Shown in pieces: positions 1 to 64,000 of a DNA stretch of 64,000 bases. The notes beneath the pieces were generated by a model. It was not told where the DNA came from. It searched no databases and saw only the letters and a program-made list of their open reading frames with translations. Every line of letters begins with the position of its first letter. Position 1 is the first letter of the stretch. The position numbers and the translations under genes are program-made. This DNA comes from a bacterium (lineage in GTDB: Bacteria; Patescibacteriota; Microgenomatia; UBA1406; GWC2-37-13): NCBI GenBank assembly GCA_021833625.1, contig JAKBEU010000003.1, positions 124,001 to 188,000 on the forward strand. The letters run 5' to 3'.

Positions 1-1809
1 TTCTATTTGTTGAGTGGGTGCTTTTGTTGATTGAGAAATTGTCTGCATTACCGAAGAACTGCTGGTGACGGAAGTCACGTAAGACGAATTGACCGAGTTA
101 AGTTTCTCACCGGTTATATTAACCTTATAGGAAACCGCCTGATTGGTCGCAACAGAATGGGGAACGGTCCGCAGTATTTCTTCTCTTCTGTTTGTCTGCT
201 CATATTGGGAATTTGAAATGGAGGAGAGGATCTGTTTTGCGACTTTGTCTTCTTTTATTGTTCTGTTAAACAGCTCCGTACGGATATTCATGAACTTTTG
301 TCGTTCGATAGGAGTTGCGGCCTGTGTCGGTTGCGAAAGGAACTGCAAGTTTTTCTTTACTGTTTCGTTTGTCTGTTTATTTGTTTCAAAACGTGCAATG
401 TCAGTAATTTTATTCATGGAGAGATTGAGGGTCTTTGTGATGTCTTCCGTTTTTGTTCTTTTGATATCTTCGATTGTTTCAAGCTTTATTTTTATCGGGA
501 CTTCAACTTCTTTTTTGATGTTCATGGAAGAACTGGTGAATGATGGTACCGGAGAGGAGGGACCTTTCGGAGATTGAGGATTGGTTGCCATTTTGTCATA
601 CATTGACATCAGAACATTTTTCATTGCAGCAATTCCTTCACAACAATAGTCGCGGAAAATGCGAAGTAGCCACCAGGGGAAGAAAATGACTGCCCAAAGC
701 ATGATAAGCGAAATAACGTATTCCGTAAACGTATCGACATAATTCCCGTTATTCAAGAAACTGATTATTTGACTTGACACCTGGGCGGGACCCCCATAAA
801 CGATATTAATTCCCGTCGGATAAATATATCCCGACACCTGTCCTACGCGTGAGAAATCAAACCCGAAAGGAATGCCGCTTTTCCAAAGCCTCGTGAGCGC
901 ACCGAGAAAGAGTGCAAAAAGGGGGCCATAAAATATCCATTGAAAGAAGACCCCTATCCAAATCCATGCAATATTGCGGATGAAAACAAAAGGCATAAGA
1001 AGTGCGAGGAACGGAGAAACGAATATAAGAAACCAGAGAAGAATTTTTCGCAAAAGGAGCATGCCCCCCATAACGTAATAGGTGATATTCGTTATTTTCA
1101 TGAGGACGTATTCAGACTGAACAGCCTCCTGAACTTTATAGTTCAAATCTCGGCACCCGACAAAGAGTGCATAATTATCTTCCTTGCTTTGAGTAGAGGA
1201 AAAATAAATGTTGAATAATTTGTTTCCGCCGAGCGTTTCAATAAAAAACTTCATAAATATCTCAGACACCTGAATTATCGCCATCGTTATCGCATAGGAA
1301 AAAACGATATACAAAAGACCCGTCGCTATTTTCATGATGGTGGGCCACACCTGTAGTTTCAGCTGGAAGTTTGATTTTTGTCCGACAATGTATCCCAACC
1401 CAAACAGTGCAGCAACTACGATGAAGAGAAATAAGCTTATGTTTTGTGTTACTGACCAAATCTGTCGTATGGCGGGGTGTTGATCTATGGCACTCTTGCT
1501 GAGAGTCCAATACAGAAACTGGCGTGCCCGCTCATTTGCTTTTCCTTGGGAAGTTGTCTGCTCGTCGAGTGACCAGTAGTGGTTCATGAGCGGATTTTTT
1601 TGGAATTCGGCGTAGTCGGTCACGCATTTTTCTCCTTTGTAGAACTTGCTGTTAGTATATATCCCTCCTATTCCGGAGGGGCAACTTCCAAGACGCGGAT
1701 CAATGGAGCAGGGAAGCGGAGGGATGGGAGTTGGATCGGCCGCATGAACAACGCCTAAGACGTTGTAAACGAGGACGAATACAAAAATAAACGAAAATAA
1801 TCTTCGCAT
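1..1809 (-). CDS. VirB6/TrbL-like polytopic membrane protein, type IV secretion (partial, runs off left edge)
   Basis: An open frame of 603 codons runs from an ATG at 1809 through the left edge with no stop, so the C-terminus is missing. The protein begins with a signal peptide (about residues 1-24, ending VVHAADP). A globular stretch follows, then about five or six hydrophobic segments between residues 125 and 390, and a long Ser/Thr/Gln-rich soluble tail. This layout fits the VirB6/TrbL inner-membrane channel components of type IV secretion systems. The PrgI, TraC-like and VirB4 genes 4-8 kb away support the call. It is divergent from the secreted protein that starts at 1881. No catalytic motif is visible. 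The family assignment rests on topology and context, so a generic polytopic membrane protein remains possible. Confidence 0.65.
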   Translation of the reverse strand, partial: MRRLFSFIFVFVLVYNVLGVVHAADPTPIPPLPCSIDPRLGSCPSGIGGIYTNSKFYKGEKCVTDYAEFQKNPLMNHYWSLDEQTTSQGKANERARQFLYWTLSKSAIDQHPAIRQIWSVTQNISLFLFIVVAALFGLGYIVGQKSNFQLKLQVWPTIMKIATGLLYIVFSYAITMAIIQVSEIFMKFFIETLGGNKLFNIYFSSTQSKEDNYALFVGCRDLNYKVQEAVQSEYVLMKITNITYYVMGGMLLLRKILLWFLIFVSPFLALLMPFVFIRNIAWIWIGVFFQWIFYGPLFALFLGALTRLWKSGIPFGFDFSRVGQVSGYIYPTGINIVYGGPAQVSSQIISFLNNGNYVDTFTEYVISLIMLWAVIFFPWWLLRIFRDYCCEGIAAMKNVLMSMYDKMATNPQSPKGPSSPVPSFTSSSMNIKKEVEVPIKIKLETIEDIKRTKTEDITKTLNLSMNKITDIARFETNKQTNETVKKNLQFLSQPTQAATPIERQKFMNIRTELFNRTIKEDKVAKQILSSISNSQYEQTNRREEILRTVPHSVATNQAVSYKVNITGEKLNSVNSSYVTSVTSSSSVMQTISQSTKAPTQQIE

Positions 1810-1837
1810 ATTTTCATATTACTTAAATTTACGTCCC

Positions 1838-1867
1838 TTGACAACTAGTGTGATAAAAAGCTATAGT
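1838..1867 (+). promoter_or_regulatory. Promoter for the large secreted protein
   Basis: A perfect -35 (TTGACA, 1838-1843) and a -10 (TATAGT, 1862-1867) are separated by 18 bp. Transcription should start near 1873-1876, downstream of the first in-frame ATG at 1869. This favours the ATG at 1881 and a leader of only a few bases. Confidence 0.75.
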
Positions 1868-1880
1868 AATGAATATTAAT

Positions 1881-3719
1881 ATGAACAAAACTACCAAACT
1901 CGTGGGACAATTTTTATTCGTTTTTCTTGCATCGGTCCTTCTTGCACGCAGCGCCTTTGCTGTGGAGCAACAGGCACGCAGATGGGTCTGTCTTGATGCA
2001 GATCACCAGGCAAGTCACGTCGCAACGGTAAAAGCCTCGGCAACTGGCGACAAACCTCTTCCCGGACAACCGACCTACATATTCGTCTGTATCGGGGGAA
2101 AATGCACGACAGGAAACAGTCAAAGAGACCTTGATGCGACCGGAGTCGACGGACTTAAAGCATTGCAGGGCGCATACGGATATAACTTTGAAGGAATGAC
2201 TCCTGCGACAAATCCGGTCACATCAGACGCCGGAGGAGGGGTTGGCACTATTACTTGGCACGATTCAACAGATGCCTCACAAACACGTATTTGGATGGCA
2301 ATGAACTATTGGACTCCGAATAACAACAATGCCGGTGCAGCAGGGGGTCAACAGCAGGGCACCTTTGATTTTGAAACCGCTTCAAAAAAATGTGTAAGCA
2401 TCCAGTGGGATCCGTTCGGGCGTGTATTTGACAGTCAAACGCTCGAACCGGTTCCTAACGCCTCAGTAACCCTTCTTTTTAAGAAAAATAATGCATTTGT
2501 TGCCATGACGCCCGCCGATTTACTCGGAGGATCAATAACCAACCCGCAAATAACAAAACAAGACGGTCAGTTTAGCTTTGTGGTACCGGACGGTGAATAC
2601 AAACTTGTCGTAAATCCCGCACCGGTCGTTGATATAAAAAACGTGCATCCGAAATATACCGCCGCTTATTATGATATATATCCGGCTCTCACGGGAGACG
2701 TTATTGTCGAACAGGGAGGAGCTCAGCACAGGGATGTTCCTATTTCAACATTAAATACTAATACTGAGGCGAAAATAATGGACTATATTGCAACTCAGGG
2801 ACAGGGAATAATCTATGTGCAGGGATTGGTTTCTCACCCTCTCTCAACGGTAACGGTCCGCATAAAAAGAGTTTATACGAATCCCGTCAAAGAAGAGATT
2901 CGTGATGGCAGTTCGGTGCAGGCGGATAAAATGGGAAAGTTTGCTGTAGAAATAAATCAGGCCGAATTTGAGAATACCCCTGAGTACGTCGATATGTTGG
3001 CGGGATTATCCGCTCAAAAAGTCAATCTTCTTGTTGCACAAAATAAACAGCCCTCCTTTGTTACGCGCGTTCAGGAACTTTTGATGAAATTTTTGGGAAA
3101 AGAAACGGTTTCGGCGCAGGCTAAAAGCGACCTTATCGCGATAGAACCAATGTTGTCCTATATCGAAGGGTATGCGTATGACACAAACGGCAACCCTATT
3201 CCGAAAGCGACTGTCGGTATTTATATGAAAAGCGCACAAAGGCCTATTTATGAAACGAGTGCGGATGAAACGGGATATTATAAAATCGGATCGGAATTTA
3301 TTCCTCCATTTGAATATGATTTGCGTTACAAAAAAATAGCGGGAGATGTTGTGAATACAACAACTTCCACATTTCTTACGAAAAACCATGTATTCCTTGC
3401 CAACAACAGCATTTCAACCTTTACATATAAAGAAACAGGGATAACAAATACTGCAACGGCAGGAGGTAAAACAGGAGTTCTCCCAACGGCGAAACCCGGC
3501 ACAAAAACGGGGACAAAGGGAACAACGGGAGGCCTTTCATCAGGAGGAAGTCTTGGCAATAAAACCCCAGTACAATCACAATCTGGGACACAGGGCGTTT
3601 CGTTTGCCGGAATGCAGGGAGTAGCCATGATTCTTGTTGTCTTATTTGTCCTTCTGCTTGTTGGGGTAGGAGCATTTATTGCAATGAAGTCAAAAGGGCA
3701 ACAGCCACCCTCCTATTAA
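1881..3719 (+). CDS. Large secreted, membrane-anchored protein with carboxypeptidase-regulatory-like domains
   Basis: The 612-residue product has a signal peptide (about 1-27, cleavage after AFA). Two beta-sandwich segments resemble carboxypeptidase regulatory-like domains, near residues 175-250 (FGRVFDSQTLEPVPNASVTL, then DGQFSFVVPDGEYKL) and 425-490 (GYAYDTNGNPIPKATVGIY). A Gly/Thr-rich linker and one C-terminal membrane helix (about 580-603) complete it. The ATG at 1881 is chosen over 1869 because the promoter -10 ends at 1867. The gene lies between the VirB6-like gene and the PrgI/VirB4 cluster, so it may be a surface part or companion of that machine, which is an inference. No enzyme motif is visible. 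Such domains usually serve as adhesive or structural modules outside the cell. Confidence 0.7.
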   Translation: MNKTTKLVGQFLFVFLASVLLARSAFAVEQQARRWVCLDADHQASHVATVKASATGDKPLPGQPTYIFVCIGGKCTTGNSQRDLDATGVDGLKALQGAYGYNFEGMTPATNPVTSDAGGGVGTITWHDSTDASQTRIWMAMNYWTPNNNNAGAAGGQQQGTFDFETASKKCVSIQWDPFGRVFDSQTLEPVPNASVTLLFKKNNAFVAMTPADLLGGSITNPQITKQDGQFSFVVPDGEYKLVVNPAPVVDIKNVHPKYTAAYYDIYPALTGDVIVEQGGAQHRDVPISTLNTNTEAKIMDYIATQGQGIIYVQGLVSHPLSTVTVRIKRVYTNPVKEEIRDGSSVQADKMGKFAVEINQAEFENTPEYVDMLAGLSAQKVNLLVAQNKQPSFVTRVQELLMKFLGKETVSAQAKSDLIAIEPMLSYIEGYAYDTNGNPIPKATVGIYMKSAQRPIYETSADETGYYKIGSEFIPPFEYDLRYKKIAGDVVNTTTSTFLTKNHVFLANNSISTFTYKETGITNTATAGGKTGVLPTAKPGTKTGTKGTTGGLSSGGSLGNKTPVQSQSGTQGVSFAGMQGVAMILVVLFVLLLVGVGAFIAMKSKGQQPPSY

Positions 3720-3755
3720 ACCTTATTAAAGATGTCGGCTAGGACATTGTCTTTC

Positions 3756-4403
3756 TTACTTCTTTCCTTTTGTGTGATGGAGAACTTTCTTTGGCTCAAT
3801 ATATTTTCTTTTTTGTGAAAGAAGAAATATCCCGCCTGCGGCAAGCAACGACAAAAAGGCAAAAACAACCCCCGTATTGCGCGAATCAGTAATACCTGTT
3901 TGTGGAAGAGCTGTCGGCTGAGGAGGAGCTGTCGGCTGAAGAGGAGGGATTGTCGGAATAGGCGTGCTTATTGCGGGAGTAGTTGGGGTGGGGTTTGGTG
4001 TCCAAAGCGTGCATATTTCCGTCTGTCCGGACTGTTGGGCAATGAGTGTGAATGTGACCGTCGCAAAAACTCCGCTTCCATTAAACCCGGCTCCATTAGC
4101 CCCGGTAAAGAGCACTTTTCCTGCTCCGTAAGTTGTGGTGTCTGCCGTGACAGAATCCATAGCGGCACCGGCTGCGACACTTTTATATTGCAGATATTGA
4201 GTATCATAGGTGAGCCCCGTTTGTATGGAGGTGATGGACGCTCCTTGAGAATCGAGGTTGATAGTGAAAACTACATCCTGTCCTCGGGTAAGAGTACCGG
4301 AAGGGGCGATAAGATCAAAGGTTGCGGCAAATGTTTGTTTTGAGAATGCAAATAGCAAAGCAGTAAAAACAAAGAATGAAAAAAGATGTCTATTTATTTT
4401 CAT
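3756..4403 (-). CDS. Cohesin-like surface protein with an LPQTG C-terminal signal
   Basis: The 215-residue protein has a signal peptide (1-26), one cohesin-type beta-sandwich (about 28-135, with a typical GQDVVFTINLDS start and SGVFATVTFTL end) and a Pro/Thr-rich linker. The C-terminus is an LPQTG motif, a hydrophobic helix and a Lys/Arg-rich tail, which is the classic layout of a sortase substrate in Gram-positive bacteria. It would therefore be exported and held at the cell surface, either covalently or by its helix. No sortase gene is seen in this window. Its promoter lies at 4413-4441, back to back with the start of the DUF5667 gene. Confidence 0.75.
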   Translation of the reverse strand: MKINRHLFSFFVFTALLFAFSKQTFAATFDLIAPSGTLTRGQDVVFTINLDSQGASITSIQTGLTYDTQYLQYKSVAAGAAMDSVTADTTTYGAGKVLFTGANGAGFNGSGVFATVTFTLIAQQSGQTEICTLWTPNPTPTTPAISTPIPTIPPLQPTAPPQPTALPQTGITDSRNTGVVFAFLSLLAAGGIFLLSQKRKYIEPKKVLHHTKGKK

Positions 4404-4412
4404 ATATTAACT

Positions 4413-4441
4413 ACTATAGTATGTTTTTGCCCTTGGTGCAA
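4413..4441 (-). promoter_or_regulatory. Promoter of the cohesin-like gene
   Basis: Reading the minus strand, TTGCAC (4441-4436) and TATAGT (4418-4413) are 17 bp apart. The -10 ends 9 nt before the ATG at 4403, so the leader would be nearly absent. Confidence 0.65.
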
Positions 4442-4474
4442 GAAGTGTTTTTCCGGATGTGATAGAATATACAC

Positions 4475-4999
4475 ATGAAACATGTCGCCTTTGTCCTTTG
4501 TATACTTTTTTTGGCTTTTTCCGTTAGGGCTGTCGCACCTTCCGAACTGTTAAACGGAGGAAAGGTTATTTATGAGTTGCCGTATCCGGGTATCACGCCT
4601 GAAAACCCCCTCTATATTTTTAAGCAAATCCGTGATAAAGTACAGGAATTTCTTATTCGCGACAATCTTGCTAAGGCTGAATTTCTCCTTACTTCTTCCG
4701 ATAAACGTGCGCATATTGCCCTTATTCTGACGGAAAAGGGAAAAACAAGACAGGCAGTTGAAGTTCTTGTTGATGCTGAAGAAAAAGCCCTTGCCATTCC
4801 ACGGTTGCTTCGGGAATCGAAAAAACAGGGAGTTGCACCGAGTGAAGGTTTTGTCTACACTCTCAAATTAAGTAACGCAAAACACAAAGAAATAATTCAG
4901 GAATTGGTAAAATTAATTCCACAAGGGCAAGACGCTGATGTATTGGACGCCATCCTTGAGCTTAATCGGCGTGTTGCAACCGAGCTTACGCACTTATAA
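4475..4999 (+). CDS. Secreted DUF5667-like helical protein
   Basis: This 174-residue protein has a signal peptide (1-19). The mature part begins with a segment typical of DUF5667 proteins (PGITPENPLYIFKQIRDKVQ), followed by amphipathic helices in which residues 50-170 are rich in Leu, Lys and Glu. Proteins of this type are exported and have no known activity; they recur in CPR and Chloroflexi genomes. A -10 (TAGAAT, 4463-4468) ends 6 nt before the ATG, so the transcript is probably leaderless. The gene lies between the cohesin-like protein and the S1 protein, and a role at the cell surface is only inferred. Confidence 0.7.
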   Translation: MKHVAFVLCILFLAFSVRAVAPSELLNGGKVIYELPYPGITPENPLYIFKQIRDKVQEFLIRDNLAKAEFLLTSSDKRAHIALILTEKGKTRQAVEVLVDAEEKALAIPRLLRESKKQGVAPSEGFVYTLKLSNAKHKEIIQELVKLIPQGQDADVLDAILELNRRVATELTHL

Positions 5000-5063
5000 C
5001 AGTTGTTTTTTGGACAATTTTTTGGTATAGTTTAGGTTCCAAAAGGAGAAATATAAAAAATAC

Positions 5064-6134
5064 ATGAAGAAAAAAACAACAACCCAAACTAACCCCATGG
5101 AGGCTCTCCTCCAAAAAACGTCTTTTGCTACAGTCAAGAAAGGAATGGATGTCGAGGCAACAATAATCTCGCTCTCAAGAAAAAACGTCCTTTTTGATAT
5201 CGGGGCAAAAGCATATGCGCTTCTTGGAAATCAGGAACTGCGTGAAATATCAACCTACCTTCCTTATTTGAAAGAAGGCCAGACGGCACATGTCCGTGTT
5301 ATTGCTGAAGAATCAAAGGATGGATATCCGGTTGTCTCAATGAGAAAATTCTTTGAAAAAGGAAAGTGGGATATTCTCAAAGATAAAAAAGACAAAGAAG
5401 AAGAAATTGAAGTAGTGTGTGGTGAATATGGAAAAGGGGGAGTATTTATTGACTTCATGGGTATTCGTGGCGTCATTCCGAAAATCCAGCTTACAGACTC
5501 TTTCCTTAACAATCCAGAAAAATTAAGCGGCCAAAAAATTAAAGTAAAAATTCTGGAAGTTGACGAAAAGAAAAACAGATTGGTCGTTTCACAAAAAGTA
5601 GCCGCCCTCAACATTTCACAAAAACAGCTTCATGAAGAGTTTGACAAGATTGAAATAAAAAAAATTTATAAGGCAAAAGTATTAGGAGTTTCAGAATTCG
5701 GCATCTTTTGTGAAGTTCTCGGCGTAGAAGGACTTATTCATATTTCCGAAATATCATGGGAAAAAGTAACAAATCCATCAGGATATGCAAAAGTAGGGGA
5801 TGAAATAGACGTTGTCGTCGTTGAAAAAAATCCACAGGACCTTAAGTTGAATCTGTCCATCAAAAGACTCAGTATTGATCCTTGGGAAAAGATTGAGGAA
5901 GACTATCCGCAGGATAAAGAAGTTGAAGGAGAAGTGGTACGACAGGAACGCTATGGATATTTTGTACGCTTAGTCCCGGGCATTGAAGGACTTATTCATG
6001 TAAGCAAGCTTACCGGCAAAGAAAATCTGAAAATCGGATCAAAGATAAAAGCATATATTGAAAAAGCCGATAAAAAATCACGAAAAATGAGCCTTGTTCT
6101 TACACAAAAAGAGCTTCCGGTGACCTATAGATAA
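5064..6134 (+). CDS. rpsA: S1-domain RNA-binding protein, ribosomal protein S1 type
   Basis: The 356-residue protein contains four S1 (OB-fold) domains at about 20-95, 108-178, 193-267 and 282-352. The last two carry the strongest consensus (EGLIHISEISW and EGLIHVSKLTG). In bacteria S1 helps the 30S subunit bind mRNA; E. coli S1 has six domains and many other phyla have four. A -10 (TATAGT, 5026-5031) with TTGTTT 17 bp upstream gives a leader of about 25 nt. An AAAGGAG site (5042-5048) lies 15 nt before the ATG, which is unusually far, and no in-frame start lies closer. With so many leaderless genes here, the job of S1 in initiation is worth attention. Confidence 0.88.
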   Translation: MKKKTTTQTNPMEALLQKTSFATVKKGMDVEATIISLSRKNVLFDIGAKAYALLGNQELREISTYLPYLKEGQTAHVRVIAEESKDGYPVVSMRKFFEKGKWDILKDKKDKEEEIEVVCGEYGKGGVFIDFMGIRGVIPKIQLTDSFLNNPEKLSGQKIKVKILEVDEKKNRLVVSQKVAALNISQKQLHEEFDKIEIKKIYKAKVLGVSEFGIFCEVLGVEGLIHISEISWEKVTNPSGYAKVGDEIDVVVVEKNPQDLKLNLSIKRLSIDPWEKIEEDYPQDKEVEGEVVRQERYGYFVRLVPGIEGLIHVSKLTGKENLKIGSKIKAYIEKADKKSRKMSLVLTQKELPVTYR

Positions 6135-6208
6135 AAGGCGGACATTAAGTCAATAATGGCACCCCAATTGTAATTTGTGATTTCTTCTGTGTGCGCTATA
6201 CTGAATGT

Positions 6209-7063
6209 ATGGAGCAACATTCGATACCGCGCCAGATTACTTCCTTTGAATTTAAACTTATAGGGTTCATGACCTTGAAGCAGTTCCTGTATTTGGTCAT
6301 TTTCGGACCTCTCGGCTATATCGTCTATATCATTTTTCCCATTCCCCTTATCAATATTCTTCTTGGAATTGCCGTTGGCGCATTCGGGGTCGCTTTAGCA
6401 TTTGTCCCCATTAACGACCGACCACTCGAAATATGGCTTCGCAACATATGGAAACGTCTTACGTCCCCCACCCAATATATGTATCACAAACACAATAGTC
6501 CCATTTCAGTCTTTCAAAATCTTTATTATGTTTCCGACCCCCATCACGTGATGGCGCATATCGAGTCCCAAAAGATGCTTGCCGCATATCTTGTCAAAAC
6601 AAGACAGACAATGCAGCCAAGCCCGCACAAAAAACAGGTCCAGCATTTTTTTCAAATGCCGGGACTCAGTCAGAATATTATTCCTCCCACACAGACGCAG
6701 GAAACAAAACCCCGAACCGCGACACAGACATTTGCAGACTATGCCTCGCCAATAAAGCCACAGGAAACAGGTGCTCCACAGACAACAACCCGCCAACCTT
6801 TTTTTATCGGGTCAATTAAGAATAATAGAAAAATCCCCCTTTCGGGAATATTGGTATATGTGAAAAACAGCCAGAATGTTCCGGTGCGCTTACTTAAAAC
6901 AAACCCGCATGGTATTTTTGCGACATTCAGTCCTCTTACTGCAGGAGAATATACGTTTGAAATCAAAGATCCAAAGAACACCTATTTTTTTGATACAATG
7001 AAAATTACCATTCAGGACGTAAACACAAAGCCATTTGATATATTTTCGAAAGAATTACTGTAA
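6209..7063 (+). CDS. PrgI-family membrane protein of a type IV secretion cluster
   Basis: The 284-residue product starts with a PrgI-like region: a short cytoplasmic stretch, two adjacent membrane helices (about 20-42 and 46-66) and a positively charged segment. After a Gln/Thr-rich linker (about 130-195) comes a beta-sandwich domain (200-284) resembling carboxypeptidase-regulatory or Ig-like folds. PrgI proteins are encoded just before VirB4 in Gram-positive conjugation systems, and that is the order here (PrgI, TraC-like, VirB4, gaps of 3 and 5 nt). The ATG at 6209 is chosen because a -10 (TATACT, 6197-6202) ends 6 nt before it; a GTG at 6191 lies upstream of that -10. The C-terminal domain is longer than usual for PrgI. 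Confidence 0.8.
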   Translation: MEQHSIPRQITSFEFKLIGFMTLKQFLYLVIFGPLGYIVYIIFPIPLINILLGIAVGAFGVALAFVPINDRPLEIWLRNIWKRLTSPTQYMYHKHNSPISVFQNLYYVSDPHHVMAHIESQKMLAAYLVKTRQTMQPSPHKKQVQHFFQMPGLSQNIIPPTQTQETKPRTATQTFADYASPIKPQETGAPQTTTRQPFFIGSIKNNRKIPLSGILVYVKNSQNVPVRLLKTNPHGIFATFSPLTAGEYTFEIKDPKNTYFFDTMKITIQDVNTKPFDIFSKELL

Positions 7064-7066
7064 CGT

Positions 7067-7720
7067 ATGCCTATACAAAAACCGACCTCACCAATTAAAG
7101 CATCAACGCAGTCTTTTACAGAGATAGAAGACATAAAGGATGACGTGTTACTGATGAAAGATTTTTCTGCTTCAATAGTGATTAAAGTAGGAGCAGTAAA
7201 CTTTTGGCTTCTGTCTGCCGAGGAGCAAAGCTCCATTATTTATTCTTATGCGGAGCTTATCAATTCTCTCTCATTCCCGGTTCAGATTGTCATACTGTCA
7301 AAGAAAATGGACATTTCCTCTTATCTTGAATACCTTGAGTCAATGATTGCAAACAATAAAGATGATCTCATGAAAAGGAGACTTGAGAGCTATAAGGAGT
7401 TTATAAAAACAATCATCAAAAAGAACTCCGTTCTGGAAAAAAATTTCTATTTTGTCGTACCGTTCTCCCCATTGGAGCTGGGGATTTCGGGAGCGGGGAG
7501 CGGACTTAAAAAAGAATATGTCATTGCACGGGCAAAAACCTCCCTTTATCCAAAGCGTGACCACCTTTTACGATTATTGGCAAAAATCGGATTAAGAGCA
7601 ACGGTGATGCAAAAACAAGAACTGACAGAACTGTTTTACAATTTATACAATCCATCAGCGACAGGCCGGATGTTGGCTCCCATTGACAGCTATACTGATG
7701 TGATTATGACAAGCGGATAA
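7067..7720 (+). CDS. TraC-like protein, VirB4 partner
   Basis: The 217-residue soluble protein resembles the N-terminal domain of TraC/VirB4 ATPases split off as a separate gene. Its opening residues (DDVLLMKDFSASIVIKVGAV) look like the strand pattern of that domain. It lacks a Walker motif. It sits 3 nt after the PrgI gene and 5 nt before VirB4, so the three should be co-transcribed. The expected role is to dock or regulate the VirB4 motor at the inner membrane. The assignment comes from order and weak motif likeness. Confidence 0.65.
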   Translation: MPIQKPTSPIKASTQSFTEIEDIKDDVLLMKDFSASIVIKVGAVNFWLLSAEEQSSIIYSYAELINSLSFPVQIVILSKKMDISSYLEYLESMIANNKDDLMKRRLESYKEFIKTIIKKNSVLEKNFYFVVPFSPLELGISGAGSGLKKEYVIARAKTSLYPKRDHLLRLLAKIGLRATVMQKQELTELFYNLYNPSATGRMLAPIDSYTDVIMTSG

Positions 7721-7725
7721 AAAAT

Positions 7726-9462
7726 ATGGCAGGCGTTTCAAAAACAGTAACAATACCCGCAGGGATGCAAAACGTTGCAAACGTACTTGCACAGGGAACG
7801 GTGTCCATAAAGGACATGATAGCTCCTTCGTTTATCGAAGCCGATTTTAATCACCTGAAAATTGACGAGAAATTTTATCGGACGTTATTTGTGACGGGGT
7901 ATCCCCGTTATGTTTCTGCCAACTGGCTCTATTCACTCATCACGTTTGATCACCCGCTTTATATCTCAATGTTTATTTATCCGACAGAGTCCAAGACGGT
8001 TCTTGACGAACTGAAGCGGAAAATCGCGGAAATGGAAGCAACGGTGGAGTCTGATATAAAAGCAGGGAAGGTCGTTGATCCGACCGTCCAGGTCGCACTT
8101 GACGACGCTCTCGCTCTCCAAGCGGAGCTTGCAAAAGGGTCAGAACGATTTTTCCAATTTGGACTTTACATAACGATCCCCGCCGATTCGAAAGAAGAAC
8201 TTGAAAACGTTTCAAAAGAAGTCGATTCAACACTTTCCTCAATCCTTATCATTGCAAAACAGGCAACGCTCGAACAGGAAGAGGGGTTCAAGTCAACCAT
8301 TCCCATTTTTTCCGACAAGCTGGGTGTGTGGAGGAATATGGACACGACGTCCCTTGCAATGACTTTTCCGTTCTCAACCGCCTCATTGACACGCAATGAG
8401 GGAATTCTGTATGGCATCAATCAACACGACGGCAGTTTGATTATTTTTGACAGATTTACGCTGGAAAACGCCAACTCGGTTATTTTAGGAAAATCAGGAG
8501 GAGGAAAGTCGTTCTTCGTCAAAATGGAAGCGCTTCGTCTTCTTATGATGGGAGTTGATGTCATCATCATCGATCCAGAAAACGAATATGAAAAACTGAC
8601 GCAGTCAATGGGAGGAGAGTTCATCGTCTTCTCTACAACATCACAATACAAAATCAATCCCTTCGATCTTATCGAAGACAATGTCGAAGCGGATGAGCTT
8701 TCCAACAAAATATTGGATCTGCACTCCCTTATAAAAGTCATTATGGGCGACATCAGTCCATCCCAAGACGCACTTCTTGATAAGGCCCTTGTGATGACGT
8801 ACCGGAATGTCGGAATAACCCAAGATCCGACTACGTTCAAAAATCCGCCTCCTCTTCTTGAAGATTTGTATAAGGTGTTTATCGGTATGGAAACACAGGA
8901 AGCAAAAGAGATGGCAAACCGCCTTGAAAAGTTCGTTACCGGTTCTGCTGCAGGAATCTTTAACCAACGCTCAAACTTTAATATCAAAAACCACTTCACC
9001 GTTTTCGGTATCCGTGATCTTGAAGAAAATTTACGTCCCGTTGCCATGTATATTGTCCTTGATTATATTTGGAACAGTGTCAGACGGGATAAAAAGAAGC
9101 GCATTTTGATTGTTGATGAGGCCTGGTATCTTATTAAACAAAAAGAATCGGGAGCATACCTGCACAGTTTTGCGAAGCGAGCTCGAAAATATCACCTCGG
9201 ACTTACGACAATTACCCAGGACGTTGAAGACTTCCTTGCAACAGAGGAAGGAAAAGCCATCGTCACAAACTCATCCATGCAAATTATTCTCAAGCAGTCA
9301 ACCGCCGCAGTAGACAAAATAACGGAGACATTCTATCTCACTGGAGGAGAAAAACACTTTCTTCTTTCAGCGGGAGTAGGAGAGGGGCTGTTTTTTGCAG
9401 GACAGTCTCACGTCGGATTCAGGGGAATAGCATCTGACGAAGAAAAAGCCCTCATCGAGTAA
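7726..9462 (+). CDS. virB4: VirB4-family secretion ATPase
   Basis: The 578-residue protein has an N-terminal TraC/CagE-type domain (about 25-230) and a C-terminal P-loop ATPase domain. The Walker A is GKSGGGKS near residue 254 and the Walker B is ILIVDEAW near 460. TTITQDVEDFL and NSSMQIILKQS further on are typical of VirB4/TraC. VirB4 powers assembly or transport in type IV secretion systems and conjugative pili. It is the last gene of the PrgI-TraC-VirB4 unit. Its stop overlaps the convergent Nudix gene by 11 nt. No relaxase or coupling protein is visible, so transport of DNA cannot be claimed. Confidence 0.9.
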   Translation: MAGVSKTVTIPAGMQNVANVLAQGTVSIKDMIAPSFIEADFNHLKIDEKFYRTLFVTGYPRYVSANWLYSLITFDHPLYISMFIYPTESKTVLDELKRKIAEMEATVESDIKAGKVVDPTVQVALDDALALQAELAKGSERFFQFGLYITIPADSKEELENVSKEVDSTLSSILIIAKQATLEQEEGFKSTIPIFSDKLGVWRNMDTTSLAMTFPFSTASLTRNEGILYGINQHDGSLIIFDRFTLENANSVILGKSGGGKSFFVKMEALRLLMMGVDVIIIDPENEYEKLTQSMGGEFIVFSTTSQYKINPFDLIEDNVEADELSNKILDLHSLIKVIMGDISPSQDALLDKALVMTYRNVGITQDPTTFKNPPPLLEDLYKVFIGMETQEAKEMANRLEKFVTGSAAGIFNQRSNFNIKNHFTVFGIRDLEENLRPVAMYIVLDYIWNSVRRDKKKRILIVDEAWYLIKQKESGAYLHSFAKRARKYHLGLTTITQDVEDFLATEEGKAIVTNSSMQIILKQSTAAVDKITETFYLTGGEKHFLLSAGVGEGLFFAGQSHVGFRGIASDEEKALIE

Positions 9463-9961
9463 AATAATCTTTCAAAGCACGTCTAATCCCATCAAATGCG
9501 ATATCTTTGGACGGAATGTTTTTTTGGGAAAACCATCCGTAAGAAGTTGCATCATCCGCGCAGCGTATTACATTCTTCGCATCAAAATGCATGGAAAAAA
9601 CGAAACATAAAGTAGAGTAACGGACATTTTCAAACAAATACGTATCGATATAAGAAGAGAGGTAGGTAAATCCTTTCAGGGAAAGAGTAAGCTCTTCCTG
9701 TATTTCTCTTTTTACTGACTCTTCAAGCGTCTCATTGGGGTTTATGAATCCTCCGGGAAGGTCCCACTTATCCTTTTGCGGGTCAAGCTTCCGTTTTACC
9801 ATGAGAATTTCACCTGTTTTGTTATAAAAAATAACGGCATTGCAGGGACGGGGATTTGTGTAGTTTTTAAGGTGACACTTCGGACAAATACGCAGATTTT
9901 TTCCCTTTGCCCTTGTCTTTGCCCCGCAGCGGGGACAAAAAGAAAGATCGGTCTCGTTCAT
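9452..9961 (-). CDS. Nudix hydrolase with an N-terminal zinc ribbon
   Basis: The 169-residue protein begins with a zinc ribbon (CPRCG about residue 9 and CPKCH about residue 27). A Nudix fold follows with the full Nudix box (GGFINPNETLEESVKREIQE, about 75-94) that binds Mg and the pyrophosphate of the substrate. It resembles the NudC/YjaD-like branch, which acts on NAD or nucleotide pyrophosphates; the true substrate is unknown. The ATG at 9961 is preferred because a -10 (TATAAT, 9973-9968) ends 6 nt before it. Longer in-frame extensions would run into the divergent gltX gene. Confidence 0.88.
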   Translation of the reverse strand: MNETDLSFCPRCGAKTRAKGKNLRICPKCHLKNYTNPRPCNAVIFYNKTGEILMVKRKLDPQKDKWDLPGGFINPNETLEESVKREIQEELTLSLKGFTYLSSYIDTYLFENVRYSTLCFVFSMHFDAKNVIRCADDATSYGWFSQKNIPSKDIAFDGIRRALKDYFTR

Positions 9962-9967
9962 GAAGAA

Positions 9968-9992
9968 ATTATACAACCCTACGTTGTATAAT
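9968..9992. promoter_or_regulatory. Symmetric divergent promoter between the Nudix gene and gltX
   Basis: A perfect 10-bp inverted repeat with a 5-bp centre (ATTATACAAC at 9968-9977, GTTGTATAAT at 9983-9992) puts a consensus TATAAT on each strand pointing outward. The minus -10 ends 6 nt before the Nudix ATG and the plus -10 ends 8 nt before the gltX ATG. Both transcripts should be leaderless or nearly so, and the dyad could also bind a regulator. Confidence 0.75.
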
Positions 9993-10000
9993 TGTCCAAT

Positions 10001-11389
10001 ATGATACGAACACGCATTGCCCCATCCCCGACGGGAAAAGATGTCCACGTCGGAAGTATTTCGACCGGACTGATGAACTTTGCATGGGCAAAAAAAAACG
10101 GGGGACAGTTTATTATCCGCATTGAAGACACCGACCAAACGCGAATTGTTCCCGGAGGAGAAAAGAAGATGCTTGAGACTCTCGGCAAAATCGGACTGAC
10201 GGCTGATGAATCGCCGCTTGTCGGCGGGCCCTACGCTCCTTACCGGCAGTCAGAACGATTGTCCCTTTATAAAAAATATGCGGAAGAACTTGTTACGAAA
10301 GGAAAAGCGTATTATTGTATTTGTACTGCAGAGCGTCTTGACGAAATGCGCAAACAGCAGCAGAAAAATAAGCAGATTCCAAAATACGACAGACATTGCT
10401 TTCACAATCAGGAAGAGGTAATAAAAAAAATCAAAGAAGGAACTCCTTACGTTGTCCGACTTCTCATGCCCGAAAAAGAAATAGTCTTTGAAGACCTTAT
10501 CAGAGGAAGAATAGTCATGCAGGGAAGCAATCTTGATGATCAGGTCCTTCTTAAGTCAGACGGATTTCCGACCTATCATTTGGGGGTGGTGGTTGATGAT
10601 CACTTGATGAAGATATCCCACATTATCCGGGGAGAAGAATGGTTGCCTTCAACTCCGAAACACGTGGTATTGTATGAAGCATTCGGGTGGGAGCTCCCCC
10701 TTTTTGCCCATGTTTCACTTCTTCGAAATCCCGACAAATCAAAACTATCAAAACGAAAAAATCCGGTATGGACCTCCGACTACATAGATCAGGGAATTTT
10801 TCCCGAGGCCCTTCTTAATTATCTTGCCCTTATGGGATGGAGTCACCCGGAGGGAAAAGAGCTTTTTACGCTTGAAGAATATATACGGGTATTTGACCTG
10901 AAAGACGTCCAGACAACGGCTCCCGTTTTTGATCCGGTCAAACTTGAATGGATGAACGGACTCTACATCCGAAACATGGATAAAGATGCTCTTGCGGAAA
11001 AAATCCAAGCCTTTATCGGTCCTGCGTATCCAAAGGAAATTATCGCAAAAACAATTCCTCTCATACAGGAACGGATAAAAAAACTTTCGGATTATCTTCC
11101 TCTTTGTGGATTTCTTTTTGAACAACCGAAACAGTACGAAGTCGATCTTTCAAAGTATAAAACGGTTTTGCAGGATGTCTCAAAAAAAGTGGGAGACATG
11201 AAGGATTTTTCACTTGAGAATCTAAACGGCGTGCTTATTGCCTGTGCAAAAGAAGCGGGAATGAAAAACAGTGAATTTTTTATGATGCTTCGTGTCGCGA
11301 TTACCGGAAAGAAAATCTCTCCTCCCCTAAACGACTCAATGATAATTTTGGGGAAAGAGGAGTGTATTAAAAGAATAGGGAAGGCTTAA
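10001..11389 (+). CDS. gltX: Glutamyl-tRNA synthetase
   Basis: The 462-residue class I synthetase charges tRNA with glutamate. It shows the HIGH-region signature as SPTGKDVHVGS near the N-terminus, the IEDTDQTR motif, and a KMSKS-type loop as KLSKRKN near residue 247. The C-terminal helical domain is compact. The start at 10001 is set by the -10 ending at 9992; an in-frame TTG at 9992 is inside that -10. The enzyme may be non-discriminating and also charge tRNA-Gln (a tRNA-Gln gene is in this window), but no GlnRS or GatCAB gene is visible to test this. The stop overlaps the convergent era stop by 4 nt. Confidence 0.95.
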   Translation: MIRTRIAPSPTGKDVHVGSISTGLMNFAWAKKNGGQFIIRIEDTDQTRIVPGGEKKMLETLGKIGLTADESPLVGGPYAPYRQSERLSLYKKYAEELVTKGKAYYCICTAERLDEMRKQQQKNKQIPKYDRHCFHNQEEVIKKIKEGTPYVVRLLMPEKEIVFEDLIRGRIVMQGSNLDDQVLLKSDGFPTYHLGVVVDDHLMKISHIIRGEEWLPSTPKHVVLYEAFGWELPLFAHVSLLRNPDKSKLSKRKNPVWTSDYIDQGIFPEALLNYLALMGWSHPEGKELFTLEEYIRVFDLKDVQTTAPVFDPVKLEWMNGLYIRNMDKDALAEKIQAFIGPAYPKEIIAKTIPLIQERIKKLSDYLPLCGFLFEQPKQYEVDLSKYKTVLQDVSKKVGDMKDFSLENLNGVLIACAKEAGMKNSEFFMMLRVAITGKKISPPLNDSMIILGKEECIKRIGKA

Positions 11390-12267
11390 GAATACAGTTC
11401 CTGCCAGTGAGCATTTTCTTCAACCGTCAGATCAAGGAACACTTTGTGTCCGATGGCAAGCTCTATTTCCTTGCGTGCATAGGCTCCGATTTCTTTTATC
11501 TTTCGTCCTTCGGCTCCGATGAGCATTTTTTTATAGCGGAGTGCGGAGGTGAGAATGCGTGCTTTTATGTAGGTGAGCTCTTCCGATCTGTTTTTTACCT
11601 CATCAACCACAACGGCCGTTTCATAAGGAATTTCCTCTCCCATCATGATAAATATCTTTTCACGGATAAGTTCCGAAATAAATGTTTTGCTGTCAATATT
11701 CATTAAAGGATAGGGATTGGCATGCTCGGTGCTCTGTTCAACGGCGTGGTGGGGGATGAGTTCAATAAGACGGTCCATGAGCGGTTTGAGATGCATTTTT
11801 TTCAGTGCGGATATTGCAAACGTATCGGGAAATTCTGACTTCAAAAATTCATACTGGGCAAGGAACGTTTTATCCTGTTTATCAACCTTGTTTATGACGA
11901 GTATTTTCGGTGCATTGATTTTGCGGACAATTCCCAATATTTTTGCTTCCTCAAAATCCCGTCTGCGGGTATGATCAACCATGTAGATGACGACATCAAA
12001 ATCTTCGTCGATACTTGTCAGTGTTGTCTGATTTATTTTCTTTGCGAGAGGGTCTTGGGCTTTAATAAATATTCCCGGAGTATCGACAAACACGATGTCG
12101 GCCCGTGGGTCCTGGAAAAGCGCCCGTATGGCAAACCGGGTTGTTTGCGGCTTCGGGGAAGTGATCGCAACTTTCTGCTCAATTATGTTATTGAGAAACG
12201 TCGATTTTCCCACATTAGGACGTCCAATAATAAGGACTTTACCGCTTTTCTTTGCTCCAATTTCCAT
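11386..12267 (-). CDS. era: GTPase Era
   Basis: The 293-residue protein has all the GTPase motifs: GRPNVGKST (G1, about 16-24), a Thr-rich switch (QTTRFAI), DTPG (G3) and NKVD (G4). A C-terminal KH domain carries the RNA-binding loop (GAEGRKIKEIG). Era binds the 3' end of 16S rRNA and helps mature the 30S subunit. A -10 (TACAAT, 12279-12274) ends exactly 6 nt before the ATG, so its mRNA is probably leaderless. It is transcribed away from rmuC's end, 40 nt apart. Confidence 0.96.
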   Translation of the reverse strand: MEIGAKKSGKVLIIGRPNVGKSTFLNNIIEQKVAITSPKPQTTRFAIRALFQDPRADIVFVDTPGIFIKAQDPLAKKINQTTLTSIDEDFDVVIYMVDHTRRRDFEEAKILGIVRKINAPKILVINKVDKQDKTFLAQYEFLKSEFPDTFAISALKKMHLKPLMDRLIELIPHHAVEQSTEHANPYPLMNIDSKTFISELIREKIFIMMGEEIPYETAVVVDEVKNRSEELTYIKARILTSALRYKKMLIGAEGRKIKEIGAYARKEIELAIGHKVFLDLTVEENAHWQELYS

Positions 12268-12307
12268 ATCTCTATTGTATCAGACAAAACGGTGGTAAGG
12301 AGTGTGT

Positions 12308-13576
12308 TCACGTCAGCTCTTTGGGAGTTGAACCGTCCTCAATGACGAGTTTTGTGTCGCCGATTGGCAATTCTTCAACGTCCTGCAGCTTTCTTTGAAT
12401 TTGTTTTGTGCGGGTACCGACCAGCTTGTCGATTTCCGTGTCGGCCTGACGTATTTTCTCCTGCGCCTTTTGCAGCACCTGTTCAAAGTTCTTAAACTCA
12501 GTCTTTACCTCCCCGAGAACTTTCCACACCTTACTCGATTGTTTGTTAATCATGAGAGTTCTAAATCCCATTCGGTATCCGCTTAAGGAAGAGGCGAGAG
12601 TGGAGGGACCGACTACGTTCACATGATATTTATTCTGCAGTTTGCGGACAAGATCTGTCTTGCGGACAATTTCGGCATATAATCCTTCCGTAGGAAGGAA
12701 TAAAATGGCAAAATCAGTCGTATAGGGAACATCGATATATTTGTCATGAATATCTTTTGCAAACGATTCAATGTCGTCCTGTAATTTTCGGGAAAACGTC
12801 GTTATCTGCAGGGAATCTCCCACATCATATGCATTGATGAGGGCAATATAGTTTTCGGTGGGGAACTTCGAGTCGATGGGCAAGTACACCGGACCGCTTT
12901 CGTCTCCGGGAAGCTTGATTGCAAATTCGACCAAATCATTACTGTTCTTTTTTGTTTTTACGTTTTTTTCATATTGCTCGGGGGTAAGTAAATCTTCGAT
13001 GATATTTGCCAATTGAATCTCTCCCATGACGCCACGTGTTTTTACGTTAGTAAGCACTTTTTTTAGGTCTCCAACGCCTGTGGCAAGCGACTGCATTTCG
13101 CCAAGTCCCTTATGCACCTGTTCAAGCTGTGTCTGTACGGTACGGAACGATTCCGCAAGACGGAACTCAAGGGTTTTGTGCAACTTCTCGTCAACCGTTT
13201 CCCTCATCTTTTCCAGCTTAATATTCGTATCGTCCTGAATTTGTTTTAAACGGTCCTCAATCGTTTTTGTCATCTTGTCCAGCGACTGGGTGTTAAGAGT
13301 CGTTAAATGCTTTAACTGTTCGGCAAAAATGCTCAGCTGATTCTTTTGGGAGTCTGACGAATTCTTAAGACTTGCCGCAAGCTCTTCCCGCGTTTCGTGG
13401 AGATTTTTGGAGCTTTCCTCTCTGTTTTTTGGAAACTCATCTTTCATATCCCGAAGTCCGACCGAAAGTTCGGTTATTTTGTCTTTTATATCCTGAGGGA
13501 ATTCAACCTTTTTTTGCAGCAATAAGAAAACAACACCAAGGGTTATTGCAATAAGAACGGCGATAAGGTATAGCAT
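12308..13576 (-). CDS. rmuC: RmuC-family protein
   Basis: The 422-residue protein has an N-terminal membrane helix (1-20), a long coiled coil (about 30-135) and the RmuC domain, a PD-(D/E)XK-like nuclease fold (PIDSKFPTENY region and a GPSTLASSLSGYRMGF block). RmuC is linked to limiting recombination-driven rearrangements; its biochemical activity is not settled. The ATG at 13576 lies just beside the mscL promoter on the other strand. The next gene on this strand (era) has its own -10. Confidence 0.88.
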   Translation of the reverse strand: MLYLIAVLIAITLGVVFLLLQKKVEFPQDIKDKITELSVGLRDMKDEFPKNREESSKNLHETREELAASLKNSSDSQKNQLSIFAEQLKHLTTLNTQSLDKMTKTIEDRLKQIQDDTNIKLEKMRETVDEKLHKTLEFRLAESFRTVQTQLEQVHKGLGEMQSLATGVGDLKKVLTNVKTRGVMGEIQLANIIEDLLTPEQYEKNVKTKKNSNDLVEFAIKLPGDESGPVYLPIDSKFPTENYIALINAYDVGDSLQITTFSRKLQDDIESFAKDIHDKYIDVPYTTDFAILFLPTEGLYAEIVRKTDLVRKLQNKYHVNVVGPSTLASSLSGYRMGFRTLMINKQSSKVWKVLGEVKTEFKNFEQVLQKAQEKIRQADTEIDKLVGTRTKQIQRKLQDVEELPIGDTKLVIEDGSTPKELT

Positions 13577-13582
13577 ATTGAT

Positions 13583-13617
13583 TTGTCATTCCAAATAACA
13601 ACTGGAATGTATATAAT
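13583..13617 (+). promoter_or_regulatory. mscL upstream promoter with MerR-operator-like half sites
   Basis: TTGTCA (13583-13588) and TATAAT (13612-13617) flank a split dyad: CATTCCA on the left and TGGAATG on the right. The right part (ACTGGAATGT plus one base, then TATAAT) matches the merR promoter at 23687-23717 base for base, apart from that one position. The spacer here is 23 bp against 19 bp there. A second -10-like hexamer (TATACC, 13632-13637) ends 8 nt before the mscL ATG and may be the one that is used. Confidence 0.45.
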
Positions 13618-13645
13618 TTGAGCATTATCAGTATACCGCAAACAT

Positions 13646-13951
13646 ATGAAAGGATTCATCGCTTTTATCCGCGAACAAGGGGTTGTGGGACTGGCCGTGG
13701 GTTTTATTTTAGGCGGCGCGATCGCAAAGATGGTCACGTCACTCGTGAATGACATGATCAATCCGTTGATAGGTCTTCTTTTGGGAAGAGTGGGGCAGTT
13801 AAGCAGCGCATATCTGAAGATAGGACACTCGAAAATAATGTGGGGAAACTTTTTAAATTCGACGATTGACTTCACGATAGTCGCATTCGTTGTCTATTTC
13901 GGAGTCAAAATCCTTAAACTTGACAAATTGGACAAAAAGAAGGGGGCATAA
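13646..13951 (+). CDS. mscL: Large-conductance mechanosensitive channel MscL
   Basis: The 101-residue protein has the MscL pattern: an amphipathic N-terminus (MKGFIAFI), a pore helix with the Gly/Ala-rich packing face (GLAVGFILGGAIAKMVTSLV, about 15-34) followed by NDMINPLIG, a short periplasmic loop, and a second helix (about 70-90). It opens under membrane tension to release solutes after osmotic downshift. It is shorter than the E. coli protein (136), mostly in the loop and the C-terminal bundle. Confidence 0.93.
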   Translation: MKGFIAFIREQGVVGLAVGFILGGAIAKMVTSLVNDMINPLIGLLLGRVGQLSSAYLKIGHSKIMWGNFLNSTIDFTIVAFVVYFGVKILKLDKLDKKKGA

Positions 13952-13953
13952 AA

Positions 13954-14002
13954 AAACACTATCTGTTTTCAGTACGAATACTTACATGTGCAGATAGTGT
14001 TT
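13954..14002 (-). terminator. Hairpin between mscL and the RRM gene
   Basis: A perfect 12-bp stem (AAACACTATCTG, 13954-13965, with CAGATAGTGTTT, 13991-14002) has a 25-nt loop. On the minus strand the stem runs into a T-tract, so it best terminates the RRM gene; it can also serve the converging mscL transcript. Confidence 0.75.
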
Positions 14003-14015
14003 AGTTGTTTATTGG

Positions 14016-14324
14016 TTAATAGCTTCTTCGGTGATCGTTTCTGAATCCGCCTCTGTCTCCTGGTGCTCTTTCCTCACGTGGTCTTGCGACGTTCACGATG
14101 ATTTTGCGTCCTTCTACTTCCTTTTCATTCAATTGCTGAATGGCTGCTGTTGCTGCTTCTTCTGTTGCGAATGTTACGAAACCAAATCCCTTGGATCTCC
14201 CTGACATACGGTCAGTTATGACTATAGCTTCAACAACTTCTCCAACTTGTGAAAAAAGATCACGAAGTGAATCATTGGTGAGTCCCCAAGGAAGATTTCC
14301 TACGAATAATTTCTTATTGTCCAC
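14016..14324 (-). CDS. RRM-type RNA-binding protein
   Basis: This 102-residue protein is a single RNA recognition motif followed by an Arg/Gly-rich tail. RNP2 is KLFVGNLPW (about 5-13) and RNP1 is KGFGFVTF (about 45-52). Such stand-alone RRM proteins are common in cyanobacteria and CPR bacteria, often cold-induced, and are thought to act as RNA chaperones. The start is a GTG at 14324 with a strong Shine-Dalgarno site (AAAGGAGGTG) about 10 nt upstream. That and a leader of about 80 nt set it apart from the mostly leaderless genes around it. Confidence 0.92.
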   Translation of the reverse strand: MDNKKLFVGNLPWGLTNDSLRDLFSQVGEVVEAIVITDRMSGRSKGFGFVTFATEEAATAAIQQLNEKEVEGRKIIVNVARPREERAPGDRGGFRNDHRRSY

Positions 14325-14438
14325 TAATTCTGTACACCTCCTTTTGATTATATGAATATTTCCTTAGAAGTGGTATCAATGTGAGACCCTTTCTAGGCTA
14401 ACTATGGTAATTATAGCATATGGGGGGTCAATAATCAA
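14325..14438 (-). promoter_or_regulatory. Promoter and long 5' leader of the RRM gene
   Basis: On the minus strand TTGATT (14438-14433) and TATAAT (14415-14410) are 17 bp apart. Transcription should start near 14403, giving a leader of roughly 79 nt that ends with a near-perfect Shine-Dalgarno site. A long leader on an RRM gene suggests temperature- or structure-based control, as with cold-shock leaders; this is inferred. Confidence 0.65.
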
Positions 14439-14464
14439 AAACCCCGCCTAAACGGCGGGGTTTT
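14437..14464 (-). terminator. Strong GC hairpin terminator
   Basis: AAAACCCCGCC (14437-14447 region) pairs with GGCGGGGTTTT across a 5-nt loop. It follows the Lys-rich peptide gene on the minus strand, where the stem leads into a run of five Ts. Confidence 0.88.
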
Positions 14465-14484
14465 GAAGTAAATGAGAACCTCAG

Positions 14485-14589
14485 TTACTTTTTTTTATTC
14501 TTTCGAACAGTTTTTCTTACTGCACCACTTGTCTTTTTCTTGACAACTGTTTTTCTTTTTTTTGCGACAACCTTTTTCTTTTTTGCCAT
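14485..14589 (-). CDS. 34-residue Lys/Arg-rich basic peptide
   Basis: A short gene encodes a 34-residue peptide that starts MAKKKKVVAKKRKTVV and ends VRKNKKK. It holds about 18 Lys/Arg residues and no acidic residue. It resembles histone-H1-like tails or tiny basic ribosomal proteins, and nucleic-acid binding is the natural guess. It is treated as real because it has its own terminator (14437-14464), an upstream -10-like element (TATTAT, 14605-14600) and a perfect 15-bp palindrome beside it. The function is unknown. Confidence 0.65.
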   Translation of the reverse strand: MAKKKKVVAKKRKTVVKKKTSGAVRKTVRKNKKK

Positions 14590-14599
14590 ATGAAGAAAA

Positions 14600-14620
14600 A
14601 TAATATGTAATACTATTACA
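14600..14620 (-). promoter_or_regulatory. -10 element and palindromic operator of the Lys-rich peptide gene
   Basis: A perfect palindrome TGTAATACTATTACA (14606-14620; 7-1-7) lies directly upstream of a TATTAT -10 (14605-14600) that ends 10 nt before the ATG at 14589. The position inside the promoter spacer suggests a repressor site. Confidence 0.45.
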
Positions 14621-14686
14621 TTAACAGGTAGAGAACTGCGTAGCAAATGCAAATAAGAATTTTTTAATTAGTTTATAATAAAACAC

Positions 14687-15238
14687 ATGGATTTGAAAAA
14701 ATTAAATATGTTTTGGACGATAATCGGATCGATTGTCGTTCTTATTTTCTTATTTTTTTTAGCGCGCAATCTCCGGGATGTTAATACAATAATCCGTAAT
14801 GCAGGAGTCGGCGGACCTTTCATTGCCATTCTTCTTTTTGCCATTTTTGCCGCGACCCCCATTCCGACAGACCCGTTAACTGTTGTGTGCGGATTAATTT
14901 TTGGTCCGATAATGGGGTCAGCTGTTTCTTGGGTGGGAAATAATATTGCGGCGCTTGTTGAGTATTATTTCGGACTGCATATACGAAATGTTACGAATAT
15001 TGATCAGTCATTAAAAAAACTCCCTTTTGGTTTGAACAGGGTTGCCGTTGACTCGCCGATGTTCCTTATTTTTGCACGATTAATTCCGGGATACGGAGGA
15101 AAAGTGATCAGTTTTGTCGCCGGCATTCACCATGTGCCGATACGAAGATATATATGGACGACGGCAATAACAAATCTCATCGGTGCACTTATTCTGTCAT
15201 TCGGCGGATATCACTTCATTCATTTGTTTAAATTCTGA
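14687..15238 (+). CDS. VTT/DedA-like (TVP38/TMEM64 family) membrane protein
   Basis: The 183-residue protein has an N-terminal membrane helix (about 9-28) and the VTT domain core. The core has a helix with PIPTDPLTVVCGLIFG (about 65-80) and later FARLIPGYGGKVISFVAG (about 128-145), the conserved re-entrant and Arg/Pro motifs of this superfamily. Members move or flip phospholipids, including undecaprenyl phosphate in some bacteria. A TATAAT (14674-14679) ends 7 nt before the ATG. Its last 19 nt overlap the convergent GIY-YIG gene. Confidence 0.88.
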   Translation: MDLKKLNMFWTIIGSIVVLIFLFFLARNLRDVNTIIRNAGVGGPFIAILLFAIFAATPIPTDPLTVVCGLIFGPIMGSAVSWVGNNIAALVEYYFGLHIRNVTNIDQSLKKLPFGLNRVAVDSPMFLIFARLIPGYGGKVISFVAGIHHVPIRRYIWTTAITNLIGALILSFGGYHFIHLFKF

Positions 15239-15474
15239 ACGAGAAGTTCTTTTTTTTGTTTTGTCAGTTGTTTGATTTCATGTTCCCGTTTCAAAGCTTG
15301 GGAAAGGGTTTTTACTTTTTCCGTATATACAAGCACTACAGGTCCGCGTCCTCTTGTGTAGCGCGCTGATTTCGTTTTTGATTCATTATGTTCGCGTATC
15401 CTATTTTCAATATTATTTGTTTGTCCGCAGTAGAGAGAGTTGTCTTTGCATCTTATGAGGTACACGTAATACAT
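15220..15474 (-). CDS. Small GIY-YIG domain protein (UPF0213/YhbQ-like)
   Basis: The 84-residue protein is a bare GIY-YIG nuclease fold. Its motif is YYVYLIRCKDNSLYCGQT at the N-terminus, with a conserved Arg-Glu pair (NRIREHNE) and a late KREHEIK block with the Glu. Small stand-alone proteins of this kind (YhbQ/UPF0213) are widespread; their role is uncertain, possibly DNA repair. The ATG at 15474 is chosen because the fold starts right there. It lies 7 nt after the helicase gene, so the two are probably co-transcribed. Confidence 0.88.
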   Translation of the reverse strand: MYYVYLIRCKDNSLYCGQTNNIENRIREHNESKTKSARYTRGRGPVVLVYTEKVKTLSQALKREHEIKQLTKQKKELLVQNLNK

Positions 15475-15481
15475 ACAACAA

Positions 15482-16648
15482 TTATTGAGGAATAATATAT
15501 AACTCTTCTTCTGCGCGGGTGACTCCCGTATACAACCATCGCTTCCACATTTCATCATCCATTTTTGAAAACCGTTCTTCAAAAAGTATGACGCGTTTTG
15601 CCTGGCTTCCTTGCGCCTTGTGAACGGTAAGGGCATATCCGAAGTCAAACAAATCTCCCGCCATTATTGCAGATCTTCTGTTTGTGAAGTTAAGCGCAGA
15701 GTTACTCGCAAACTGTTCTTTTGATATGAGCCCGTTGTATGATTTATCTTCTCCGTCCATTTGGATTTCAGCGTTATACCATTCTTTGCTTTCGTCTTTT
15801 ATCTCCAGAATGGTTCCCGTCATTCCGTTGAATATGTGCTTTTTATGATTGTTTCTCAAACACACCACTCTGTCTCCGCTTTGAGGAAACGGTGAAGTAA
15901 AACCTAAGGTGTTTCTTATATGGGAATTAAGACGCTTTCTTGTTTTATTGTAACCGCAAAGAATAAGGGTATCGGACGAATAGTTAGACAGAAGCTCGCT
16001 TATTGACTCTTGGGAATCGGCGTCTTCCCGTGAAAATTTCCGGACGGTGGGACCATATATCCCCGGGTGAATGTAACCGTGCAGCCGTGCTTGGATGGAA
16101 AGGGCAATTATCGGGCTTTTTTGCGCCTGGCGGTGGATTTCAATAAGTTCCAGTTGGGGGCTTTCTATAAGATGGAAAGAGCCGGAAATAGGCGGGAGTT
16201 GCCCATGATCACCCACCACAATAATGGGGATTTTATAGGAAAGAAGATGAAGCCAAATGGTTTCGTCTACCATCGACGCTTCATCGATAATGATGATGTC
16301 GCACTCAACTTTTTCTTTTTGAGTCCACCCGATAATTTCCTCTTTTTCGTTAACCAGTGGAGAATAGATGAGGGAGTGAATAGTACCGACAGAGTCTCCG
16401 TCTTTGAGGGCGTGTGCCTGTCTTAACTTGGAAAGAAGTACCCGACTTGCTTTTCCGGTATAGCTTACAAAGCCGATTTTCGTATCTTTCTGCAATTTTG
16501 AAATGCGCTTCCTAAGGGCTGCAATGAGAGTGGTTTTTCCGGTTCCGGCATATCCGCCTATGGTAATGTATTGGTTTTCTGATCCTTTTTTACACCAGTC
16601 AATAATCTTATTTACTATTTTTTTTTGGCTGGGAGAAAGGACAATCAT
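15482..16648 (-). CDS. SF1B DNA helicase, RecD2/Dda-like
   Basis: The 388-residue protein has the full SF1 set: Walker A GGYAGTGKTT (about 32-41), Walker B IIIIDEAS (about 115-122), motif III GDHGQLPPI, motif V ALTVHKAQGSQ and motif VI LYTGVTRA. The size and spacing fit the phage T4 Dda / RecD-core type, a 5'-to-3' helicase without the long N-terminal region of RecD2. It probably works in replication restart or repair. A -10 (TATAGT, 16660-16655) ends 6 nt before the ATG. Confidence 0.88.
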   Translation of the reverse strand: MIVLSPSQKKIVNKIIDWCKKGSENQYITIGGYAGTGKTTLIAALRKRISKLQKDTKIGFVSYTGKASRVLLSKLRQAHALKDGDSVGTIHSLIYSPLVNEKEEIIGWTQKEKVECDIIIIDEASMVDETIWLHLLSYKIPIIVVGDHGQLPPISGSFHLIESPQLELIEIHRQAQKSPIIALSIQARLHGYIHPGIYGPTVRKFSREDADSQESISELLSNYSSDTLILCGYNKTRKRLNSHIRNTLGFTSPFPQSGDRVVCLRNNHKKHIFNGMTGTILEIKDESKEWYNAEIQMDGEDKSYNGLISKEQFASNSALNFTNRRSAIMAGDLFDFGYALTVHKAQGSQAKRVILFEERFSKMDDEMWKRWLYTGVTRAEEELYIIPQ

Positions 16649-16745
16649 GGAGTAACTATATCACAGAATAATGCCGCAATTTTACTATTGCAAATAAGGA
16701 AATACTATTACTATACTGATAGCAGTTAATCATTTTAATTTATAT

Positions 16746-17513
16746 ATGAACACACTTTTTGACTTAACAGGGAAAGTTGCTATTGTGACCGGTGCATCGA
16801 GCGGACTTGGCGTGCAGTTTGCAAAAGCACTTGCAACGCAGGGAGCGGATATCGTTATCGTGGCCCGACGTATGGAAAAACTGCAGGCGGTACAAAAAGA
16901 AATTGAGGGAATGGGAAGAAAATGTCTTGCCGTTCAGTGCGATGTTAATAAAGAGGCGGAAATAAAATCCGCAGTGGAGCAAACAATAAAAGAATTCGGA
17001 AAAATTGACATCCTCGTCAATAACGCCGGAGTTTCGGCAATCGCGCCTGCTGAAAGCATGACGGAAGAACAGTGGGATAGTGTGCTTAATACGAATTTAA
17101 AAAGCGTTTTCCTGTTTTCCAAAAATGTCGCCCCCCAAATGATTAAACAGAAATACGGAAAAATCATAAGTACAAGTTCAATGTTCGGACTTGTGGGGAA
17201 CACGGCATTTACCGTATGTAATTATCATGCATCCAAAAGCGGCGTCATCGGTCTGACGAAAGCGCTTGCCGCAGAATGGGCAAAGCACAATATTACCGTT
17301 AACGCAATTGGACCGGGATTTTTTGAGTCGGAAATGACCGCGGCCGCAATACATACTCCCGAGTTTGAAGGATATGTAAAAATGAGTTGTCCTATGCAGC
17401 GCACGGGAAAAACGGGAGAACTAGACGGCGCCCTTATCTATCTTGCATCCGATGCCTCTTCCTATATAACCGGTCAGATATTGGCGGTGGATGGGGGATG
17501 GACGGCTGTATAA
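16746..17513 (+). CDS. Short-chain dehydrogenase/reductase (SDR)
   Basis: The 255-residue protein is a classic SDR. It has the NAD(P)-binding TGASSGLG (about 15-22), NNAG (about 91-94), a catalytic Ser in STSSMFG, and the catalytic Tyr/Lys in YHASKSG (about 159-165). The ending (ITGQILAVDGGW) is typical of FabG and gluconate/sugar dehydrogenases. The substrate cannot be told from sequence; sugar-acid or 3-oxoacyl reduction are both open. TTGCAA and TATACT (16712-16717, 18-bp spacing) precede it, giving a leader of roughly 22-28 nt without a clear Shine-Dalgarno site. Confidence 0.88.
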   Translation: MNTLFDLTGKVAIVTGASSGLGVQFAKALATQGADIVIVARRMEKLQAVQKEIEGMGRKCLAVQCDVNKEAEIKSAVEQTIKEFGKIDILVNNAGVSAIAPAESMTEEQWDSVLNTNLKSVFLFSKNVAPQMIKQKYGKIISTSSMFGLVGNTAFTVCNYHASKSGVIGLTKALAAEWAKHNITVNAIGPGFFESEMTAAAIHTPEFEGYVKMSCPMQRTGKTGELDGALIYLASDASSYITGQILAVDGGWTAV

Positions 17514-17567
17514 AAGGGAGTGGTATACTGATTTTTAGATGAGTATACCAATTATCTTTTTCCTTTT

Positions 17568-18140
17568 ATGAAAAATATCATAATAGGTTTTTTGTTGGGT
17601 GTTATCGTTATTGGCGGAGTCGTTTGGTATCTTTTTCGAACCCCAAATTCAAAACAGATAAACCTTGAAATTAAAACGTCTCCGACTCCTCTTATTGCCT
17701 CACCCATTACCCCCTCCGGCAAGCTCATAGGAGGAGACAAAGACGAACACGGATGCTTGCCTGCTGCCGGATATCAATGGTGTGAAGTAAAACAAAAATG
17801 TCTTCGCAGTTTTGAGGAAGCATGTTCAAACTCGACAGCATCTGACGAGGCAGAAATTGCAAAAGCTTTAGCACTAAAGAATAGTTGGCCAAAATACGAC
17901 AACTTAAAAGTAACTATTTCAAAAAACGATGGAACATATGCCTCCGGTGGTGTGCGAGAAATCGGAGCAGAAACGGGGGGAGGAATGTGGTTTGCGAAGA
18001 AAGTAAACGGTATTTGGAAAATTGTCACAGATGGAAACGGAGTTACTCTTTGTTCATCTTTAGTCGCATATCCTGACTATCCTGTTTCACTCATCCCACA
18101 GTGTTATGATGATAAGAAGGGCACGCTGATTTCGAGATAA
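17568..18140 (+). CDS. Exported membrane-anchored protein with a Cys-rich segment
   Basis: The 190-residue protein has one N-terminal membrane helix (about 3-23) and a short Pro/Thr-rich linker. A Cys segment follows (GCLPAAGYQWCEVKQKCL, about 65-82), with more Cys later, and then a small alpha/beta domain (100-190) with Trp-rich ends. The Cys motif resembles short segments that recur in exported proteins of archaea and CPR bacteria. I do not recognise a defined function. The mature part would be outside the membrane, held by disulfides. Confidence 0.6.
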   Translation: MKNIIIGFLLGVIVIGGVVWYLFRTPNSKQINLEIKTSPTPLIASPITPSGKLIGGDKDEHGCLPAAGYQWCEVKQKCLRSFEEACSNSTASDEAEIAKALALKNSWPKYDNLKVTISKNDGTYASGGVREIGAETGGGMWFAKKVNGIWKIVTDGNGVTLCSSLVAYPDYPVSLIPQCYDDKKGTLISR

Positions 18141-18157
18141 AGATAAAAGTACTTTTT

Positions 18158-18487
18158 ATGCTTAAACAATATGACTTAAAAATAAAAAAAATATTGCTTA
18201 CCAAAGCGCCGGAGGTCAATTGGAAAGAGGTCCTGGAGAATCATAGGGGGATGATTACAAAAATCCAACATGAAAGGCTTATTCATTTATTGGTAACTAT
18301 CTTTGTTGGACTGGTTATGACGACTTGTGCATTTATTAGCATTACCTCACAGAAATCGGATCTTCTTGTCATTTTCATTCCACTTTTTTTTCTTTTTGTC
18401 GCTTATCTTTTTCATTATAGATTCCTGGAAAATACGACGCAAGATTGGTACCTCATTGAAGACGAGGTAAAAAAATACCTTGCTTAA
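18158..18487 (+). CDS. Small membrane protein, two helices
   Basis: The 109-residue protein has a basic N-terminal third, two hydrophobic helices (about 45-64 and 70-90) and a short acidic/basic tail. No family is recognised. It follows the previous gene by 17 nt and probably shares its transcript. Its stop overlaps the convergent def stop by 4 nt. Confidence 0.6.
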   Translation: MLKQYDLKIKKILLTKAPEVNWKEVLENHRGMITKIQHERLIHLLVTIFVGLVMTTCAFISITSQKSDLLVIFIPLFFLFVAYLFHYRFLENTTQDWYLIEDEVKKYLA

Positions 18488-19068
18488 CAATTTTTATATT
18501 CAATCTTCGTGATCTCAAGGAGTTTTTTTGTTTCTGCGGCGTCTCTAATATTTGCTATGTAAGTAGAACGAGAAGTAATTTTTTTGTAATCAAATATTTT
18601 TTCGGTAAATTCAATCCCCGTCATGTGGTCGTATTCGTGTTGGATGACGCGCGCGAGGAGGCCATCGGTTGTAAGTTCAAATTTTTCTCCCTTCTCATTA
18701 AAGGCCTCAATGGTTATTTCCCTCGGCCTTTTAACCGGTCCAAATAACTGTCCTTTCGCAACACTTCCACACCCTTCATAGATTATTGTTTTTTCCGGGG
18801 AGAAATGAGTGATCTGGGGATTAATGTAGACTCGAAAAACATCTTCTTTGCCAATATTTCTTGTGCCTGTGTTTCTCGGGTGGGTTACGAAAATACAAAA
18901 ATTTCTCCCGATTTGCGGTGCAGCAATACCGACAAGACCAGTTTTATTCATTGTATCCTTCAAATCGGCGATAAGGAAACCCAGTCTTTTGTCAACAAAA
19001 TCAACAATTGATTTGTTCTTATTTTTTAACCTTGGGTCGCCTATTTGTATGACTCTTCTTGCAGACAT
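18484..19068 (-). CDS. def: Peptide deformylase
   Basis: The 194-residue enzyme removes the formyl group from the starting Met of new proteins. The three family motifs are present. Motif 1 is GIAAPQIG (about 47-54). Motif 2 is EGCGSV, where the Cys is a metal ligand and the usual Leu after it is Gly. Motif 3 is HEYDHMTG (about 150), with two His ligands and the catalytic Glu. A -10 (TATAAT, 19080-19075) ends exactly 6 nt before the ATG. The EGCGS form of motif 2 is less common than EGCLS and is known from more divergent deformylases. Confidence 0.93.
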   Translation of the reverse strand: MSARRVIQIGDPRLKNKNKSIVDFVDKRLGFLIADLKDTMNKTGLVGIAAPQIGRNFCIFVTHPRNTGTRNIGKEDVFRVYINPQITHFSPEKTIIYEGCGSVAKGQLFGPVKRPREITIEAFNEKGEKFELTTDGLLARVIQHEYDHMTGIEFTEKIFDYKKITSRSTYIANIRDAAETKKLLEITKIEYKNC

Positions 19069-19106
19069 AGGCCTATTATATCAAGAAAAGTCCAAGGCCA
19101 TGTTTT

Positions 19107-19550
19107 TTACTGCACTATCACGGTGCCTTTTTGACTTGGATTAAGATGGTTATGATATCCCCATGTACCCGTTTTGGTAAAAGTAAACGAATACGTTCCA
19201 TCCGTTGGAATGCTTTTTAGTGCATCAAATCCGGGATAGTCCGTATGGGTTGGATGAGGGTCAGACGCCACCCACATTCCGTCGACATTCTTGTTGGTCC
19301 ATGTTACCGTCATGCCGGATTTTATCGTTACTGTTTTGGGACTGAATCCCTGATCTGAATATGTAACGGACGAAGCCGCAGGAACAGTTGGACTTTGCTC
19401 TGTACTTGGGCTTGCCAAAGGAACCGGGGTTGCCGTTGCCTGTGTTTGGGAGACCGCAGGACTATTTGTCTGTTGGGGCATTCCCTTGTACCACATATAA
19501 ATTCCTCCGATTATCAAAACTCCGAGTACAAACATAAAGAATTTGCTCAT
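19107..19550 (-). CDS. Membrane-anchored cupredoxin-like protein
   Basis: The 147-residue protein has an N-terminal membrane helix (about 1-18), a Pro/Thr linker (25-58) and a cupredoxin fold (about 62-147) with a standard SGMTVTWTN strand. At the usual copper loop it reads WGYHNHLNPSQKG. The Cys and Met of a type 1 copper site are absent, and His residues (HNH plus DPHPTH upstream) are the likely ligands. It therefore may bind copper differently or bind another metal. It has one of the few strong Shine-Dalgarno sites here (AAGGAGGTGA), so its start is secure. It acts outside the membrane. Confidence 0.82.
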   Translation of the reverse strand: MSKFFMFVLGVLIIGGIYMWYKGMPQQTNSPAVSQTQATATPVPLASPSTEQSPTVPAASSVTYSDQGFSPKTVTIKSGMTVTWTNKNVDGMWVASDPHPTHTDYPGFDALKSIPTDGTYSFTFTKTGTWGYHNHLNPSQKGTVIVQ

Positions 19551-19558
19551 TTTATTTC

Positions 19559-19613
19559 ACCTCCTTATAACTATTACTAAACTTGTATTAGTTGTAAACA
19601 ATTTCAGTTTACA
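19559..19613 (-). promoter_or_regulatory. Upstream control region of the cupredoxin gene
   Basis: A perfect 7-7-7 inverted repeat (TGTAAAC at 19593-19599, GTTTACA at 19607-19613) overlaps a plausible -35 (TTGTTT or TTTACA on the minus strand). Nearer the gene lie a weak -10-like TAATAG and the strong Shine-Dalgarno site. A regulator-binding site is likely; which regulator is unknown. Confidence 0.45.
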
Positions 19614-19657
19614 CCTTTGTTCTATCGTGTCAAGAGTAATTTGATAAATGGAGGAGA

Positions 19658-20503
19658 TCATCTATTACCCACAATTGCCGGGGGAATATTTGGCTTGTCG
19701 TAAATATGCAGTTTACTTCTATCGACATTCAGCCCGTCAAGTCCCAGGAATTCAGTCAGATTGAATGCTGCATGTACTTTTTTAGGCACCTTTTTCGGTC
19801 TGTATACTCCGCTTTTTCCGTCATACTGCCGCTCAATTGCAACTACTGCCAACTGATGTTTGTCGCCCTCTTTAAGTCCCAGAACCGATTCCATGGCGGC
19901 CGAGGTTGCCCCCGTTGTATATACGTCATCAACAATGACAAGCCCCTTTCCGCTGGGGCACATTTTTTTGAGTTGATCCGGCGTCAAGTAATCTGTTTGC
20001 CCCTCCACCTGTTTTGGGTAACCCATAAGTTTTGGAGTACCCGTGACGGGCGTATAACTGGTAAGAGTGCCGACTGAGCGGCCCTCAATATCATCCCTGC
20101 ACATCTCTTCACTTCCGCTTGGAAGAACAATAAGACGCGTGTCGGGAGGGAGTTTTTGTACGGCTTCCCTTATAAAATGTTCAGATTTTGTGGAATTCGT
20201 CATCACGATAACTTTTGGTTTTATTTTTTTCAACATGGTCTCCATTGCAAGTGTGGCAGCCTCATCAATCTGTGGGTTTTTATGGGGATTTGGATCAAAC
20301 CATCCGATAGCGGCCTCTTCCACGCCCGGGAAGTTAAGGTGAACAAGAGGGAGGGAAAAGGCAGTGGTAGACAATTGAATCTGGAGCCTGTACATTCCGT
20401 TTATTTCTCTGATATCTTCAACGCCAAACGTGGGGATCTCTCCTTTTCCCATTCTTAGATGTTCCGGTAGCTTTCGTACTCTTTCTTGTACAGGGAAGGC
20501 CAT
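19658..20503 (-). CDS. Phosphoribosyltransferase-fold protein
   Basis: The 281-residue protein carries a clear PRPP-binding loop (LVIVDDVYTTGAT, about 196-208) of type I phosphoribosyltransferases. A preceding strand region (VIVMTNSTKSEHFIREAV) resembles the adenine/orotate enzymes. The N-terminal 90 residues are not recognised. It may be a salvage enzyme for purines or pyrimidines, or a regulatory protein with this fold. CPR bacteria often depend on salvage. It is divergent from the GH57/DUF3536 gene. Confidence 0.72.
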   Translation of the reverse strand: MAFPVQERVRKLPEHLRMGKGEIPTFGVEDIREINGMYRLQIQLSTTAFSLPLVHLNFPGVEEAAIGWFDPNPHKNPQIDEAATLAMETMLKKIKPKVIVMTNSTKSEHFIREAVQKLPPDTRLIVLPSGSEEMCRDDIEGRSVGTLTSYTPVTGTPKLMGYPKQVEGQTDYLTPDQLKKMCPSGKGLVIVDDVYTTGATSAAMESVLGLKEGDKHQLAVVAIERQYDGKSGVYRPKKVPKKVHAAFNLTEFLGLDGLNVDRSKLHIYDKPNIPPAIVGNR

Positions 20504-20538
20504 AATGGTTCAAAGTCTATATCCAACAGTGTATTTTT

Positions 20539-20579
20539 GTCAAGAGGAACTTGACAATTATTTTTATTGCTCCTAGTAT
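20539..20579. promoter_or_regulatory. Back-to-back promoters for the phosphoribosyltransferase and GH57/DUF3536 genes
   Basis: On the plus strand TTGACA (20551-20556) and TAGTAT (20574-20579) are 17 bp apart. On the minus strand TTGACA (20544-20539) has a TATAGA -10 16 bp further on, and its -35 begins only 6 bp from the plus -35. Both -35s are perfect. The plus promoter fixes the start of the next gene at 20591. Confidence 0.78.
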
Positions 20580-20590
20580 GGTGGGGTAGC

Positions 20591-21907
20591 ATGACAGTAG
20601 AACAAGGCGGTAAACAACGTTTTGGTGTGTTGGCTCACGGATACCAGCCACCGAGAAGATTTAATGTTGACGTAGCGACGACACAAGGGCCCTACAGAGC
20701 TTCTTATTCTGTTGTTCCGGAGATAAACGCACAAATAACCGAACAGGTATATCGCCCTATTTTGGCAGAGGTAAAGGCCATTCCGTCCGGACTTGTCACT
20801 TCCATTTATGCTCCCCTCCGTTCGGATATTAAAAGGTCAAATCCGGATCTGTTTGCAAAGATTCAAGAAGAAGTAGCTCATACGCCGGATAAAGAATATT
20901 GCGTTTTGGGGGATCCATTGGTTCATAGTATTTTGCCCCTTTTGCCTTCCAACGATCAGCTTATGTTACTTGAAGCAGGGGTTGCGGCGTTCCAGAACGA
21001 TTTTGGATTTACGCCAAAAGGCCTCTGGCTTCCGGAAACCGCAGTGTCAAAGGAGGTGCTAAAAAATGCTGCACAGGTTGGATATGAATTTGTTCCCTTG
21101 AGAGATAATCAGGTAAAAAATATTCCAGAAGGAATACAGCTTGATGCAAACCACAATGTTTGTTTTATAGATGTCGGAGGAGGGAAAGACATCGCAGTAC
21201 TTCTTGGAAACTCAGGTCTTAGCGGTTTTGTTTCGTATGCACAGTGGTCTACCTATAACGCAGAAGAATTTATGAACGGAAGAAGGAACGCCGAACAGGC
21301 TAACGGATGGAATTCATTTATGATGATGGATCTTGAGCGATTTGGACATCATCAGGTGGGGGCAGACGCATTCCTCACGAGTATTCTTGCCATTCAAGAG
21401 AATTATGGATATGTTCCTTTAAATATGAAAGACGTGTTGGAAGGATTCAAGCAAAAAGGAGGAAAAACATTTGTTGATGTGGTTGATAATTCCAGTTGGA
21501 GTTGTCCCCATAATTTAGGAAGATGGACGGGGAGCTGTAATTGTGACAATCCGTCAGAGTCCGCTCTGACAACAAAACGGCAACTTTTTGAAGAGCTCCA
21601 GGGAATGAATGCCTTGCTGAATCACACATTGGACACACTTCAACCCAGTTGGAGAAAGGAATTTACGCGATTATTTACTTCTCTTTCCGATGACATTTTT
21701 ACCGGTGAGAATTTCGGTCCCGCTCTTTTTGCGCAGGTATTCAACGGTGGAGGTGATGAAGAAAGGGCACGGCTTTATCTTGCGAAAATTGAAGCAATGG
21801 TGGGCATGACAAGTTGCGGGTGGTTCTTTGGAGGAGATGATGGAGTGGAACGTGCAATTCCCGTATCAATGTCAAAAGGACTGGAAGATCTTCTTGTTTT
21901 GAGATAA
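20591..21907 (+). CDS. GH57-like/DUF3536 glycoside hydrolase family protein
   Basis: The 438-residue protein resembles the GH57-type (beta/alpha)7 hydrolases and their DUF3536 relatives. It has an FTPKGLWLPETAVSKEVL block that would carry the nucleophile region (Glu in LPE), and a late SSWSCPHNLGRWTGSCNC segment typical of DUF3536. GH57 enzymes act on alpha-glucans; members with DUF3536 are mostly uncharacterised. The ATG at 20591 is chosen because the -10 ends at 20579, which excludes an in-frame TTG at 20567. It is followed by a methyltransferase-like gene with its own -10. Confidence 0.75.
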   Translation: MTVEQGGKQRFGVLAHGYQPPRRFNVDVATTQGPYRASYSVVPEINAQITEQVYRPILAEVKAIPSGLVTSIYAPLRSDIKRSNPDLFAKIQEEVAHTPDKEYCVLGDPLVHSILPLLPSNDQLMLLEAGVAAFQNDFGFTPKGLWLPETAVSKEVLKNAAQVGYEFVPLRDNQVKNIPEGIQLDANHNVCFIDVGGGKDIAVLLGNSGLSGFVSYAQWSTYNAEEFMNGRRNAEQANGWNSFMMMDLERFGHHQVGADAFLTSILAIQENYGYVPLNMKDVLEGFKQKGGKTFVDVVDNSSWSCPHNLGRWTGSCNCDNPSESALTTKRQLFEELQGMNALLNHTLDTLQPSWRKEFTRLFTSLSDDIFTGENFGPALFAQVFNGGGDEERARLYLAKIEAMVGMTSCGWFFGGDDGVERAIPVSMSKGLEDLLVLR

Positions 21908-21952
21908 AAGGCCGTTTAACGGAATGATTAGGCATTGTATAATCCAAATTAT

Positions 21953-22699
21953 ATGAGTGAAGGAAATCCCGGATCTGAATATGTAAGTCATCTTGCAAGC
22001 GCCCGCCTGTCTTCGCAGATAAATTTAGGACAAGAGCAAGCCAAGCATGCCTCCGGCGAAAAATTATGGAACTGGTATAACGACGGAGTGAGGGCATATG
22101 ATAAAAAGTTCAATAAAATTGTCCCGGAAGGATTTGCAAAGTATGTCGGAAAAATGGGGGAAAAACCGCTCGTTCTTGACGCATTTGCACCCTCTTCTTT
22201 CCTGCGTGATCTTGCCCAAAAACGAGGGGGGATCCAGGGCGGGGTTGCCCTTACACTGGCGGATTTAAGAAATGAAAGGGAAAAAAAATTAGATGAAAAG
22301 TTCAATGTGGTGCAACTGGAAAATGCTAACCTGTACGACCGATCGCCATGGATAGGGAAACTTCAGGAGTATTTAAAAGCGCAGGGAAAAAAAGGATTTG
22401 ATATTATCACCTGTGCTCCCGTTGGCGGTTGGGATTTGGTAAGTAAGGAGGGGGTAACTCTTTTTCCTCCAAACGATTTAGTGTGGCTTGTGACTAATTT
22501 TTTGTGGAGTCAGCTGAATGATAATGGAGAACTGTTTATGCGCATGTCCTATTCCAGTAGGGCAAGTTTTGACGGATGGATTGAGAAAATGAAAACGACG
22601 GGTATAGTAACAAAGGCTGACGAGCTGCAGGTAAGATTTAAGAAAACCCCTTCCGTGAGAAATATTCCCACGTTTCCCACAAATAGTTTTATTAAATAA
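21953..22699 (+). CDS. Class I SAM-dependent methyltransferase-like protein
   Basis: The 248-residue protein has a Rossmann-type core. A motif-I-like strand (PLVLDAFAPSSFLRDL, about 71-86) is followed by VALTLADLRNER, a VVQLENANLYD motif and GFDIITCAPVGGWDLV. This pattern fits class I methyltransferases, though the usual GxGxG is replaced by a Ser/Pro-rich loop, so cofactor binding is uncertain. A -10 (TATAAT, 21938-21943) with TTTAAC 17 bp upstream ends 9 nt before the ATG. Substrate unknown. Confidence 0.6.
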   Translation: MSEGNPGSEYVSHLASARLSSQINLGQEQAKHASGEKLWNWYNDGVRAYDKKFNKIVPEGFAKYVGKMGEKPLVLDAFAPSSFLRDLAQKRGGIQGGVALTLADLRNEREKKLDEKFNVVQLENANLYDRSPWIGKLQEYLKAQGKKGFDIITCAPVGGWDLVSKEGVTLFPPNDLVWLVTNFLWSQLNDNGELFMRMSYSSRASFDGWIEKMKTTGIVTKADELQVRFKKTPSVRNIPTFPTNSFIK

Positions 22700-22842
22700 A
22701 AACACTAGTCCGCCTCTGGCAAGCTCAGTACAAACACTTATTGGTGGGGCCTCGATTTTTAAAAGTGTCTATATGGATAAAGAGCTGTTCTTGACAATAC
22801 TGATACTAATATAGTATAAGTATAAAGAAGAAAGGAGGTGAT
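22700..22842 (+). promoter_or_regulatory. Intergenic region with promoter and perfect Shine-Dalgarno site of the VOC gene
   Basis: The first 90 bases hold nothing I can name. TTGACA (22791-22796) and TATAAG (22815-22820) are 18 bp apart. AAAGGAGGTGAT (22831-22842) is a perfect match to the anti-Shine-Dalgarno sequence and decides the GTG start at 22847. An ATG at 22845 in another frame stops after two codons. Confidence 0.75.
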
Positions 22843-22846
22843 ATAT

Positions 22847-23215
22847 GTGCTAAGCCTCAATTCGTTTATCATTTTTTCTCCGAATCCTGCGAAATTAAGG
22901 GATTTTTATAAAGCTGTTCTGAAGAAAAATCCCGAGATGGAAGAGGGTGGTTATTATGGATTTGTCGCCGGCAACGCTTTTTTGAGCGTCGGGCCACATG
23001 ACAAAGTCAAAGGAAGCAATAGTAACCCCGAACGCATCATGTTCAATTTCGACACGGAGGAAGTGAGGGAAGAATTTAAACGAATAAAAAATTTGGGGGC
23101 AAAAGTAATTGCCCAGCCCTACCAGATGGAAGGGAGCGATATGTGGATTGCTACCTTTGCCGATCCTGACGGGAATTACTTTCAGCTTACGACGCCGTGG
23201 AAAGAGAAGAAATAG
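22847..23215 (+). CDS. VOC (glyoxalase/bleomycin-resistance) family protein
   Basis: The 122-residue protein has two beta-alpha-beta-beta-beta modules. The first starts LNSFIIFSPNPAKLRDFYKA and the second ends WIATFADPDGNYFQL, with the Asp-Pro-Asp-Gly-Asn turn that is a hallmark of the family. Members isomerise or cleave small molecules or bind drugs; this one cannot be placed further. It begins with GTG behind a perfect Shine-Dalgarno site, unlike most first genes here. It converges on the IrrE-like gene. Confidence 0.85.
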   Translation: MLSLNSFIIFSPNPAKLRDFYKAVLKKNPEMEEGGYYGFVAGNAFLSVGPHDKVKGSNSNPERIMFNFDTEEVREEFKRIKNLGAKVIAQPYQMEGSDMWIATFADPDGNYFQLTTPWKEKK

Positions 23216-23225
23216 CGGTCATTTT

Positions 23226-23615
23226 TTAGAGAGGCAGATACTTATCCGCAAACAGGTCTGCCTCTCTTTCTTGGCGGCTGATTTCTATGGGCGTTTGTTG
23301 GTATCCTATCGAGTTTCTATGATTAAGCAGTACGTGTCCTATTTCATGCAAAACAGTGTGCTTTATTTGTCTTTCATTTTGATTTAGCAGTTCGTCCGAG
23401 ATAAGGATAAGACTTCGGTCTTTAATTTCAGAACCTTTAAAGGTGAGAGCCCATGAATCTTCGGGGGAAGATATGAACCAGACTCTCGCACACACATATT
23501 CGATAATTTCGGAAGGAAGTAAAAGAATTGTTTCACATATGAACCTCCTCATTACGGGATTGCCAATAAGCTTACCGCCCAAAGCACGTTCGACTTTTTT
23601 TACAGTCCATTTCAT
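23226..23615 (-). CDS. ImmA/IrrE-type metallopeptidase
   Basis: The 129-residue protein has the zinc protease motif HEIGHVLLNH (about 93-102) and a downstream EREADLFADKYL segment that supplies the third ligand, as in ImmA/IrrE proteases. Such proteins cut repressors to switch on mobile elements or stress genes. The usual adjacent Xre-type repressor is not seen, but a MerR regulator lies divergently next door. The ATG at 23615 is chosen because a -10 (TATACT, 23627-23622) ends 6 nt before it; an in-frame ATG at 23651 lies upstream of that -10. Confidence 0.8.
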   Translation of the reverse strand: MKWTVKKVERALGGKLIGNPVMRRFICETILLLPSEIIEYVCARVWFISSPEDSWALTFKGSEIKDRSLILISDELLNQNERQIKHTVLHEIGHVLLNHRNSIGYQQTPIEISRQEREADLFADKYLPL

Positions 23616-23686
23616 AGGACTAGTATAATAAAACGTAAACAACCCTTTCATATTTTTCTGTATTTTTTAGAAAAATCATTACCCCC

Positions 23687-23717
23687 TTGACATTCCAGTT
23701 ACTGGAATGTTTATAAT
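23687..23717 (+). promoter_or_regulatory. MerR-type promoter with operator in the long spacer
   Basis: TTGACA (23687-23692) and TATAAT (23712-23717) are 19 bp apart, the overlong spacing typical of MerR-controlled promoters. A perfect 9-1-9 palindrome (CATTCCAGTTACTGGAATG, 23691-23709) fills the spacer, as expected for autoregulation by the downstream MerR protein. The -10 ends 6 nt before the merR ATG. Confidence 0.9.
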
Positions 23718-23723
23718 TATTTC

Positions 23724-24176
23724 ATGAAAAGCTACACCATAGGACAGGTTGCGTCTTTGGTCAATTTATCAACAAAAACGATCCGATTCTATGAAGAATC
23801 GGGAATAATAACACCCGCCAAAAGACTGGAAAATAGATATAGGACATACCCGGCCTCAACGGTAGAAGAGTTGAAGATGCTGAAGTATGCCCGCGATATG
23901 GGGTTGCCGCTGGTTGAGATAAAAAAATTAATGAAGGGTTGCGATAAGGGAGATTGTCATCATTCAGGTGACTACGTGAGAGAATCCATAAGTAATTATC
24001 TGTATATCCTTGATGAAAAAATCGCACAAATGACAATATTAAAACGAAAGCTAAACGAGTTAAGGAGCACATTAGTAATTAATAAAGAAACGTGCGCGAA
24101 AGACGGTGTTTATTGCTGCAATATATTACAGCAGTTAATTAGTTTTACTAAGGGAAAGGGGGTGGAAAACATATGA
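23724..24176 (+). CDS. MerR-family transcription regulator, probably metal- or thiol-sensing
   Basis: The 150-residue protein starts with a MerR winged helix (YTIGQVASLVNLSTKTIRFY, then the ENRYRTYPASTVEEL wing), followed by the dimer helix. Cys residues lie where metal sensors have them: CDKGDCHH (about 73-80) and CAKDGVYCC near residue 128-136. The exact ligand set is not that of CueR, ZntR or MerR, so the metal is unknown. It carries its own operator promoter and overlaps, through ATGA, a 12-codon Cys-rich peptide gene that it presumably controls. A hairpin terminator closes the unit. Confidence 0.92.
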   Translation: MKSYTIGQVASLVNLSTKTIRFYEESGIITPAKRLENRYRTYPASTVEELKMLKYARDMGLPLVEIKKLMKGCDKGDCHHSGDYVRESISNYLYILDEKIAQMTILKRKLNELRSTLVINKETCAKDGVYCCNILQQLISFTKGKGVENI

Positions 24177-24211
24177 ACGGAGGTTGTTGTGGAGGTGGCT
24201 CTTGCTGCTAG
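24173..24211 (+). CDS. 12-residue Cys-rich peptide coupled to merR
   Basis: An ATGA overlap at the merR stop opens a 13-codon frame encoding MNGGCCGGGSCC and ending in TAG. A purine-rich GGGGGTGG lies about 8 nt upstream, a good ribosome site. The two CC pairs separated by a flexible Gly/Ser linker look made to bind a soft metal ion. The terminator begins 8 nt after the stop, so the transcript is exactly merR plus this peptide. It is probably translated by coupling to merR. Function is inferred, and the frame is too short to be proven by sequence alone. Confidence 0.6.
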   Translation: MNGGCCGGGSCC

Positions 24212-24218
24212 ATAACAC

Positions 24219-24255
24219 AAGAATGCCATGATCGCGACATGGCGTTCTTTTGATT
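24219..24255 (+). terminator. Terminator of the merR-peptide unit
   Basis: A 12-bp stem (AAGAATGCCATG, 24219-24230, with CATGGCGTTCTT, 24238-24249, one G-T pair) and a 7-nt loop are followed by a T-rich tail. From there to 24328 I see nothing else. Confidence 0.85.
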
Positions 24256-24328
24256 TTAACTTGCTCTGGTTGACTATATGAAAACTTTTTATTGAAAAAG
24301 TATCGCTCAATGCACCTCCACCTATTAA

Positions 24329-25006
24329 TCAATATTCTCCAAGATAATAATGAGGTAGTGTGCCTGTATAACCGAAATAAATCTTGCTTTCAGATAAGGC
24401 AACCGCATGAACTATGCTTAAATCGTCTCTTGGTAAATAAAACCATTCACCGCCTAATAAACGCTCTTTTAGGAATTTATGCAAAAATTGTTCTAATTTT
24501 TTATAATGCTTTGTTGGATAAAATGCATAAACTTCAATAGGCAGGGGATTTCCAGTTTGGATATTTGATAATCGTTTTAATAAATCTTTAGTTATGCCTA
24601 TTTTATATTGATCAGTGCCTGATATTCTCATAATATACAATCCCTCTTTGCCAATCGACTCATTTTCGATGACAGAATCGAGCGTTGTTCTTTCCCTATA
24701 CGTTTTTCCGGATTTGAAGACTACTCTAAATGGTTTCTCGCTTAGGATGATAAATCCTAAATCAACAAGCATCCAAAGTTGTGCGTGATAAACTCTCTGT
24801 TTATCATAGTTTTTACCGACATCCATTATTTCTTTTGCCTTGGCATAACCGTAATTGTATCCTTCGCATTCCTCGTGAAATTTACAGGCTGTTTTTGTAT
24901 TATTGGCGATTATAAACCAATCTTCTCCATGATCAGAAGTAGAAACCCAATATAGTTTCTTTTTTACGCTATTTATACTGCTGAATTTGTCCATACAAGC
25001 TTGCAT
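24329..25006 (-). CDS. T5orf172/GIY-YIG nuclease-like protein, partner of a SIR2 gene
   Basis: The 225-residue protein has a C-terminal GIY-YIG fold of the T5orf172 (MUG113) type: GLYIMRISGTDQYKIGITKD (about 138-157), then KRLSNIQTGNP, and LGGEWFYL near the end. The N-terminal half (1-130) has a WFIIANNTKTACKFHEE stretch and a winged-helix-like part; it is not recognised. It starts 17 nt after the SIR2 stop and is surely co-transcribed. The upstream in-frame codons are TTG/GTG, so the ATG at 25006 is taken; 24994 is also possible. The role is probably DNA cutting in defence, by inference. Confidence 0.72.
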   Translation of the reverse strand: MQACMDKFSSINSVKKKLYWVSTSDHGEDWFIIANNTKTACKFHEECEGYNYGYAKAKEIMDVGKNYDKQRVYHAQLWMLVDLGFIILSEKPFRVVFKSGKTYRERTTLDSVIENESIGKEGLYIMRISGTDQYKIGITKDLLKRLSNIQTGNPLPIEVYAFYPTKHYKKLEQFLHKFLKERLLGGEWFYLPRDDLSIVHAVALSESKIYFGYTGTLPHYYLGEY

Positions 25007-25023
25007 TGACACCAACAATATAA

Positions 25024-26055
25024 CTATGATTTCTTATCTTCAAAACGCATTAAGGGTTTAAACCAGTCAACCAATTCTTTAAGATCTTTAACACCCTGCG
25101 GCACAGGATTATCTGCTATGAATTTAGCTTCATAGTATTGATTCCAGTATGCTTCTCCAGATCGTCGTGGATGTTTTGCTATAAAGGATTCATAAAATGA
25201 ATCGTGGATCTCGTAATGATGTGTGTGAATAAAATCATCCCACGTTTTCCTTAAACTATCATGATCTGATCCCGGTTTATTAATTACTTCGGTCTGTTCC
25301 ATATTGCGATCATTAACGGGGCCCCACCCATCTTTTAAGAGTTGTATTGCCTCTGCATCTGTCTTAGGAGCACTATACCCAAAAATTGTTAGCATAAAAC
25401 ACCCTTTGAGAAAGAAACGAATCGCTTCCCATTCTCTTTGAATAAAATCCCCATCTTGATAGTTCTTGTTTTCAACAGGATACAATAAATTTGAAGGTTT
25501 GAAAAAAATTCCACATCTTTTACATCTAACCCCAATTAATCCACTGACCTTATCTTTTGAACAATAACCCACTCTGACGTTGCCATGCAGAAAGAAAAGT
25601 TGTGGGAATTTTGTTACTCCTAGCTTACACAACCGGATACGTGATTGCATGAGGAATGGATCCCAATTAAAAGTTGCAATAACATCTTTCTCTCGTAAAG
25701 TCAGGTGGAGATAGTCATATAGATTTGCCTCATCTGGTAATTCTAAGTCTGAAAAATAACCAGACACCACATCATTGATTTTATTAAGCGATTCGTTTTC
25801 TTTGCGATTATGTAATTTTGAATATGCAGATTCAAAATCTGTTTTTGAAAATTCGGCCAAATCAGTAGGAAAATACTTTGAGAGGTCAAGTTTGTCTGCT
25901 AATTCTCGCAATATTGGGACCGGTTTACCATTTTTGTCTCCTTTAGAAAGTGCAGCCTTGCTAGCGCCTGCACCTAATAGTAAAACATGGGGTCTTCCCA
26001 TAAATGTACTCTCCATTTCTTCTTTTATTGAGACCTCATGGTCCAAGTCTGTCAT
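25024..26055 (-). CDS. SIR2-like NAD-binding protein, candidate defence effector
   Basis: The 343-residue protein has a SIR2-type Rossmann fold: GAGAS (about 27-31) for NAD binding, ATFNWDPFL (about 138-146; the usual form is TFNYD), a catalytic-type HGN (about 165), and FGYSAPKTDAEA (about 223-234). A CKRC pair (about 185) is a remnant or half of the zinc site. SIR2 domains in several anti-phage systems destroy NAD to stop infection. Here the partner is a GIY-YIG protein. A -10-like TATAGC (26067-26062) ends 6 nt before the ATG, suggesting a leaderless start. The pair lies next to tRNA-Gln and looks recently acquired. Confidence 0.85.
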   Translation of the reverse strand: MTDLDHEVSIKEEMESTFMGRPHVLLLGAGASKAALSKGDKNGKPVPILRELADKLDLSKYFPTDLAEFSKTDFESAYSKLHNRKENESLNKINDVVSGYFSDLELPDEANLYDYLHLTLREKDVIATFNWDPFLMQSRIRLCKLGVTKFPQLFFLHGNVRVGYCSKDKVSGLIGVRCKRCGIFFKPSNLLYPVENKNYQDGDFIQREWEAIRFFLKGCFMLTIFGYSAPKTDAEAIQLLKDGWGPVNDRNMEQTEVINKPGSDHDSLRKTWDDFIHTHHYEIHDSFYESFIAKHPRRSGEAYWNQYYEAKFIADNPVPQGVKDLKELVDWFKPLMRFEDKKS

Positions 26056-26132
26056 ATAAGCGCTATAATGTTAGATTCTTTTGTAAAGAATATGACTGGT
26101 CCAGAGTGAAAGCCGTTTGCATTTGTTGTGTG

Positions 26133-26205
26133 CTGGGGAGCTAGGATTCGAACCTAGAGTCGCGCTGATCCAAAGTCAGGCGTGTTACCGTTACACTACT
26201 CCCCA
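26133..26205 (-). tRNA. tRNA-Gln (anticodon UUG)
   Basis: The 73-nt cloverleaf has a 7-bp acceptor stem (TGGGGAG with CTCCCCA), D-arm GTGT/ACAC, anticodon loop CTTTGGA (UUG) and T-arm CTAGG/CCTAG with TTCGAAT. The discriminator is G as in other tRNA-Gln. The lowest anticodon-stem pair is a C-C mismatch. CCA is not encoded and must be added by an enzyme. The 60 bases between it and the next gene to the right hold nothing I can identify. Confidence 0.94.
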
Positions 26206-26263
26206 AAAGAACATCTTCCTATAGGTCGGGTATGTGTATTTTATCAGAAAAGGAAGGGTATTT

Positions 26264-26824
26264 CTACGTAAGAGGCATTATCGGGAGCGCGTCCCGAAGG
26301 AACTCAAGCGTTGCTTTTTGATGGTCGCGGGGGTATTGTTTTTGCAATTCCATGAGCTTTGTATAGGATGTGCGGGTAAAGTCCGGGGGAGGGTAACCAT
26401 ACTGGGCAGTTATGTGTGCCAGGGCAAGAATCCTGTTCCGGGTATTGCCGTCAAATAATACTTCATTAATACTCAGCTGGTCATAAAGAGAGGCGAGTCC
26501 GGAAATGGTCAAAGCTCCTCTTTTTTGGACACTCTGGTAAAAATCCTGCAGCATCTGGTCTGTTTTGTGAATTCTTGATTCATTTGCAAATCGGGCTTGC
26601 CACTGTGAATCCCTTTTCGTATATTTCATTGCCTCAAGACTGTATGTCCCAAATTTTTCTGCATCAATCGGAACGTTGGATTTTCCGTTAGCAACTGCCA
26701 TCTGAAAGGCGGAGTCAAAACTTTGTCTCGCATCATCGCGCCCGATAAGGGATCTGCAGATGGGAGCCGCTTTATCGGCAGGGCTTTTTTGCATTTGTGG
26801 AGAGGCTTCACGTCCGATATCCAT
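26264..26824 (-). CDS. Degenerate Fic/DOC-like protein
   Basis: The 186-residue protein is mostly helical. Near residue 135 it has VLFDGNTRNRILALAHI, which resembles the Fic loop HPFxxGNGR with the catalytic His changed to Leu and Gly-Arg partly altered. If this is a Fic fold it is unlikely to transfer AMP. The ATG at 26824 is preferred because a -10-like TATCAT overlaps an earlier ATG at 26833. A complete Fic protein lies at 41861-42904, so this is not the only member. Alternative: an unrelated helical protein. Confidence 0.45.
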   Translation of the reverse strand: MDIGREASPQMQKSPADKAAPICRSLIGRDDARQSFDSAFQMAVANGKSNVPIDAEKFGTYSLEAMKYTKRDSQWQARFANESRIHKTDQMLQDFYQSVQKRGALTISGLASLYDQLSINEVLFDGNTRNRILALAHITAQYGYPPPDFTRTSYTKLMELQKQYPRDHQKATLEFLRDALPIMPLT

Positions 26825-26897
26825 ATATGACATGATAGCAAATAAAAATATGGTAATGAGCAGTTTTGAAAAATTGCAGTTTTGTTACAATGTTCAT

Positions 26898-27464
26898 ATG
26901 TCAATAGACAGGATAGTATATTCCGGCAAATGTAACGGTGTAGAGATAGTTATCCGGTATCCGGTAATAAAAGATATTGAAAAACTCCTTGAGTTTATCA
27001 ATACCGCATCGAAAGAGCAGACCTTTATTCTTCCCCAGGGAGAACAATTTACTTTCGAGGAGGAAACAAAATATGTTGATGATTTCATAAAAAAGATTGA
27101 AGACAAAAGAGCGGTGAAGCTTCTTGCTTTTCAGGAGGACGAGCTTATCGGTGTTGCGGACGTTTATCTAAAAGATAAAGTGGAGAAACATGTCGGGGTG
27201 TTTGGGATTATTATTGTTCCCAAGTGGAGGGGCAAAGGCGTAGGGACACTTCTTCTCAAGCAAACGCTTGCGGAGGCAGAAAAACATATACGCAGTGTTC
27301 GGATAATAACCCTGGGAGTTTTTGGGAATAATGCTATCGCAAAGAAACTTTATGAAAAAATGGGATTTGTCGAATACGGAAAATTGAAAGAAGGAATCCA
27401 ACATAGAGGAGAATTTGTCGATCACATTTATATGTTTAAAAAAATACAAAATGGCACAAGATAA
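26898..27464 (+). CDS. GNAT-family N-acetyltransferase
   Basis: The 188-residue protein shows the acetyl-CoA-binding motif A (IIIVPKWRGKGVGTLLL, about 103-119, with RGKGVG) and motif B (NNAIAKKLYEKMGF, about 145-158). It resembles the RimJ/spermidine-type branch, which acetylates amino groups of proteins or small amines; substrate unknown. A -10 (TACAAT, 26886-26891) ends 6 nt before the ATG, which fixes this start against longer in-frame options. Its end overlaps the next gene by 14 nt. Confidence 0.88.
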   Translation: MSIDRIVYSGKCNGVEIVIRYPVIKDIEKLLEFINTASKEQTFILPQGEQFTFEEETKYVDDFIKKIEDKRAVKLLAFQEDELIGVADVYLKDKVEKHVGVFGIIIVPKWRGKGVGTLLLKQTLAEAEKHIRSVRIITLGVFGNNAIAKKLYEKMGFVEYGKLKEGIQHRGEFVDHIYMFKKIQNGTR

Positions 27465-28323
27465 ATATTCGGCCTTATGGGTTTCGCATTCCCGTATAAA
27501 AGATTTTTCCGTCTGTCCCCGTTCGTACTATCTCAAATATAGGTATCGTGATCCAAAGACGGGGCATAAAATAAAACTAATGTCCGCTCCGCTTGCACTT
27601 GGCCAGGTTGTTCATACGGTTCTTGAGTCTCTCCAAGTAAAGCCGGTAAAAAATCGATTTGAAAAGTCGCTTGTTGTGCAACTGCATGAAGAATGGAAAA
27701 ATATAGAGGGAAAAAAAGGAGGCTTTCCGGATAGCGACATAGAACATCAATATAAGACACGAGCAGAGTCGATATTGCTTAACGTAATGAAAAACCCGGG
27801 CCCTCTTTCCCATCTGGCCGTAAAAATTAAAATGGACTTTCCGTATTTTTGGCTTTCGGAAGAAAAAAATATTATTCTCAATGGGAAATTGGATTGGATG
27901 GAATATCTTCCCGAAACGGATTCTGTACATATTATCGATTTCAAAACAAGCAAGCACGAAGAGGATGATGATTCACTGCAGCTACCCATCTATTATTTAC
28001 TTGCGAAAAATTGTCAGACACGAAGAGTCCAAAAAATGAGCTATTGGTATCTTGAGCGGGGAGAGGAAGGGTTAGTTGAGAAAGCTTTGCCCGATGAAGA
28101 GGATACCCTTAAAAAAGTTGCGGAAAAGGCAGATGAGATTCTCCTTGCAACACGGCTTGACCGGTTCAAATGTAAAAATCCCGACGGGTGTTATGCCTGT
28201 AAACCTTATGAGATGATCTTAAAAAAAGAAGCGGAGTTTGTATATACAAATGCATACAAGGAAGATCTGTATGTACTTGATAGCACCTCTGCCTCAGACA
28301 CAAAAGAAAGTGAAATACTATGA
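27451..28323 (+). CDS. PD-(D/E)XK nuclease, RecB/Cas4-like, with probable Fe-S cluster
   Basis: The 290-residue protein has the AddB/Cas4 pattern. The first Cys is in the FSVCPRSYYLKY segment (about 22-33) and three more lie near the end (FKCKNPDGCYACKPYE, about 247-262), which together would hold a 4Fe-4S cluster. The nuclease core includes GKLDWMEYLP, IIDFKTSK (Asp...Asp-x-Lys, about 165-172) and the QLPIYYLL motif. Such proteins process DNA ends in repair or, as Cas4, in spacer capture. No CRISPR array or cas gene is visible, so repair is more likely. Confidence 0.85.
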   Translation: MAQDKYSALWVSHSRIKDFSVCPRSYYLKYRYRDPKTGHKIKLMSAPLALGQVVHTVLESLQVKPVKNRFEKSLVVQLHEEWKNIEGKKGGFPDSDIEHQYKTRAESILLNVMKNPGPLSHLAVKIKMDFPYFWLSEEKNIILNGKLDWMEYLPETDSVHIIDFKTSKHEEDDDSLQLPIYYLLAKNCQTRRVQKMSYWYLERGEEGLVEKALPDEEDTLKKVAEKADEILLATRLDRFKCKNPDGCYACKPYEMILKKEAEFVYTNAYKEDLYVLDSTSASDTKESEIL

Positions 28324-28877
28324 ACGAGCCGAAAAAACCTAACGGACCGAGCATCCCTCTTTTATTTTTTGCCTTTGCTTTTTTTACTGTATTACTCGGT
28401 CTCTTTTCTAAATATTCATTTCAAGTATCCGGAATAGGGCAGGCATTGTTGTTAGGCAAACGTATCACTGCTCCAACAAAGACTCCACCGCACAAGCTTA
28501 TGACAACTACCGACTTTTCGCGTACGGTATTATGTGCAGATGAAGCGTCCGCTTCGGCGCTTCTTCAGGGAACACAGGCAACAGCACAGTCGGGAAATGA
28601 GCACTACCTTCTCGATGGGGACTGTCTGTATTATTGGCAATCGGGGCAAAAAACGGGAAATAAAATGTGCGGGGTCGGGCAGTATCTGACGATTGGAAGA
28701 ACTCTTCTGAGCACGGGGCTCCTTACTAACGAATCGGCAGGAGAAATGGTGAAAAATATGGGTAAAGATATCATTCCGTCCTCCTTCGATTTTCAAAAAA
28801 TGCTTAGCACCTGTAAAAATATTAAGGAAGTAAAACCGGAGATGTTTGCCCTTCCTCAAGGAGTGCTCTTCAAATAA
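28320..28877 (+). CDS. Exported protein with N-terminal anchor
   Basis: The 185-residue protein has a Pro-rich start, one membrane helix (about 13-33) and an outside domain with four Cys in pairs (VLCADEA, DGDCLYYW, NKMCGVGQ, STCKNI), probably disulfide-bonded. It overlaps the nuclease gene by ATGA, so translation is coupled. I do not recognise the family. Confidence 0.6.
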   Translation: MNEPKKPNGPSIPLLFFAFAFFTVLLGLFSKYSFQVSGIGQALLLGKRITAPTKTPPHKLMTTTDFSRTVLCADEASASALLQGTQATAQSGNEHYLLDGDCLYYWQSGQKTGNKMCGVGQYLTIGRTLLSTGLLTNESAGEMVKNMGKDIIPSSFDFQKMLSTCKNIKEVKPEMFALPQGVLFK

Positions 28878-28880
28878 GCC

Positions 28881-28889
28881 AAAAAAAAT
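28881..28889 (-). terminator. T-tract terminator of the 5S rRNA
   Basis: The 5S gene's closing stem is followed on the minus strand by an A and a run of eight Ts, so the rRNA's own terminal helix acts as the terminator hairpin. Confidence 0.75.
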
Positions 28890-29010
28890 GTCTCGGCTAC
28901 GACCTACTTTCCCTTTCGATTGGATCAAAAAGTATTATCGGCGCTGATTTGTTTCACGACCTTGTTCGGGATGGGAAAGGGTGGTACCAAATCGCTTAAA
29001 TAACCAAGAC
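28890..29010 (-). rRNA. rrf: 5S ribosomal RNA, stand-alone gene
   Basis: The 121-nt minus-strand sequence has the universal 5S blocks CCCATCCCGAAC, AGCGCCGATAATACT and GGGAAAGTAGG. A closing helix pairs GTCTTGG (5' end at 29010) with CCGAGAC (3' end at 28890). It has its own promoter (29018-29046) and terminator, and no 23S or 16S gene lies beside it. It converges on the gene ending at 28877. Confidence 0.95.
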
Positions 29011-29017
29011 AAATAGT

Positions 29018-29046
29018 ATTATAGCTAAAGAATCGTGGTTTGGCAA
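29018..29046 (-). promoter_or_regulatory. Promoter of the 5S rRNA gene
   Basis: On the minus strand TTGCCA (29046-29041) and TATAAT (29023-29018) are 17 bp apart, and the RNA would start about 7 nt later at the first base of the 5S helix (29010). Confidence 0.88.
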
Positions 29047-29074
29047 GGGGAAATGACGTATAATAGCAATAGAT

Positions 29075-29629
29075 ATGTTACAGCTTCAAGAACAACACAG
29101 AACATTGCATTCGTTGTGCGTAAAGCCTGCTGTTCGCTTTGAAAACCAGGGGGAAAACGAAGAAGTTCTTCTCACTATGCGTGCACATCCCATTACACTT
29201 TTCCCCTTTTTTTTGAATGCTATCATTTTTCTTTTTCTTGTTTTCTTTTCTCATTTTCTCCTCTCTCCCTTTCTTACTTCGTCTCAACTGATGTATGTCA
29301 ATATCTTTTTTATCGTATTCATTTTTATGTATGTATGGATAGGGATTGTTAATTGGTATTTTAATATCGGAATTGTGAGTAATCAGCAGATTATTGATGT
29401 GGATTTCAGTGCGATAGGGAATAAGGAGCTGACGCGAACGAAACTAAGCCATGTTGAAGATATTACGGTAAAGACGGGAGGATTTTTTCCCGGACTGTTT
29501 GATTTCGGCAATATTTTTGTACAAACCGCAGGGTCTGAGATTAATACGGAATTTATTAATGTTTCACACCCCGGGGACGCCCAACACATTATTCAAAACA
29601 TCTTAGAAGAATATGGAAGTGCTAAATAA
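29075..29629 (+). CDS. Bacterial PH-domain membrane protein
   Basis: The 184-residue protein has a short cytoplasmic start, two membrane helices (about 44-66 and 76-96), and a pleckstrin-like bPH2 domain (100-180). Within it, IVSNQQIIDVDF, LSHVEDITVKTGG and FGNIFVQTAG are typical. Such proteins (YdbS-like) are membrane-associated and of unknown role. It heads a six-gene plus-strand run ending with a sigma factor and membrane proteins. A TATAAT (29059-29064) ends 10 nt before the ATG. Confidence 0.75.
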   Translation: MLQLQEQHRTLHSLCVKPAVRFENQGENEEVLLTMRAHPITLFPFFLNAIIFLFLVFFSHFLLSPFLTSSQLMYVNIFFIVFIFMYVWIGIVNWYFNIGIVSNQQIIDVDFSAIGNKELTRTKLSHVEDITVKTGGFFPGLFDFGNIFVQTAGSEINTEFINVSHPGDAQHIIQNILEEYGSAK

Positions 29630-29834
29630 TCTTTTTACTCTTCAAAAGGCGATACAAATTGGGGGGATTGTTTTTTCGTTCTTTTCTTTTATCCTATCGA
29701 TTCAGATATACGTCAATATCCGCCAGGTTGTCGGGACAGTTAAGACAAGAGGAAATATAGGATTTCAATTCATTTCGCTTTCCCTTGTTATTATTAGTAT
29801 TCTTTTATTTATATCAGCGTTTATTTTCCTTTAA
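29613..29834 (+). CDS. Small two-helix membrane protein
   Basis: The 73-residue protein has two hydrophobic helices (about 13-33 and 48-72) joined by a short basic loop (RQVVGTVKTRGN). It overlaps the end of the previous gene by 17 nt and precedes the PP2C-like gene by 9 nt, which supports it as a real operon member. Function unknown. Confidence 0.6.
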   Translation: MEVLNNLFTLQKAIQIGGIVFSFFSFILSIQIYVNIRQVVGTVKTRGNIGFQFISLSLVIISILLFISAFIFL

Positions 29835-29843
29835 AATTTTCCT

Positions 29844-31568
29844 ATGGACACCGAATACTCAATATATCTGGGTCAGGAACAAAAAAACGGATTCACCGGT
29901 TTTCTTTCCGAAAAGAATTTCTTTTGCGTTGTTGAAATCTTTGACGGATACACACAAGAACAGGGAGAAATGCTCCTGTCTTCGCTTTCAGCCATAAGCA
30001 CCGTCGACCAACAAAGTCTTGCAGCTTTCGACAGTTTTATTTCCGACTGTCTCAAGAATGCGAATGTTCCTCTTGATACCTCGCTTGCTGCCGGATATAT
30101 AAAAGGGGATGTCCTTTATCTCAAAACCACGGAAACGGGGGAGATCTACCTTCAACGGAAGAATGCATTTGAGAAACTTATCTCAGGAACCACTATTGCA
30201 TCGGGGAAGTATGTAAAAAATGATCTCTTTATCTTTACGACGGCATTTTTCACGGAGTCATTAAGAGGGCTTCATGCAGTAAAAACCTATCTGCATAAAA
30301 AACCATCGCTTCAGAAAATATCGGAGGATCTTAAGCTGACAATAGGACAACAGGACGATACGGGTGCAGTAAGTCTGTTTGTCAGAATGAATGAGGAGGG
30401 AAAAAAACGAGAGACAAGTCAAACCCCATTCTTTAAAAAAACAACCGAAAAAATAAACTCCCTGTTTTCAACGGTGTCACAGTCAAGGAAAAAACTGTTT
30501 ATAACTGCCGGTATCATTTTGTGTGTCGGGCTTTTAGGGTGGAATATAATGGGGCGGATTCAAAATCAGGGAGGAATAAATCCAGGTGGGATAAAGTCAT
30601 TTGACGAACAAAAACAGGCAATTGAAAGCAAAATAGAAACGGCAAAGACACAGAAAGATTCCATAAAAGACGGACTTGCGACGCTTGAGGAAGCAAGTCA
30701 ACTGATTAATGAAATAAAAAAAGGAGCCCCAAAAGACAAACAAAAATCGATTGGAGAACTGGCAAATCAGGTGACCGACGCCCAGTCGACTCTTCTTAAC
30801 AGACAGGCAAAAACGGCAAAGGAATTTTCAGATTTTTCTCTTGAGGAAAAAAATGCAAAGGGAACGAAGATGTCTCTTTTTGATGATACGGTATCAGTTC
30901 TGAACCCCGAGGGAAAAGTATATCAACTCTCTCTTACAACTAAGGCTATGGTAAGCAAAAAACTAAGCGGTACGGTGGGTGCCACAAGTCTGGTTGCTTC
31001 TTATGAGAAAAATATCTACGTACTGGACCCCCAACAGGGAATAATAAGAATAGGAGGGGACAACACGGCAAAGACGATAATTCCTAAGGATGGAGAATGG
31101 AAGTCGTTGCTTGAAATGCATATGTTCAACGGAAATATCTACCTCTTGGACGGAGGGGCGGGTGACATTTATAAGTATCCGGTTGTTGAAGGTGGATTTG
31201 GAGACAGGGTTTCTTATTTTAAGGGGTCATATGATGCAATAGATGAGAAGTCGTCTTTTGCCATAGATTCCGCAGTATATGTCGCAAATTCTTCGACAGT
31301 ATCAAAATATAATGCGGGACTTAAAATAGATTTCACGCTCAACTCTCCCGTCGATTCATTCAATATGACAAAGATCATTGCCGAAAAAGATGAGGAGGAA
31401 TTGTATATTTGGGATAAACCAAATGGAGCCGTGTATGTATTTTCAAAAGACGGAACTTATAAAAGGCAAATCACAAACAACGAGCTTTCTCAGGGAGATG
31501 ATGTGGTCGTTTATAAGAACAAGGCATATATCCTAAAAAGTGCAAAATTATACGAAGTTGAATTATGA
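29844..31568 (+). CDS. Transmembrane protein: PP2C-like inside, coiled coil and beta-propeller outside
   Basis: The 574-residue protein has an N-terminal domain (1-190) like a divergent PP2C phosphatase. FFCVVEIFDGYTQEQGE matches the metal-binding Asp-Gly segment, YVKNDLFIFTTAFFTESL the later strand-helix unit, and GQQDDTGAVSLFVRM the closing Asp motif. A Lys-rich linker and a membrane helix (about 213-236) follow, then a coiled coil (245-325). The last 240 residues are repeated beta blades with Asp/Gly turns, probably a beta-propeller outside the cell. It overlaps the sigma-factor gene by ATGA. Several PP2C ligands are not obvious, so activity is doubtful. Confidence 0.55.
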   Translation: MDTEYSIYLGQEQKNGFTGFLSEKNFFCVVEIFDGYTQEQGEMLLSSLSAISTVDQQSLAAFDSFISDCLKNANVPLDTSLAAGYIKGDVLYLKTTETGEIYLQRKNAFEKLISGTTIASGKYVKNDLFIFTTAFFTESLRGLHAVKTYLHKKPSLQKISEDLKLTIGQQDDTGAVSLFVRMNEEGKKRETSQTPFFKKTTEKINSLFSTVSQSRKKLFITAGIILCVGLLGWNIMGRIQNQGGINPGGIKSFDEQKQAIESKIETAKTQKDSIKDGLATLEEASQLINEIKKGAPKDKQKSIGELANQVTDAQSTLLNRQAKTAKEFSDFSLEEKNAKGTKMSLFDDTVSVLNPEGKVYQLSLTTKAMVSKKLSGTVGATSLVASYEKNIYVLDPQQGIIRIGGDNTAKTIIPKDGEWKSLLEMHMFNGNIYLLDGGAGDIYKYPVVEGGFGDRVSYFKGSYDAIDEKSSFAIDSAVYVANSSTVSKYNAGLKIDFTLNSPVDSFNMTKIIAEKDEEELYIWDKPNGAVYVFSKDGTYKRQITNNELSQGDDVVVYKNKAYILKSAKLYEVEL

Positions 31569-32122
31569 AAGAAAACATAATGGATGCCGCTTGCATACGA
31601 CAAATTCAAAAAGGAAACGAACGTGCACTGGTTGCATTTTATAACCGTTTTAAAAAACCTCTCTTTTCATTTGTCAACAGACAGTTAAAAGATGTGCAGG
31701 TTTCAGAAGAAATTGTGCAGGATATTTTTCTTGCAAGCATTGACTCCATGCGGGAGAGGAGGGAAATTGAATCATTATCAGCATATATATATGCTATCGC
31801 CCGACATAAGATTATTGATTATTTAAGAAAAAAGAAAATAAAGAAAATTCTTCTTTCTGCAATACCGATACATATTATAAACAGTTATGCGGCGCATCTT
31901 TTTAGGGAAGATGTTCAAAGGGAAGAGCTGGCAGACAGTATTTATAGGGTTTTCAAAAAAATGCCGCATGAATATGCCCTCATCATTCGACTCAAGTATA
32001 TAGAAGGGCTTTCGGTCAGTGAGATAGCAGCAAAGTTGTCCATACGTTTTAAGGCTGCTGAAAGCATGTTGTTTCGGGCACGAAAAGTCTTTTCCAGTTT
32101 GTATTTTTCCCTAAAAACATGA
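31565..32122 (+). CDS. RNA polymerase sigma factor, ECF-type
   Basis: The 185-residue protein has sigma region 2 (FYNRFKKPLFSFVNRQ, then AEEIVQDIF-like EEIVQDIFLASID, and AYIYAIARHKIIDYLRKKK, about 25-100) and region 4 with a helix-turn-helix (YIEGLSVSEIAAKLSI, about 145-160). Region 3 is missing, as in ECF sigma factors, which answer envelope signals. The first ATG (31565) overlaps the previous stop; an ATG six codons later is also possible. The next gene, overlapping by ATGA, encodes a one-helix protein that could be its anti-sigma factor. Confidence 0.88.
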   Translation: MKENIMDAACIRQIQKGNERALVAFYNRFKKPLFSFVNRQLKDVQVSEEIVQDIFLASIDSMRERREIESLSAYIYAIARHKIIDYLRKKKIKKILLSAIPIHIINSYAAHLFREDVQREELADSIYRVFKKMPHEYALIIRLKYIEGLSVSEIAAKLSIRFKAAESMLFRARKVFSSLYFSLKT

Positions 32123-32352
32123 GTTCATCTGTTTACCGGCTAAAAACCAGATTAAGGGATGCAGCCATTGTCGAGCCGAACGAATTTGGCATTCCTTTCG
32201 TAACCCATCTCTATCGGAAAGTGAACCGGTTTTTTAAAACGGCACCTTTTATTTTTATTGTTCCGGCTTCACTGTTTGCCTCATTGGCGGTTGTGTATGT
32301 ATTCGGATTGTTGGCAGTAAAACTTGTGTCTTTGCTTCAATATGGATTTTAA
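32119..32352 (+). CDS. One-helix membrane protein, possible anti-sigma factor
   Basis: The 77-residue protein has a basic cytoplasmic part (1-42), one membrane helix (about 44-72) and almost nothing beyond it. It overlaps the sigma gene by ATGA, the usual place for an anti-sigma factor. The cytoplasmic part is too short for a standard anti-sigma domain, so this role is only suggested by position. Confidence 0.5.
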   Translation: MSSSVYRLKTRLRDAAIVEPNEFGIPFVTHLYRKVNRFFKTAPFIFIVPASLFASLAVVYVFGLLAVKLVSLLQYGF

Positions 32353-32941
32353 AAGAAAAATATCAAACGGTCTTGCAGATATCGTTTTATTTGTAAAAAA
32401 TTGTTTTGGACTTGTCTTTTTTCCTTATAATACGATGCGAAGAATAAGTCTGCATGGGTACTTTGGGGAGCTCGTTCCTATTTTTTTTCTTTCCTTCTTA
32501 TATTTCTTTCTCGCAAATAGAATCAGGGAAAACCAAAATGCTCTTGTTCCCTCATTTGTTTTTTATGGAGTGAGTATCCTTTTTCTTACCCTTCTGCCGG
32601 GGAAAGACTCAATCGGCATTCGGTTTACTAAATACGTTAAAACGTGGACGAATACGCTCCTTCCCACCCTTATTTGGTTTTACGGTAACATGTTTTTTTT
32701 TGTTATATTGCCTCCCCCCAGAACCTTGATGATTACCGGCAAAATATTCAGTGTTTTTTATATTGCATTTTCGGTAAGCTTGCTAATCTGGAAATTAATA
32801 TTAGTCTACCTCAGTTTACGATTCTCTTCCCGCATTACATTTCAACGAATCGTATATTATATGATTTTGTATTTGATTCTTCTTATTCCGCTGTGTCTTT
32901 ACTTCTATCAAATAGGGATTTCCCGTATTCCGTTTGTCTGA
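32342..32941 (+). CDS. Polytopic membrane protein
   Basis: The 199-residue protein has about five membrane helices and a charged N-terminus (MDFKRKIS). The ATG at 32342 is chosen; it overlaps the previous gene by 11 nt. It resembles Yip1-like helical bundles in its general pattern, but I see no firm motif. It closes the operon before the mevalonate genes. Confidence 0.6.
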   Translation: MDFKRKISNGLADIVLFVKNCFGLVFFPYNTMRRISLHGYFGELVPIFFLSFLYFFLANRIRENQNALVPSFVFYGVSILFLTLLPGKDSIGIRFTKYVKTWTNTLLPTLIWFYGNMFFFVILPPPRTLMITGKIFSVFYIAFSVSLLIWKLILVYLSLRFSSRITFQRIVYYMILYLILLIPLCLYFYQIGISRIPFV

Positions 32942-32975
32942 ATGATTTCTTCTTAAAGAAACGACTCAATAGTGT

Positions 32976-34094
32976 ATGAAGATACATGAGTATAAAACCG
33001 TGAAGGAAAGACGTCAATTTTTGGAAAAACATCTGACTGTTAGTTTGGTAAACATAGAAAAAGCAACGGTCGATACGGATGAGTCTGTTCACTGCGAAAA
33101 TAGGATAGGATCGGTCTCCGTTCCCCTTGGAATTGCAGGTCCCCTTATTGTAAAAGGAGAAAACATAAAGGGAGAACATTATCTCCCGCTTGCAACAACC
33201 GAAGGAGCCCTCGTAGCGTCGGTTAACAGGGGAGCAAAAGCCTGCCTTGAACATGGCATTACAACAACCGTCGAAAGAGTGGGTGTTACTCGTGGACCCG
33301 TTCTTAAGGTATCATCTCCGGGAGAGGCAAAAAAAATAGAGGCATGGATCTGGGACAATAGGAGTGTTTTGGGACGGAAGGCAGAGGAAACATCTCATCA
33401 TATTAAATTGACGGAAGTGGAGGTAAAAACAGCTGGACTATACGTTTTTATCCGTTTTAATTTTGATACCGACCGCGCAATGGGAATGAACATGGCAACA
33501 ATCGCGAGTCAATTCCTTATCGATTATATTCAGGAAAAAACAAAGGCACGCATTCTCTCCGTTGCCGGAAATTATGATGTAGACAAAAAGCCGTCATGGC
33601 TTAACAGTATTAAGGGAAGGGGATTTGTTGTCCGCGCGGAAACAATAATTTCAAAGAAAAACGTCGAATCGATATTGAAAACATCCGTTGACCGAATGTG
33701 TGAGGTGTGGAAAGCAAAGTGCCTTATCGGGTCCGCACTTTCCGGATCAATGGGGTTTAATGCGCATCATGCAAATGTTGTTGCCGCATTTTTTTTGGCA
33801 ACCGGTCAGGACCTGGCACACGTTGTCGGAGGAAGTGTGGGGATGACCGTCCTTGATGTGTTGCCGGACGGTTCGCTCTATGCAAGCGTATCTTTGCCGG
33901 ATCTTATGATGGGGAGTATTGGGGGAGGAACGGGACTTAAGACGCAAAAAGAAGCGCGCTTGATTTTAAAAACAGACTCACCCCTTGCGATGTCGGAAAT
34001 TTTGGGAGCAGGAGTGCTCGCAGGGGAAGTATCACTTTTAGCATCCCTTTCACAGGGAACGCTTGCGCGTGCCCACAAAGCATTAGGCCGTTAA
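32976..34094 (+). CDS. hmgA: HMG-CoA reductase, class I
   Basis: The 372-residue enzyme reduces HMG-CoA to mevalonate with NADPH. It has ENRIGSVSVPLG (about 43-54), the catalytic Glu in TTEGALVAS, a Lys-Asp region (SGNYDVDKKPSW-like GNYDVDKKPSW), the catalytic Asp in GQDLAHVVGGS (about 277-287) and the late catalytic His in ARAHKALG. Class I enzymes are found in archaea and eukaryotes, and class II in most bacteria with this pathway. It is the first gene of a seven-gene mevalonate operon. No clear promoter motif was found before it; TTTCTT/AAGAAA repeats lie at about 32946-32961. Confidence 0.95.
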   Translation: MKIHEYKTVKERRQFLEKHLTVSLVNIEKATVDTDESVHCENRIGSVSVPLGIAGPLIVKGENIKGEHYLPLATTEGALVASVNRGAKACLEHGITTTVERVGVTRGPVLKVSSPGEAKKIEAWIWDNRSVLGRKAEETSHHIKLTEVEVKTAGLYVFIRFNFDTDRAMGMNMATIASQFLIDYIQEKTKARILSVAGNYDVDKKPSWLNSIKGRGFVVRAETIISKKNVESILKTSVDRMCEVWKAKCLIGSALSGSMGFNAHHANVVAAFFLATGQDLAHVVGGSVGMTVLDVLPDGSLYASVSLPDLMMGSIGGGTGLKTQKEARLILKTDSPLAMSEILGAGVLAGEVSLLASLSQGTLARAHKALGR

Positions 34095-34106
34095 TAAATA
34101 AAATAT

Positions 34107-35123
34107 ATGAAAATAGGGATTACCGGATATGGAATGTATGTTCCGCACTTCCGCATCAAAATAAAGGACATCGCAGTAGTGTGGGGAAAGAATTATCTCG
34201 ACATTGAGAAGTCGTTGAGACTTACTGAGAAGGCAGTTGCCTCTTCAACGGAAGATTCTCTTACTATGGCGTATGAGGCAGGAAGAATGGCACTAAACAA
34301 TACCGAAAAATATATTGACGGATTATTTTTTGGAACAGAGTCTCCTCCCTATGCAGTGAATCCCGCATCCACCATTCTTGGTGAAATGCTCGGAATAGGA
34401 AACGATTATCTTGCATATGATACGCAATTCGCGTGCAAAGCCGCAACCGGAGCACTTATTTCGGGGTTCGGTCTCGTAAAAAGTAAAGAAGCAAGACAGG
34501 TTATGGTAGTTGCCTCAGATAAAGCAACTGCACGGCCACATGACAGTTTGGAGTATACGGCAGGATCAGGCGCTGTCGCACTTATTCTCGGAGACAAAGA
34601 CCCTCTTGCAACAATTGAGGGGTGGCATTCCTATTGTTCGGATACTCCGGATTTTTGGCGGAGGGAGGGGATACGGTATCCATCACACGGGGGACGTTTC
34701 ACCGGAAAACCATCTTATTTTCGCCATATTGCGGGAGCGGTACTGCCCCTTCTTAAAAGTAAAAAAATGACCGCCGCCCAATTTGACTACGCGGTGTTTC
34801 ATATGCCAAACGGTGCATTTCCGGTTCAAATTGCCAAACAATTAGGATTCAGCAGTAAACAAATTGAAAAATCGCTTGTTGTTTCAACTCTTGGAAATTC
34901 ATATACTGCTTCAGGATTAATGGGTCTTGTTTCAACGCTTGAGCATGTTAAACCGGGGGATAAAATTTTATTCGCATCATACGGATCAGGTGCGGGGTCG
35001 GATGCATTTATTTTAAAAGTAACTCCGTTCATTTTGAAAAAAAGAATTCCCTTTACCGCGCTTACTTCAAAAAAAACCTATATCGATTATCCGACTTACT
35101 TAAAATTCATGAAGAGCATATGA
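34107..35123 (+). CDS. mvaS: HMG-CoA synthase, archaeal type
   Basis: The 338-residue thiolase-fold enzyme condenses acetyl-CoA with acetoacetyl-CoA. The start (GITGYGMYVPHFRIK) and the catalytic Cys in FACKAATGAL (about 111) are those of the archaeal/bacterial HMGCS line, shorter than the eukaryotic enzyme. A late NSYTASGLMGLV segment carries the active-site Asn. In archaea this protein forms a complex with the thiolase and a DUF35 protein, which are the next two genes here. Its stop overlaps the thiolase start by ATGA. Confidence 0.92.
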   Translation: MKIGITGYGMYVPHFRIKIKDIAVVWGKNYLDIEKSLRLTEKAVASSTEDSLTMAYEAGRMALNNTEKYIDGLFFGTESPPYAVNPASTILGEMLGIGNDYLAYDTQFACKAATGALISGFGLVKSKEARQVMVVASDKATARPHDSLEYTAGSGAVALILGDKDPLATIEGWHSYCSDTPDFWRREGIRYPSHGGRFTGKPSYFRHIAGAVLPLLKSKKMTAAQFDYAVFHMPNGAFPVQIAKQLGFSSKQIEKSLVVSTLGNSYTASGLMGLVSTLEHVKPGDKILFASYGSGAGSDAFILKVTPFILKKRIPFTALTSKKTYIDYPTYLKFMKSI

Positions 35124-36271
35124 AAAGCGGCATTATTGGTTATTATTCAACAAGGTTCGGCGAATTGTGGGAACGCTCACTTTTTGACTTGGTTGAAGAG
35201 TCGATACGGGAACTATTGAAAGATTCAAAAGTCGACATAAGCCGTGTTGATGCAATTTTTTTTGGCAACATGTTGGGAGGGATTATCGAGAATAATTTGC
35301 ACGCAAGCGCAAAATTGGCGGAAATTTTGGGTATACATATCCCCATATTTCATACGGAAGCTGCATGTGCTTCGGGCGGAATGGCTTTCCATCTTGCGCA
35401 TAATTATGTACAGTCCGGAAAAGGGAAAACGGTACTGGTAGTGGGAGCGGAAAAAATGAACGATTCAAGTCCTGAACAGATAACCCAAGCATTAATGTCT
35501 GCTGCATCAGGAGAGGAGCAGGAATGCGGGCTTACCTTCCCGGGCTTATATGCGCTTATGGCACGGGAATACTTGTCCAAATATCACTACACGAAAAAAC
35601 ATCTTGCGGCAGTCAGCGTGAAAAACCACCTGCATGCGCTCAATAATCCGACGGCTCAGTTCCAAAGGGAAATTACAGAGGAAATGGTCCTGCAAAGTCC
35701 GCTTGTTGCCGATCCGCTGGGCCTACTGGACAGCTCTCCTATTACTGACGGGGCGGCAAGCGTGTTAATTTCATCGGATCAGGCTTTACTTAAGAAAGGG
35801 AAGAGCGCAACCATTTTGTCCTCAGAAATAGCAACAGACAGCATTTCCCTTATGAGAAGAAAATCAATAACCGGTATAGAGGCAACGCAGATTGCGGCAC
35901 AAAAGGCGTTTAAAGAGGCAAGATTAACTCCCGCCGACATACAGGTAGCAGAACTCCACGACTGTTTTACTATTGCGGAGCTTATGGCGATGGAAGATAT
36001 CGGGTTCTGGAAGAGGGGCGAGGCGGGAAAAAGGGCCGGCGAATATGAAACGCTTTTCTCAAATGGAGGAAATCTTATCGTGAATACTTCCGGCGGGCTC
36101 AAAGCGGCAGGACATCCGGTTGGCGCAACGGGGATAAAACAAATAGGTGAATTATATCTTCAGCTCACGGGTCAGGCAAAAAAAAGGCAAATAAAAAAAG
36201 TACGTCACGGACTTGCACAAAACGTAGGAGGGTCAGGGGGAACGGCAGTTGTTACCATTCTTGGAATTTAA
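35120..36271 (+). CDS. Acetyl-CoA acetyltransferase (thiolase), archaeal type
   Basis: The 383-residue thiolase has the acyl-carrying Cys in EAACASGGMAFHL (about 84-96), the His in SGGLKAAGHPVGATG (about 335-349), and ends with QNVGGSGGTAVVTIL. The bacterial second catalytic Cys is lacking at that place, as in archaeal thiolases. It makes acetoacetyl-CoA for the HMG-CoA synthase encoded just before. In the archaeal complex acetoacetyl-CoA passes directly between the two enzymes. Confidence 0.92.
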   Translation: MKSGIIGYYSTRFGELWERSLFDLVEESIRELLKDSKVDISRVDAIFFGNMLGGIIENNLHASAKLAEILGIHIPIFHTEAACASGGMAFHLAHNYVQSGKGKTVLVVGAEKMNDSSPEQITQALMSAASGEEQECGLTFPGLYALMAREYLSKYHYTKKHLAAVSVKNHLHALNNPTAQFQREITEEMVLQSPLVADPLGLLDSSPITDGAASVLISSDQALLKKGKSATILSSEIATDSISLMRRKSITGIEATQIAAQKAFKEARLTPADIQVAELHDCFTIAELMAMEDIGFWKRGEAGKRAGEYETLFSNGGNLIVNTSGGLKAAGHPVGATGIKQIGELYLQLTGQAKKRQIKKVRHGLAQNVGGSGGTAVVTILGI

Positions 36272-36281
36272 AAAAACAAAT

Positions 36282-36578
36282 ATGATAAGTCCGGTAAAGG
36301 TGTGGAGACGGCAAAAAACCATACGCGACCTTCTTGGCAAAGAGGGGGTAATTGTTTCGTGGACGACAATTTTTACGCCACCGACTCAATTCAAACATAT
36401 TGCTCCGTACATTGTCGCAATGATACGTTTGGAAGGTAGTATAAATATTATGGCGCAAATAGTTGATTATTCGAGAACGCTTCAAAAAAATCAACGGGTA
36501 GTGGTGGTATTGAGGAAATTACGTGAAAGTTCTCCGGAAGATGTTATTCCTTACACAATAGCGAGTAAATTAATATGA
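36282..36578 (+). CDS. DUF35 OB-fold protein lacking the zinc ribbon
   Basis: The 98-residue protein matches the DUF35 OB fold (a TTIFTPPTQFKHIAPYIVAMI stretch, then RVVVVLRKLR). In archaea the DUF35 partner joins thiolase and HMG-CoA synthase. The normal N-terminal rubredoxin-like zinc ribbon with four Cys is absent: there is no Cys in the whole protein, and the first helix (VKVWRRQKTIRDLLG) leads straight into the OB fold. It starts 10 nt after the thiolase stop and overlaps the kinase gene by ATGA. Confidence 0.82.
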   Translation: MISPVKVWRRQKTIRDLLGKEGVIVSWTTIFTPPTQFKHIAPYIVAMIRLEGSINIMAQIVDYSRTLQKNQRVVVVLRKLRESSPEDVIPYTIASKLI

Positions 36579-37516
36579 AACAAATAGTCTATTCGGCGCC
36601 CGGAAAGGTAATCCTCTCAGGCGAACATGCCGTCGTGTACGGGAGACCCGCACTTGTCTGTGCAATTGATAAGCGACTCACCATAAGTATTACTCCGTCG
36701 AAAACATCAGCACCCAGCAATCAAGGGATGAAAACTGTTGAAAAAGGAGTGCGGGATTTTTTAAAACAAAAGAAAATTCCCGTTCCCGAACTGTTCTTTT
36801 CCTATTCAGTAGATTCCCAAATTCCCATTGGGCGGGGACTTGGGTCTTCCGCAGCATTCTCCGCCGCGGCAAGTGCCGCACTTCTTGAACTGTATACCGG
36901 ACAGGAATGGAGTCTTGAGGAAATAAATAATTGTGCCTATAAAATAGAACAGGTATTCCACAAAAACCCCTCAGGAGTTGATAATACCGCAGCGGTATTT
37001 GGAGGATTGATTTATTTCAGGAAAGAGTTTGAATTTCTTAAGACTATCAGTTCACTTTCTCTGAAAATTCCCTCTTCAATAGAACAAAATCTTTTTCTTA
37101 TCGATTCAGGAAAGCCTGAAGAAACAACGGCTCAAATGGTAGAAAACGTTGGAAAATTATATAATAGGAAGGGATTATTGATCGATAAAACTCTACGGAA
37201 TATAGAAAAAATAACGAAAAGGATTGTCGTCTCCTTTGCAAAAGAAGACACGGTGTTTTTCAGAAAAAGTATCGAAGATAATCAGAAAGAACTTGAAAAG
37301 CTAGGTGTTGTTTCCGGTAAGACGAAGAGTTTATTAAAACATCTGCAACCATTTGGGGTGGGAAAAGTAACCGGAGCGGGAGGAACTCTTGGGGCATCCG
37401 GGTTTCTACTGTTCTACGTTGAAAAAAGAGAACGATTTTTAGCATTTATTCAAGGCAAGCGACTTGAATCAATGGTGTTTCATTCAAGTTATTTGGGATT
37501 AAAAAAAATAATATGA
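36575..37516 (+). CDS. mvk: Mevalonate kinase
   Basis: The 313-residue GHMP kinase has motif 1 (APGKVILSGEHAVVYGRP), the ATP loop GRGLGSSAAFSAA (about 87-99) and a catalytic Asp in PSGVDNTAAVFGG, the form seen in mevalonate kinases (SGIDN). Motif 3 is KVTGAGGTLG. It phosphorylates mevalonate. It overlaps both neighbours by ATGA, so the operon is translationally coupled. Confidence 0.9.
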   Translation: MKQIVYSAPGKVILSGEHAVVYGRPALVCAIDKRLTISITPSKTSAPSNQGMKTVEKGVRDFLKQKKIPVPELFFSYSVDSQIPIGRGLGSSAAFSAAASAALLELYTGQEWSLEEINNCAYKIEQVFHKNPSGVDNTAAVFGGLIYFRKEFEFLKTISSLSLKIPSSIEQNLFLIDSGKPEETTAQMVENVGKLYNRKGLLIDKTLRNIEKITKRIVVSFAKEDTVFFRKSIEDNQKELEKLGVVSGKTKSLLKHLQPFGVGKVTGAGGTLGASGFLLFYVEKRERFLAFIQGKRLESMVFHSSYLGLKKII

Positions 37517-38424
37517 TTACCGTTTCGGCTCCGGGAAAACTCATGCTTCTTGGCGAACATGCCGTTGTGTACGGATTTCCCTGTATCGTAACTGCCGTAG
37601 ATAAACGCTTATACGTAGAAATGGAAATAATAGATGCCGCAGAGGATGATATTATCACTCCTCAGGTGAAGGAAAGTCGCTTTGTGCTTGAAACATTGTC
37701 ATATTTCAAAGAAAAGTTTAATATCAATTCTTCAATCCGAATAAAAACGAGAGGAGACTTCTCCCATCAGGTAGGGCTCGGATCATCATCCGCAGTGACG
37801 GTTGCGACTTTTGAAGCTCTTAATATTTTATTTTCGCTTAATCTTACAAAGAAGCAAATATTTGATATGAGTTATCATGTCACGCTTCTTATTCAAGGTG
37901 TCGGTTCCGGATTTGACGTTGCTGTTGCAACAAGCGGGGGAACTCTTTATTACGTAAAGGGAGGAGAAAAAATGGAATCGTTATCCCTATCCAATCTTCC
38001 GTTGGTTGTTGGGTATTCCGGCATAAAGGCAGATACTCCTTTTTATATCCGAAAAGTTTCAGAAGCGTTCAAACAGAGAAAAGAGGAAATGAACTCGCTT
38101 TTTGGTTCAATCTCCTCACTCGTTGAAAAAGCAAAATTGAGTCTTATGTCTGAAAATTTTGAGGAAGCGGGAAAATTGTTTACTGAAAATCATACCATTC
38201 TGCAGAAACTGGGGGTGAGCACACCGATATTGGACAACATGGTTAAAGCTTCAATTGCGGCCGGGGCGTGGGGAGCAAAACTTTCCGGTGCAGGAGGAGG
38301 AGACTGTATGATAGCATTGGTAAGTAATGAGAAGAGACCATCAGTAGAAAAGGCAATACAGGACAGGGGAGGGGAAATTATAAATGTACAGGTGAATACG
38401 TCTGGAGTAATGCAGGAAAAATAA
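37513..38424 (+). CDS. Probable phosphomevalonate kinase (second GHMP kinase)
   Basis: The 303-residue GHMP kinase has a mevalonate-kinase-like start (APGKLMLLGEHAVVYGFP) and ATP loop (GLGSSSAVTVATFE). Its third strand region reads GVGSGFDVAVATSGG, close to the GSGFDV motif of phosphomevalonate kinases rather than SGIDN. Motif 3 is KLSGAGGGDC. Between mevalonate kinase and the diphosphate decarboxylase, this step (mevalonate 5-phosphate to the diphosphate) is the one still needed. A kinase of another mevalonate variant cannot be ruled out. Confidence 0.75.
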   Translation: MITVSAPGKLMLLGEHAVVYGFPCIVTAVDKRLYVEMEIIDAAEDDIITPQVKESRFVLETLSYFKEKFNINSSIRIKTRGDFSHQVGLGSSSAVTVATFEALNILFSLNLTKKQIFDMSYHVTLLIQGVGSGFDVAVATSGGTLYYVKGGEKMESLSLSNLPLVVGYSGIKADTPFYIRKVSEAFKQRKEEMNSLFGSISSLVEKAKLSLMSENFEEAGKLFTENHTILQKLGVSTPILDNMVKASIAAGAWGAKLSGAGGGDCMIALVSNEKRPSVEKAIQDRGGEIINVQVNTSGVMQEK

Positions 38425-38425
38425 T

Positions 38426-39406
38426 ATGGAAAAAGTTACGGCAAGAGCGCATTCCAACGTTGCTTTCATAAAATATTGGGGACGCAAAAACGAAGAACTT
38501 CGTCTTCCCACAAACGGCAGCATCTCCATGAATTTGAGCAATTTATTTACGACAACAACAGTTGAGTTTTCTCCCGGCTTCACCTCTGACGAAATTTTTC
38601 TTAATGGAGAAAAAAATGAATTGATAAATAATCGTATTATTCAACATCTCGATAGGGTAAGAAAACTCAAAGGCTCAAGCCTTATGGCAAAAGTTGTTTC
38701 CCAAAACAATTTTCCAACAAGTACGGGACTTTCTTCCTCTGCATCCGGATTTGCGGCGCTCACTCTTGCCTCTACAAAGGCGATAGGACTTAATCTCTCT
38801 GAAAGGGAATTGAGCATTCTTGCCCGCCAGGGTTCAGGATCTGCATGTCGGTCTATTCCGGACGGATTTGTTGAGTGGGAAAACGGGGAGACAAGCGAAA
38901 CATCCTTTGCAAAGACTTTGTTTCCTGCTGAGTATTGGGACATTGTTGATATAGTGGCTGTTGTAAGTAAGGATAAAAAAGATATCGCAACATCCGAAGG
39001 CCAAAGACGTGTCGATTCAAGCATTTTTTTCAAAACACGTCTGCAGGCAATCGACAATAAAATAAAGTTATGTAAAAAATACTTGGAAGAAAAGGATTTC
39101 AACTCGTTTGGAAAACTGATAGAAATGGAGGCACTGGAACTGCACGCAATTATGATTACCTCTTGGCCGGCCCTTCTCTATTGGATTCCTGCAACCATTA
39201 CAGTCATGAAAGCGGTGCAACAATGGAGAAGAGAAGGATTGCCTGTCTTTTTTACCATCAATACTGGGCAAGATGTCCATATTTTATGCCAAAAAAAGGA
39301 TGAAAATGAGTTACAAAAGAAAATTCAGGGATTGGGAATTGCAACGAAGATAATAACAAATAACTCGTCAAAAGGAACCTACCTGTACGACGCTCATCTT
39401 TTTTAA
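38426..39406 (+). CDS. mvaD: Diphosphomevalonate decarboxylase
   Basis: The 326-residue protein has the family start (ARAHSNVAFIKYWGRKNEEL), the ATP loop TGLSSSASGFAALT (about 103-116) and the GSGSACRSIPDGFVEW motif (about 141-156) of mevalonate-diphosphate decarboxylases, with the catalytic Asp later (NTGQDVHIL). It makes isopentenyl diphosphate. This enzyme is of the bacterial/eukaryotic kind and not the archaeal phosphate decarboxylase. Its last 4 nt overlap the convergent pilin gene. Confidence 0.93.
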   Translation: MEKVTARAHSNVAFIKYWGRKNEELRLPTNGSISMNLSNLFTTTTVEFSPGFTSDEIFLNGEKNELINNRIIQHLDRVRKLKGSSLMAKVVSQNNFPTSTGLSSSASGFAALTLASTKAIGLNLSERELSILARQGSGSACRSIPDGFVEWENGETSETSFAKTLFPAEYWDIVDIVAVVSKDKKDIATSEGQRRVDSSIFFKTRLQAIDNKIKLCKKYLEEKDFNSFGKLIEMEALELHAIMITSWPALLYWIPATITVMKAVQQWRREGLPVFFTINTGQDVHILCQKKDENELQKKIQGLGIATKIITNNSSKGTYLYDAHLF

Positions 39407-39792
39407 GGAGTGGAGTTGATGGTGGGGAGCTTGAACTCCATATTGTTTCCTATTCCAAATTTTCCTCCCAGCACCGTCCCCATAATGACGTTAAACACGA
39501 CAAAAACAACGACGACCAAGAGGAGTCCGATAACGGCGTTCATGATTTTGTTTTGAGCCTTGAGGACTTTTTCTTTTTCTCCCGATGAGCTAATCCAGTC
39601 AAATGCCCCCCAAAACAAATATATCATTGTGGCAATTGCCGCAACAAAGAAAAAAAGCTGAATTCCCATGGAGAGTATCTTTCCGATTGCAGCATTTGGG
39701 TCCGCCGCTGTATAAAGAGGATCATTTACCGGTGCATTTATCGTCCCAATAACCGAACTTGTGTTTACGACGTCGCTGAGTAGATGTGTCAT
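39403..39792 (-). CDS. VirB2/TrbC-like pilin
   Basis: The 129-residue protein has two long hydrophobic helices (about 42-64 and 82-106) joined by a short charged loop (SSSGEKEKVLKAQNKI). This is the helix-loop-helix form of VirB2/TrbC-type pilins and of the small membrane proteins that accompany CPR secretion genes. It overlaps the following pilin-like gene by ATGA-type coupling (39789-39792). Together with VirB4 and VirB6-like genes it would form the pilus or channel part. Confidence 0.65.
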   Translation of the reverse strand: MTHLLSDVVNTSSVIGTINAPVNDPLYTAADPNAAIGKILSMGIQLFFFVAAIATMIYLFWGAFDWISSSGEKEKVLKAQNKIMNAVIGLLLVVVVFVVFNVIMGTVLGGKFGIGNNMEFKLPTINSTP

Positions 39793-40103
39793 AGAGGCAT
39801 GGTGATATGGAATAGATAACCCACAACTTTAGTAATGACAAAGGCAAGAACGATAAGAAAAATCCCCATTATTGAATATGTCATAACGGCCTGTGCTTTT
39901 TTTATTTTTTCGGGAGCGCCTTCGCTTGTCAGATACATGAATGCGGCATATAAAAGCATGGCAAGAGTGAGAAACCCCCCCACAATCATAAAGAGGGGAA
40001 TCAGTACATTTGTAAAAACACTTATCGAACTAAACTTTGCAACGGGGTTGACACTTGTGTTCCCAAAATCAACTTCTGCGTACACCGTTTGAATTAATTG
40101 CAT
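39789..40103 (-). CDS. VirB2/TrbC-like membrane protein
   Basis: The 104-residue protein has the same two-helix form as the next gene (about 28-52 and 72-97) with an EGAPEKIKKAQAV loop; the pair looks like a duplication. The ATG at 40103 is set by a -10 (TATAGT, 40115-40110) that ends exactly 6 nt before it; longer in-frame starts overlap the divergent uppS promoter. Pilin function is inferred from shape and the type IV secretion genes elsewhere in the window. Confidence 0.65.
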   Translation of the reverse strand: MQLIQTVYAEVDFGNTSVNPVAKFSSISVFTNVLIPLFMIVGGFLTLAMLLYAAFMYLTSEGAPEKIKKAQAVMTYSIMGIFLIVLAFVITKVVGYLFHITMPL

Positions 40104-40171
40104 GTCAAAACTATAATGGATTTTTGAATTTGAGTCAAGCGAAGCGGTTATTTTGCGGTATAATTTTAAGC

Positions 40172-40861
40172 ATGAATACAGCGACTGTTCCGGTTCATGT
40201 TGCAATCATTCCCGATGGAAATAGGCGATGGGCACAGACGCACAACCTTCCCACATTTGAAGGTCACAGAAAAGGGTATGATACAGCTAACGAGCTCATT
40301 CATACCGGACATCGACTGGGAATTTTAATAATGACGTTGTGGGCGTTTTCAACGGAAAATTGGAAAAGAGCTCAGGATGAAGTTGGCTATTTAATGCAAT
40401 TGTTTGAAATGATGATAGAGAAGAATTTGAAAGAGGCCCATGAAGAGCAGACTCGTATAATCCATCTTGGGAGAAAAGACAGGTTAAAAGACTCATTGCT
40501 AAAAAAAATAACGAAAGCGGAGGAAGAAACAGCCCAATATAAAAAGCGCTATTTATGCATAGGAATAGATTATGGTGGAGAAGATGAGATAGTTCGAGCG
40601 ATCAAAAAGGCATCTATATCTCCCGGTGATTGGACAAAAGAAAAATTATTCAAATCGCTTGATACGGCAAATCTTCCTCAGCAACAAGTTGATTTAGTGA
40701 TTAGGACAAGTGGAGAACAAAGAACTTCCGGTTTTATGCCACTTCAAGCCGCCTATTCAGAATATTATTTCAGCAATAAACTTTTTCCAGACTTTAGTTC
40801 AAAGGAATTTACAAAAGTTATTGAAGATTATTCATTAAGGAATAGACGTTTTGGCAAATGA
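40172..40861 (+). CDS. uppS: Isoprenyl transferase (undecaprenyl diphosphate synthase)
   Basis: The 229-residue cis-prenyltransferase has the substrate motif IPDGNRRWA (about 12-20), TLWAFSTENW (about 53-62) and RTSGEQRTSGF near the end; RLSN is usual and here reads RTSG. It elongates farnesyl diphosphate with isopentenyl diphosphate to make the lipid carrier of cell-wall synthesis. A TATAAT (40159-40164) ends 7 nt before the ATG. It overlaps the polyprenyl synthase gene by ATGA. Confidence 0.93.
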   Translation: MNTATVPVHVAIIPDGNRRWAQTHNLPTFEGHRKGYDTANELIHTGHRLGILIMTLWAFSTENWKRAQDEVGYLMQLFEMMIEKNLKEAHEEQTRIIHLGRKDRLKDSLLKKITKAEEETAQYKKRYLCIGIDYGGEDEIVRAIKKASISPGDWTKEKLFKSLDTANLPQQQVDLVIRTSGEQRTSGFMPLQAAYSEYYFSNKLFPDFSSKEFTKVIEDYSLRNRRFGK

Positions 40862-41856
40862 AACAATTAGTTGTTTTTAAAAATAAATTTGACAAAGAAT
40901 TGATACGTTATCTTGATAAAAAAGAAGGGGACATGAGAAAGTTAGATGAAAAAGGAGGGGAGATGGTGAAAAGTATAAAAACTTTTTTAGAATATGGAGG
41001 AAAACGGTTTCGTCCTGCCCTGTTCTACTTTGCGTATGAAAGTTTTGTAGAAAATAAAAAGATTCACGATCTTCAGTTTTCTTTCATTTTTGAACTATTC
41101 CATACATTCGCCCTTATTCATGACGACATCATTGATCATGCGCTTTTGAGAAGGGGAAATCCAACAATTCATATAAAATATGGTCTCCAAATGGGGGTTT
41201 TGTCAGGTGACTTTGCATTGACCTTAGTTGATGAACTATATCTCAACTTAATATCACAATCCAAACTTGAGAGTAGCAAGATTGATGAAGCAAACGAATT
41301 GTTTAATAAATATAAACAGGAACTTCTTGTTGGTCAATACTTGGATTGCATCCATCTTGACAACCGGGAAAAAATAATGAAACTTAAAACGGCAGATTAT
41401 TCATTTGTAAAACCTGTTTTATTTGCGCTTTTATTTACCAATGAAAGCACGACAATAAAGCAAAAATGGCGAATGTTTCTTACCCGGCTTGGAATCGTTT
41501 TTCAACTAAAAGATGATTATGAGGGAGTGTTTTCTGATGAAAAACAAACAGGGAAATCATCCTTGTCTGATACACAGGAAGGAAAGAACACCTACATTGT
41601 CGAGCTATTTAAAAAACGGGCGAATCAGGAGGAGCTGAAGCAATTCAATTCTTTTTTTGGACGTCAAGAAATCTCTCAATTAATTTTTTTAGAATATCGA
41701 AAGCTTCTTGAAAAAAAACACATTAAAGAAGACGTGATACTAAAAATTAAGGCAGAGTGCGATGAGCTCGAAATGGAATTAAGGCAAGGAATGGGAAAAT
41801 ACACTCCATTTCATATGCTTCTGCAGGAAATTATAAATTATATAAACACATTCTAG
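40858..41856 (+). CDS. Trans-polyprenyl diphosphate synthase
   Basis: The 332-residue enzyme has the first Asp-rich motif (HDDIIDHALLRRGNPTIH, about 81-98) and the second as LKDDYEGVF (about 217-225). These are the metal-binding sites of farnesyl/geranylgeranyl diphosphate synthases. It supplies the allylic primer for uppS, encoded just before. The bulky residues before the first motif (FELFHTFALI) suggest a short to medium product; chain length cannot be fixed from this. No isopentenyl isomerase is seen nearby, though one is needed. Confidence 0.9.
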   Translation: MKQLVVFKNKFDKELIRYLDKKEGDMRKLDEKGGEMVKSIKTFLEYGGKRFRPALFYFAYESFVENKKIHDLQFSFIFELFHTFALIHDDIIDHALLRRGNPTIHIKYGLQMGVLSGDFALTLVDELYLNLISQSKLESSKIDEANELFNKYKQELLVGQYLDCIHLDNREKIMKLKTADYSFVKPVLFALLFTNESTTIKQKWRMFLTRLGIVFQLKDDYEGVFSDEKQTGKSSLSDTQEGKNTYIVELFKKRANQEELKQFNSFFGRQEISQLIFLEYRKLLEKKHIKEDVILKIKAECDELEMELRQGMGKYTPFHMLLQEIINYINTF

Positions 41857-41860
41857 ATTC

Positions 41861-42904
41861 ATGTTTAATCCTACATTTACCATAACAAACCAGATTCTCA
41901 ATAATATTTCACGAATTGAAGCGGCAGAGGAGGTTATCCGAAACGCCCCGCTGCTTCCTTACTGGGAAAAGCAATTTAAGGAAGATGCCATTATCAGAGC
42001 TGCTCATCATGGAACCCACATTGAAGGGAATCAACTTCAGATGCAGGAAGCAAAGGACGTTCTTTTGGGAAAACAAGTGGTCGCACGCCCGCGGGATATC
42101 CAAGAAGTCATCAACTACCGCAAAGTCATAGAGTTTATCGATGAGGAAGCAAACAGAAAAATTGACAAAGTTACTGAGCAACTTATTCTCAAGCTTCACC
42201 GTATTGTGACGGAAAAAGTATTAAACGCAGATCTTTCCGGTCAATATCGACTCAAACAGGTCATTATCCGCAACTCAGCAACGGGTGAAATAACTTTCCG
42301 ACCCCCAACCCCTCTTGAGGTTCCCTTTCTGATGAAGGAATTCATCTACTGGTTGAACAAACCGGAAAGCAATCAAATTCATCCCATTTTAAAGGCGGGG
42401 ATTGCCCATCATGAATTTGTACGCATCCATCCTTTCATTGACGGTAACGGCCGCGTTGCGCGAGGACTCACGACATTATTGTTGCTTCTCGGAGGCTATG
42501 ACATCCGACGTTTTTTTTCGCTTGAAGAATACTACGACAGGGATGCTGTGTCCTACTATGAGCACCTACAAAAAGCCTCGGCCGGAGACATGTCCTCATG
42601 GCTTGAATATTTCAGTTTTGGTGCTTCAGTTGAACTGACAAAAATAAAAGAGAAGATACAAAAATTATCGAAAGATCTGAAGCTGAAAGAAAAAATTGGA
42701 GGACAACAGATATTCCTCACGGAACGTCAAATAAAATTAATTGAGTATATCCAGGAAGTGGGATATCTACAGAACAGGGCATTTAAGACGATCTTCCCCG
42801 ATATTTCGGAAGACTCAGTGCTAAGGGATGTGCAGGATCTGGTAAAAAAGAATCTGATAACAAAGATAGGGAGCACAAAATCAGCCCGCTACGTCAGCGT
42901 CTGA
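41861..42904 (+). CDS. Fic-family protein (AMPylase type)
   Basis: The 347-residue protein has the complete Fic motif HPFIDGNGRVAR (about 191-202), an N-terminal inhibitory-like segment (HIEGNQLQM, about 52-60) and a C-terminal winged-helix region (about 275-345). Such three-part Fic proteins transfer AMP to targets and are held off by a Glu in the inhibitory helix. The target is unknown. It follows the polyprenyl synthase by 4 nt but is probably independent in function. Confidence 0.92.
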   Translation: MFNPTFTITNQILNNISRIEAAEEVIRNAPLLPYWEKQFKEDAIIRAAHHGTHIEGNQLQMQEAKDVLLGKQVVARPRDIQEVINYRKVIEFIDEEANRKIDKVTEQLILKLHRIVTEKVLNADLSGQYRLKQVIIRNSATGEITFRPPTPLEVPFLMKEFIYWLNKPESNQIHPILKAGIAHHEFVRIHPFIDGNGRVARGLTTLLLLLGGYDIRRFFSLEEYYDRDAVSYYEHLQKASAGDMSSWLEYFSFGASVELTKIKEKIQKLSKDLKLKEKIGGQQIFLTERQIKLIEYIQEVGYLQNRAFKTIFPDISEDSVLRDVQDLVKKNLITKIGSTKSARYVSV

Positions 42905-42907
42905 GTT

Positions 42908-44377
42908 TTATTTTCTCTTAAGTAGATGTATCCCTCCATATACCCCCCACAGAAGAGGGAAGAGAAGAATTGCTGCATATTTATATATATTTTTCTGCGT
43001 GTCTGACAGGTCGGAGACGGGATAGGTTGATAATGATCGGGACCGGATGCCTACAAGTGATCCGTTCGAACTGAAAGTATCGATTGCATTGAGCACAAAA
43101 TCCAGATTTCCGCTCCTTTGCCCGAGATATTTTTCGTATGCGAAACGGGAAGACCCGACAACTATCATTTTTCCGCCCTTTTTATTCTCAACGAGCGCCG
43201 CGAGCAATCTTGCCTTCAGATCAGTTGCTTTAGGCTGGGGAATTATGTCGGGGTTTAATACGAATGGTTCGCCCTGCGTCCACGCTCTTTGTGAGGAGAA
43301 GATGAGGGGCGATATCTTTATTCCGCTTTTTTGTGCAATTGCTACCTCTGAGACCCAGGGAAAAGAAAAATATTGAACGTTTGCAAACAAACCGGATTTT
43401 TCATCAAACGTATTTGTCCTGATCCAGAAAGGATAGGCAACTAAAAACTGCGACTGTGCATTCCCGAAGTTTACGTACTCGGCAGAAGTTGACAGAACAA
43501 GATTATTTTTAATCGTTGCGCCATATGTTGCAGTAAGTTCATTTATATTGTTGTTTGATAATGAGGCTCCCAACGTTTGTTCATCAACGGTTACCCCCCC
43601 GCTTAAGACCACAAGTTTTCCTCCCGATTCAAAATAAGATTTTAAAAGGGCTATCTCATCTGAGTCGTATTTTTGACTTTCCGGATCAAGAACAATTATG
43701 CTCGAATATTTTTTTATAAAATTGTTTTTGTCTTCTTCTTTAATTGTCTTCAATTGTACGGAGGTAATTGAATATTGCTGGGCTAATGCCTGTTTGAGAA
43801 GGAGAATGGGATCGGAATTAGTCTGCGCAAGACCCGCCTGTTCTCCGACAATTGCGATTGCAGGAAGCTCCATGCGCGTCATTCTGAAAATTGCGGCAGT
43901 GAGATTGTATTCAAGGTTGGAATAGTCGGCCACTTGAGGAATAATTTCCGTCTTCCCCTCGTACGTAAGAACAATGCCAAAGTATGCGGTTGATACCTGG
44001 TATTTGTTTTGTTCCAGTTGAGAAAACTGCATTTGAGGGATGTTATAATCTTTCACTTTTGTAGCTGCCTGTATGTCATTTTTCGGATCAAGAACGGTAA
44101 CTGAAATATTTTTTCCGGTCTTGCGGTATTCCTGCAATAACTCAAGAACATCCGTTTTTAGCGGAAGTAATTTTGTCGGAAGGTCGGAAGAAAGAAAGAC
44201 TTGTATGGTAAGTGGTTTGCCAATTGACCGAATGGTTTTTTTTGTTGCGGGGGAAAGTGTATAAGCACTATTTTTTGAAAAATCAAGGCGTGTCGGGAAA
44301 AAAGTAAAAACGAGAAATCCTATGACTGAGAAAGCAAGAATGAATGCTATTTTTGAAATATTCTTTATAATTTTCAT
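42908..44377 (-). CDS. GldG-like ABC-exporter auxiliary protein
   Basis: The 489-residue protein has an N-terminal membrane helix (about 8-28), a large outside domain (40-460) and a C-terminal helix (about 465-485). The domain start (KPLTIQVFLSSDLPTKLLPL) and an IVVLDPESQKYDSDEIALL segment match GldG-type proteins encoded beside Gld-like exporters. The ATG at 44377 overlaps the permease stop region, 2 nt apart, so the three genes form one unit: ATPase, permease, GldG. The cargo is unknown; in Bacteroidetes this set serves gliding. Confidence 0.8.
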   Translation of the reverse strand: MKIIKNISKIAFILAFSVIGFLVFTFFPTRLDFSKNSAYTLSPATKKTIRSIGKPLTIQVFLSSDLPTKLLPLKTDVLELLQEYRKTGKNISVTVLDPKNDIQAATKVKDYNIPQMQFSQLEQNKYQVSTAYFGIVLTYEGKTEIIPQVADYSNLEYNLTAAIFRMTRMELPAIAIVGEQAGLAQTNSDPILLLKQALAQQYSITSVQLKTIKEEDKNNFIKKYSSIIVLDPESQKYDSDEIALLKSYFESGGKLVVLSGGVTVDEQTLGASLSNNNINELTATYGATIKNNLVLSTSAEYVNFGNAQSQFLVAYPFWIRTNTFDEKSGLFANVQYFSFPWVSEVAIAQKSGIKISPLIFSSQRAWTQGEPFVLNPDIIPQPKATDLKARLLAALVENKKGGKMIVVGSSRFAYEKYLGQRSGNLDFVLNAIDTFSSNGSLVGIRSRSLSTYPVSDLSDTQKNIYKYAAILLFPLLWGVYGGIHLLKRK

Positions 44378-44378
44378 A

Positions 44379-45080
44379 TTATCCTCGTTTTTGTAAATCC
44401 ATAACGGTGAGTTTGAAGAACAGGAACGAAAGGCCGACGAAGTAGAATAATGACCGGAGATCAACTACCCCTTTTGCAAAATTCTGCATGTGAAGGAGGG
44501 GGCTTACAAACAGAAGAATGTCCTGAATGAATCGGGGAAGAATGTTTGCAAGAAAATCGGACGATAGTGTCGTTGCAATAAACAGCACGAGGACAGAAAC
44601 GAGAAATGAGGCGATTTGATTAGAGATTTTGCTGGACAAGTAAACGGAAAAAGCGACATAGGAGGAAGAAAGAAGGAATAATCCTACGTAGCCAACCACT
44701 ATTTCAGGAATAAAGAGTTTTGAGACGCCTCCAAGAACCAAAGGAACAGAAAGGGTGAGAAGAAGTGCTCCCATTGTAACAGTAAGAAGGCTGAGCATTT
44801 TTGCAAGCACGACATCCTGTTCGGAAATGGGAAGCGTCATCAATACTTCTATGGTGTTCGTTCTTTTTTCCTCACTGAAGCTGCGAATGGCGAGAGCCGG
44901 GATGAAAATAAAAAGGAGCCACGGAATGACGCCAAAAAAAGGCTTCATGGACGCGGAGCCGACAACAAAGACATCTTTCATAAAGAGATAGTTCGCAAAC
45001 AGGGCAAACAAAAGGGGAACAACGTACCCGACGGGATTATTTAGATATTGCATCATTTCTTTTTTATAGAGTGCTTTCAT
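44379..45080 (-). CDS. ABC-2 type permease (GldF-like)
   Basis: The 233-residue protein has six hydrophobic segments of an ABC-2 permease and the typical FSEEKRTNTIEVLMTLPISE region (about 68-87) that contacts the ATPase. It is coupled to the ATPase gene by ATGA (45077-45080). It would form the membrane path of the exporter. Confidence 0.88.
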   Translation of the reverse strand: MKALYKKEMMQYLNNPVGYVVPLLFALFANYLFMKDVFVVGSASMKPFFGVIPWLLFIFIPALAIRSFSEEKRTNTIEVLMTLPISEQDVVLAKMLSLLTVTMGALLLTLSVPLVLGGVSKLFIPEIVVGYVGLFLLSSSYVAFSVYLSSKISNQIASFLVSVLVLFIATTLSSDFLANILPRFIQDILLFVSPLLHMQNFAKGVVDLRSLFYFVGLSFLFFKLTVMDLQKRG

Positions 45081-45760
45081 GATTTTTTTACTAATTTTTT
45101 AAACAGTTTTTCAACTGACCCTTTTCCTCTTGGTTTTTCCCCATCAAACAACAGTTTTCCTTCATTAATGATGAGCAGGCGTGTGGCGACGTCATCAATT
45201 TCCGAGAGAATGTGTGTCGAAAAAACAATAATGTGCTTGTTTGACAGTTTGATGATGAGTTCCTTGATGACATCCTGTTCTATCGGATCAAGGCCGGAGG
45301 TCGGTTCATCAAGAAGGAGAATGTCCGGATTTCCACAAAGAGCCGCGGCAAGACCTACCCGTTGTTTATATCCGCGCGAAAGATGCTCTATGTGTTTTTC
45401 CGTCATATCCGCAATATGAAGCTCTTTCAGTATTGCCATAAGGTTCTTTTCATGTTTGACTTGCGCAATAAATCGCAAATATTCAATAACTTTCATGTCA
45501 ACGAGAAGAGGATTGTTTTCGGGGAGATATCCTATGTGAGAGAGAACCTCAAGTCGTTTGTTGTTCGGGTCATTCCCAAAAACGGAAACGGTCCCTTTGG
45601 TCGGCTTTAAGTAGCCCGACATGAGGCGGAGTGTCGTTGTTTTTCCAGCACCATTTGAGCCGACAAATCCAACAATGTCTCCTTTTTTTATCGTGAAAGA
45701 AAGAGAGGAGGCTGCCTCCTTCGCATCGAATTTTTTCGTTACATTATGAAACTCTATCAT
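45077..45760 (-). CDS. ABC transporter ATP-binding protein (GldA-like)
   Basis: The 227-residue ATPase has Walker A GSNGAGKTT (about 34-42), the signature as LSRGYKQRVGLAAAL (about 126-140), Walker B ILLLDEPTSGLDP (about 148-160) and the switch His in FSTHIL. It powers the exporter encoded downstream. It has a clear promoter (45769-45797) and would be leaderless. Confidence 0.95.
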   Translation of the reverse strand: MIEFHNVTKKFDAKEAASSLSFTIKKGDIVGFVGSNGAGKTTTLRLMSGYLKPTKGTVSVFGNDPNNKRLEVLSHIGYLPENNPLLVDMKVIEYLRFIAQVKHEKNLMAILKELHIADMTEKHIEHLSRGYKQRVGLAAALCGNPDILLLDEPTSGLDPIEQDVIKELIIKLSNKHIIVFSTHILSEIDDVATRLLIINEGKLLFDGEKPRGKGSVEKLFKKLVKKS

Positions 45761-45768
45761 AGGAATAG

Positions 45769-45797
45769 GTTATACCAAAAAAAGAACCTGAGGTCAA
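45769..45797 (-). promoter_or_regulatory. Promoter of the Gld-like ABC operon
   Basis: On the minus strand TTGACC (45797-45792) and TATAAC (45774-45769) are 17 bp apart; the -10 ends 8 nt before the ATG at 45760. Confidence 0.75.
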
Positions 45798-45822
45798 TAC
45801 GTAACCGTCTTTGAGGGTGATT

Positions 45823-46416
45823 TTATCTTGCTTTCTCAAATTCTTCCTCAACGATGTCCCAGTTCATATTCTCAAAAAAAGCATCGACATAACTTCCTCT
45901 ATTCACGCCATAATCAACGAAGTATGCATGCTCGTATGTGTCAAGTGCAACGAGGGGTGTCGTCTTCCACAATGCATATGTGTTTTGGGAATCCCCGATG
46001 TGATTTATCAGTCTTTGTTCTACGCTGTTCCAGACGGTCCATACCCATCCGCGTGCACTTAAAGCAGACGCTTTCATGTCCGTCTTATACTTTTCAAATG
46101 ATCCGAAATCTTTCTCTATTTGATTCAAAAGTTTGCTACTCGCCGTCCCCCCATTTCCTCCAAGATGCGAGAAATAGATTTCATGATTTATGACTCCTCC
46201 CCACGCAAAGCTAAGCTCTGTTTTAAGTGATCTTACGGTTGAAAACACCTGATTCGCTTTTGAAAAATCCTCCTCAGTGAGCGCCTTCAGTTTTTCCGTA
46301 ATTTCATTATATTTGTTAACATATCCCGTATAAAGCTTTAAATGATCTTCGACTGTTTTTTTTGATATTCCTTTCATGGAAAACAATGTCTCACTAAATT
46401 CTTTTGATTGTACCAT
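45823..46416 (-). CDS. sod: Superoxide dismutase, Fe/Mn type
   Basis: The 197-residue enzyme removes superoxide. The metal ligands are visible: a His in the N-terminal helix (TVEDHLKLY), a His in WGGVINHEIYFSHL (about 70-80), and Asp plus His in ALDTYEHAYFVDYG (about 157-170). The choice of Fe or Mn is not clear; HIGDSQNTYAL before the last motif is a usual region. The ATG at 46416 is preferred over one at 46458, which would overlap the palindrome and the likely promoter. A palindrome sits in its leader. Confidence 0.93.
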   Translation of the reverse strand: MVQSKEFSETLFSMKGISKKTVEDHLKLYTGYVNKYNEITEKLKALTEEDFSKANQVFSTVRSLKTELSFAWGGVINHEIYFSHLGGNGGTASSKLLNQIEKDFGSFEKYKTDMKASALSARGWVWTVWNSVEQRLINHIGDSQNTYALWKTTPLVALDTYEHAYFVDYGVNRGSYVDAFFENMNWDIVEEEFEKAR

Positions 46417-46421
46417 AGTAT

Positions 46422-46442
46422 CTATTACTAATTGAGTAATAG
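46422..46442 (-). promoter_or_regulatory. Inverted repeat just upstream of sod
   Basis: CTATTACT (46422-46429) and AGTAATAG (46435-46442) form a perfect 8-bp inverted repeat with a 5-bp centre, ending 5 nt before the start codon. A promoter with TTGACT and AATACT (17 bp) lies upstream, so the repeat is in a short leader and could be an operator or a hairpin controlling translation. Confidence 0.5.
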
Positions 46443-46483
46443 AAGTAGTATTGCACACTATTTTTTACAAGTCAATACGCAAA

Positions 46484-47236
46484 TTATCGAAGCAGATCCG
46501 GGCGGATACGGAGCGTCAATTCAAACGATTTTTGCAACTGCCACTTTTTTATTTTTTTTGGATCGCCGGAAAGCAATATCTCCGGCACTTTTTTTCCTTC
46601 GAACTCATCAGGTCTCGTATATTGGGGATATTCCAACAGTTTGATTTCTTTTATTCCTTTTTTTTGCAGTTCAAGAAGAGCGGGGTCCTCTCCGAGTAAT
46701 TCAATAAGCAAAGAAATAGAGACAGGGGAGAAACTCTCCTCAACTGTCGCATTTTCTTTTTTTAACACCCCGGGAAGAAGCCGGACAACTGCATCACAGA
46801 TAGAAGCAGCGGTAAGTTCTCCACCCGTTAAAACAAAATCCCCCAAAGATATTTCTTCATTTATATAATCTGAGAAACGCTCGTCAAACCCCTCATAATG
46901 TCCGGCAAAGATAACAAGCTCATCAAGCTTTGCCAGTTCACCCGCTTTTTTTTGCGTAAACGTTACCCCCCGTGCGGAGGTAAGAATGACGTGGGGTTTG
47001 GTGACGGTCGTCTTTATCGAGTCGAGTGATTTTTTGAGAACATCAACGCAAAGTACCATTCCGGCTCCACCTCCATACGGCCGTTCGTCAACGGTTCCGT
47101 ATGAGTCGCGTGCGAAATCGCGTAAGTTTATGACGTTGATTTCAACAATCTTTTTTGTCCGTGCTCTTTTGAGGATTGAGTCGTCCACAAATCCCTCAAT
47201 CATCTTGGGGAAGAGGGTAACAATGGTAATTTTCAT
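46484..47236 (-). CDS. trmD: tRNA (guanine-37-N1)-methyltransferase
   Basis: The 250-residue SPOUT enzyme methylates G37 next to the anticodon and prevents frameshifts. It has the knotted SAM site: YGGGAGMVL (about 54-62), GHYEGFDERF (about 111-120), and ISLGDFVLTGGELTA (about 126-140) with the catalytic Asp. The usual rpsP-rimM-trmD-rplS operon is absent here. It shares a symmetric divergent promoter with yidD. Confidence 0.96.
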   Translation of the reverse strand: MKITIVTLFPKMIEGFVDDSILKRARTKKIVEINVINLRDFARDSYGTVDERPYGGGAGMVLCVDVLKKSLDSIKTTVTKPHVILTSARGVTFTQKKAGELAKLDELVIFAGHYEGFDERFSDYINEEISLGDFVLTGGELTAASICDAVVRLLPGVLKKENATVEESFSPVSISLLIELLGEDPALLELQKKGIKEIKLLEYPQYTRPDEFEGKKVPEILLSGDPKKIKKWQLQKSFELTLRIRPDLLR

Positions 47237-47241
47237 TTGAG

Positions 47242-47251
47242 TATAATTATA
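47242..47251. promoter_or_regulatory. Shared palindromic -10 for trmD and yidD
   Basis: The 10-bp palindrome TATAATTATA contains TATAAT on both strands. The plus -10 (47242-47247) ends 7 nt before the yidD ATG; the minus -10 (47251-47246) ends 9 nt before the trmD ATG. One piece of DNA would drive both genes. Confidence 0.65.
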
Positions 47252-47254
47252 CCA

Positions 47255-47470
47255 ATGAAACAGATTATTCTGAGGCTAATTCGTTTGTATCAGAAGTTTT
47301 CTTTTATCCAAAGATGGTTTGGGGGAGGATGTCGGTTTTATCCCACCTGTTCGGAATATACTTACCTGGCTGTTGAAAAGTATGGAATTGCAAAGGGGAG
47401 TTGGCTTGGGCTCAAACGTATTAGCCGTTGTCACCCGTGGAACAAGGGAGGGATAGATAAACTTAAATAA
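47255..47470 (+). CDS. yidD: Membrane protein insertion factor YidD
   Basis: The 71-residue protein has the family core GCRFYPTCSEYTYLAVEKYG (about 26-45) and SRCHPW, with an amphipathic N-terminal helix. YidD assists YidC in inserting membrane proteins; usually it lies by rnpA and yidC, but not here. Its stop overlaps the next ATG by one base (TAATG). Confidence 0.93.
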   Translation: MKQIILRLIRLYQKFSFIQRWFGGGCRFYPTCSEYTYLAVEKYGIAKGSWLGLKRISRCHPWNKGGIDKLK

Positions 47471-49104
47471 TGCATAATAAAAAAGTGCTTTATGCCTGTA
47501 TATGGGTATTGTTTATTATCTATCTTTTTTCCTTCCTTTTTACGACGAGTAATGATTTTTCCCAAGACCTCGGGAGACATATAAAATTGGGGGAGATAAT
47601 CGTGCAGACAAAATCAGTTCCAAAAATAAATTTGTTTTCATTTACGAATCCCAATTTTTCCTTCATAAATCACCATTGGTTTTCCGAAGTTATTTTTTTC
47701 CTTTCCCAAAAATGGATGGGGTTAACATCCCTTATTGTTTTAAAAACGGTTGTTGTCGGTCTGTCGCTTGTTATTGCAGCCTCAACCTCGGGCTCTTTGT
47801 GGGGCGTTGCCGTGGGATTTTTATTATCTCCGCTTATTTTAGAACGGGCGGATATCAGACCTGAAATATTCGGCTTCCTCTTTTTTTCTTTGTTATTGTT
47901 CCAGTTGAAAAGACTGAAAAAGGGAAAACACATCTCTCCATTCGTTCCCGTTATTTTTCTTTTATGGGTAAACATGCATATTTCTTTTGTTTTTGGACTG
48001 TTTCTGCTTGGTATTATTTTTCTTGTTGCCGATAAGGGTAAGTGGAATACGGTGATTACTCTTCTTAGCTTTCTTTGTCTGTTTATTAATCCCAATGGAG
48101 TCGGGGGAGTTCTTGCTCCTTTTACCATATTCAACAATTACGGATATTCAATCGTTGAGAACCAGAATATATTTTTTTTACAGAGCAGAACAAGCGATAT
48201 TTTTATAAAAGGATTTTTTTTATCATTGCCTTTTGTTCTTGGTGCTCTTTATTTTCTTTGTCGGAAAAAAGATTATGCCGGATCGTTGCTGCTTTGTGTC
48301 TTTACCTCATTGACGTTCTTCCAGGTACGACATTTCCCTTTTTTTATCATCACCGCCCTAGTTTTTATTCCAGACGCATTAAAAAGCCTAAAGATTCATT
48401 TTGGTCTAACGACAAAAGCACTATTGTGTTATTCGTTTATTATTTTGCTGTTCTGCGGAATCGTTTTTTTCGGAACCAATATGTTTTTTGAGACATTCGA
48501 CATTAACAAAGCATTCGGTACAGACTTTACTCTTTCAAATAAAAAAATATTTTTTTATTTAAAACAAAATCCGCCAAAAGGAAATATATTTAACAATTTC
48601 GATATTGGGAGTTATTTGATATATGGCTTATATCCGGACATGAAAGTGTTTGTTGACGGAAGGCCGGAGGCATATCCAGCCTCATTTTTTCAAAATATCT
48701 ATATACCGATAGAAGAAGATGAAAAAATGCAGGAAAGATATTTTAAACAATACGATATCCATACGGTAATTGTTTCACACACAGATCAAACTCCCTGGGG
48801 ACAAACATTTCTTGCCCGAATTGCACGGGATAAGAGATGGAAAATGACGTATGTCGATTCGACATTCGTCTTCTTTACTGATACAAAAAACGCAATCGAC
48901 ATACGTACAACAGACCGTTATATTGAACTGGCTGAAGAAGAAAATGACTTCTTTAAACTCGCAAGCTATATTCATTTTTTTGAAGTGATAGGGAAGCAAG
49001 ATGTCTCAATTTCTCTTTTAAAGAAAATGAATACTCTTCGTCCTTCCGCCTGTTCATTAATCCGTATGCATAGCATGCAAAATGACTCCCCATGGTGTTA
49101 TTAA
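47470..49104 (+). CDS. Large polytopic membrane protein, GT-C-like
   Basis: The 544-residue protein has about ten membrane helices (residues 8-350) and a soluble outer domain (360-544). Between the first two helices it reads DLGRHIKLGEII, and later NHHWFSE, which resemble the first-loop motifs of GT-C glycosyltransferases that use lipid-linked sugars. The call is tentative; it may instead be a polymer ligase or an undefined family. It lies 1 nt from yidD, so translation is coupled. Confidence 0.55.
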   Translation: MHNKKVLYACIWVLFIIYLFSFLFTTSNDFSQDLGRHIKLGEIIVQTKSVPKINLFSFTNPNFSFINHHWFSEVIFFLSQKWMGLTSLIVLKTVVVGLSLVIAASTSGSLWGVAVGFLLSPLILERADIRPEIFGFLFFSLLLFQLKRLKKGKHISPFVPVIFLLWVNMHISFVFGLFLLGIIFLVADKGKWNTVITLLSFLCLFINPNGVGGVLAPFTIFNNYGYSIVENQNIFFLQSRTSDIFIKGFFLSLPFVLGALYFLCRKKDYAGSLLLCVFTSLTFFQVRHFPFFIITALVFIPDALKSLKIHFGLTTKALLCYSFIILLFCGIVFFGTNMFFETFDINKAFGTDFTLSNKKIFFYLKQNPPKGNIFNNFDIGSYLIYGLYPDMKVFVDGRPEAYPASFFQNIYIPIEEDEKMQERYFKQYDIHTVIVSHTDQTPWGQTFLARIARDKRWKMTYVDSTFVFFTDTKNAIDIRTTDRYIELAEEENDFFKLASYIHFFEVIGKQDVSISLLKKMNTLRPSACSLIRMHSMQNDSPWCY

Positions 49105-49122
49105 TGCGATACACTAAAAGTA

Positions 49123-50211
49123 ATGGATGATAACCAAAGATCATGTCTTGGGTTTTCTTTGTGTGGTGGTTTCGGGCCGGTAACGTTTAAAAAACTGGTC
49201 AAATATTATACGTCTCCAAGTAAAGCGTTTAACGCTCCGGAAAGTCAACTTCTTAAGCTGATACGGGAATCGCAGGCAGGGCGCCTTATCGCATTCAGAA
49301 AAAATTATAACGCGGAAAAAGAGTTGGATAAGTTGAAGCGCCAAAATGTTTGGGTGATTGCATGTACGGCAAAAAATTACCCTAAGCAATTGCTCGAATT
49401 ATACGATCCTCCCATATGTCTCTTTGGAAAAGGGAATATCCTTCTTTTTGATTTTCTCAAAGATACATTCGTTGGAATTGTAGGAACACGAAAAGCAACG
49501 GCATATGGAGCACAGGCAACACAGTGGATTTCCCGTGCACTATCTTCCCAGAATATTGTCATCGTTTCTGGAATGGCAATAGGAGTCGATACGTTTGCCC
49601 ACAAAGGAGCAATAGATGAGGAAGGGAGGACCATTGCGGTTCTGGGGACACCCGTTGATACGGTGTATCCGAGGGAGAATGCGGGACTTTGCAATACTAT
49701 TATTTCAGGATATGGAATAGTTATTTCAGAATATCCACCCGGATATGCCATAAATCAGGGAACGTTTGTGGCGCGGAATCGGATTATTGCAGCACTTTCC
49801 CAAAGGCTCATCGTAGTAGAAGGGGGGATACAATCGGGAGCGCTTATCACCGCAAAATGTGCGGGAGAGCTGGGGAGAGATGTGTATGCGGTTCCGGGGC
49901 CCATTACGTCTGAGTCTTCAAAAGGACCCAACAGTCTTATTCAGGACGGGGCCCATGTTCTGACGCACCCCAATATTCTTTTGACGGGAAAACAGCAGCT
50001 GACGGCGGTAAAAAAGGAAAACAAGCCGTCATTGCTGACGGATACGGAAGAAAAACTATTTGCCTTTCTCTCTTCGGAGTCGTTATTTTCCGATGAACTT
50101 GCACAAAAAGTTAAATTACCGATTTCCGATATACTGCCAACCTTATCTCTTCTTGAAGTGAGGGGGATTGTCAAAAAAAATGCCGACGGAAGCTTTACTG
50201 TACGGGTATGA
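49123..50211 (+). CDS. dprA: DNA-processing protein DprA
   Basis: The 362-residue protein has the Rossmann DprA core: GIVGTRKATAYG (about 118-129), SGMAIGVDTFAHKGA (about 148-162), VLGTPVDTVYPREN, EYPPGYA and VVEGGIQSGALITA (about 230-243). A C-terminal winged helix follows (about 305-362). DprA loads RecA on incoming single-stranded DNA in natural transformation. Together with comM and recA in this window it supports DNA uptake competence. A TACACT -10 ends 7 nt before the ATG. Confidence 0.94.
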   Translation: MDDNQRSCLGFSLCGGFGPVTFKKLVKYYTSPSKAFNAPESQLLKLIRESQAGRLIAFRKNYNAEKELDKLKRQNVWVIACTAKNYPKQLLELYDPPICLFGKGNILLFDFLKDTFVGIVGTRKATAYGAQATQWISRALSSQNIVIVSGMAIGVDTFAHKGAIDEEGRTIAVLGTPVDTVYPRENAGLCNTIISGYGIVISEYPPGYAINQGTFVARNRIIAALSQRLIVVEGGIQSGALITAKCAGELGRDVYAVPGPITSESSKGPNSLIQDGAHVLTHPNILLTGKQQLTAVKKENKPSLLTDTEEKLFAFLSSESLFSDELAQKVKLPISDILPTLSLLEVRGIVKKNADGSFTVRV

Positions 50212-50644
50212 TATCAACCTTTTTCTCTCTCCGGAGATATTTTTCGTCATTTTTTGGATGAGATGAGAAAAATATGTCAATATATTTTTTTGCAGTTTCA
50301 AAGTCGGTGTAGTCTGCAGCGATGGCAAGAATATTCATATGATCGTTTTCGCGGCCGTGCTGTACTTGTTGGGCATTGAGCGCTATCCCACAACGGATAT
50401 GTTTGAACCGGTTCACGGCAATGCTTACTCCGATTCCAGATCCGCACAGAACGATTCCTAAGTTTTCCTCCGGATTTTGTTGGACTGCCTGGGCGACTTT
50501 TTGGGCAAAATCCGAATGATCATCAAGCGGATCAAGCTGATAATTTCCAAAATCTTCTATCCTGATATCTTTTTCCTGCAGGTACTCCACCAGCTTATTT
50601 TTTAGATCAAACCCTCGGTGGTCGGTTGCTATGAAGACGGGCAT
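50195..50644 (-). CDS. rpiB: Ribose-5-phosphate isomerase B
   Basis: The 149-residue RpiB-family enzyme has ATDHRGFDLK at the start (substrate-binding Asp-His), and the Cys-containing catalytic loop LCGSGIGVSIAVNR (about 66-79). It interconverts ribose- and ribulose-5-phosphate in the pentose pathway. The stop overlaps the dprA stop by 17 nt. Confidence 0.93.
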   Translation of the reverse strand: MPVFIATDHRGFDLKNKLVEYLQEKDIRIEDFGNYQLDPLDDHSDFAQKVAQAVQQNPEENLGIVLCGSGIGVSIAVNRFKHIRCGIALNAQQVQHGRENDHMNILAIAADYTDFETAKKYIDIFFSSHPKNDEKYLRREKKVDIIPVQ

Positions 50645-50682
50645 AGTATTAGTATATCAAATCATATTATTTGTCAAATAAA

Positions 50683-50710
50683 AATCCCCTCCTTATGACG
50701 GGAGGGGATT
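50683..50710 (-). terminator. Terminator of the HU gene
   Basis: AATCCCCTCC (50683-50692) pairs with GGAGGGGATT (50701-50710) across an 8-nt loop; on the minus strand a T-rich tract follows. Confidence 0.88.
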
Positions 50711-50726
50711 AGTTGAGAACGGACTA

Positions 50727-50999
50727 TTACTTAACGGTTCTCTTCAAGCTTTTACCTGCGGTAAAGCCTGGAGTTTTTGTTGCTGGAATTTGAATTTCAG
50801 CTCCGGTTTGTGGATTGCGGCCTTTTCGGGCTGCTCTTTTTCGGATCATGAATGTTCCAAATCCTGTTACAACGACTTTTTCACCTCGCTTCATTGCGTC
50901 AGTGATTGAGCCGAAAACTGCATTAACAGCATCTTTTGATGCTTTTGCTGTAAGACCAGCTTTTTTTGTTACTTGTGCGATAAGATCTGCTTTTGTCAT
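50727..50999 (-). CDS. hup: HU-family DNA-binding protein
   Basis: The 90-residue protein is a complete HU: the helical dimer part (1-45), the GFGTFMIRKRAARKGRNPQT arm start (about 46-65) and the IPATKTPGFTAGKSLK end. It bends and packs DNA. Its gene has a leader of about 45 nt with a strong Shine-Dalgarno site (AGAGGGGGTG), a promoter and direct repeats upstream. Confidence 0.96.
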   Translation of the reverse strand: MTKADLIAQVTKKAGLTAKASKDAVNAVFGSITDAMKRGEKVVVTGFGTFMIRKRAARKGRNPQTGAEIQIPATKTPGFTAGKSLKRTVK

Positions 51000-51048
51000 A
51001 TATGTTCACCCCCTCTTTAAGCGACGTAAACGAATAATAATTAGCAAT

Positions 51049-51113
51049 AGATTACTCATTATTTCGCGTCCTGTCAATCTATATTAAAAATATCTTATTG
51101 TAACAATCTATAT
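51049..51113 (-). promoter_or_regulatory. HU promoter with upstream direct repeats
   Basis: On the minus strand TTGACA (51077-51072) and TAATCT (51054-51049) are 17 bp apart. A 10-bp direct repeat (CAATCTATAT) occurs at 51075-51084 and 51104-51113, 29 bp apart; the first copy touches the -35. This could be a binding site for self-control by HU or another factor. The rest of 51114-51186 holds nothing I can name. Confidence 0.55.
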
Positions 51114-51186
51114 CAAATACGGGGCTCTGTGACAATGTAAAAAAGGGCATGATGAAAGGAGAGAGAATTTGTCAAAAATGAGGTAA

Positions 51187-51246
51187 AAATAAAAGGCAAC
51201 ATCCGAATGTTGTTTCCAACATCTCTTAGTTGCCTTTTATTTTTTT
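51187..51246 (-). terminator. Terminator of rny with inner hairpin
   Basis: A long stem (AAATAAAAGGCAAC, 51187-51200, with GTTGCCTTTTATTT, 51229-51242) encloses a small hairpin (ATGTTG/CAACAT, 51207-51222). It lies 5 nt after the rny stop and has A/T runs on both sides, so it could work in both directions. Confidence 0.8.
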
Positions 51247-51250
51247 AAAA

Positions 51251-52705
51251 TTAAATCTTGGTTGTCGCTTCCGTTCGGTACTCTCGGATTATGGTTATTT
51301 TTATCTGTCCGGGGAATACGTCAAACTTTTCTTCAAGTTCCTGTTTGATTTTTGCAGCCAATATTGTCGATTCTTCATCAGTAATTTCCTCAGGCTTAAC
51401 AATAACACGGAGTTCGCGGCCGGCCTGAAGTGCAAATGCTTCCCTGACGCCTTTTTTTGTTTTTGCAACGTCTTCAATTGTTTTGATTCGTTTGAGATAT
51501 TCTTCAAAGTCTTCATGACGTGCTCCGGGCCTTCCTCCTGATACCGCATCCGAAATATAAACGATGACTGCTTCAACACTGGTGAATGCGGTGTCTTCGT
51601 GGTGGGATGCAACAGCGTCAATCACCTTCTGTGGGAACCGGTATTTTTTCAAAAGTTCTACTCCAAGGTCGATATGGGAGCCTTCCTTGTCGTTAATGAC
51701 TTTTCCGATATCATGGAAAAGACAGCCGAGTTTTACGACATTAATATCCGCATTCAGTTCGTGGGCAAGGGCAATACCTATTCGTGTCTCTTCGAGTGTG
51801 TGAATAATCATGTTCTGTCCGTAAGAAAAGCGGTATTTAAATCGTCCCAAAAGCTTAATAAGCTCAACGGGCAGATTAAAGACACCCACCTTATGGGCAA
51901 GCTCTTCTCCTGCCTTGAAGATGGTCTTTTCGACTTCTTCTCTTGTTTTAGCAACGATTTCTTCTATTCGCGGCGGCTGGATACGGCCGTCTTTAATAAG
52001 TCGTTCGAGTGCCGTGCGTGCAATTTCCCGTCGTATCGCATCAAAGGAAGAGAGTTTGATGACTCCGTCTTCTTCAAGATCAACGTCAACTCCTGTTGCG
52101 ACTTCAAATGCGCGGATATTGCGGCCTTCTTTACCGATGATGCGGCCTTTGTATTCGTCGCTTGGAAGGTGGACAACGGAAAGAGTATATTCGGCGGTTA
52201 CATCCGTTGCGCCATATCTCATTGCGTCAACCAACATCTGTTTTGCTTTTTCATCAACCTTTTCCTTGATGTCTTCCTCAGCCTGAGTAATACGTTTTGC
52301 AACGTCGCCTTTCAGTTTTTCTTCCCATCCCTGGAGGAGAAGCTGTTTGGCCTGATCTTTTGTCATTTTTGCAATGATTTCAAGCTTTTGCAGTATTTGG
52401 TCCCGTTTTTCCTCAAGATCCTTTCTTGTTACACCGACAGACTGTTTCTCCCGCTCTACTTGTTGTTTTTCGCTGTTAAGTTGAGTCTCTTTTTCAGCTA
52501 CAAGCTGTTCTTTTTTCGCAACTCTTTTTTCTGCCTCAAGAGATTCGGCGAGATTTTTTTGAGCTTGGTGTTCCGCATCCTGTTTAATACGAAGTGCGTC
52601 TTCGTTTGCTTTGAGAATGATTTCTTTCGCTTGTTGCTTGAGAATAACATCTTGTTCCTCTATCTGTTTGCCGAGGAACAATTTCCTAAAAAATGAGCCG
52701 AACAT
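51251..52705 (-). CDS. rny: Ribonuclease Y
   Basis: The 484-residue protein has a long coiled coil (about 10-150), a KH domain (EGRNIRAFEVATGVDVDL, about 195-212) and an HD nuclease domain with HDIGK (about 333-337). RNase Y starts mRNA decay at the membrane in many bacteria. The usual N-terminal membrane helix is absent or very short here (it begins MFGSFFRKLFLGK), so its membrane link may be by an amphipathic helix. Confidence 0.95.
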   Translation of the reverse strand: MFGSFFRKLFLGKQIEEQDVILKQQAKEIILKANEDALRIKQDAEHQAQKNLAESLEAEKRVAKKEQLVAEKETQLNSEKQQVEREKQSVGVTRKDLEEKRDQILQKLEIIAKMTKDQAKQLLLQGWEEKLKGDVAKRITQAEEDIKEKVDEKAKQMLVDAMRYGATDVTAEYTLSVVHLPSDEYKGRIIGKEGRNIRAFEVATGVDVDLEEDGVIKLSSFDAIRREIARTALERLIKDGRIQPPRIEEIVAKTREEVEKTIFKAGEELAHKVGVFNLPVELIKLLGRFKYRFSYGQNMIIHTLEETRIGIALAHELNADINVVKLGCLFHDIGKVINDKEGSHIDLGVELLKKYRFPQKVIDAVASHHEDTAFTSVEAVIVYISDAVSGGRPGARHEDFEEYLKRIKTIEDVAKTKKGVREAFALQAGRELRVIVKPEEITDEESTILAAKIKQELEEKFDVFPGQIKITIIREYRTEATTKI

Positions 52706-52851
52706 ATTTTTTTGTTTTGATCAGTCGAGAGAGAGTAGGTGCTTATGCGTCATTCGTTGGAACGGATTGTGATAAAGAATGAATCATAATCAAAAAGGCA
52801 ATAATTGGTATACTCTCTGCCAACCAATTAATAATATAGCGATATTGTACT
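52706..52851 (-). promoter_or_regulatory. Possible rny upstream region
   Basis: No gene is visible here. On the minus strand there are -10-like hexamers (TATACC and TACAAT), far from the rny start, and a 7-bp inverted repeat (AATTGGT 52803-52809, ACCAATT 52823-52829). If used, rny would have a leader of roughly 100 nt. There is no clear Shine-Dalgarno site before rny. Weakly supported. Confidence 0.25.
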
Positions 52852-53316
52852 CTATCTGCCCATTACATGCAAATACGCCTTTTTGGCTATATCATACGAA
52901 AATCCGCGGCGTTGAAGGAATGAAATTGCCCGTACAAACCGTTTTTTTTCATCGGAAATCATGCGTAGGGATTTTGCCTTTTTTTGCAGTGCCTGTTTTG
53001 CGAGTTCTTCTTCATCCACCATATTTTCAGAAAAATAAGTGTCTATGTCTTCAGCTGATATACCGAATTTTTTCAGCTCCATCTGAAGCACGATGCGGCT
53101 TTTTGGCTTTAGCGTGTTTCGCGTGGAAACAAAGGATTTGATGAAATCTTTATCGTTGAGAAATCCCTGACTTTTGAGGACATCAATGGCTGATTGTATT
53201 TCATCTTCAGAAAAATGATAACGGAGCGCTTTTTTTCTCAAAAACGTCTGTATCTCAAACACACTGCGCGGACGAAATGACAGGAAGTGGTAGGAAAGAG
53301 CCAGTGCCTTTTCCAT
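52852..53316 (-). CDS. recX: RecX regulator of RecA
   Basis: The 154-residue protein consists of three-helix repeats typical of RecX, with LSFRPRSVFEIQTFLRKKAL near the start (about 12-31) and FLNDKDFIKSFV (about 51-62). RecX caps RecA filaments. Its ATG shares a base with the recA stop, so the two are co-translated, the classical arrangement. Confidence 0.9.
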   Translation of the reverse strand: MEKALALSYHFLSFRPRSVFEIQTFLRKKALRYHFSEDEIQSAIDVLKSQGFLNDKDFIKSFVSTRNTLKPKSRIVLQMELKKFGISAEDIDTYFSENMVDEEELAKQALQKKAKSLRMISDEKKRFVRAISFLQRRGFSYDIAKKAYLHVMGR

Positions 53317-54326
53317 TATTTCTTGAATACTTTTAGTTCGACGGCCTTATAGATTGTTTGTCTCAATTTTTCATCCTGCAAAAGCAGATCCTTCACCTGT
53401 TCTTTTCCCTGACCGAGCATTTTATCCTGATATTTAATAAATGACCCGCTTTTAGTGAGAATTCCCGCTTCAATTGCCGTGTCGACAATACTGTCAAGCT
53501 TATCAATTCCACGGCCGTTGATGGTAAATTCAGCGGTTTTAAAAGGAGGCGCCATTTTGTTTTTTACTATTTTTACGCGGACCCGGGTTCCTACGACTTC
53601 CGTTCCTTTTTTCAATGTCTCGATTTTTCTGACATCCATTCGGACCGATGCATAAAATTTCAACGCCATACCTCCTGAGGTTGTTTCCGGATTTCCAAAC
53701 ATAATTCCTATCTTCATGCGCAGTTGATTGGTAAATACAATGGTGGTTTTTGATTTGGAAAGGATGCCGGCAAGTTTTCGAAGAGCCTGTGACATAAGTC
53801 GGGCCTGAAGTCCCATTTGGGCATCTCCCATTTCGCCCTCTATTTCCGCTTTTGGAACAAGTGCGGCAACGGAATCAACAACAACAAGATCTACTCCACC
53901 GGACCTGATAAGTGATTCTGCAATTTCAAGAGCTTGTTCTCCCGTATCGGGTTGTGCAACGAGAAGATCATCAAGTTGAACACCGATAGTTTTTGCCCAT
54001 GTTGGGTCAATTGCGTGTTCTGCATCGATGAATGCGGCAACTCCACCTGTTTTTTGCACTTCGGCGATCAACGAAAGACAAATGGTTGTTTTTCCAGATG
54101 ATTCCGGTCCGTAAATCTCGATGATTCTTCCCTTGGGAAGGCCTCCGATACCTAGCGCAAAATCAAGAGGGATAACGCCGGTCTTTATGACGTCGACGTC
54201 TGAGGCGGGAGTCTCTCCAAGACGCATAATCGATCCTTTCCCGAACTCTCTTTGAATTTGTTCAATGGCTAAATCGACTGCCTGTATTTTTGGACTTTTT
54301 TTCTCCTCTGTTTTTTGTGTTTGCAT
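53316..54326 (-). CDS. recA: Recombinase RecA
   Basis: The 336-residue recombinase has Walker [10 protein letters not shown] (about 74-82), DNA-binding loops (L1 near [21 protein letters not shown]2 near [10 protein letters not shown]) and the Walker B strand [10 protein letters not shown]. It pairs homologous DNA in repair and transformation. A -10 (TATAAA, 54338-54333) ends exactly 6 nt before the ATG, so it should be leaderless. I see no LexA-type palindrome. Confidence 0.97.
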
Positions 54327-54383
54327 AGGTGTTTTATAAATTTATAAGCTCATTATAAAGAGCCGTTTTGAAAAAGCAAATGT

Positions 54384-55898
54384 TCATTCTTCCTTTGGGC
54401 GATATTGCAGTGCTTCCGCGACGTGTTTCCCCTCAATCTGAGACAAACCTTCAAGATCCGCAATGGTCTGTGAAATTTTAATTATCTTGAAATAAGAACG
54501 TGCGGAAAGCGACAAACGCGTTATTGCCGTTTTTAATAAAGTATTTGACTGATCGGTTAATGTGCAAAACTTACGAATATCCGCAGGCGTCATTTCCGCA
54601 TTGGTAAATGATTTTTTAAACCGTGTATTTTGTCTCTCCCTTGCTTTTTGGACACGGGTTCTTATGACGGAGCTGCTCTCCGCCTTTTCTATTGATGTTA
54701 ATTTTTCCTCTTTTACCGGGGGGACGTCAACATGAATATCTATTCTGTCAAGGATGGGCCCGGAAATGCGTTTTTGATATTTCAATATCGTTTGGGAAGA
54801 GCACTTACACCCTCTTGTCGGATGTCCAAGGTATCCGCACGGACAGGGATTTGAAGCAGCAATAAGAAGAAACCGACAGGGAAATGTAACGCTTCCCGCA
54901 GCTCTTGAGATCGCAACCTGTCCGTCTTCAATGGGTTGTCTCAATGATTCGAGGGTGGCATGGGGAAACTCAGGAAATTCATCCAAAAAAAGAACGCCGC
55001 GATGGGCAAGAGATATTTCGCCCGGCATAGGGTGAGTTCCTCCCCCGATAAGACCGATGCGGGAAGTGGTGTGATGGGGAGAGCGGAAAGGGCGGGTTGT
55101 TACAAATCCTTTGTTGTTTAACATCCCCACAACGGAGTAGATTTTTGAAACTTCAAGTATTTCTTCACGACCAAGACGCGGCATGATGGAGGGGAACGCA
55201 CGGGAAAGTAATGTTTTTCCCGCTCCGGGAACTCCCTTAAGATGAATGTTGTGAAATCCGGCAGCGGCAATTTCAAGGGCGCGCTTTGCCGTTTCCTGTC
55301 CCCGGATTCCTTCAAAATCAATCTGTGTTTCGCTGTATTCTCCGCGATTTTCAAGCTCAAGAGGAGGAATAGATTGTATTGTTTTTTGTCCATTCAAATG
55401 GAGCACGAGGTCCTGCAGGTTATAGACGGGAATTACGGAAACTCCTTCAACTGCCGACGCTTCTTTACTGTTTTCACACGGAACAAACATGTTTGCAATT
55501 TTTCTTTCCCGTGCCAGTAGAGCAAGGGGAAGGACTCCGGGTGTTCCACGGATAGTTCCCTCAAGAGATAGTTCGCCGATGAAAAAGCTATTCTTGAGGT
55601 TTTTTTTATCAATCATTCCTGCCGCCGCAAGCACTCCGAGGGCAATAGGCAGATCAAAACCGGATCCTTGTTTTGGGATATCAGCGGGCGCCAAGTTGAC
55701 GGTTAATCTTGAATCCGGCATTTCAAATCCTGCGTTTGCAATTGCGGTACGCACCCTGTCCTTTGCCTCGTCTATTGCTTTATTGGGAAGGCCCACAAGT
55801 GTAAATGTAGGAAAACCTTTCCCTGCGATATCGACCTCAATTTCAATAAGAACCCCTTCCAAACCGATGGTAGTGCCTGAGAAGATACGGGCAAGCAT
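54384..55898 (-). CDS. comM: ComM/YifB-type Mg-chelatase-like AAA protein
   Basis: The 504-residue protein has an N-terminal Lon-protease-like domain (about 20-135), an AAA motor with Walker A GVPGAGKT (about 220-227), LFLDEFPEF for Walker B (about 300-308), CPCGYLGHPTRGC (about 355-367) zinc-type Cys, and a C-terminal helical domain. ComM is a ring helicase that speeds branch migration in natural transformation. TTGTTT and TACAGT (18 bp) precede it, with 7 nt from -10 to the ATG. Confidence 0.93.
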   Translation of the reverse strand: MLARIFSGTTIGLEGVLIEIEVDIAGKGFPTFTLVGLPNKAIDEAKDRVRTAIANAGFEMPDSRLTVNLAPADIPKQGSGFDLPIALGVLAAAGMIDKKNLKNSFFIGELSLEGTIRGTPGVLPLALLARERKIANMFVPCENSKEASAVEGVSVIPVYNLQDLVLHLNGQKTIQSIPPLELENRGEYSETQIDFEGIRGQETAKRALEIAAAGFHNIHLKGVPGAGKTLLSRAFPSIMPRLGREEILEVSKIYSVVGMLNNKGFVTTRPFRSPHHTTSRIGLIGGGTHPMPGEISLAHRGVLFLDEFPEFPHATLESLRQPIEDGQVAISRAAGSVTFPCRFLLIAASNPCPCGYLGHPTRGCKCSSQTILKYQKRISGPILDRIDIHVDVPPVKEEKLTSIEKAESSSVIRTRVQKARERQNTRFKKSFTNAEMTPADIRKFCTLTDQSNTLLKTAITRLSLSARSYFKIIKISQTIADLEGLSQIEGKHVAEALQYRPKEE

Positions 55899-56012
55899 AA
55901 GATTAACTGTAGTATTTCATCCGTTATTTAAACAAGGGCTTATAAACCACAAAATATCATTTATAGACTGTTATGAGGGGTAAAAAATCACATTAGTGCT
56001 TTTTTGAAGGGA

Positions 56013-56315
56013 TTAGATTAAATTTGTCTTCGTGTAAAGAATGAAAGCGATAAGAAGATAAATTGCGAGTCCGTAGGGGGAGAGAAACAAGCAGAAAAGA
56101 AGACTGGTAAGAACAAGGAAAAAGTAGGAATTAAATTTCCGGGTCGAAACAACAGTGCGGGTGATAATCAAAAATAAAAAGACAACAAGCAGTGATTCCG
56201 TGCGGAAAGGAGATAGGGAAATATGAAAAATATAGCTCAGAAGAAGGAATAGCCCAAACAATGCGGTGAAAACATCTTTCTCATCAAAAAAAAATCTATC
56301 GAGACGAAGAAGCAT
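56013..56315 (-). CDS. Small polytopic membrane protein
   Basis: The 100-residue protein has three or four hydrophobic helices and an acidic/aromatic N-terminus. It follows the 43-residue protein gene by 9 nt on the same strand. No family is recognised. The preceding 113 bases (55899-56012) hold only the comM promoter. Confidence 0.55.
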   Translation of the reverse strand: MLLRLDRFFFDEKDVFTALFGLFLLLSYIFHISLSPFRTESLLVVFLFLIITRTVVSTRKFNSYFFLVLTSLLFCLFLSPYGLAIYLLIAFILYTKTNLI

Positions 56316-56324
56316 ATATGTATA

Positions 56325-56456
56325 TTATAGATTAAATAATTGAATTAAAAACAAACTCCCCTTGTTTTGAATGTAATATTGGTCAATAAAATATGCGGCG
56401 CAAAATGAAAGAATCGCAATTAACGTGATGAAAAAATATTTCTTTTTCTGATCCAT
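56325..56456 (-). CDS. 43-residue single-helix membrane protein
   Basis: The short protein begins MDQKKKYFFIT and has one membrane helix (about 8-26), then a short outside end. It is accepted because a consensus -10 (TATAAT, 56468-56463) ends exactly 6 nt before the ATG, the same geometry as many longer genes in this window, and a longer membrane protein follows 9 nt downstream. Function unknown. Confidence 0.55.
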   Translation of the reverse strand: MDQKKKYFFITLIAILSFCAAYFIDQYYIQNKGSLFLIQLFNL

Positions 56457-56462
56457 TAATTT

Positions 56463-56470
56463 ATTATACT
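56463..56470. promoter_or_regulatory. Overlapping divergent -10 elements
   Basis: The bases ATTATACT hold TATAAT for the minus gene (56468-56463) and TATACT for the plus gene (56465-56470). Both -10s lie 4-10 nt from their start codons. Confidence 0.6.
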
Positions 56471-56474
56471 GTAG

Positions 56475-57374
56475 ATGTGTATGAGGAATTTTTACAAATG
56501 CGTCGTATTCTCTTTCTTTCTTTTGTGCGTATTTTTTGGGATAAAACTTTCCGTCTATGGTACTAATAATTGTTTTTGCAATGCAAACAGTTCCTGCTAT
56601 GCGGACGGATGTACACGCAAAACAATAAAAAACGACAACACCATTGACTACGGGTTGTGTGTAAGTGGAGGCTGTTCGGAGCCATATAGCGCGTGTTATA
56701 AGGCAGCTGATGTAGAGCATACGAACATCGGGCCGTATTATTGTGTATCCCAACCTCCCTGTTGTGCCGACATGGTTGCACGCAACGACCCTGAAGCCTG
56801 TTGTTGGCCGGAGCGGGGATTTTGCCATCCGACTTCCTGTGCTAAAGTAACGAGACCCGAAAAGTGCGGATGGTATTGGACATTTCACGACGGCATGACA
56901 AACAGGGAACAGGGATATGGGTGCGTAAAAGGATTAAACGCAAATTCTCTTATCCCCAATTTTGGTATCCCTTTGGGAGTACCGGGGGGAAACATAACCG
57001 TTGTCCCGACAAGAGCCCCTCTGTCTCCCACTGCACGTCCGACTCAAGTATCCCCCCAAGTTCCGACAGCGCCTTTTGCCGCAACGGAAACCCCTGTTCC
57101 AACGTTCGCAGCAGCGACCATTATCCCAACTACCATTTTTTTTCCTACCACAGAAAATACGGATGCAAACAAAACGGCAACACCTCAGGATGTTTTTATA
57201 CGCAAAAAGGCGCAGCAGATGAAAAATAACATGAAAATTGCAATCATAAAATCTGAAGGGATATTTTCTCTTCCCGTTTACGTGTTTAATGCGGTCGCAC
57301 GTGCAGATTCTGCTTTGGAGCTTTTGGTCAATAAGATATCCCAGCAAGCGGTTTCTTTCTTCACACACCAATAG
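56475..57374 (+). CDS. Exported Cys-rich protein with Pro/Thr linker
   Basis: The 299-residue protein has an N-terminal signal helix (about 6-26) and a Cys-rich domain (30-155) with about 20 Cys, including CCADM and CCWPERGFC. A long Pro/Thr/Val linker (175-250) and a weakly hydrophobic C-terminal part follow. The Cys pattern suggests a disulfide-rich secreted domain. ATG at 56475 or 56481 may be used. No family is recognised. Confidence 0.6.
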   Translation: MCMRNFYKCVVFSFFLLCVFFGIKLSVYGTNNCFCNANSSCYADGCTRKTIKNDNTIDYGLCVSGGCSEPYSACYKAADVEHTNIGPYYCVSQPPCCADMVARNDPEACCWPERGFCHPTSCAKVTRPEKCGWYWTFHDGMTNREQGYGCVKGLNANSLIPNFGIPLGVPGGNITVVPTRAPLSPTARPTQVSPQVPTAPFAATETPVPTFAAATIIPTTIFFPTTENTDANKTATPQDVFIRKKAQQMKNNMKIAIIKSEGIFSLPVYVFNAVARADSALELLVNKISQQAVSFFTHQ

Positions 57375-57436
57375 TAGGGGGGGGCAATCTTAAAAAAGAT
57401 TGTCGTAATGGCTCCGGATGATATACAATACTATTC

Positions 57437-59170
57437 ATGTACTTTTCCCGCCTTGCAACTTATTTTGAACGGATAGAAGGAAAGAGTTCGCGACTTGAAA
57501 TAACCCAAATTCTTGCGGAATTATTCAATGAATTGAACGCCGAGGAAATAGGACAGACGGTATATCTTCTCCAAGGACGTGTTGCTCCTCTTTTTGAAAA
57601 AACGGAATTTGGAATGGCTGAAAAAACAGTCATAAAATCAATAGTCTCTTCGCTCAATATTGACAGACCCTATTTTGAAAAGGAAAATAGGCGGCTTGGG
57701 GATGTGGGGAAAACCGTTGAAGAATTCAAAAAGCAATATGTCTCTTTTGAAGAAAAGGAAATGACGATTAACGAGGTTTTTCTTGAACTGGAACGCCTTG
57801 CAAAGTCATCAGGAGACGGATCCAATGACATAAAAGTAGGGATATTGAGCGGACTTATACGTCAACTTGACAGCAAATCATGCCGTTTTTTGGTCCGCAT
57901 TCCGCAGGGAATGATGCGGCTTGGGTTCTCCGATATGACGATTATCGATGCATATTCGTGGGCACTTTGCGGGTCAAAACAATTCCGGCCGGAAATTGAG
58001 GCGGCGTATCACGTTCGACCGGACCTCGGATACATCGGGCGGTTGATAAAAGAAAAGGGAATGGAAGGAATAAAAAAAGTAACCCCTCATATTTTTACTC
58101 CCATCATTATGATGCGGGCAGAACGGCTTTCTTCAGGGGAAGAGATTGTTAAGCAGTTAGGAGAATGTGCCGTTGAGCCAAAATATGACGGCTTTCGGCT
58201 TCAAATCCACTACAGCAAGAAGTTGAATGAGGTGCGGCTCTACTCCCGCAACCTTGAAGACGTTACCCTCATGTATCCGGACGTGGTTGAAGGAGTGAAA
58301 AACGAAATCCATGCCGATGAGATTATTATTGAGGGAGAAGCGATTGGATACAATCCTCAAATAGACCAGTTCCTTCCTTTTCAGGAGACGGTACAACGGA
58401 AAAGGAAATACGACATAGAAGAAAAAGCAAGGGAAATTCCCCTCAAACTGTTTGTTTTTGAACTTCTTTACAACAGCGGAGCATCTTTTATCAACGAACC
58501 TTTTACAAAGCGGAGGGAGAAACTCGAGTCCGTTATCGACGTACAAAATAATCCCAAACAAAACACGATAATCATTGCACCTCATACTCTTTTGTCGGAC
58601 GCAGCCCGTATTGAAAAAACATTTGATGAGGCAATCGCCGACGGACTTGAAGGCATAATTGCAAAAAAATTGGATGGCACCTACCGTCCGGGAGCCCGCG
58701 GGTGGAACTGGATTAAGTTTAAGCGAAGTTACTCTTCAAAAATTCACGATACGGTTGACTGTCTTGTGATGGGGTATGACACGGGGAAGGGAAAACGGAC
58801 GGACTTCGGAATAGGGGCATTTCTTGTCGGGGTATACGACGAAAAAGAAGAGGTATATAAGACAGTATCAAAAATAGGGACGGGACTTACCGATGAGGAG
58901 TGGCGTGAAATGAAAAAACGCTGCAACAAATTGCAGACAAAAACCAAACCGGCACAGTATGCGATTGATAAAACCATGGAAGTTGATATGTGGGTTGCCC
59001 CGGGGATTGTTGTAGAAATAAAAGCAGACGAAATAACGCAGTCTCCCAACCACACGGCTCTTTTTGCTTTGCGGTTCCCCCGACTGGTGAGGTTTCGCGA
59101 TGACAAATCGATAACTGATGTTACGTCTTTTTCGGAGATCTCCGCCTTGTATACCAAACAGGAAGCGTAA
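57437..59170 (+). CDS. lig: ATP-dependent DNA ligase, archaeal/eukaryal replicative type
   Basis: The 577-residue enzyme has the N-terminal DNA-binding domain (1-200), the adenylation domain with the Lys motif EPKYDGFRLQ (about 240-249), FVFELLYNSG (motif III region), EGIIAKKLDGTYRPG (motif IV) and WIKFKR (motif V), then the OB domain (about 430-577). This is the layout of archaeal DNA ligases and eukaryotic ligase I, not the NAD-dependent bacterial LigA. It seals nicks. A TACAAT -10 ends 7 nt before the ATG. Its end overlaps the convergent GT2 gene by 50 nt. Confidence 0.95.
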   Translation: MYFSRLATYFERIEGKSSRLEITQILAELFNELNAEEIGQTVYLLQGRVAPLFEKTEFGMAEKTVIKSIVSSLNIDRPYFEKENRRLGDVGKTVEEFKKQYVSFEEKEMTINEVFLELERLAKSSGDGSNDIKVGILSGLIRQLDSKSCRFLVRIPQGMMRLGFSDMTIIDAYSWALCGSKQFRPEIEAAYHVRPDLGYIGRLIKEKGMEGIKKVTPHIFTPIIMMRAERLSSGEEIVKQLGECAVEPKYDGFRLQIHYSKKLNEVRLYSRNLEDVTLMYPDVVEGVKNEIHADEIIIEGEAIGYNPQIDQFLPFQETVQRKRKYDIEEKAREIPLKLFVFELLYNSGASFINEPFTKRREKLESVIDVQNNPKQNTIIIAPHTLLSDAARIEKTFDEAIADGLEGIIAKKLDGTYRPGARGWNWIKFKRSYSSKIHDTVDCLVMGYDTGKGKRTDFGIGAFLVGVYDEKEEVYKTVSKIGTGLTDEEWREMKKRCNKLQTKTKPAQYAIDKTMEVDMWVAPGIVVEIKADEITQSPNHTALFALRFPRLVRFRDDKSITDVTSFSEISALYTKQEA

Positions 59171-59870
59171 TTCGCCTTTTCAGCAATAACACGTTTTTGT
59201 CATGATATAAAAGAGTCTTCATAAACCGCATGGGGTATTCTCCAAAAAAGGAATGCGGATTTTTTTTCATCCTACGGCTTGAGGTGAACATGATAAGCCT
59301 ATCGTCCCGTTTTATCCTTCCGCCTGCCTCGTGGATGTGATATGCAAGGTCGATATCTTCGTGGACAAGTTTGTCATTGAGGCAGACCTTATCTTTTATT
59401 TTTTGCCATATTTCTTTCGTTATTATCATGTTGGGACCTATGAGTGTTTCTTTTCCCCTATGAATAGGACGCATAAGATCGAGATATCCACGGGCAAGTA
59501 GAGTTGTTTTCAACTGGGCATCATAGAATGAAATAGGGCCGGTAAGAGCGTCAAACTTATATTTTTTAAAATCATCTTTTATTCTTTTTATCCATGTTGC
59601 AGGTGGCTGTGTATCCCCGTCACAGCGTGCGATTATGTCAAACTGTGCGGCGTTAAATCCGGCATTTCGTGCGGAGATCATACCCTGTTTCTTTTCGTTG
59701 ATTATTGTGACCATTGGGTACCGTTTTACGATTGAGATGGTATTGTCGGTGCAGTTATTATTCACCACGATAATTTCATCCGGCATTACCTTTTGCTTCA
59801 TGATGCAATTGAGGCAGTTTGCAATATATTTTTCCTCATTAAAAACAGGAATTATAAGGGATATTTTCAT
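59121..59870 (-). CDS. Glycosyltransferase family 2 protein
   Basis: The 249-residue GT-A enzyme has the start SLIIPVFNEEKYIANCL, the nucleotide-binding DEIIVVNNNCTDNT and a DGDTQPP (DxD, about 98-104) for metal. The last part has HEDIDLAYHIHEAGGRI with the acidic base (about 165-181). It moves a sugar to an unknown acceptor. It has a -10 (TACAAT, 59882-59877) 6 nt before the ATG. It faces the second GT2 gene. Confidence 0.9.
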   Translation of the reverse strand: MKISLIIPVFNEEKYIANCLNCIMKQKVMPDEIIVVNNNCTDNTISIVKRYPMVTIINEKKQGMISARNAGFNAAQFDIIARCDGDTQPPATWIKRIKDDFKKYKFDALTGPISFYDAQLKTTLLARGYLDLMRPIHRGKETLIGPNMIITKEIWQKIKDKVCLNDKLVHEDIDLAYHIHEAGGRIKRDDRLIMFTSSRRMKKNPHSFFGEYPMRFMKTLLYHDKNVLLLKRRITLPVWYTRRRSPKKT

Positions 59871-59906
59871 ACTCCTATTGTACCAAATGATATAATAAAG
59901 ACCGAT

Positions 59907-60734
59907 ATGAAGCCATTTTTCACAATTATTATCCCCACGCTAAACGAAGAAGAGTATATAGGGACTCTCCTTTCGGATATAAAAAAACAGACATATACGG
60001 GGTTTGAGGTGGTGGCAGTGGATGGAAACTCCGAAGACAATACAAAAAAGATTGTAAAAGAATATAAAACATCTTTTCCTTTGAGGATTTTGACGGTTAA
60101 GAAAAGGAATGTCTCTTTTCAGCGAAACAGGGGTGCAGACCTGAGTGAGGGGACATATCTGGTCTTTTTGGACGCGGATGTGCGCATAAGGCGTAATTTC
60201 TTACAAAAGCTATATATGCACATTCAAAAGCAGAAGGGGTTGCTTTTTGTGCCTGAAATATACCCAAACATGAGGGATCCGCAGACACAAATCATATTTG
60301 ACGGCGTCAACACTGCCATACGAATATCTCAAACGCTCGGCAAACCATTCTCCTCAGGCGGGTCAATGATTGTTGAGCGCAACTTTTTTGACCGTATCGG
60401 ACAATTTTCAGAAAAAGCATTTATGAGTGAAGATCACCAGCTTGTCCAGGAAGCGTATAAATATGGCGTTCATGCAAAATTTTCTCCCGACATCAAGGTT
60501 TCTTTTTCCCTTCGGCGCTTCAAAAAGGAGGGAAAGTTTAAGGTGCTGTATAAATATGTCGTCAATACAATACACTTTCTGTCAGAGGGAAAAGTCGATA
60601 AAAAAATATTCGAATACGAAATGGGAGGACACATCTATAAAAGAGGGAAGAAGAAAACACTCTCACTTGAAGACATAATCAAGCTTCCTTTAAAACAACT
60701 TCGCTCCGTTCTCTACGGAATTTTCAGTGAGTAA
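59907..60734 (+). CDS. Glycosyltransferase family 2 protein
   Basis: The 275-residue GT-A enzyme has FTIIIPTLNEEEYIGTLL at the start, the VVAVDGNSEDNT loop, FLDADVRI (DxD, about 89-96) and a late SEDHQLVQEAYKYG (about 173-186). The ATG at 59907 is set by a TATAAT (59891-59896) 10 nt upstream. With the divergent GT2 gene it may serve glycan synthesis; substrate unknown. Confidence 0.9.
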   Translation: MKPFFTIIIPTLNEEEYIGTLLSDIKKQTYTGFEVVAVDGNSEDNTKKIVKEYKTSFPLRILTVKKRNVSFQRNRGADLSEGTYLVFLDADVRIRRNFLQKLYMHIQKQKGLLFVPEIYPNMRDPQTQIIFDGVNTAIRISQTLGKPFSSGGSMIVERNFFDRIGQFSEKAFMSEDHQLVQEAYKYGVHAKFSPDIKVSFSLRRFKKEGKFKVLYKYVVNTIHFLSEGKVDKKIFEYEMGGHIYKRGKKKTLSLEDIIKLPLKQLRSVLYGIFSE

Positions 60735-60853
60735 GGGAAAACGCATCTTCTGCTTTTATATTCTTTTATTTTAAAAAGAGCATTGCGGCAATGTGTTTTA
60801 TTAGTTAATAAATATAGGATATCTTATAGTTATCATGAATAATTCTATAGGTC
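60735..60853. other. Intergenic region without visible gene
   Basis: An A/T-rich stretch follows the GT2 stop. A frame could open at an ATG at 60835, but the promoter at 60854-60882 lies inside it, so the start at 60889 is preferred. Confidence 0.4.
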
Positions 60854-60882
60854 TTGACAAAAGGGGGACAGTCCTCTATATT
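60854..60882 (+). promoter_or_regulatory. Consensus promoter of the 47-residue protein gene
   Basis: A perfect TTGACA (60854-60859) and TATATT (60877-60882) are 17 bp apart. The -10 ends 6 nt before the ATG at 60889, giving a leaderless mRNA. Confidence 0.85.
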
Positions 60883-60888
60883 CACAGT

Positions 60889-61032
60889 ATGAAAGTTTCC
60901 ATTCACTACAAAAACCCGGCAAATAGATATACCTCTGGGGTACAAAAGGATATGGTTGATTTTGCGCGGTCACAGTTCAGCCTTTTAGTAAAGAAGAATC
61001 TCGGTTTACCAGTGAAGACGTTTAGATTATAA
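60889..61032 (+). CDS. 47-residue basic protein of unknown function
   Basis: The peptide begins MKVSIHYKNPANRYTSGVQK and has no membrane helix. It is basic (about 10 Lys/Arg) and ends with VKTFRL. The strong promoter with a 6-nt -10-to-ATG gap supports expression. Frame, promoter and length agree on a small soluble protein, but no family is known to me. Confidence 0.5.
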   Translation: MKVSIHYKNPANRYTSGVQKDMVDFARSQFSLLVKKNLGLPVKTFRL

Positions 61033-61048
61033 AGAGGATTTTTTCGCC

Positions 61049-61105
61049 AAAAAAAAAGGAGCATCACTACCGCTCGTATATTGGGGACGACGAGTAGTAA
61101 TGCTC
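61049..61105 (-). terminator. Terminator of the DUF2298 gene
   Basis: A long imperfect stem (61059-61077 with about 61087-61105, GAGCAT/ATGCTC at its base) is followed on the minus strand by nine Ts (61057-61049). It lies about 45 nt past the stop at 61150 and may be hit from both sides. Confidence 0.85.
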
Positions 61106-61149
61106 AGGAATTACGATAACATACTTCAGAACCCTTGTCAAGAAGGGTG

Positions 61150-63228
61150 TTATTTTAGTTGATATAGAGCTCCAAAACCACTTTTTGATTCAACTATTTT
61201 TTTGCCGAGTACCGAAAACTTGCTTTCCTGTAAGTTCTTATATTTCTGTCGCTCCATGGTGGAAACAACCACATACTGTACCTGGTATTTCTTCAACAGC
61301 TGTCTTGTTTTATCAATATCCGTTGACTCGTATATCTCATTTATCTCGGGAATACGGGCACCCACCACATCGGCGGTGCCACGCCACAACCATTCATGTA
61401 CCCACCACCCCGCAACAGTCGGGAGTCCGGTGTAGGCGCTTATTTTATTGAAGTCCGTATACGAGTCTCCCTGTGCTTCGAGAATAACCGGTTGACCCTT
61501 GATGTTTTTATTCATGTAAGCGATGATTTCCCAATCGTCAGGAAACTGTTTCTGCACCCACTGTACGCCATTTAGCTCCGGTTGTTTATTAAGTAGCCCG
61601 TAATAGGAGGGAAAGGAATAGAAACTGTAAATAGCGACGAAAAGGAAGGGAATTATCCATACAATCCGCAATATTTTTGCAACAACATTCTTTTGCCGTA
61701 TTATGACGTAAAACGTGTACGCGGAAGCAACGCTCATCATTATAAAAGCCTGATAACCAAGTTTGAACATGGTGTTTGCTCGAAAATGAGCGGGATAGAT
61801 ATCTTTTATATAGAAGAATTCAGGAATAAAAACGAGAAAAGTACTGAATGCAAAAAGGACAAAGATAAAGTCGTCAACGGGATGCTCTTTGTAGTGTTCC
61901 GATGATTTTCCCCACACGAAAAGGACAAAAGATATCCAGAAAAACCCCCACAAAACAAACAACATCCACAACGGATCCGGCTGGCAATTTCCCTTTTCAA
62001 ACAGGAAGGGTCCCAGTTTTCCGATATCGGTTAAGAAAGAGGGGCTGCAATTTACCCCAATCCGTGTTGCAAACGGCGTGAAGTGAAGGGAAAAAGGAAA
62101 AGAAAACACAAGAAAGCTTGAGAAAAGAAGAAATACGTGGAGAAACAGTCTTTTTGTAAATCCCCATGTTGATAAGAAGAAGAATCCGCAAAGCAATAAG
62201 TAAATCGGACCGTCAAACGCATTCGTCATATAGTGTATTGCGGTCATTAAGCCGAGAAGAACGGTTAAAAGATAGCTGTTGGTAATAATTGAGTGGGATT
62301 TCTTTCCCCTATTGGTAAAGAAAATAAACAGTACCGCAAGCGTGAGAAGAACAAAAGGGATATCAAACACGTGCCCGTGAAGGTCGGCAACGACATAAGA
62401 ATAGGAAGGAAATTCATGGATAGTAAAAGGAATGAAGCGCGTAGCGTTCGGATACCAATACTTTGTCGGATTATATTGCGATAATATTTCCCAAAACGGT
62501 ACCGGAGCGTCAGGGGAATATCCGGAAGTAAAGAGATATATGGTATGTAAATTGCCTCCGAAGTTCAGAATAAACGTACCGAGAAGTCCGACAAGAAGAG
62601 ATGTCCGTAATTTTTTGCCAAACGCAAAAACGATATTTGCAACAAGCGAAAAGGCGACGGTTATTGCTTGAGCAAAAATAGTTGCAAGCACAAGATTGTA
62701 TCCGACAGCTGATTGTATGCCCGAGAGTTTGATAAGGACCGCTCCTGTGAGGTGCCCGAAATAGTAGTAGTTAATGGGAAGTTTTGCATACCACATGTCA
62801 AGAGGCGGAAAATAAGTGGAGCGGAGAATGGAATTAATAAATCCGTAATCCATGAACTTTTCAAGCCCCCTTAAAGAAGGCTCCTGACCGCGGACAAACG
62901 CAAGAAAAAAAAGGGCAACCAAAAACAACAACTCTTCTCCAATGAGAAGTGGAACATTGAGGTGGTCTTTTGTTTTTCGCGGAATTAAATATCCTACCCC
63001 AAACGCAACAACCAAAAGAAAAAGAAGCGTGAACAGATGAAAGGGAAGAATTTTAAAGCTTCCCAGCACGAACATTCCGTAGCTGAGAAGAAGAATGCCG
63101 ATGGTCTTTGCAAACGCATACCCGTGGTCGATAAAGTGTGTAAAAAACCTTTTTGTTATGCCAAAAAAAATAATACCTACACAAAAAAGCACAAAGTACC
63201 ACTGCAGTGTTTGGTATATCCATTCCAT
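61150..63228 (-). CDS. DUF2298 (YYY-type) membrane protein
   Basis: The 692-residue protein has about twelve membrane helices. The segment LPINYYYFGHLTGAVLIKL (about 145-163) contains the YYY-type motif of the DUF2298 family found in Chloroflexi, archaea and some CPR genomes. The last 120 residues are a soluble outer domain with GDSYTDFNKISAYTGLP. The layout is that of a GT-C glycosyltransferase, but activity is not shown for the family. Divergent from valS. Confidence 0.78.
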   Translation of the reverse strand: MEWIYQTLQWYFVLFCVGIIFFGITKRFFTHFIDHGYAFAKTIGILLLSYGMFVLGSFKILPFHLFTLLFLLVVAFGVGYLIPRKTKDHLNVPLLIGEELLFLVALFFLAFVRGQEPSLRGLEKFMDYGFINSILRSTYFPPLDMWYAKLPINYYYFGHLTGAVLIKLSGIQSAVGYNLVLATIFAQAITVAFSLVANIVFAFGKKLRTSLLVGLLGTFILNFGGNLHTIYLFTSGYSPDAPVPFWEILSQYNPTKYWYPNATRFIPFTIHEFPSYSYVVADLHGHVFDIPFVLLTLAVLFIFFTNRGKKSHSIITNSYLLTVLLGLMTAIHYMTNAFDGPIYLLLCGFFFLSTWGFTKRLFLHVFLLFSSFLVFSFPFSLHFTPFATRIGVNCSPSFLTDIGKLGPFLFEKGNCQPDPLWMLFVLWGFFWISFVLFVWGKSSEHYKEHPVDDFIFVLFAFSTFLVFIPEFFYIKDIYPAHFRANTMFKLGYQAFIMMSVASAYTFYVIIRQKNVVAKILRIVWIIPFLFVAIYSFYSFPSYYGLLNKQPELNGVQWVQKQFPDDWEIIAYMNKNIKGQPVILEAQGDSYTDFNKISAYTGLPTVAGWWVHEWLWRGTADVVGARIPEINEIYESTDIDKTRQLLKKYQVQYVVVSTMERQKYKNLQESKFSVLGKKIVESKSGFGALYQLK

Positions 63229-63258
63229 AGTGATTTATTTTATTATAAAATAACCCGT

Positions 63259-64000
63259 ATGGAAAGTAAGTATATACCAATTCAATTCGAACAAAAATTG
63301 TCATCCTTTTGGGAGTCAAAAGGGTTTTTTAAAAGTGTAGTTGACGGAAAGAAAAAACCGTTTAGTATTATCCTTCCTCCGCCTAATGCAAATGCCGATC
63401 TTCATTTGGGGCACGCAATGATGGTGTATGAAGATATTATGATTCGCTATCACAAGTTATTAGGGGAAAACACTTCCTGGGTATACGGAACGGATCATGC
63501 CGGAATTGAGACCCAATTCGTGTTTGAACGTCATCTGCAAAAAGAAGGGAAAAGCAGATTTGATTTTGACAGAGGGACATTGTTTCAGATGATTTTTGAC
63601 TTCGTGATGAAAAATCAAAACAATATGAAAGAACAGCTAAAAAAGCTGGGATTTGGCCTGGATTTTGAAATGAATAAGTTTCCGATGGATCCGGCGATTG
63701 TTGCAATCGTATATAAAACGTTCAAAAAATTGTTTGATGAAGGGCTTACGTATCGTGCAAAAAAATTGGTCAACTATTGTATTTCGTGCGGAACCTCGTT
63801 TTCGGATTATGAAGTAAATTACGAAGAACGCGAGGGAACGCTGTGGTATATCAAATATCCATTTGCAAAAGGACAGGGGTCTATAACGGTTGCTACCACG
63901 CGTCCTGAAACGATGTTGGGAGATACCGCAATTGCGGTTCATCCAAATGACAAGCGGTATAAAAAATACATCGGCCAAACGGTTATCGTTCCTCTCATTG
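63259..64000 (+). CDS. valS: Valyl-tRNA synthetase (partial, runs off right edge)
   Basis: The first 247 residues are present. They hold the HIGH-type motif (LPPPNANADLHLGHAMM, about 41-57), a WVYGTDHAGIETQFVFER segment (about 74-91) and the start of the editing domain (VATTRPETMLGDTAIAVHP). The reading WVYGTDHAGIETQ is close to the valine enzyme (GxDHAGIATQ). A -10 (TATAAA, 63244-63249) ends 9 nt before the ATG. It charges tRNA-Val. Confidence 0.95.
   Translation, partial: MESKYIPIQFEQKLSSFWESKGFFKSVVDGKKKPFSIILPPPNANADLHLGHAMMVYEDIMIRYHKLLGENTSWVYGTDHAGIETQFVFERHLQKEGKSRFDFDRGTLFQMIFDFVMKNQNNMKEQLKKLGFGLDFEMNKFPMDPAIVAIVYKTFKKLFDEGLTYRAKKLVNYCISCGTSFSDYEVNYEEREGTLWYIKYPFAKGQGSITVATTRPETMLGDTAIAVHPNDKRYKKYIGQTVIVPLI

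Follow-up and report, generated by a model that had tools for sequence, protein, structure and literature searches.

A conserved, unannotated candidate gene for a tiny cysteine peptide in a minimal MerR operon, with metal buffering as its most likely role

Results

A very short frame overlaps the stop codon of merR

The window, that is, the whole stretch of 64,000 nucleotides analyzed here, contains a merR gene with its own promoter, followed by a tiny frame and a hairpin. The features of the unit, in order, are:

23687..23717, + strand: promoter TTGACA-TTCCAGTTACTGGAATGTT-TATAAT with a 19-bp spacer; same layout ahead of merR in 5/5 orthologs
23690..23710, + strand: MerR operator palindrome ACATTCCAGTTACTGGAATGT, copper (HmrR/CueR) type; single copy in the genome at ≤3 mismatches
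23724..24176, + strand: merR, 150 aa, CueR/CadR-like; probably leaderless, ATG 6 nt past the -10 box
24155..24165, + strand: AAAGGGGGTGG, ribosome site for the tiny frame, embedded in the final codons of merR
24173..24211, + strand: tiny gene MNGGCCGGGSCC, 12 codons; positional counterparts in L064, L065, L066 and L067
24219..24249, + strand: terminator-like hairpin of 12 pairs, starting 7 nt past the stop of the tiny frame; end of the operon

The 3′ end of merR reads GTG GAA AAC ATA TGA, with the stop codon at 24174-24176. The ATG of the tiny frame (24173-24175) lies within the ATGA (24173-24176) that it has in common with this stop codon. The codons beyond the overlapping ATG are AAC GGA GGT TGT TGT GGA GGT GGC TCT TGC TGC TAG, the TAG stop occupying 24209-24211. 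With the universal anti-SD sequence assumed for all SD energies, AAAGGGGGTGG pairs at -15.7 kcal/mol, a strength equalled by 0.12% of 3,464 sampled ATGs. Hence, three claims of the sequence-only reading agree with the letters of the window: a frame whose start overlaps the merR stop in ATGA, a good ribosome site and a terminator closing the frame, namely the 12-pair hairpin 7 nt 3′ of the stop. Both neighboring genes are on the minus strand. The divergent one (23226-23651) encodes an IrrE/M78-like metallopeptidase (weak Pfam match) with a HEIGH motif, and the convergent one (24329-25018) a protein with a MUG113/T5orf172 (GIY-YIG-like) domain.

The merR promoter carries a copper-type operator

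The operator palindrome, ACATTCCAG-TTA-CTGGAATGT, is located inside the 19-bp promoter spacer. Together with TTGACA and TATAAT at 23687-23717, it confirms the initial view that merR has its own 19-bp-spaced operator promoter. The copper signal of HmrR is ACCTTCCAG-(3)-CTGGAAGG (PMC1526738); the L064 operator matches it exactly, and the window operator with two half-site changes. In total, 6/6 merR loci, i.e. the window and five orthologs, have a 19-bp spacer with an operator of the copper (HmrR/CueR) type.

The ATG of merR is positioned 6-7 nt past the -10 box in the window (23712-23726) and at L079 (9011, +), L080 (9538, +), L081 (14694, +), L082 (9568, -) and L083 (10570, -). Given this short distance, merR looks leaderless in all six loci, and in the window it probably is. 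A leaderless-looking merR next to a tiny gene with a very strong SD suggests that the two are deliberately expressed at unequal levels.

The regulator is a metal-type MerR

The window protein has the winged helix-turn-helix and the dimerisation helix of the MerR family; it matches the MerR-family model PF13411 with 62.8 bits, as well as PF00376 and PF09278. Its best NCBI model is CueR (TIGR02044), with 78.1 bits for a cut-off of 147.4, which is not reached; CadR/PbrR and then ZntR come next. Among relatives of solved structure, E. coli CueR is the closest in sequence, and an AlphaFold model (pLDDT 77) was matched by Foldseek to CadR, CueR and NmlR structures. The regulator is thus of the metal type.

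Divalent-metal MerR sensors have a cysteine at CueR position 77. In the alignment with CueR, this position is a serine in the window, L064 and L065, and a threonine, an alanine and a leucine in the other three orthologs. C73 and C78 are invariant across the six MerR proteins. The cysteines of the CueR C-terminal metal loop (C112, C120) are kept, with a changed spacing, in the window, L064 and L065; the loop is altered in L066 and L068 and missing altogether in L067. These changes make it uncertain whether the regulator senses Cu(I).

Allowing up to three mismatches, the window operator has no second copy in its genome. The same genome has a copper operon (L084 7322-11240; G000:C1, about 95.3-99.2 kb) encoding a CsoR-type repressor, an HMA-DsbD_2-cupredoxin fusion and a CopA P-type ATPase. 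No such MerR operator was found in this CsoR-linked copA operon. With one operator only, and with copA linked to CsoR, MerR has no evident target besides merR and the tiny peptide. Overall, the unit shares with CueR/HmrR the MerR fold, the 19-bp-spaced promoter, an HmrR-matching operator and the lack of a cysteine at position 77. It differs by falling below the NCBI CueR cut-off, by the additional invariant C73 and C78, by a variable or missing C-terminal metal loop, and by a regulon without copA or cueO, where the unit controls itself and the tiny peptide.

Cysteine-rich tiny frames follow orthologous merR genes

Using MerR alone as a query, five merR orthologs, 34-55% identical, were identified among 373 genomes of the same class. 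Its assignment to the CPR/Patescibacteria is based on genome sizes of 0.5-1.8 Mb and on the sequence-only reading. The orthologs belong to five families of this class. No further ortholog came from profile searches centered on G714, G580 and G600. The MerR search in near relatives and in a phylum-wide sample returned no ortholog, only relatives of the DNA-binding domain, and no MerR relatives, operators or PPCC frames were found in viral contigs. What follows merR in the five orthologs is:

L064 (G580): AAAGGAGGTGATACAA-ATG, MKDPTSCPGGCC; overlaps merR by 17 nt
L065 (G714): AAGGAGGGAAAA-ATG, MRSPPCC; overlaps merR
L067 (G600): AAAGGAGGTAGTT-ATG, MRIPPCC; 2 nt past the merR stop codon
L066 (G621): AGGTGAGAAATA-ATG, MKNCTCCGDECKCGDCKC; one base in common with the merR stop codon
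L068 (G559): thioredoxin gene in ATGA overlap with merR, then a CcdA-like gene; no tiny peptide

The sequence-only reading held that its proposal would fail if the peptide frame were not conserved behind orthologous merR genes. In fact, a CC-ending tiny frame with a strong SD is present at the merR stop in 3/5 orthologs (MKDPTSCPGGCC, MRSPPCC and MRIPPCC), and a fourth ortholog has MKNCTCCGDECKCGDCKC. Cysteines make up 4/12 residues in the window, 3/12 in L064, 2/7 in L065, 2/7 in L067 and 7/18 in L066. All five peptides show the high cysteine content in Cys-Cys or Cys-x-Cys motifs that is typical of metallothionein-like sequences. Their lengths range from 7 to 18 residues, with little identity beyond M...CC. 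The double CC initially stressed in the window peptide is therefore not a conserved trait: the terminal CC or the richness in cysteine is retained, the doubling is not, since the 7-residue peptides of two orthologs each contain just one CC.

A hairpin lies directly 3′ of the tiny frame in 5/5 loci that carry one. The hairpin loops of the window, L064, L065 and L066 share GCGC/CGCG (ATCGCGA, TGCGCGC, ACGCGCGA and TCGCGCGA), which may be the terminator style of the group. In the window genome and the four other genomes with a peptide, the unit is isolated, with unrelated genes around it. For the window, L064 and L065, the following gene is convergent. The offset of the tiny frame with respect to merR is -1 in the window and +1 in L064 and L065.

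In G559 (L083 8742-10637, minus strand), the ortholog merR is followed by an ATGA-overlapping gene for a thioredoxin-fold protein with WCPEC, then by a CcdA/DsbD_TM gene. This arrangement shows that an effector can occupy the slot behind merR, and is consistent with thiol or metal stress.

The tiny peptide accompanies one rare MerR clade, and most MerR genes of the group are without it. Among 144 relatives, the exact peptide pattern matched in its own genome only. The peptide DNA pattern gave five matches in 84,980 species genomes, all accidental (TGG-ending, out of frame or within other genes); since the ortholog peptides do not fit this pattern, it is too narrow for the result to count as evidence of absence.

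The comparison points to selection on the tiny frame

We examined 327 gene ends, the five merR of this clade and 322 others, for a frame of 5-40 aa starting ≤60 nt from the gene stop, with an SD match of ≥4 nt and a CC end. The window, which had been chosen for its peptide, is excluded from the count of 3/5. A single one of the 322 other gene ends (0.3%) passes, weakly, and its start is a TTG located 56 nt within the gene. At a background of 1/322, the probability of 3/5 is about 3e-7, and with a 5x higher background it is still < 1e-4. In addition, the SDs of the five tiny frames range from -11.8 to -18.7 kcal/mol, within the strongest 0.03-0.55% of the 3,464 ATGs. As judged from these comparisons, selection acting on the tiny frame is well supported. 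The frame is preserved across genomes although its length and offset vary, a pattern that favors a translated product over an RNA motif or a frameshift tail.

An AGGAGG-ATG-...-Cys-Cys-stop pattern occurred at 30 places in the 373 class genomes, seven of them in frame. Three of these are the present peptides. Three SD-led, CC-ending frames are inside larger genes and were judged accidental and unrelated. The doubtful seventh, a 15-codon SD-led frame MIFTDCGLLTPFCCC just before a rodA-like start (L112 at ~1500, minus strand, G119), is the only other CC-ending tiny frame outside larger genes in this search; it was judged unrelated, probably due to chance. As a control, we inspected five genes for MerR/CueR-like proteins from plasmid or phage records; no CC-ending tiny frame was found, and P-type ATPases adjoin 3/5 of them.

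Discussion

A self-regulated sensor with a putative thiol peptide

Metal buffering appears as the most likely role of the peptide. We lean, by a narrow measure of confidence, toward a self-regulated sensor coupled to a ribosomally made thiol peptide that would buffer a soft metal, probably Cu(I) or Ag(I). A CueR/HmrR-like MerR would sit on the 19-bp-spaced operator of its own promoter. Loaded with a soft, thiophilic metal, of which Cu(I) and Ag(I) are the likeliest, it would then activate its own message; in the MerR family, the metal-bound regulator remodels an over-long promoter. The message would give some MerR from the probably leaderless start and, from the strong SD in the last codons of merR, a peptide of 7-18 residues, perhaps in excess. 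The working part of the peptide would be its C-terminal Cys-Cys or run of cysteines. By chelating the metal, it would lower the free metal until MerR turns off, acting in effect as a ribosomal phytochelatin or a minimal metallothionein.

From the regulator, the operator and the chemistry of cysteine, we infer that the peptide serves as a metal trap; its translation in the cell, the identity of the metal, its chelation, the feedback and the ratio of peptide to MerR belong to the same proposal. The unit described by the sequence-only reading, an autoregulated metal-type MerR with a coupled tiny cysteine peptide, is backed by the orthologs, while the "chaperone" part of that description has no specific support. 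On the other hand, several points count against buffering. The peptides number just five, with little in common beyond M...CC, the CueR-type metal loop is changed or absent, and the window protein falls short of the CueR cut-off. The 7-residue peptides hold one CC, so that each would bind one ion at most or act as a dimer; with two or three thiols in 3/5 peptides, a classical thiolate cluster in one molecule is unlikely. Moreover, free short peptides are usually degraded fast in cells.

Comparison with known systems

SmtB is an ArsR-family repressor and SmtA a folded metallothionein of about 56 residues. Like SmtB-SmtA, the present unit pairs a metal sensor with a small cysteine-rich product, here predicted to bind metal; the sensor is a MerR activator, in contrast, and the product has 7-18 residues and no fold. 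The non-ribosomal phytochelatins and glutathione are also very short thiol peptides that buffer soft metals, as predicted here, whereas the present peptide is encoded, presumably made by the ribosome, and has adjacent cysteines. As far as PMC7790235 relates the work of Canestrari 2020, the mycobacterial polycysteine leaderless short ORFs are likewise very short, contain Cys pairs and are missed by annotation, but they lie upstream of operon genes and attenuate them; the present frame has an SD, comes at the end of its operon and is followed by convergent genes. Finally, E. coli CueR carries a C-terminal tail, CCHHRAG, for which a role as second metal site has been proposed (PMC9004249); there too, adjacent cysteines at a C-terminus go with a copper MerR. 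This tail offers a precedent for a terminal CC as metal ligand, with the difference that the CC is part of the regulator in E. coli CueR and on a separate peptide here.

Alternative readings

The peptide could act as a CC ligand in trans, as the CueR tail may do in cis with its proposed second metal site (PMC9004249). It would remove metal from MerR or complete its site, tuning the response of the sensor without bulk buffering. The strict coupling to merR in four genomes, the lack of another operator in the window genome and the retention of a PPCC peptide in L067, whose MerR has no C-terminal Cys loop, all favor this reading. We nevertheless hold it to be unlikely: the MerR of the window, L064 and L065 retain their own C-terminal cysteines, a regulator with its own tuning peptide as sole output has no evident benefit, and the 7-Cys peptide of L066 resembles a metallothionein rather than a tail.

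With a marginally lower probability, the vicinal CC peptide would be induced by metal or thiol stress and act as a reducing thiol of low mass or as a carrier of disulfides, in place of glutathione or of a thioredoxin system. The G559 slot, with its WCPEC thioredoxin-fold protein and CcdA-like membrane carrier, speaks for such a redox role. However, the regulator and the operator are of the metal-sensor type, and no reductase partner adjoins the unit in the four peptide genomes.

An action at the RNA level, in which the TGYTGYTAR-stop and the hairpin would serve termination, stability or cysteine-codon attenuation around an inert peptide, seems improbable to us. It draws on the hairpin immediately 3′ of each tiny frame and on the mycobacterial polycysteine short frames, which are cysteine-responsive attenuators in the account of Canestrari 2020 given by PMC7790235. 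Lengths, Cys codons and stops vary, however, while the frame remains intact and SD-led, and the L066 cysteines are spread through the whole frame. Attenuation in particular was rejected: the tiny frame closes the operon and, with a convergent next gene in the window, L064 and L065, no target for an attenuator is left.

A chance frame behind an ordinary MerR gene is very improbable. The frame has 12 codons only and no exact relative in 84,980 species, though the pattern is narrow; the orthologs contradict chance (3/5 against 1/322, about 3e-7, with a strong SD every time), and this reading was rejected. Programmed frameshifting that adds the CC residues to MerR, suggested by the overlapping frames of the window, L064 and L065, is barely credible and was discarded, as the offset varies among genomes (-1 or +1), the L067 ATG lies past the merR stop, every tiny-frame ATG has its own strong SD and the window overlap has no classical slippery heptamer.

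Significance

Frames of 7-18 codons fall under gene-calling limits, as anticipated for the window frame, and such products are therefore invisible in annotated genomes. In the open-licence literature, we found no published description of such peptides. Returning to metal buffering, it is tempting, if still somewhat speculative, to see here a family of gene-encoded peptides that bind metal with as few as 7 residues (MRIPPCC), the smallest of their kind, and that with a leaderless self-regulated MerR would form a full two-gene circuit of metal homeostasis, a ribosomal counterpart of phytochelatin and glutathione in ultra-small bacteria. If the peptide binds metal, the size limit of gene-encoded metallopeptides would move to a new minimum, and the two-gene circuit would be easy to test. 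The comparative evidence indicates that operon effectors can be as small as 7-18 codons, and the 3′ ends of autoregulated sensors with no other apparent target may provide a route to more such tiny effectors.
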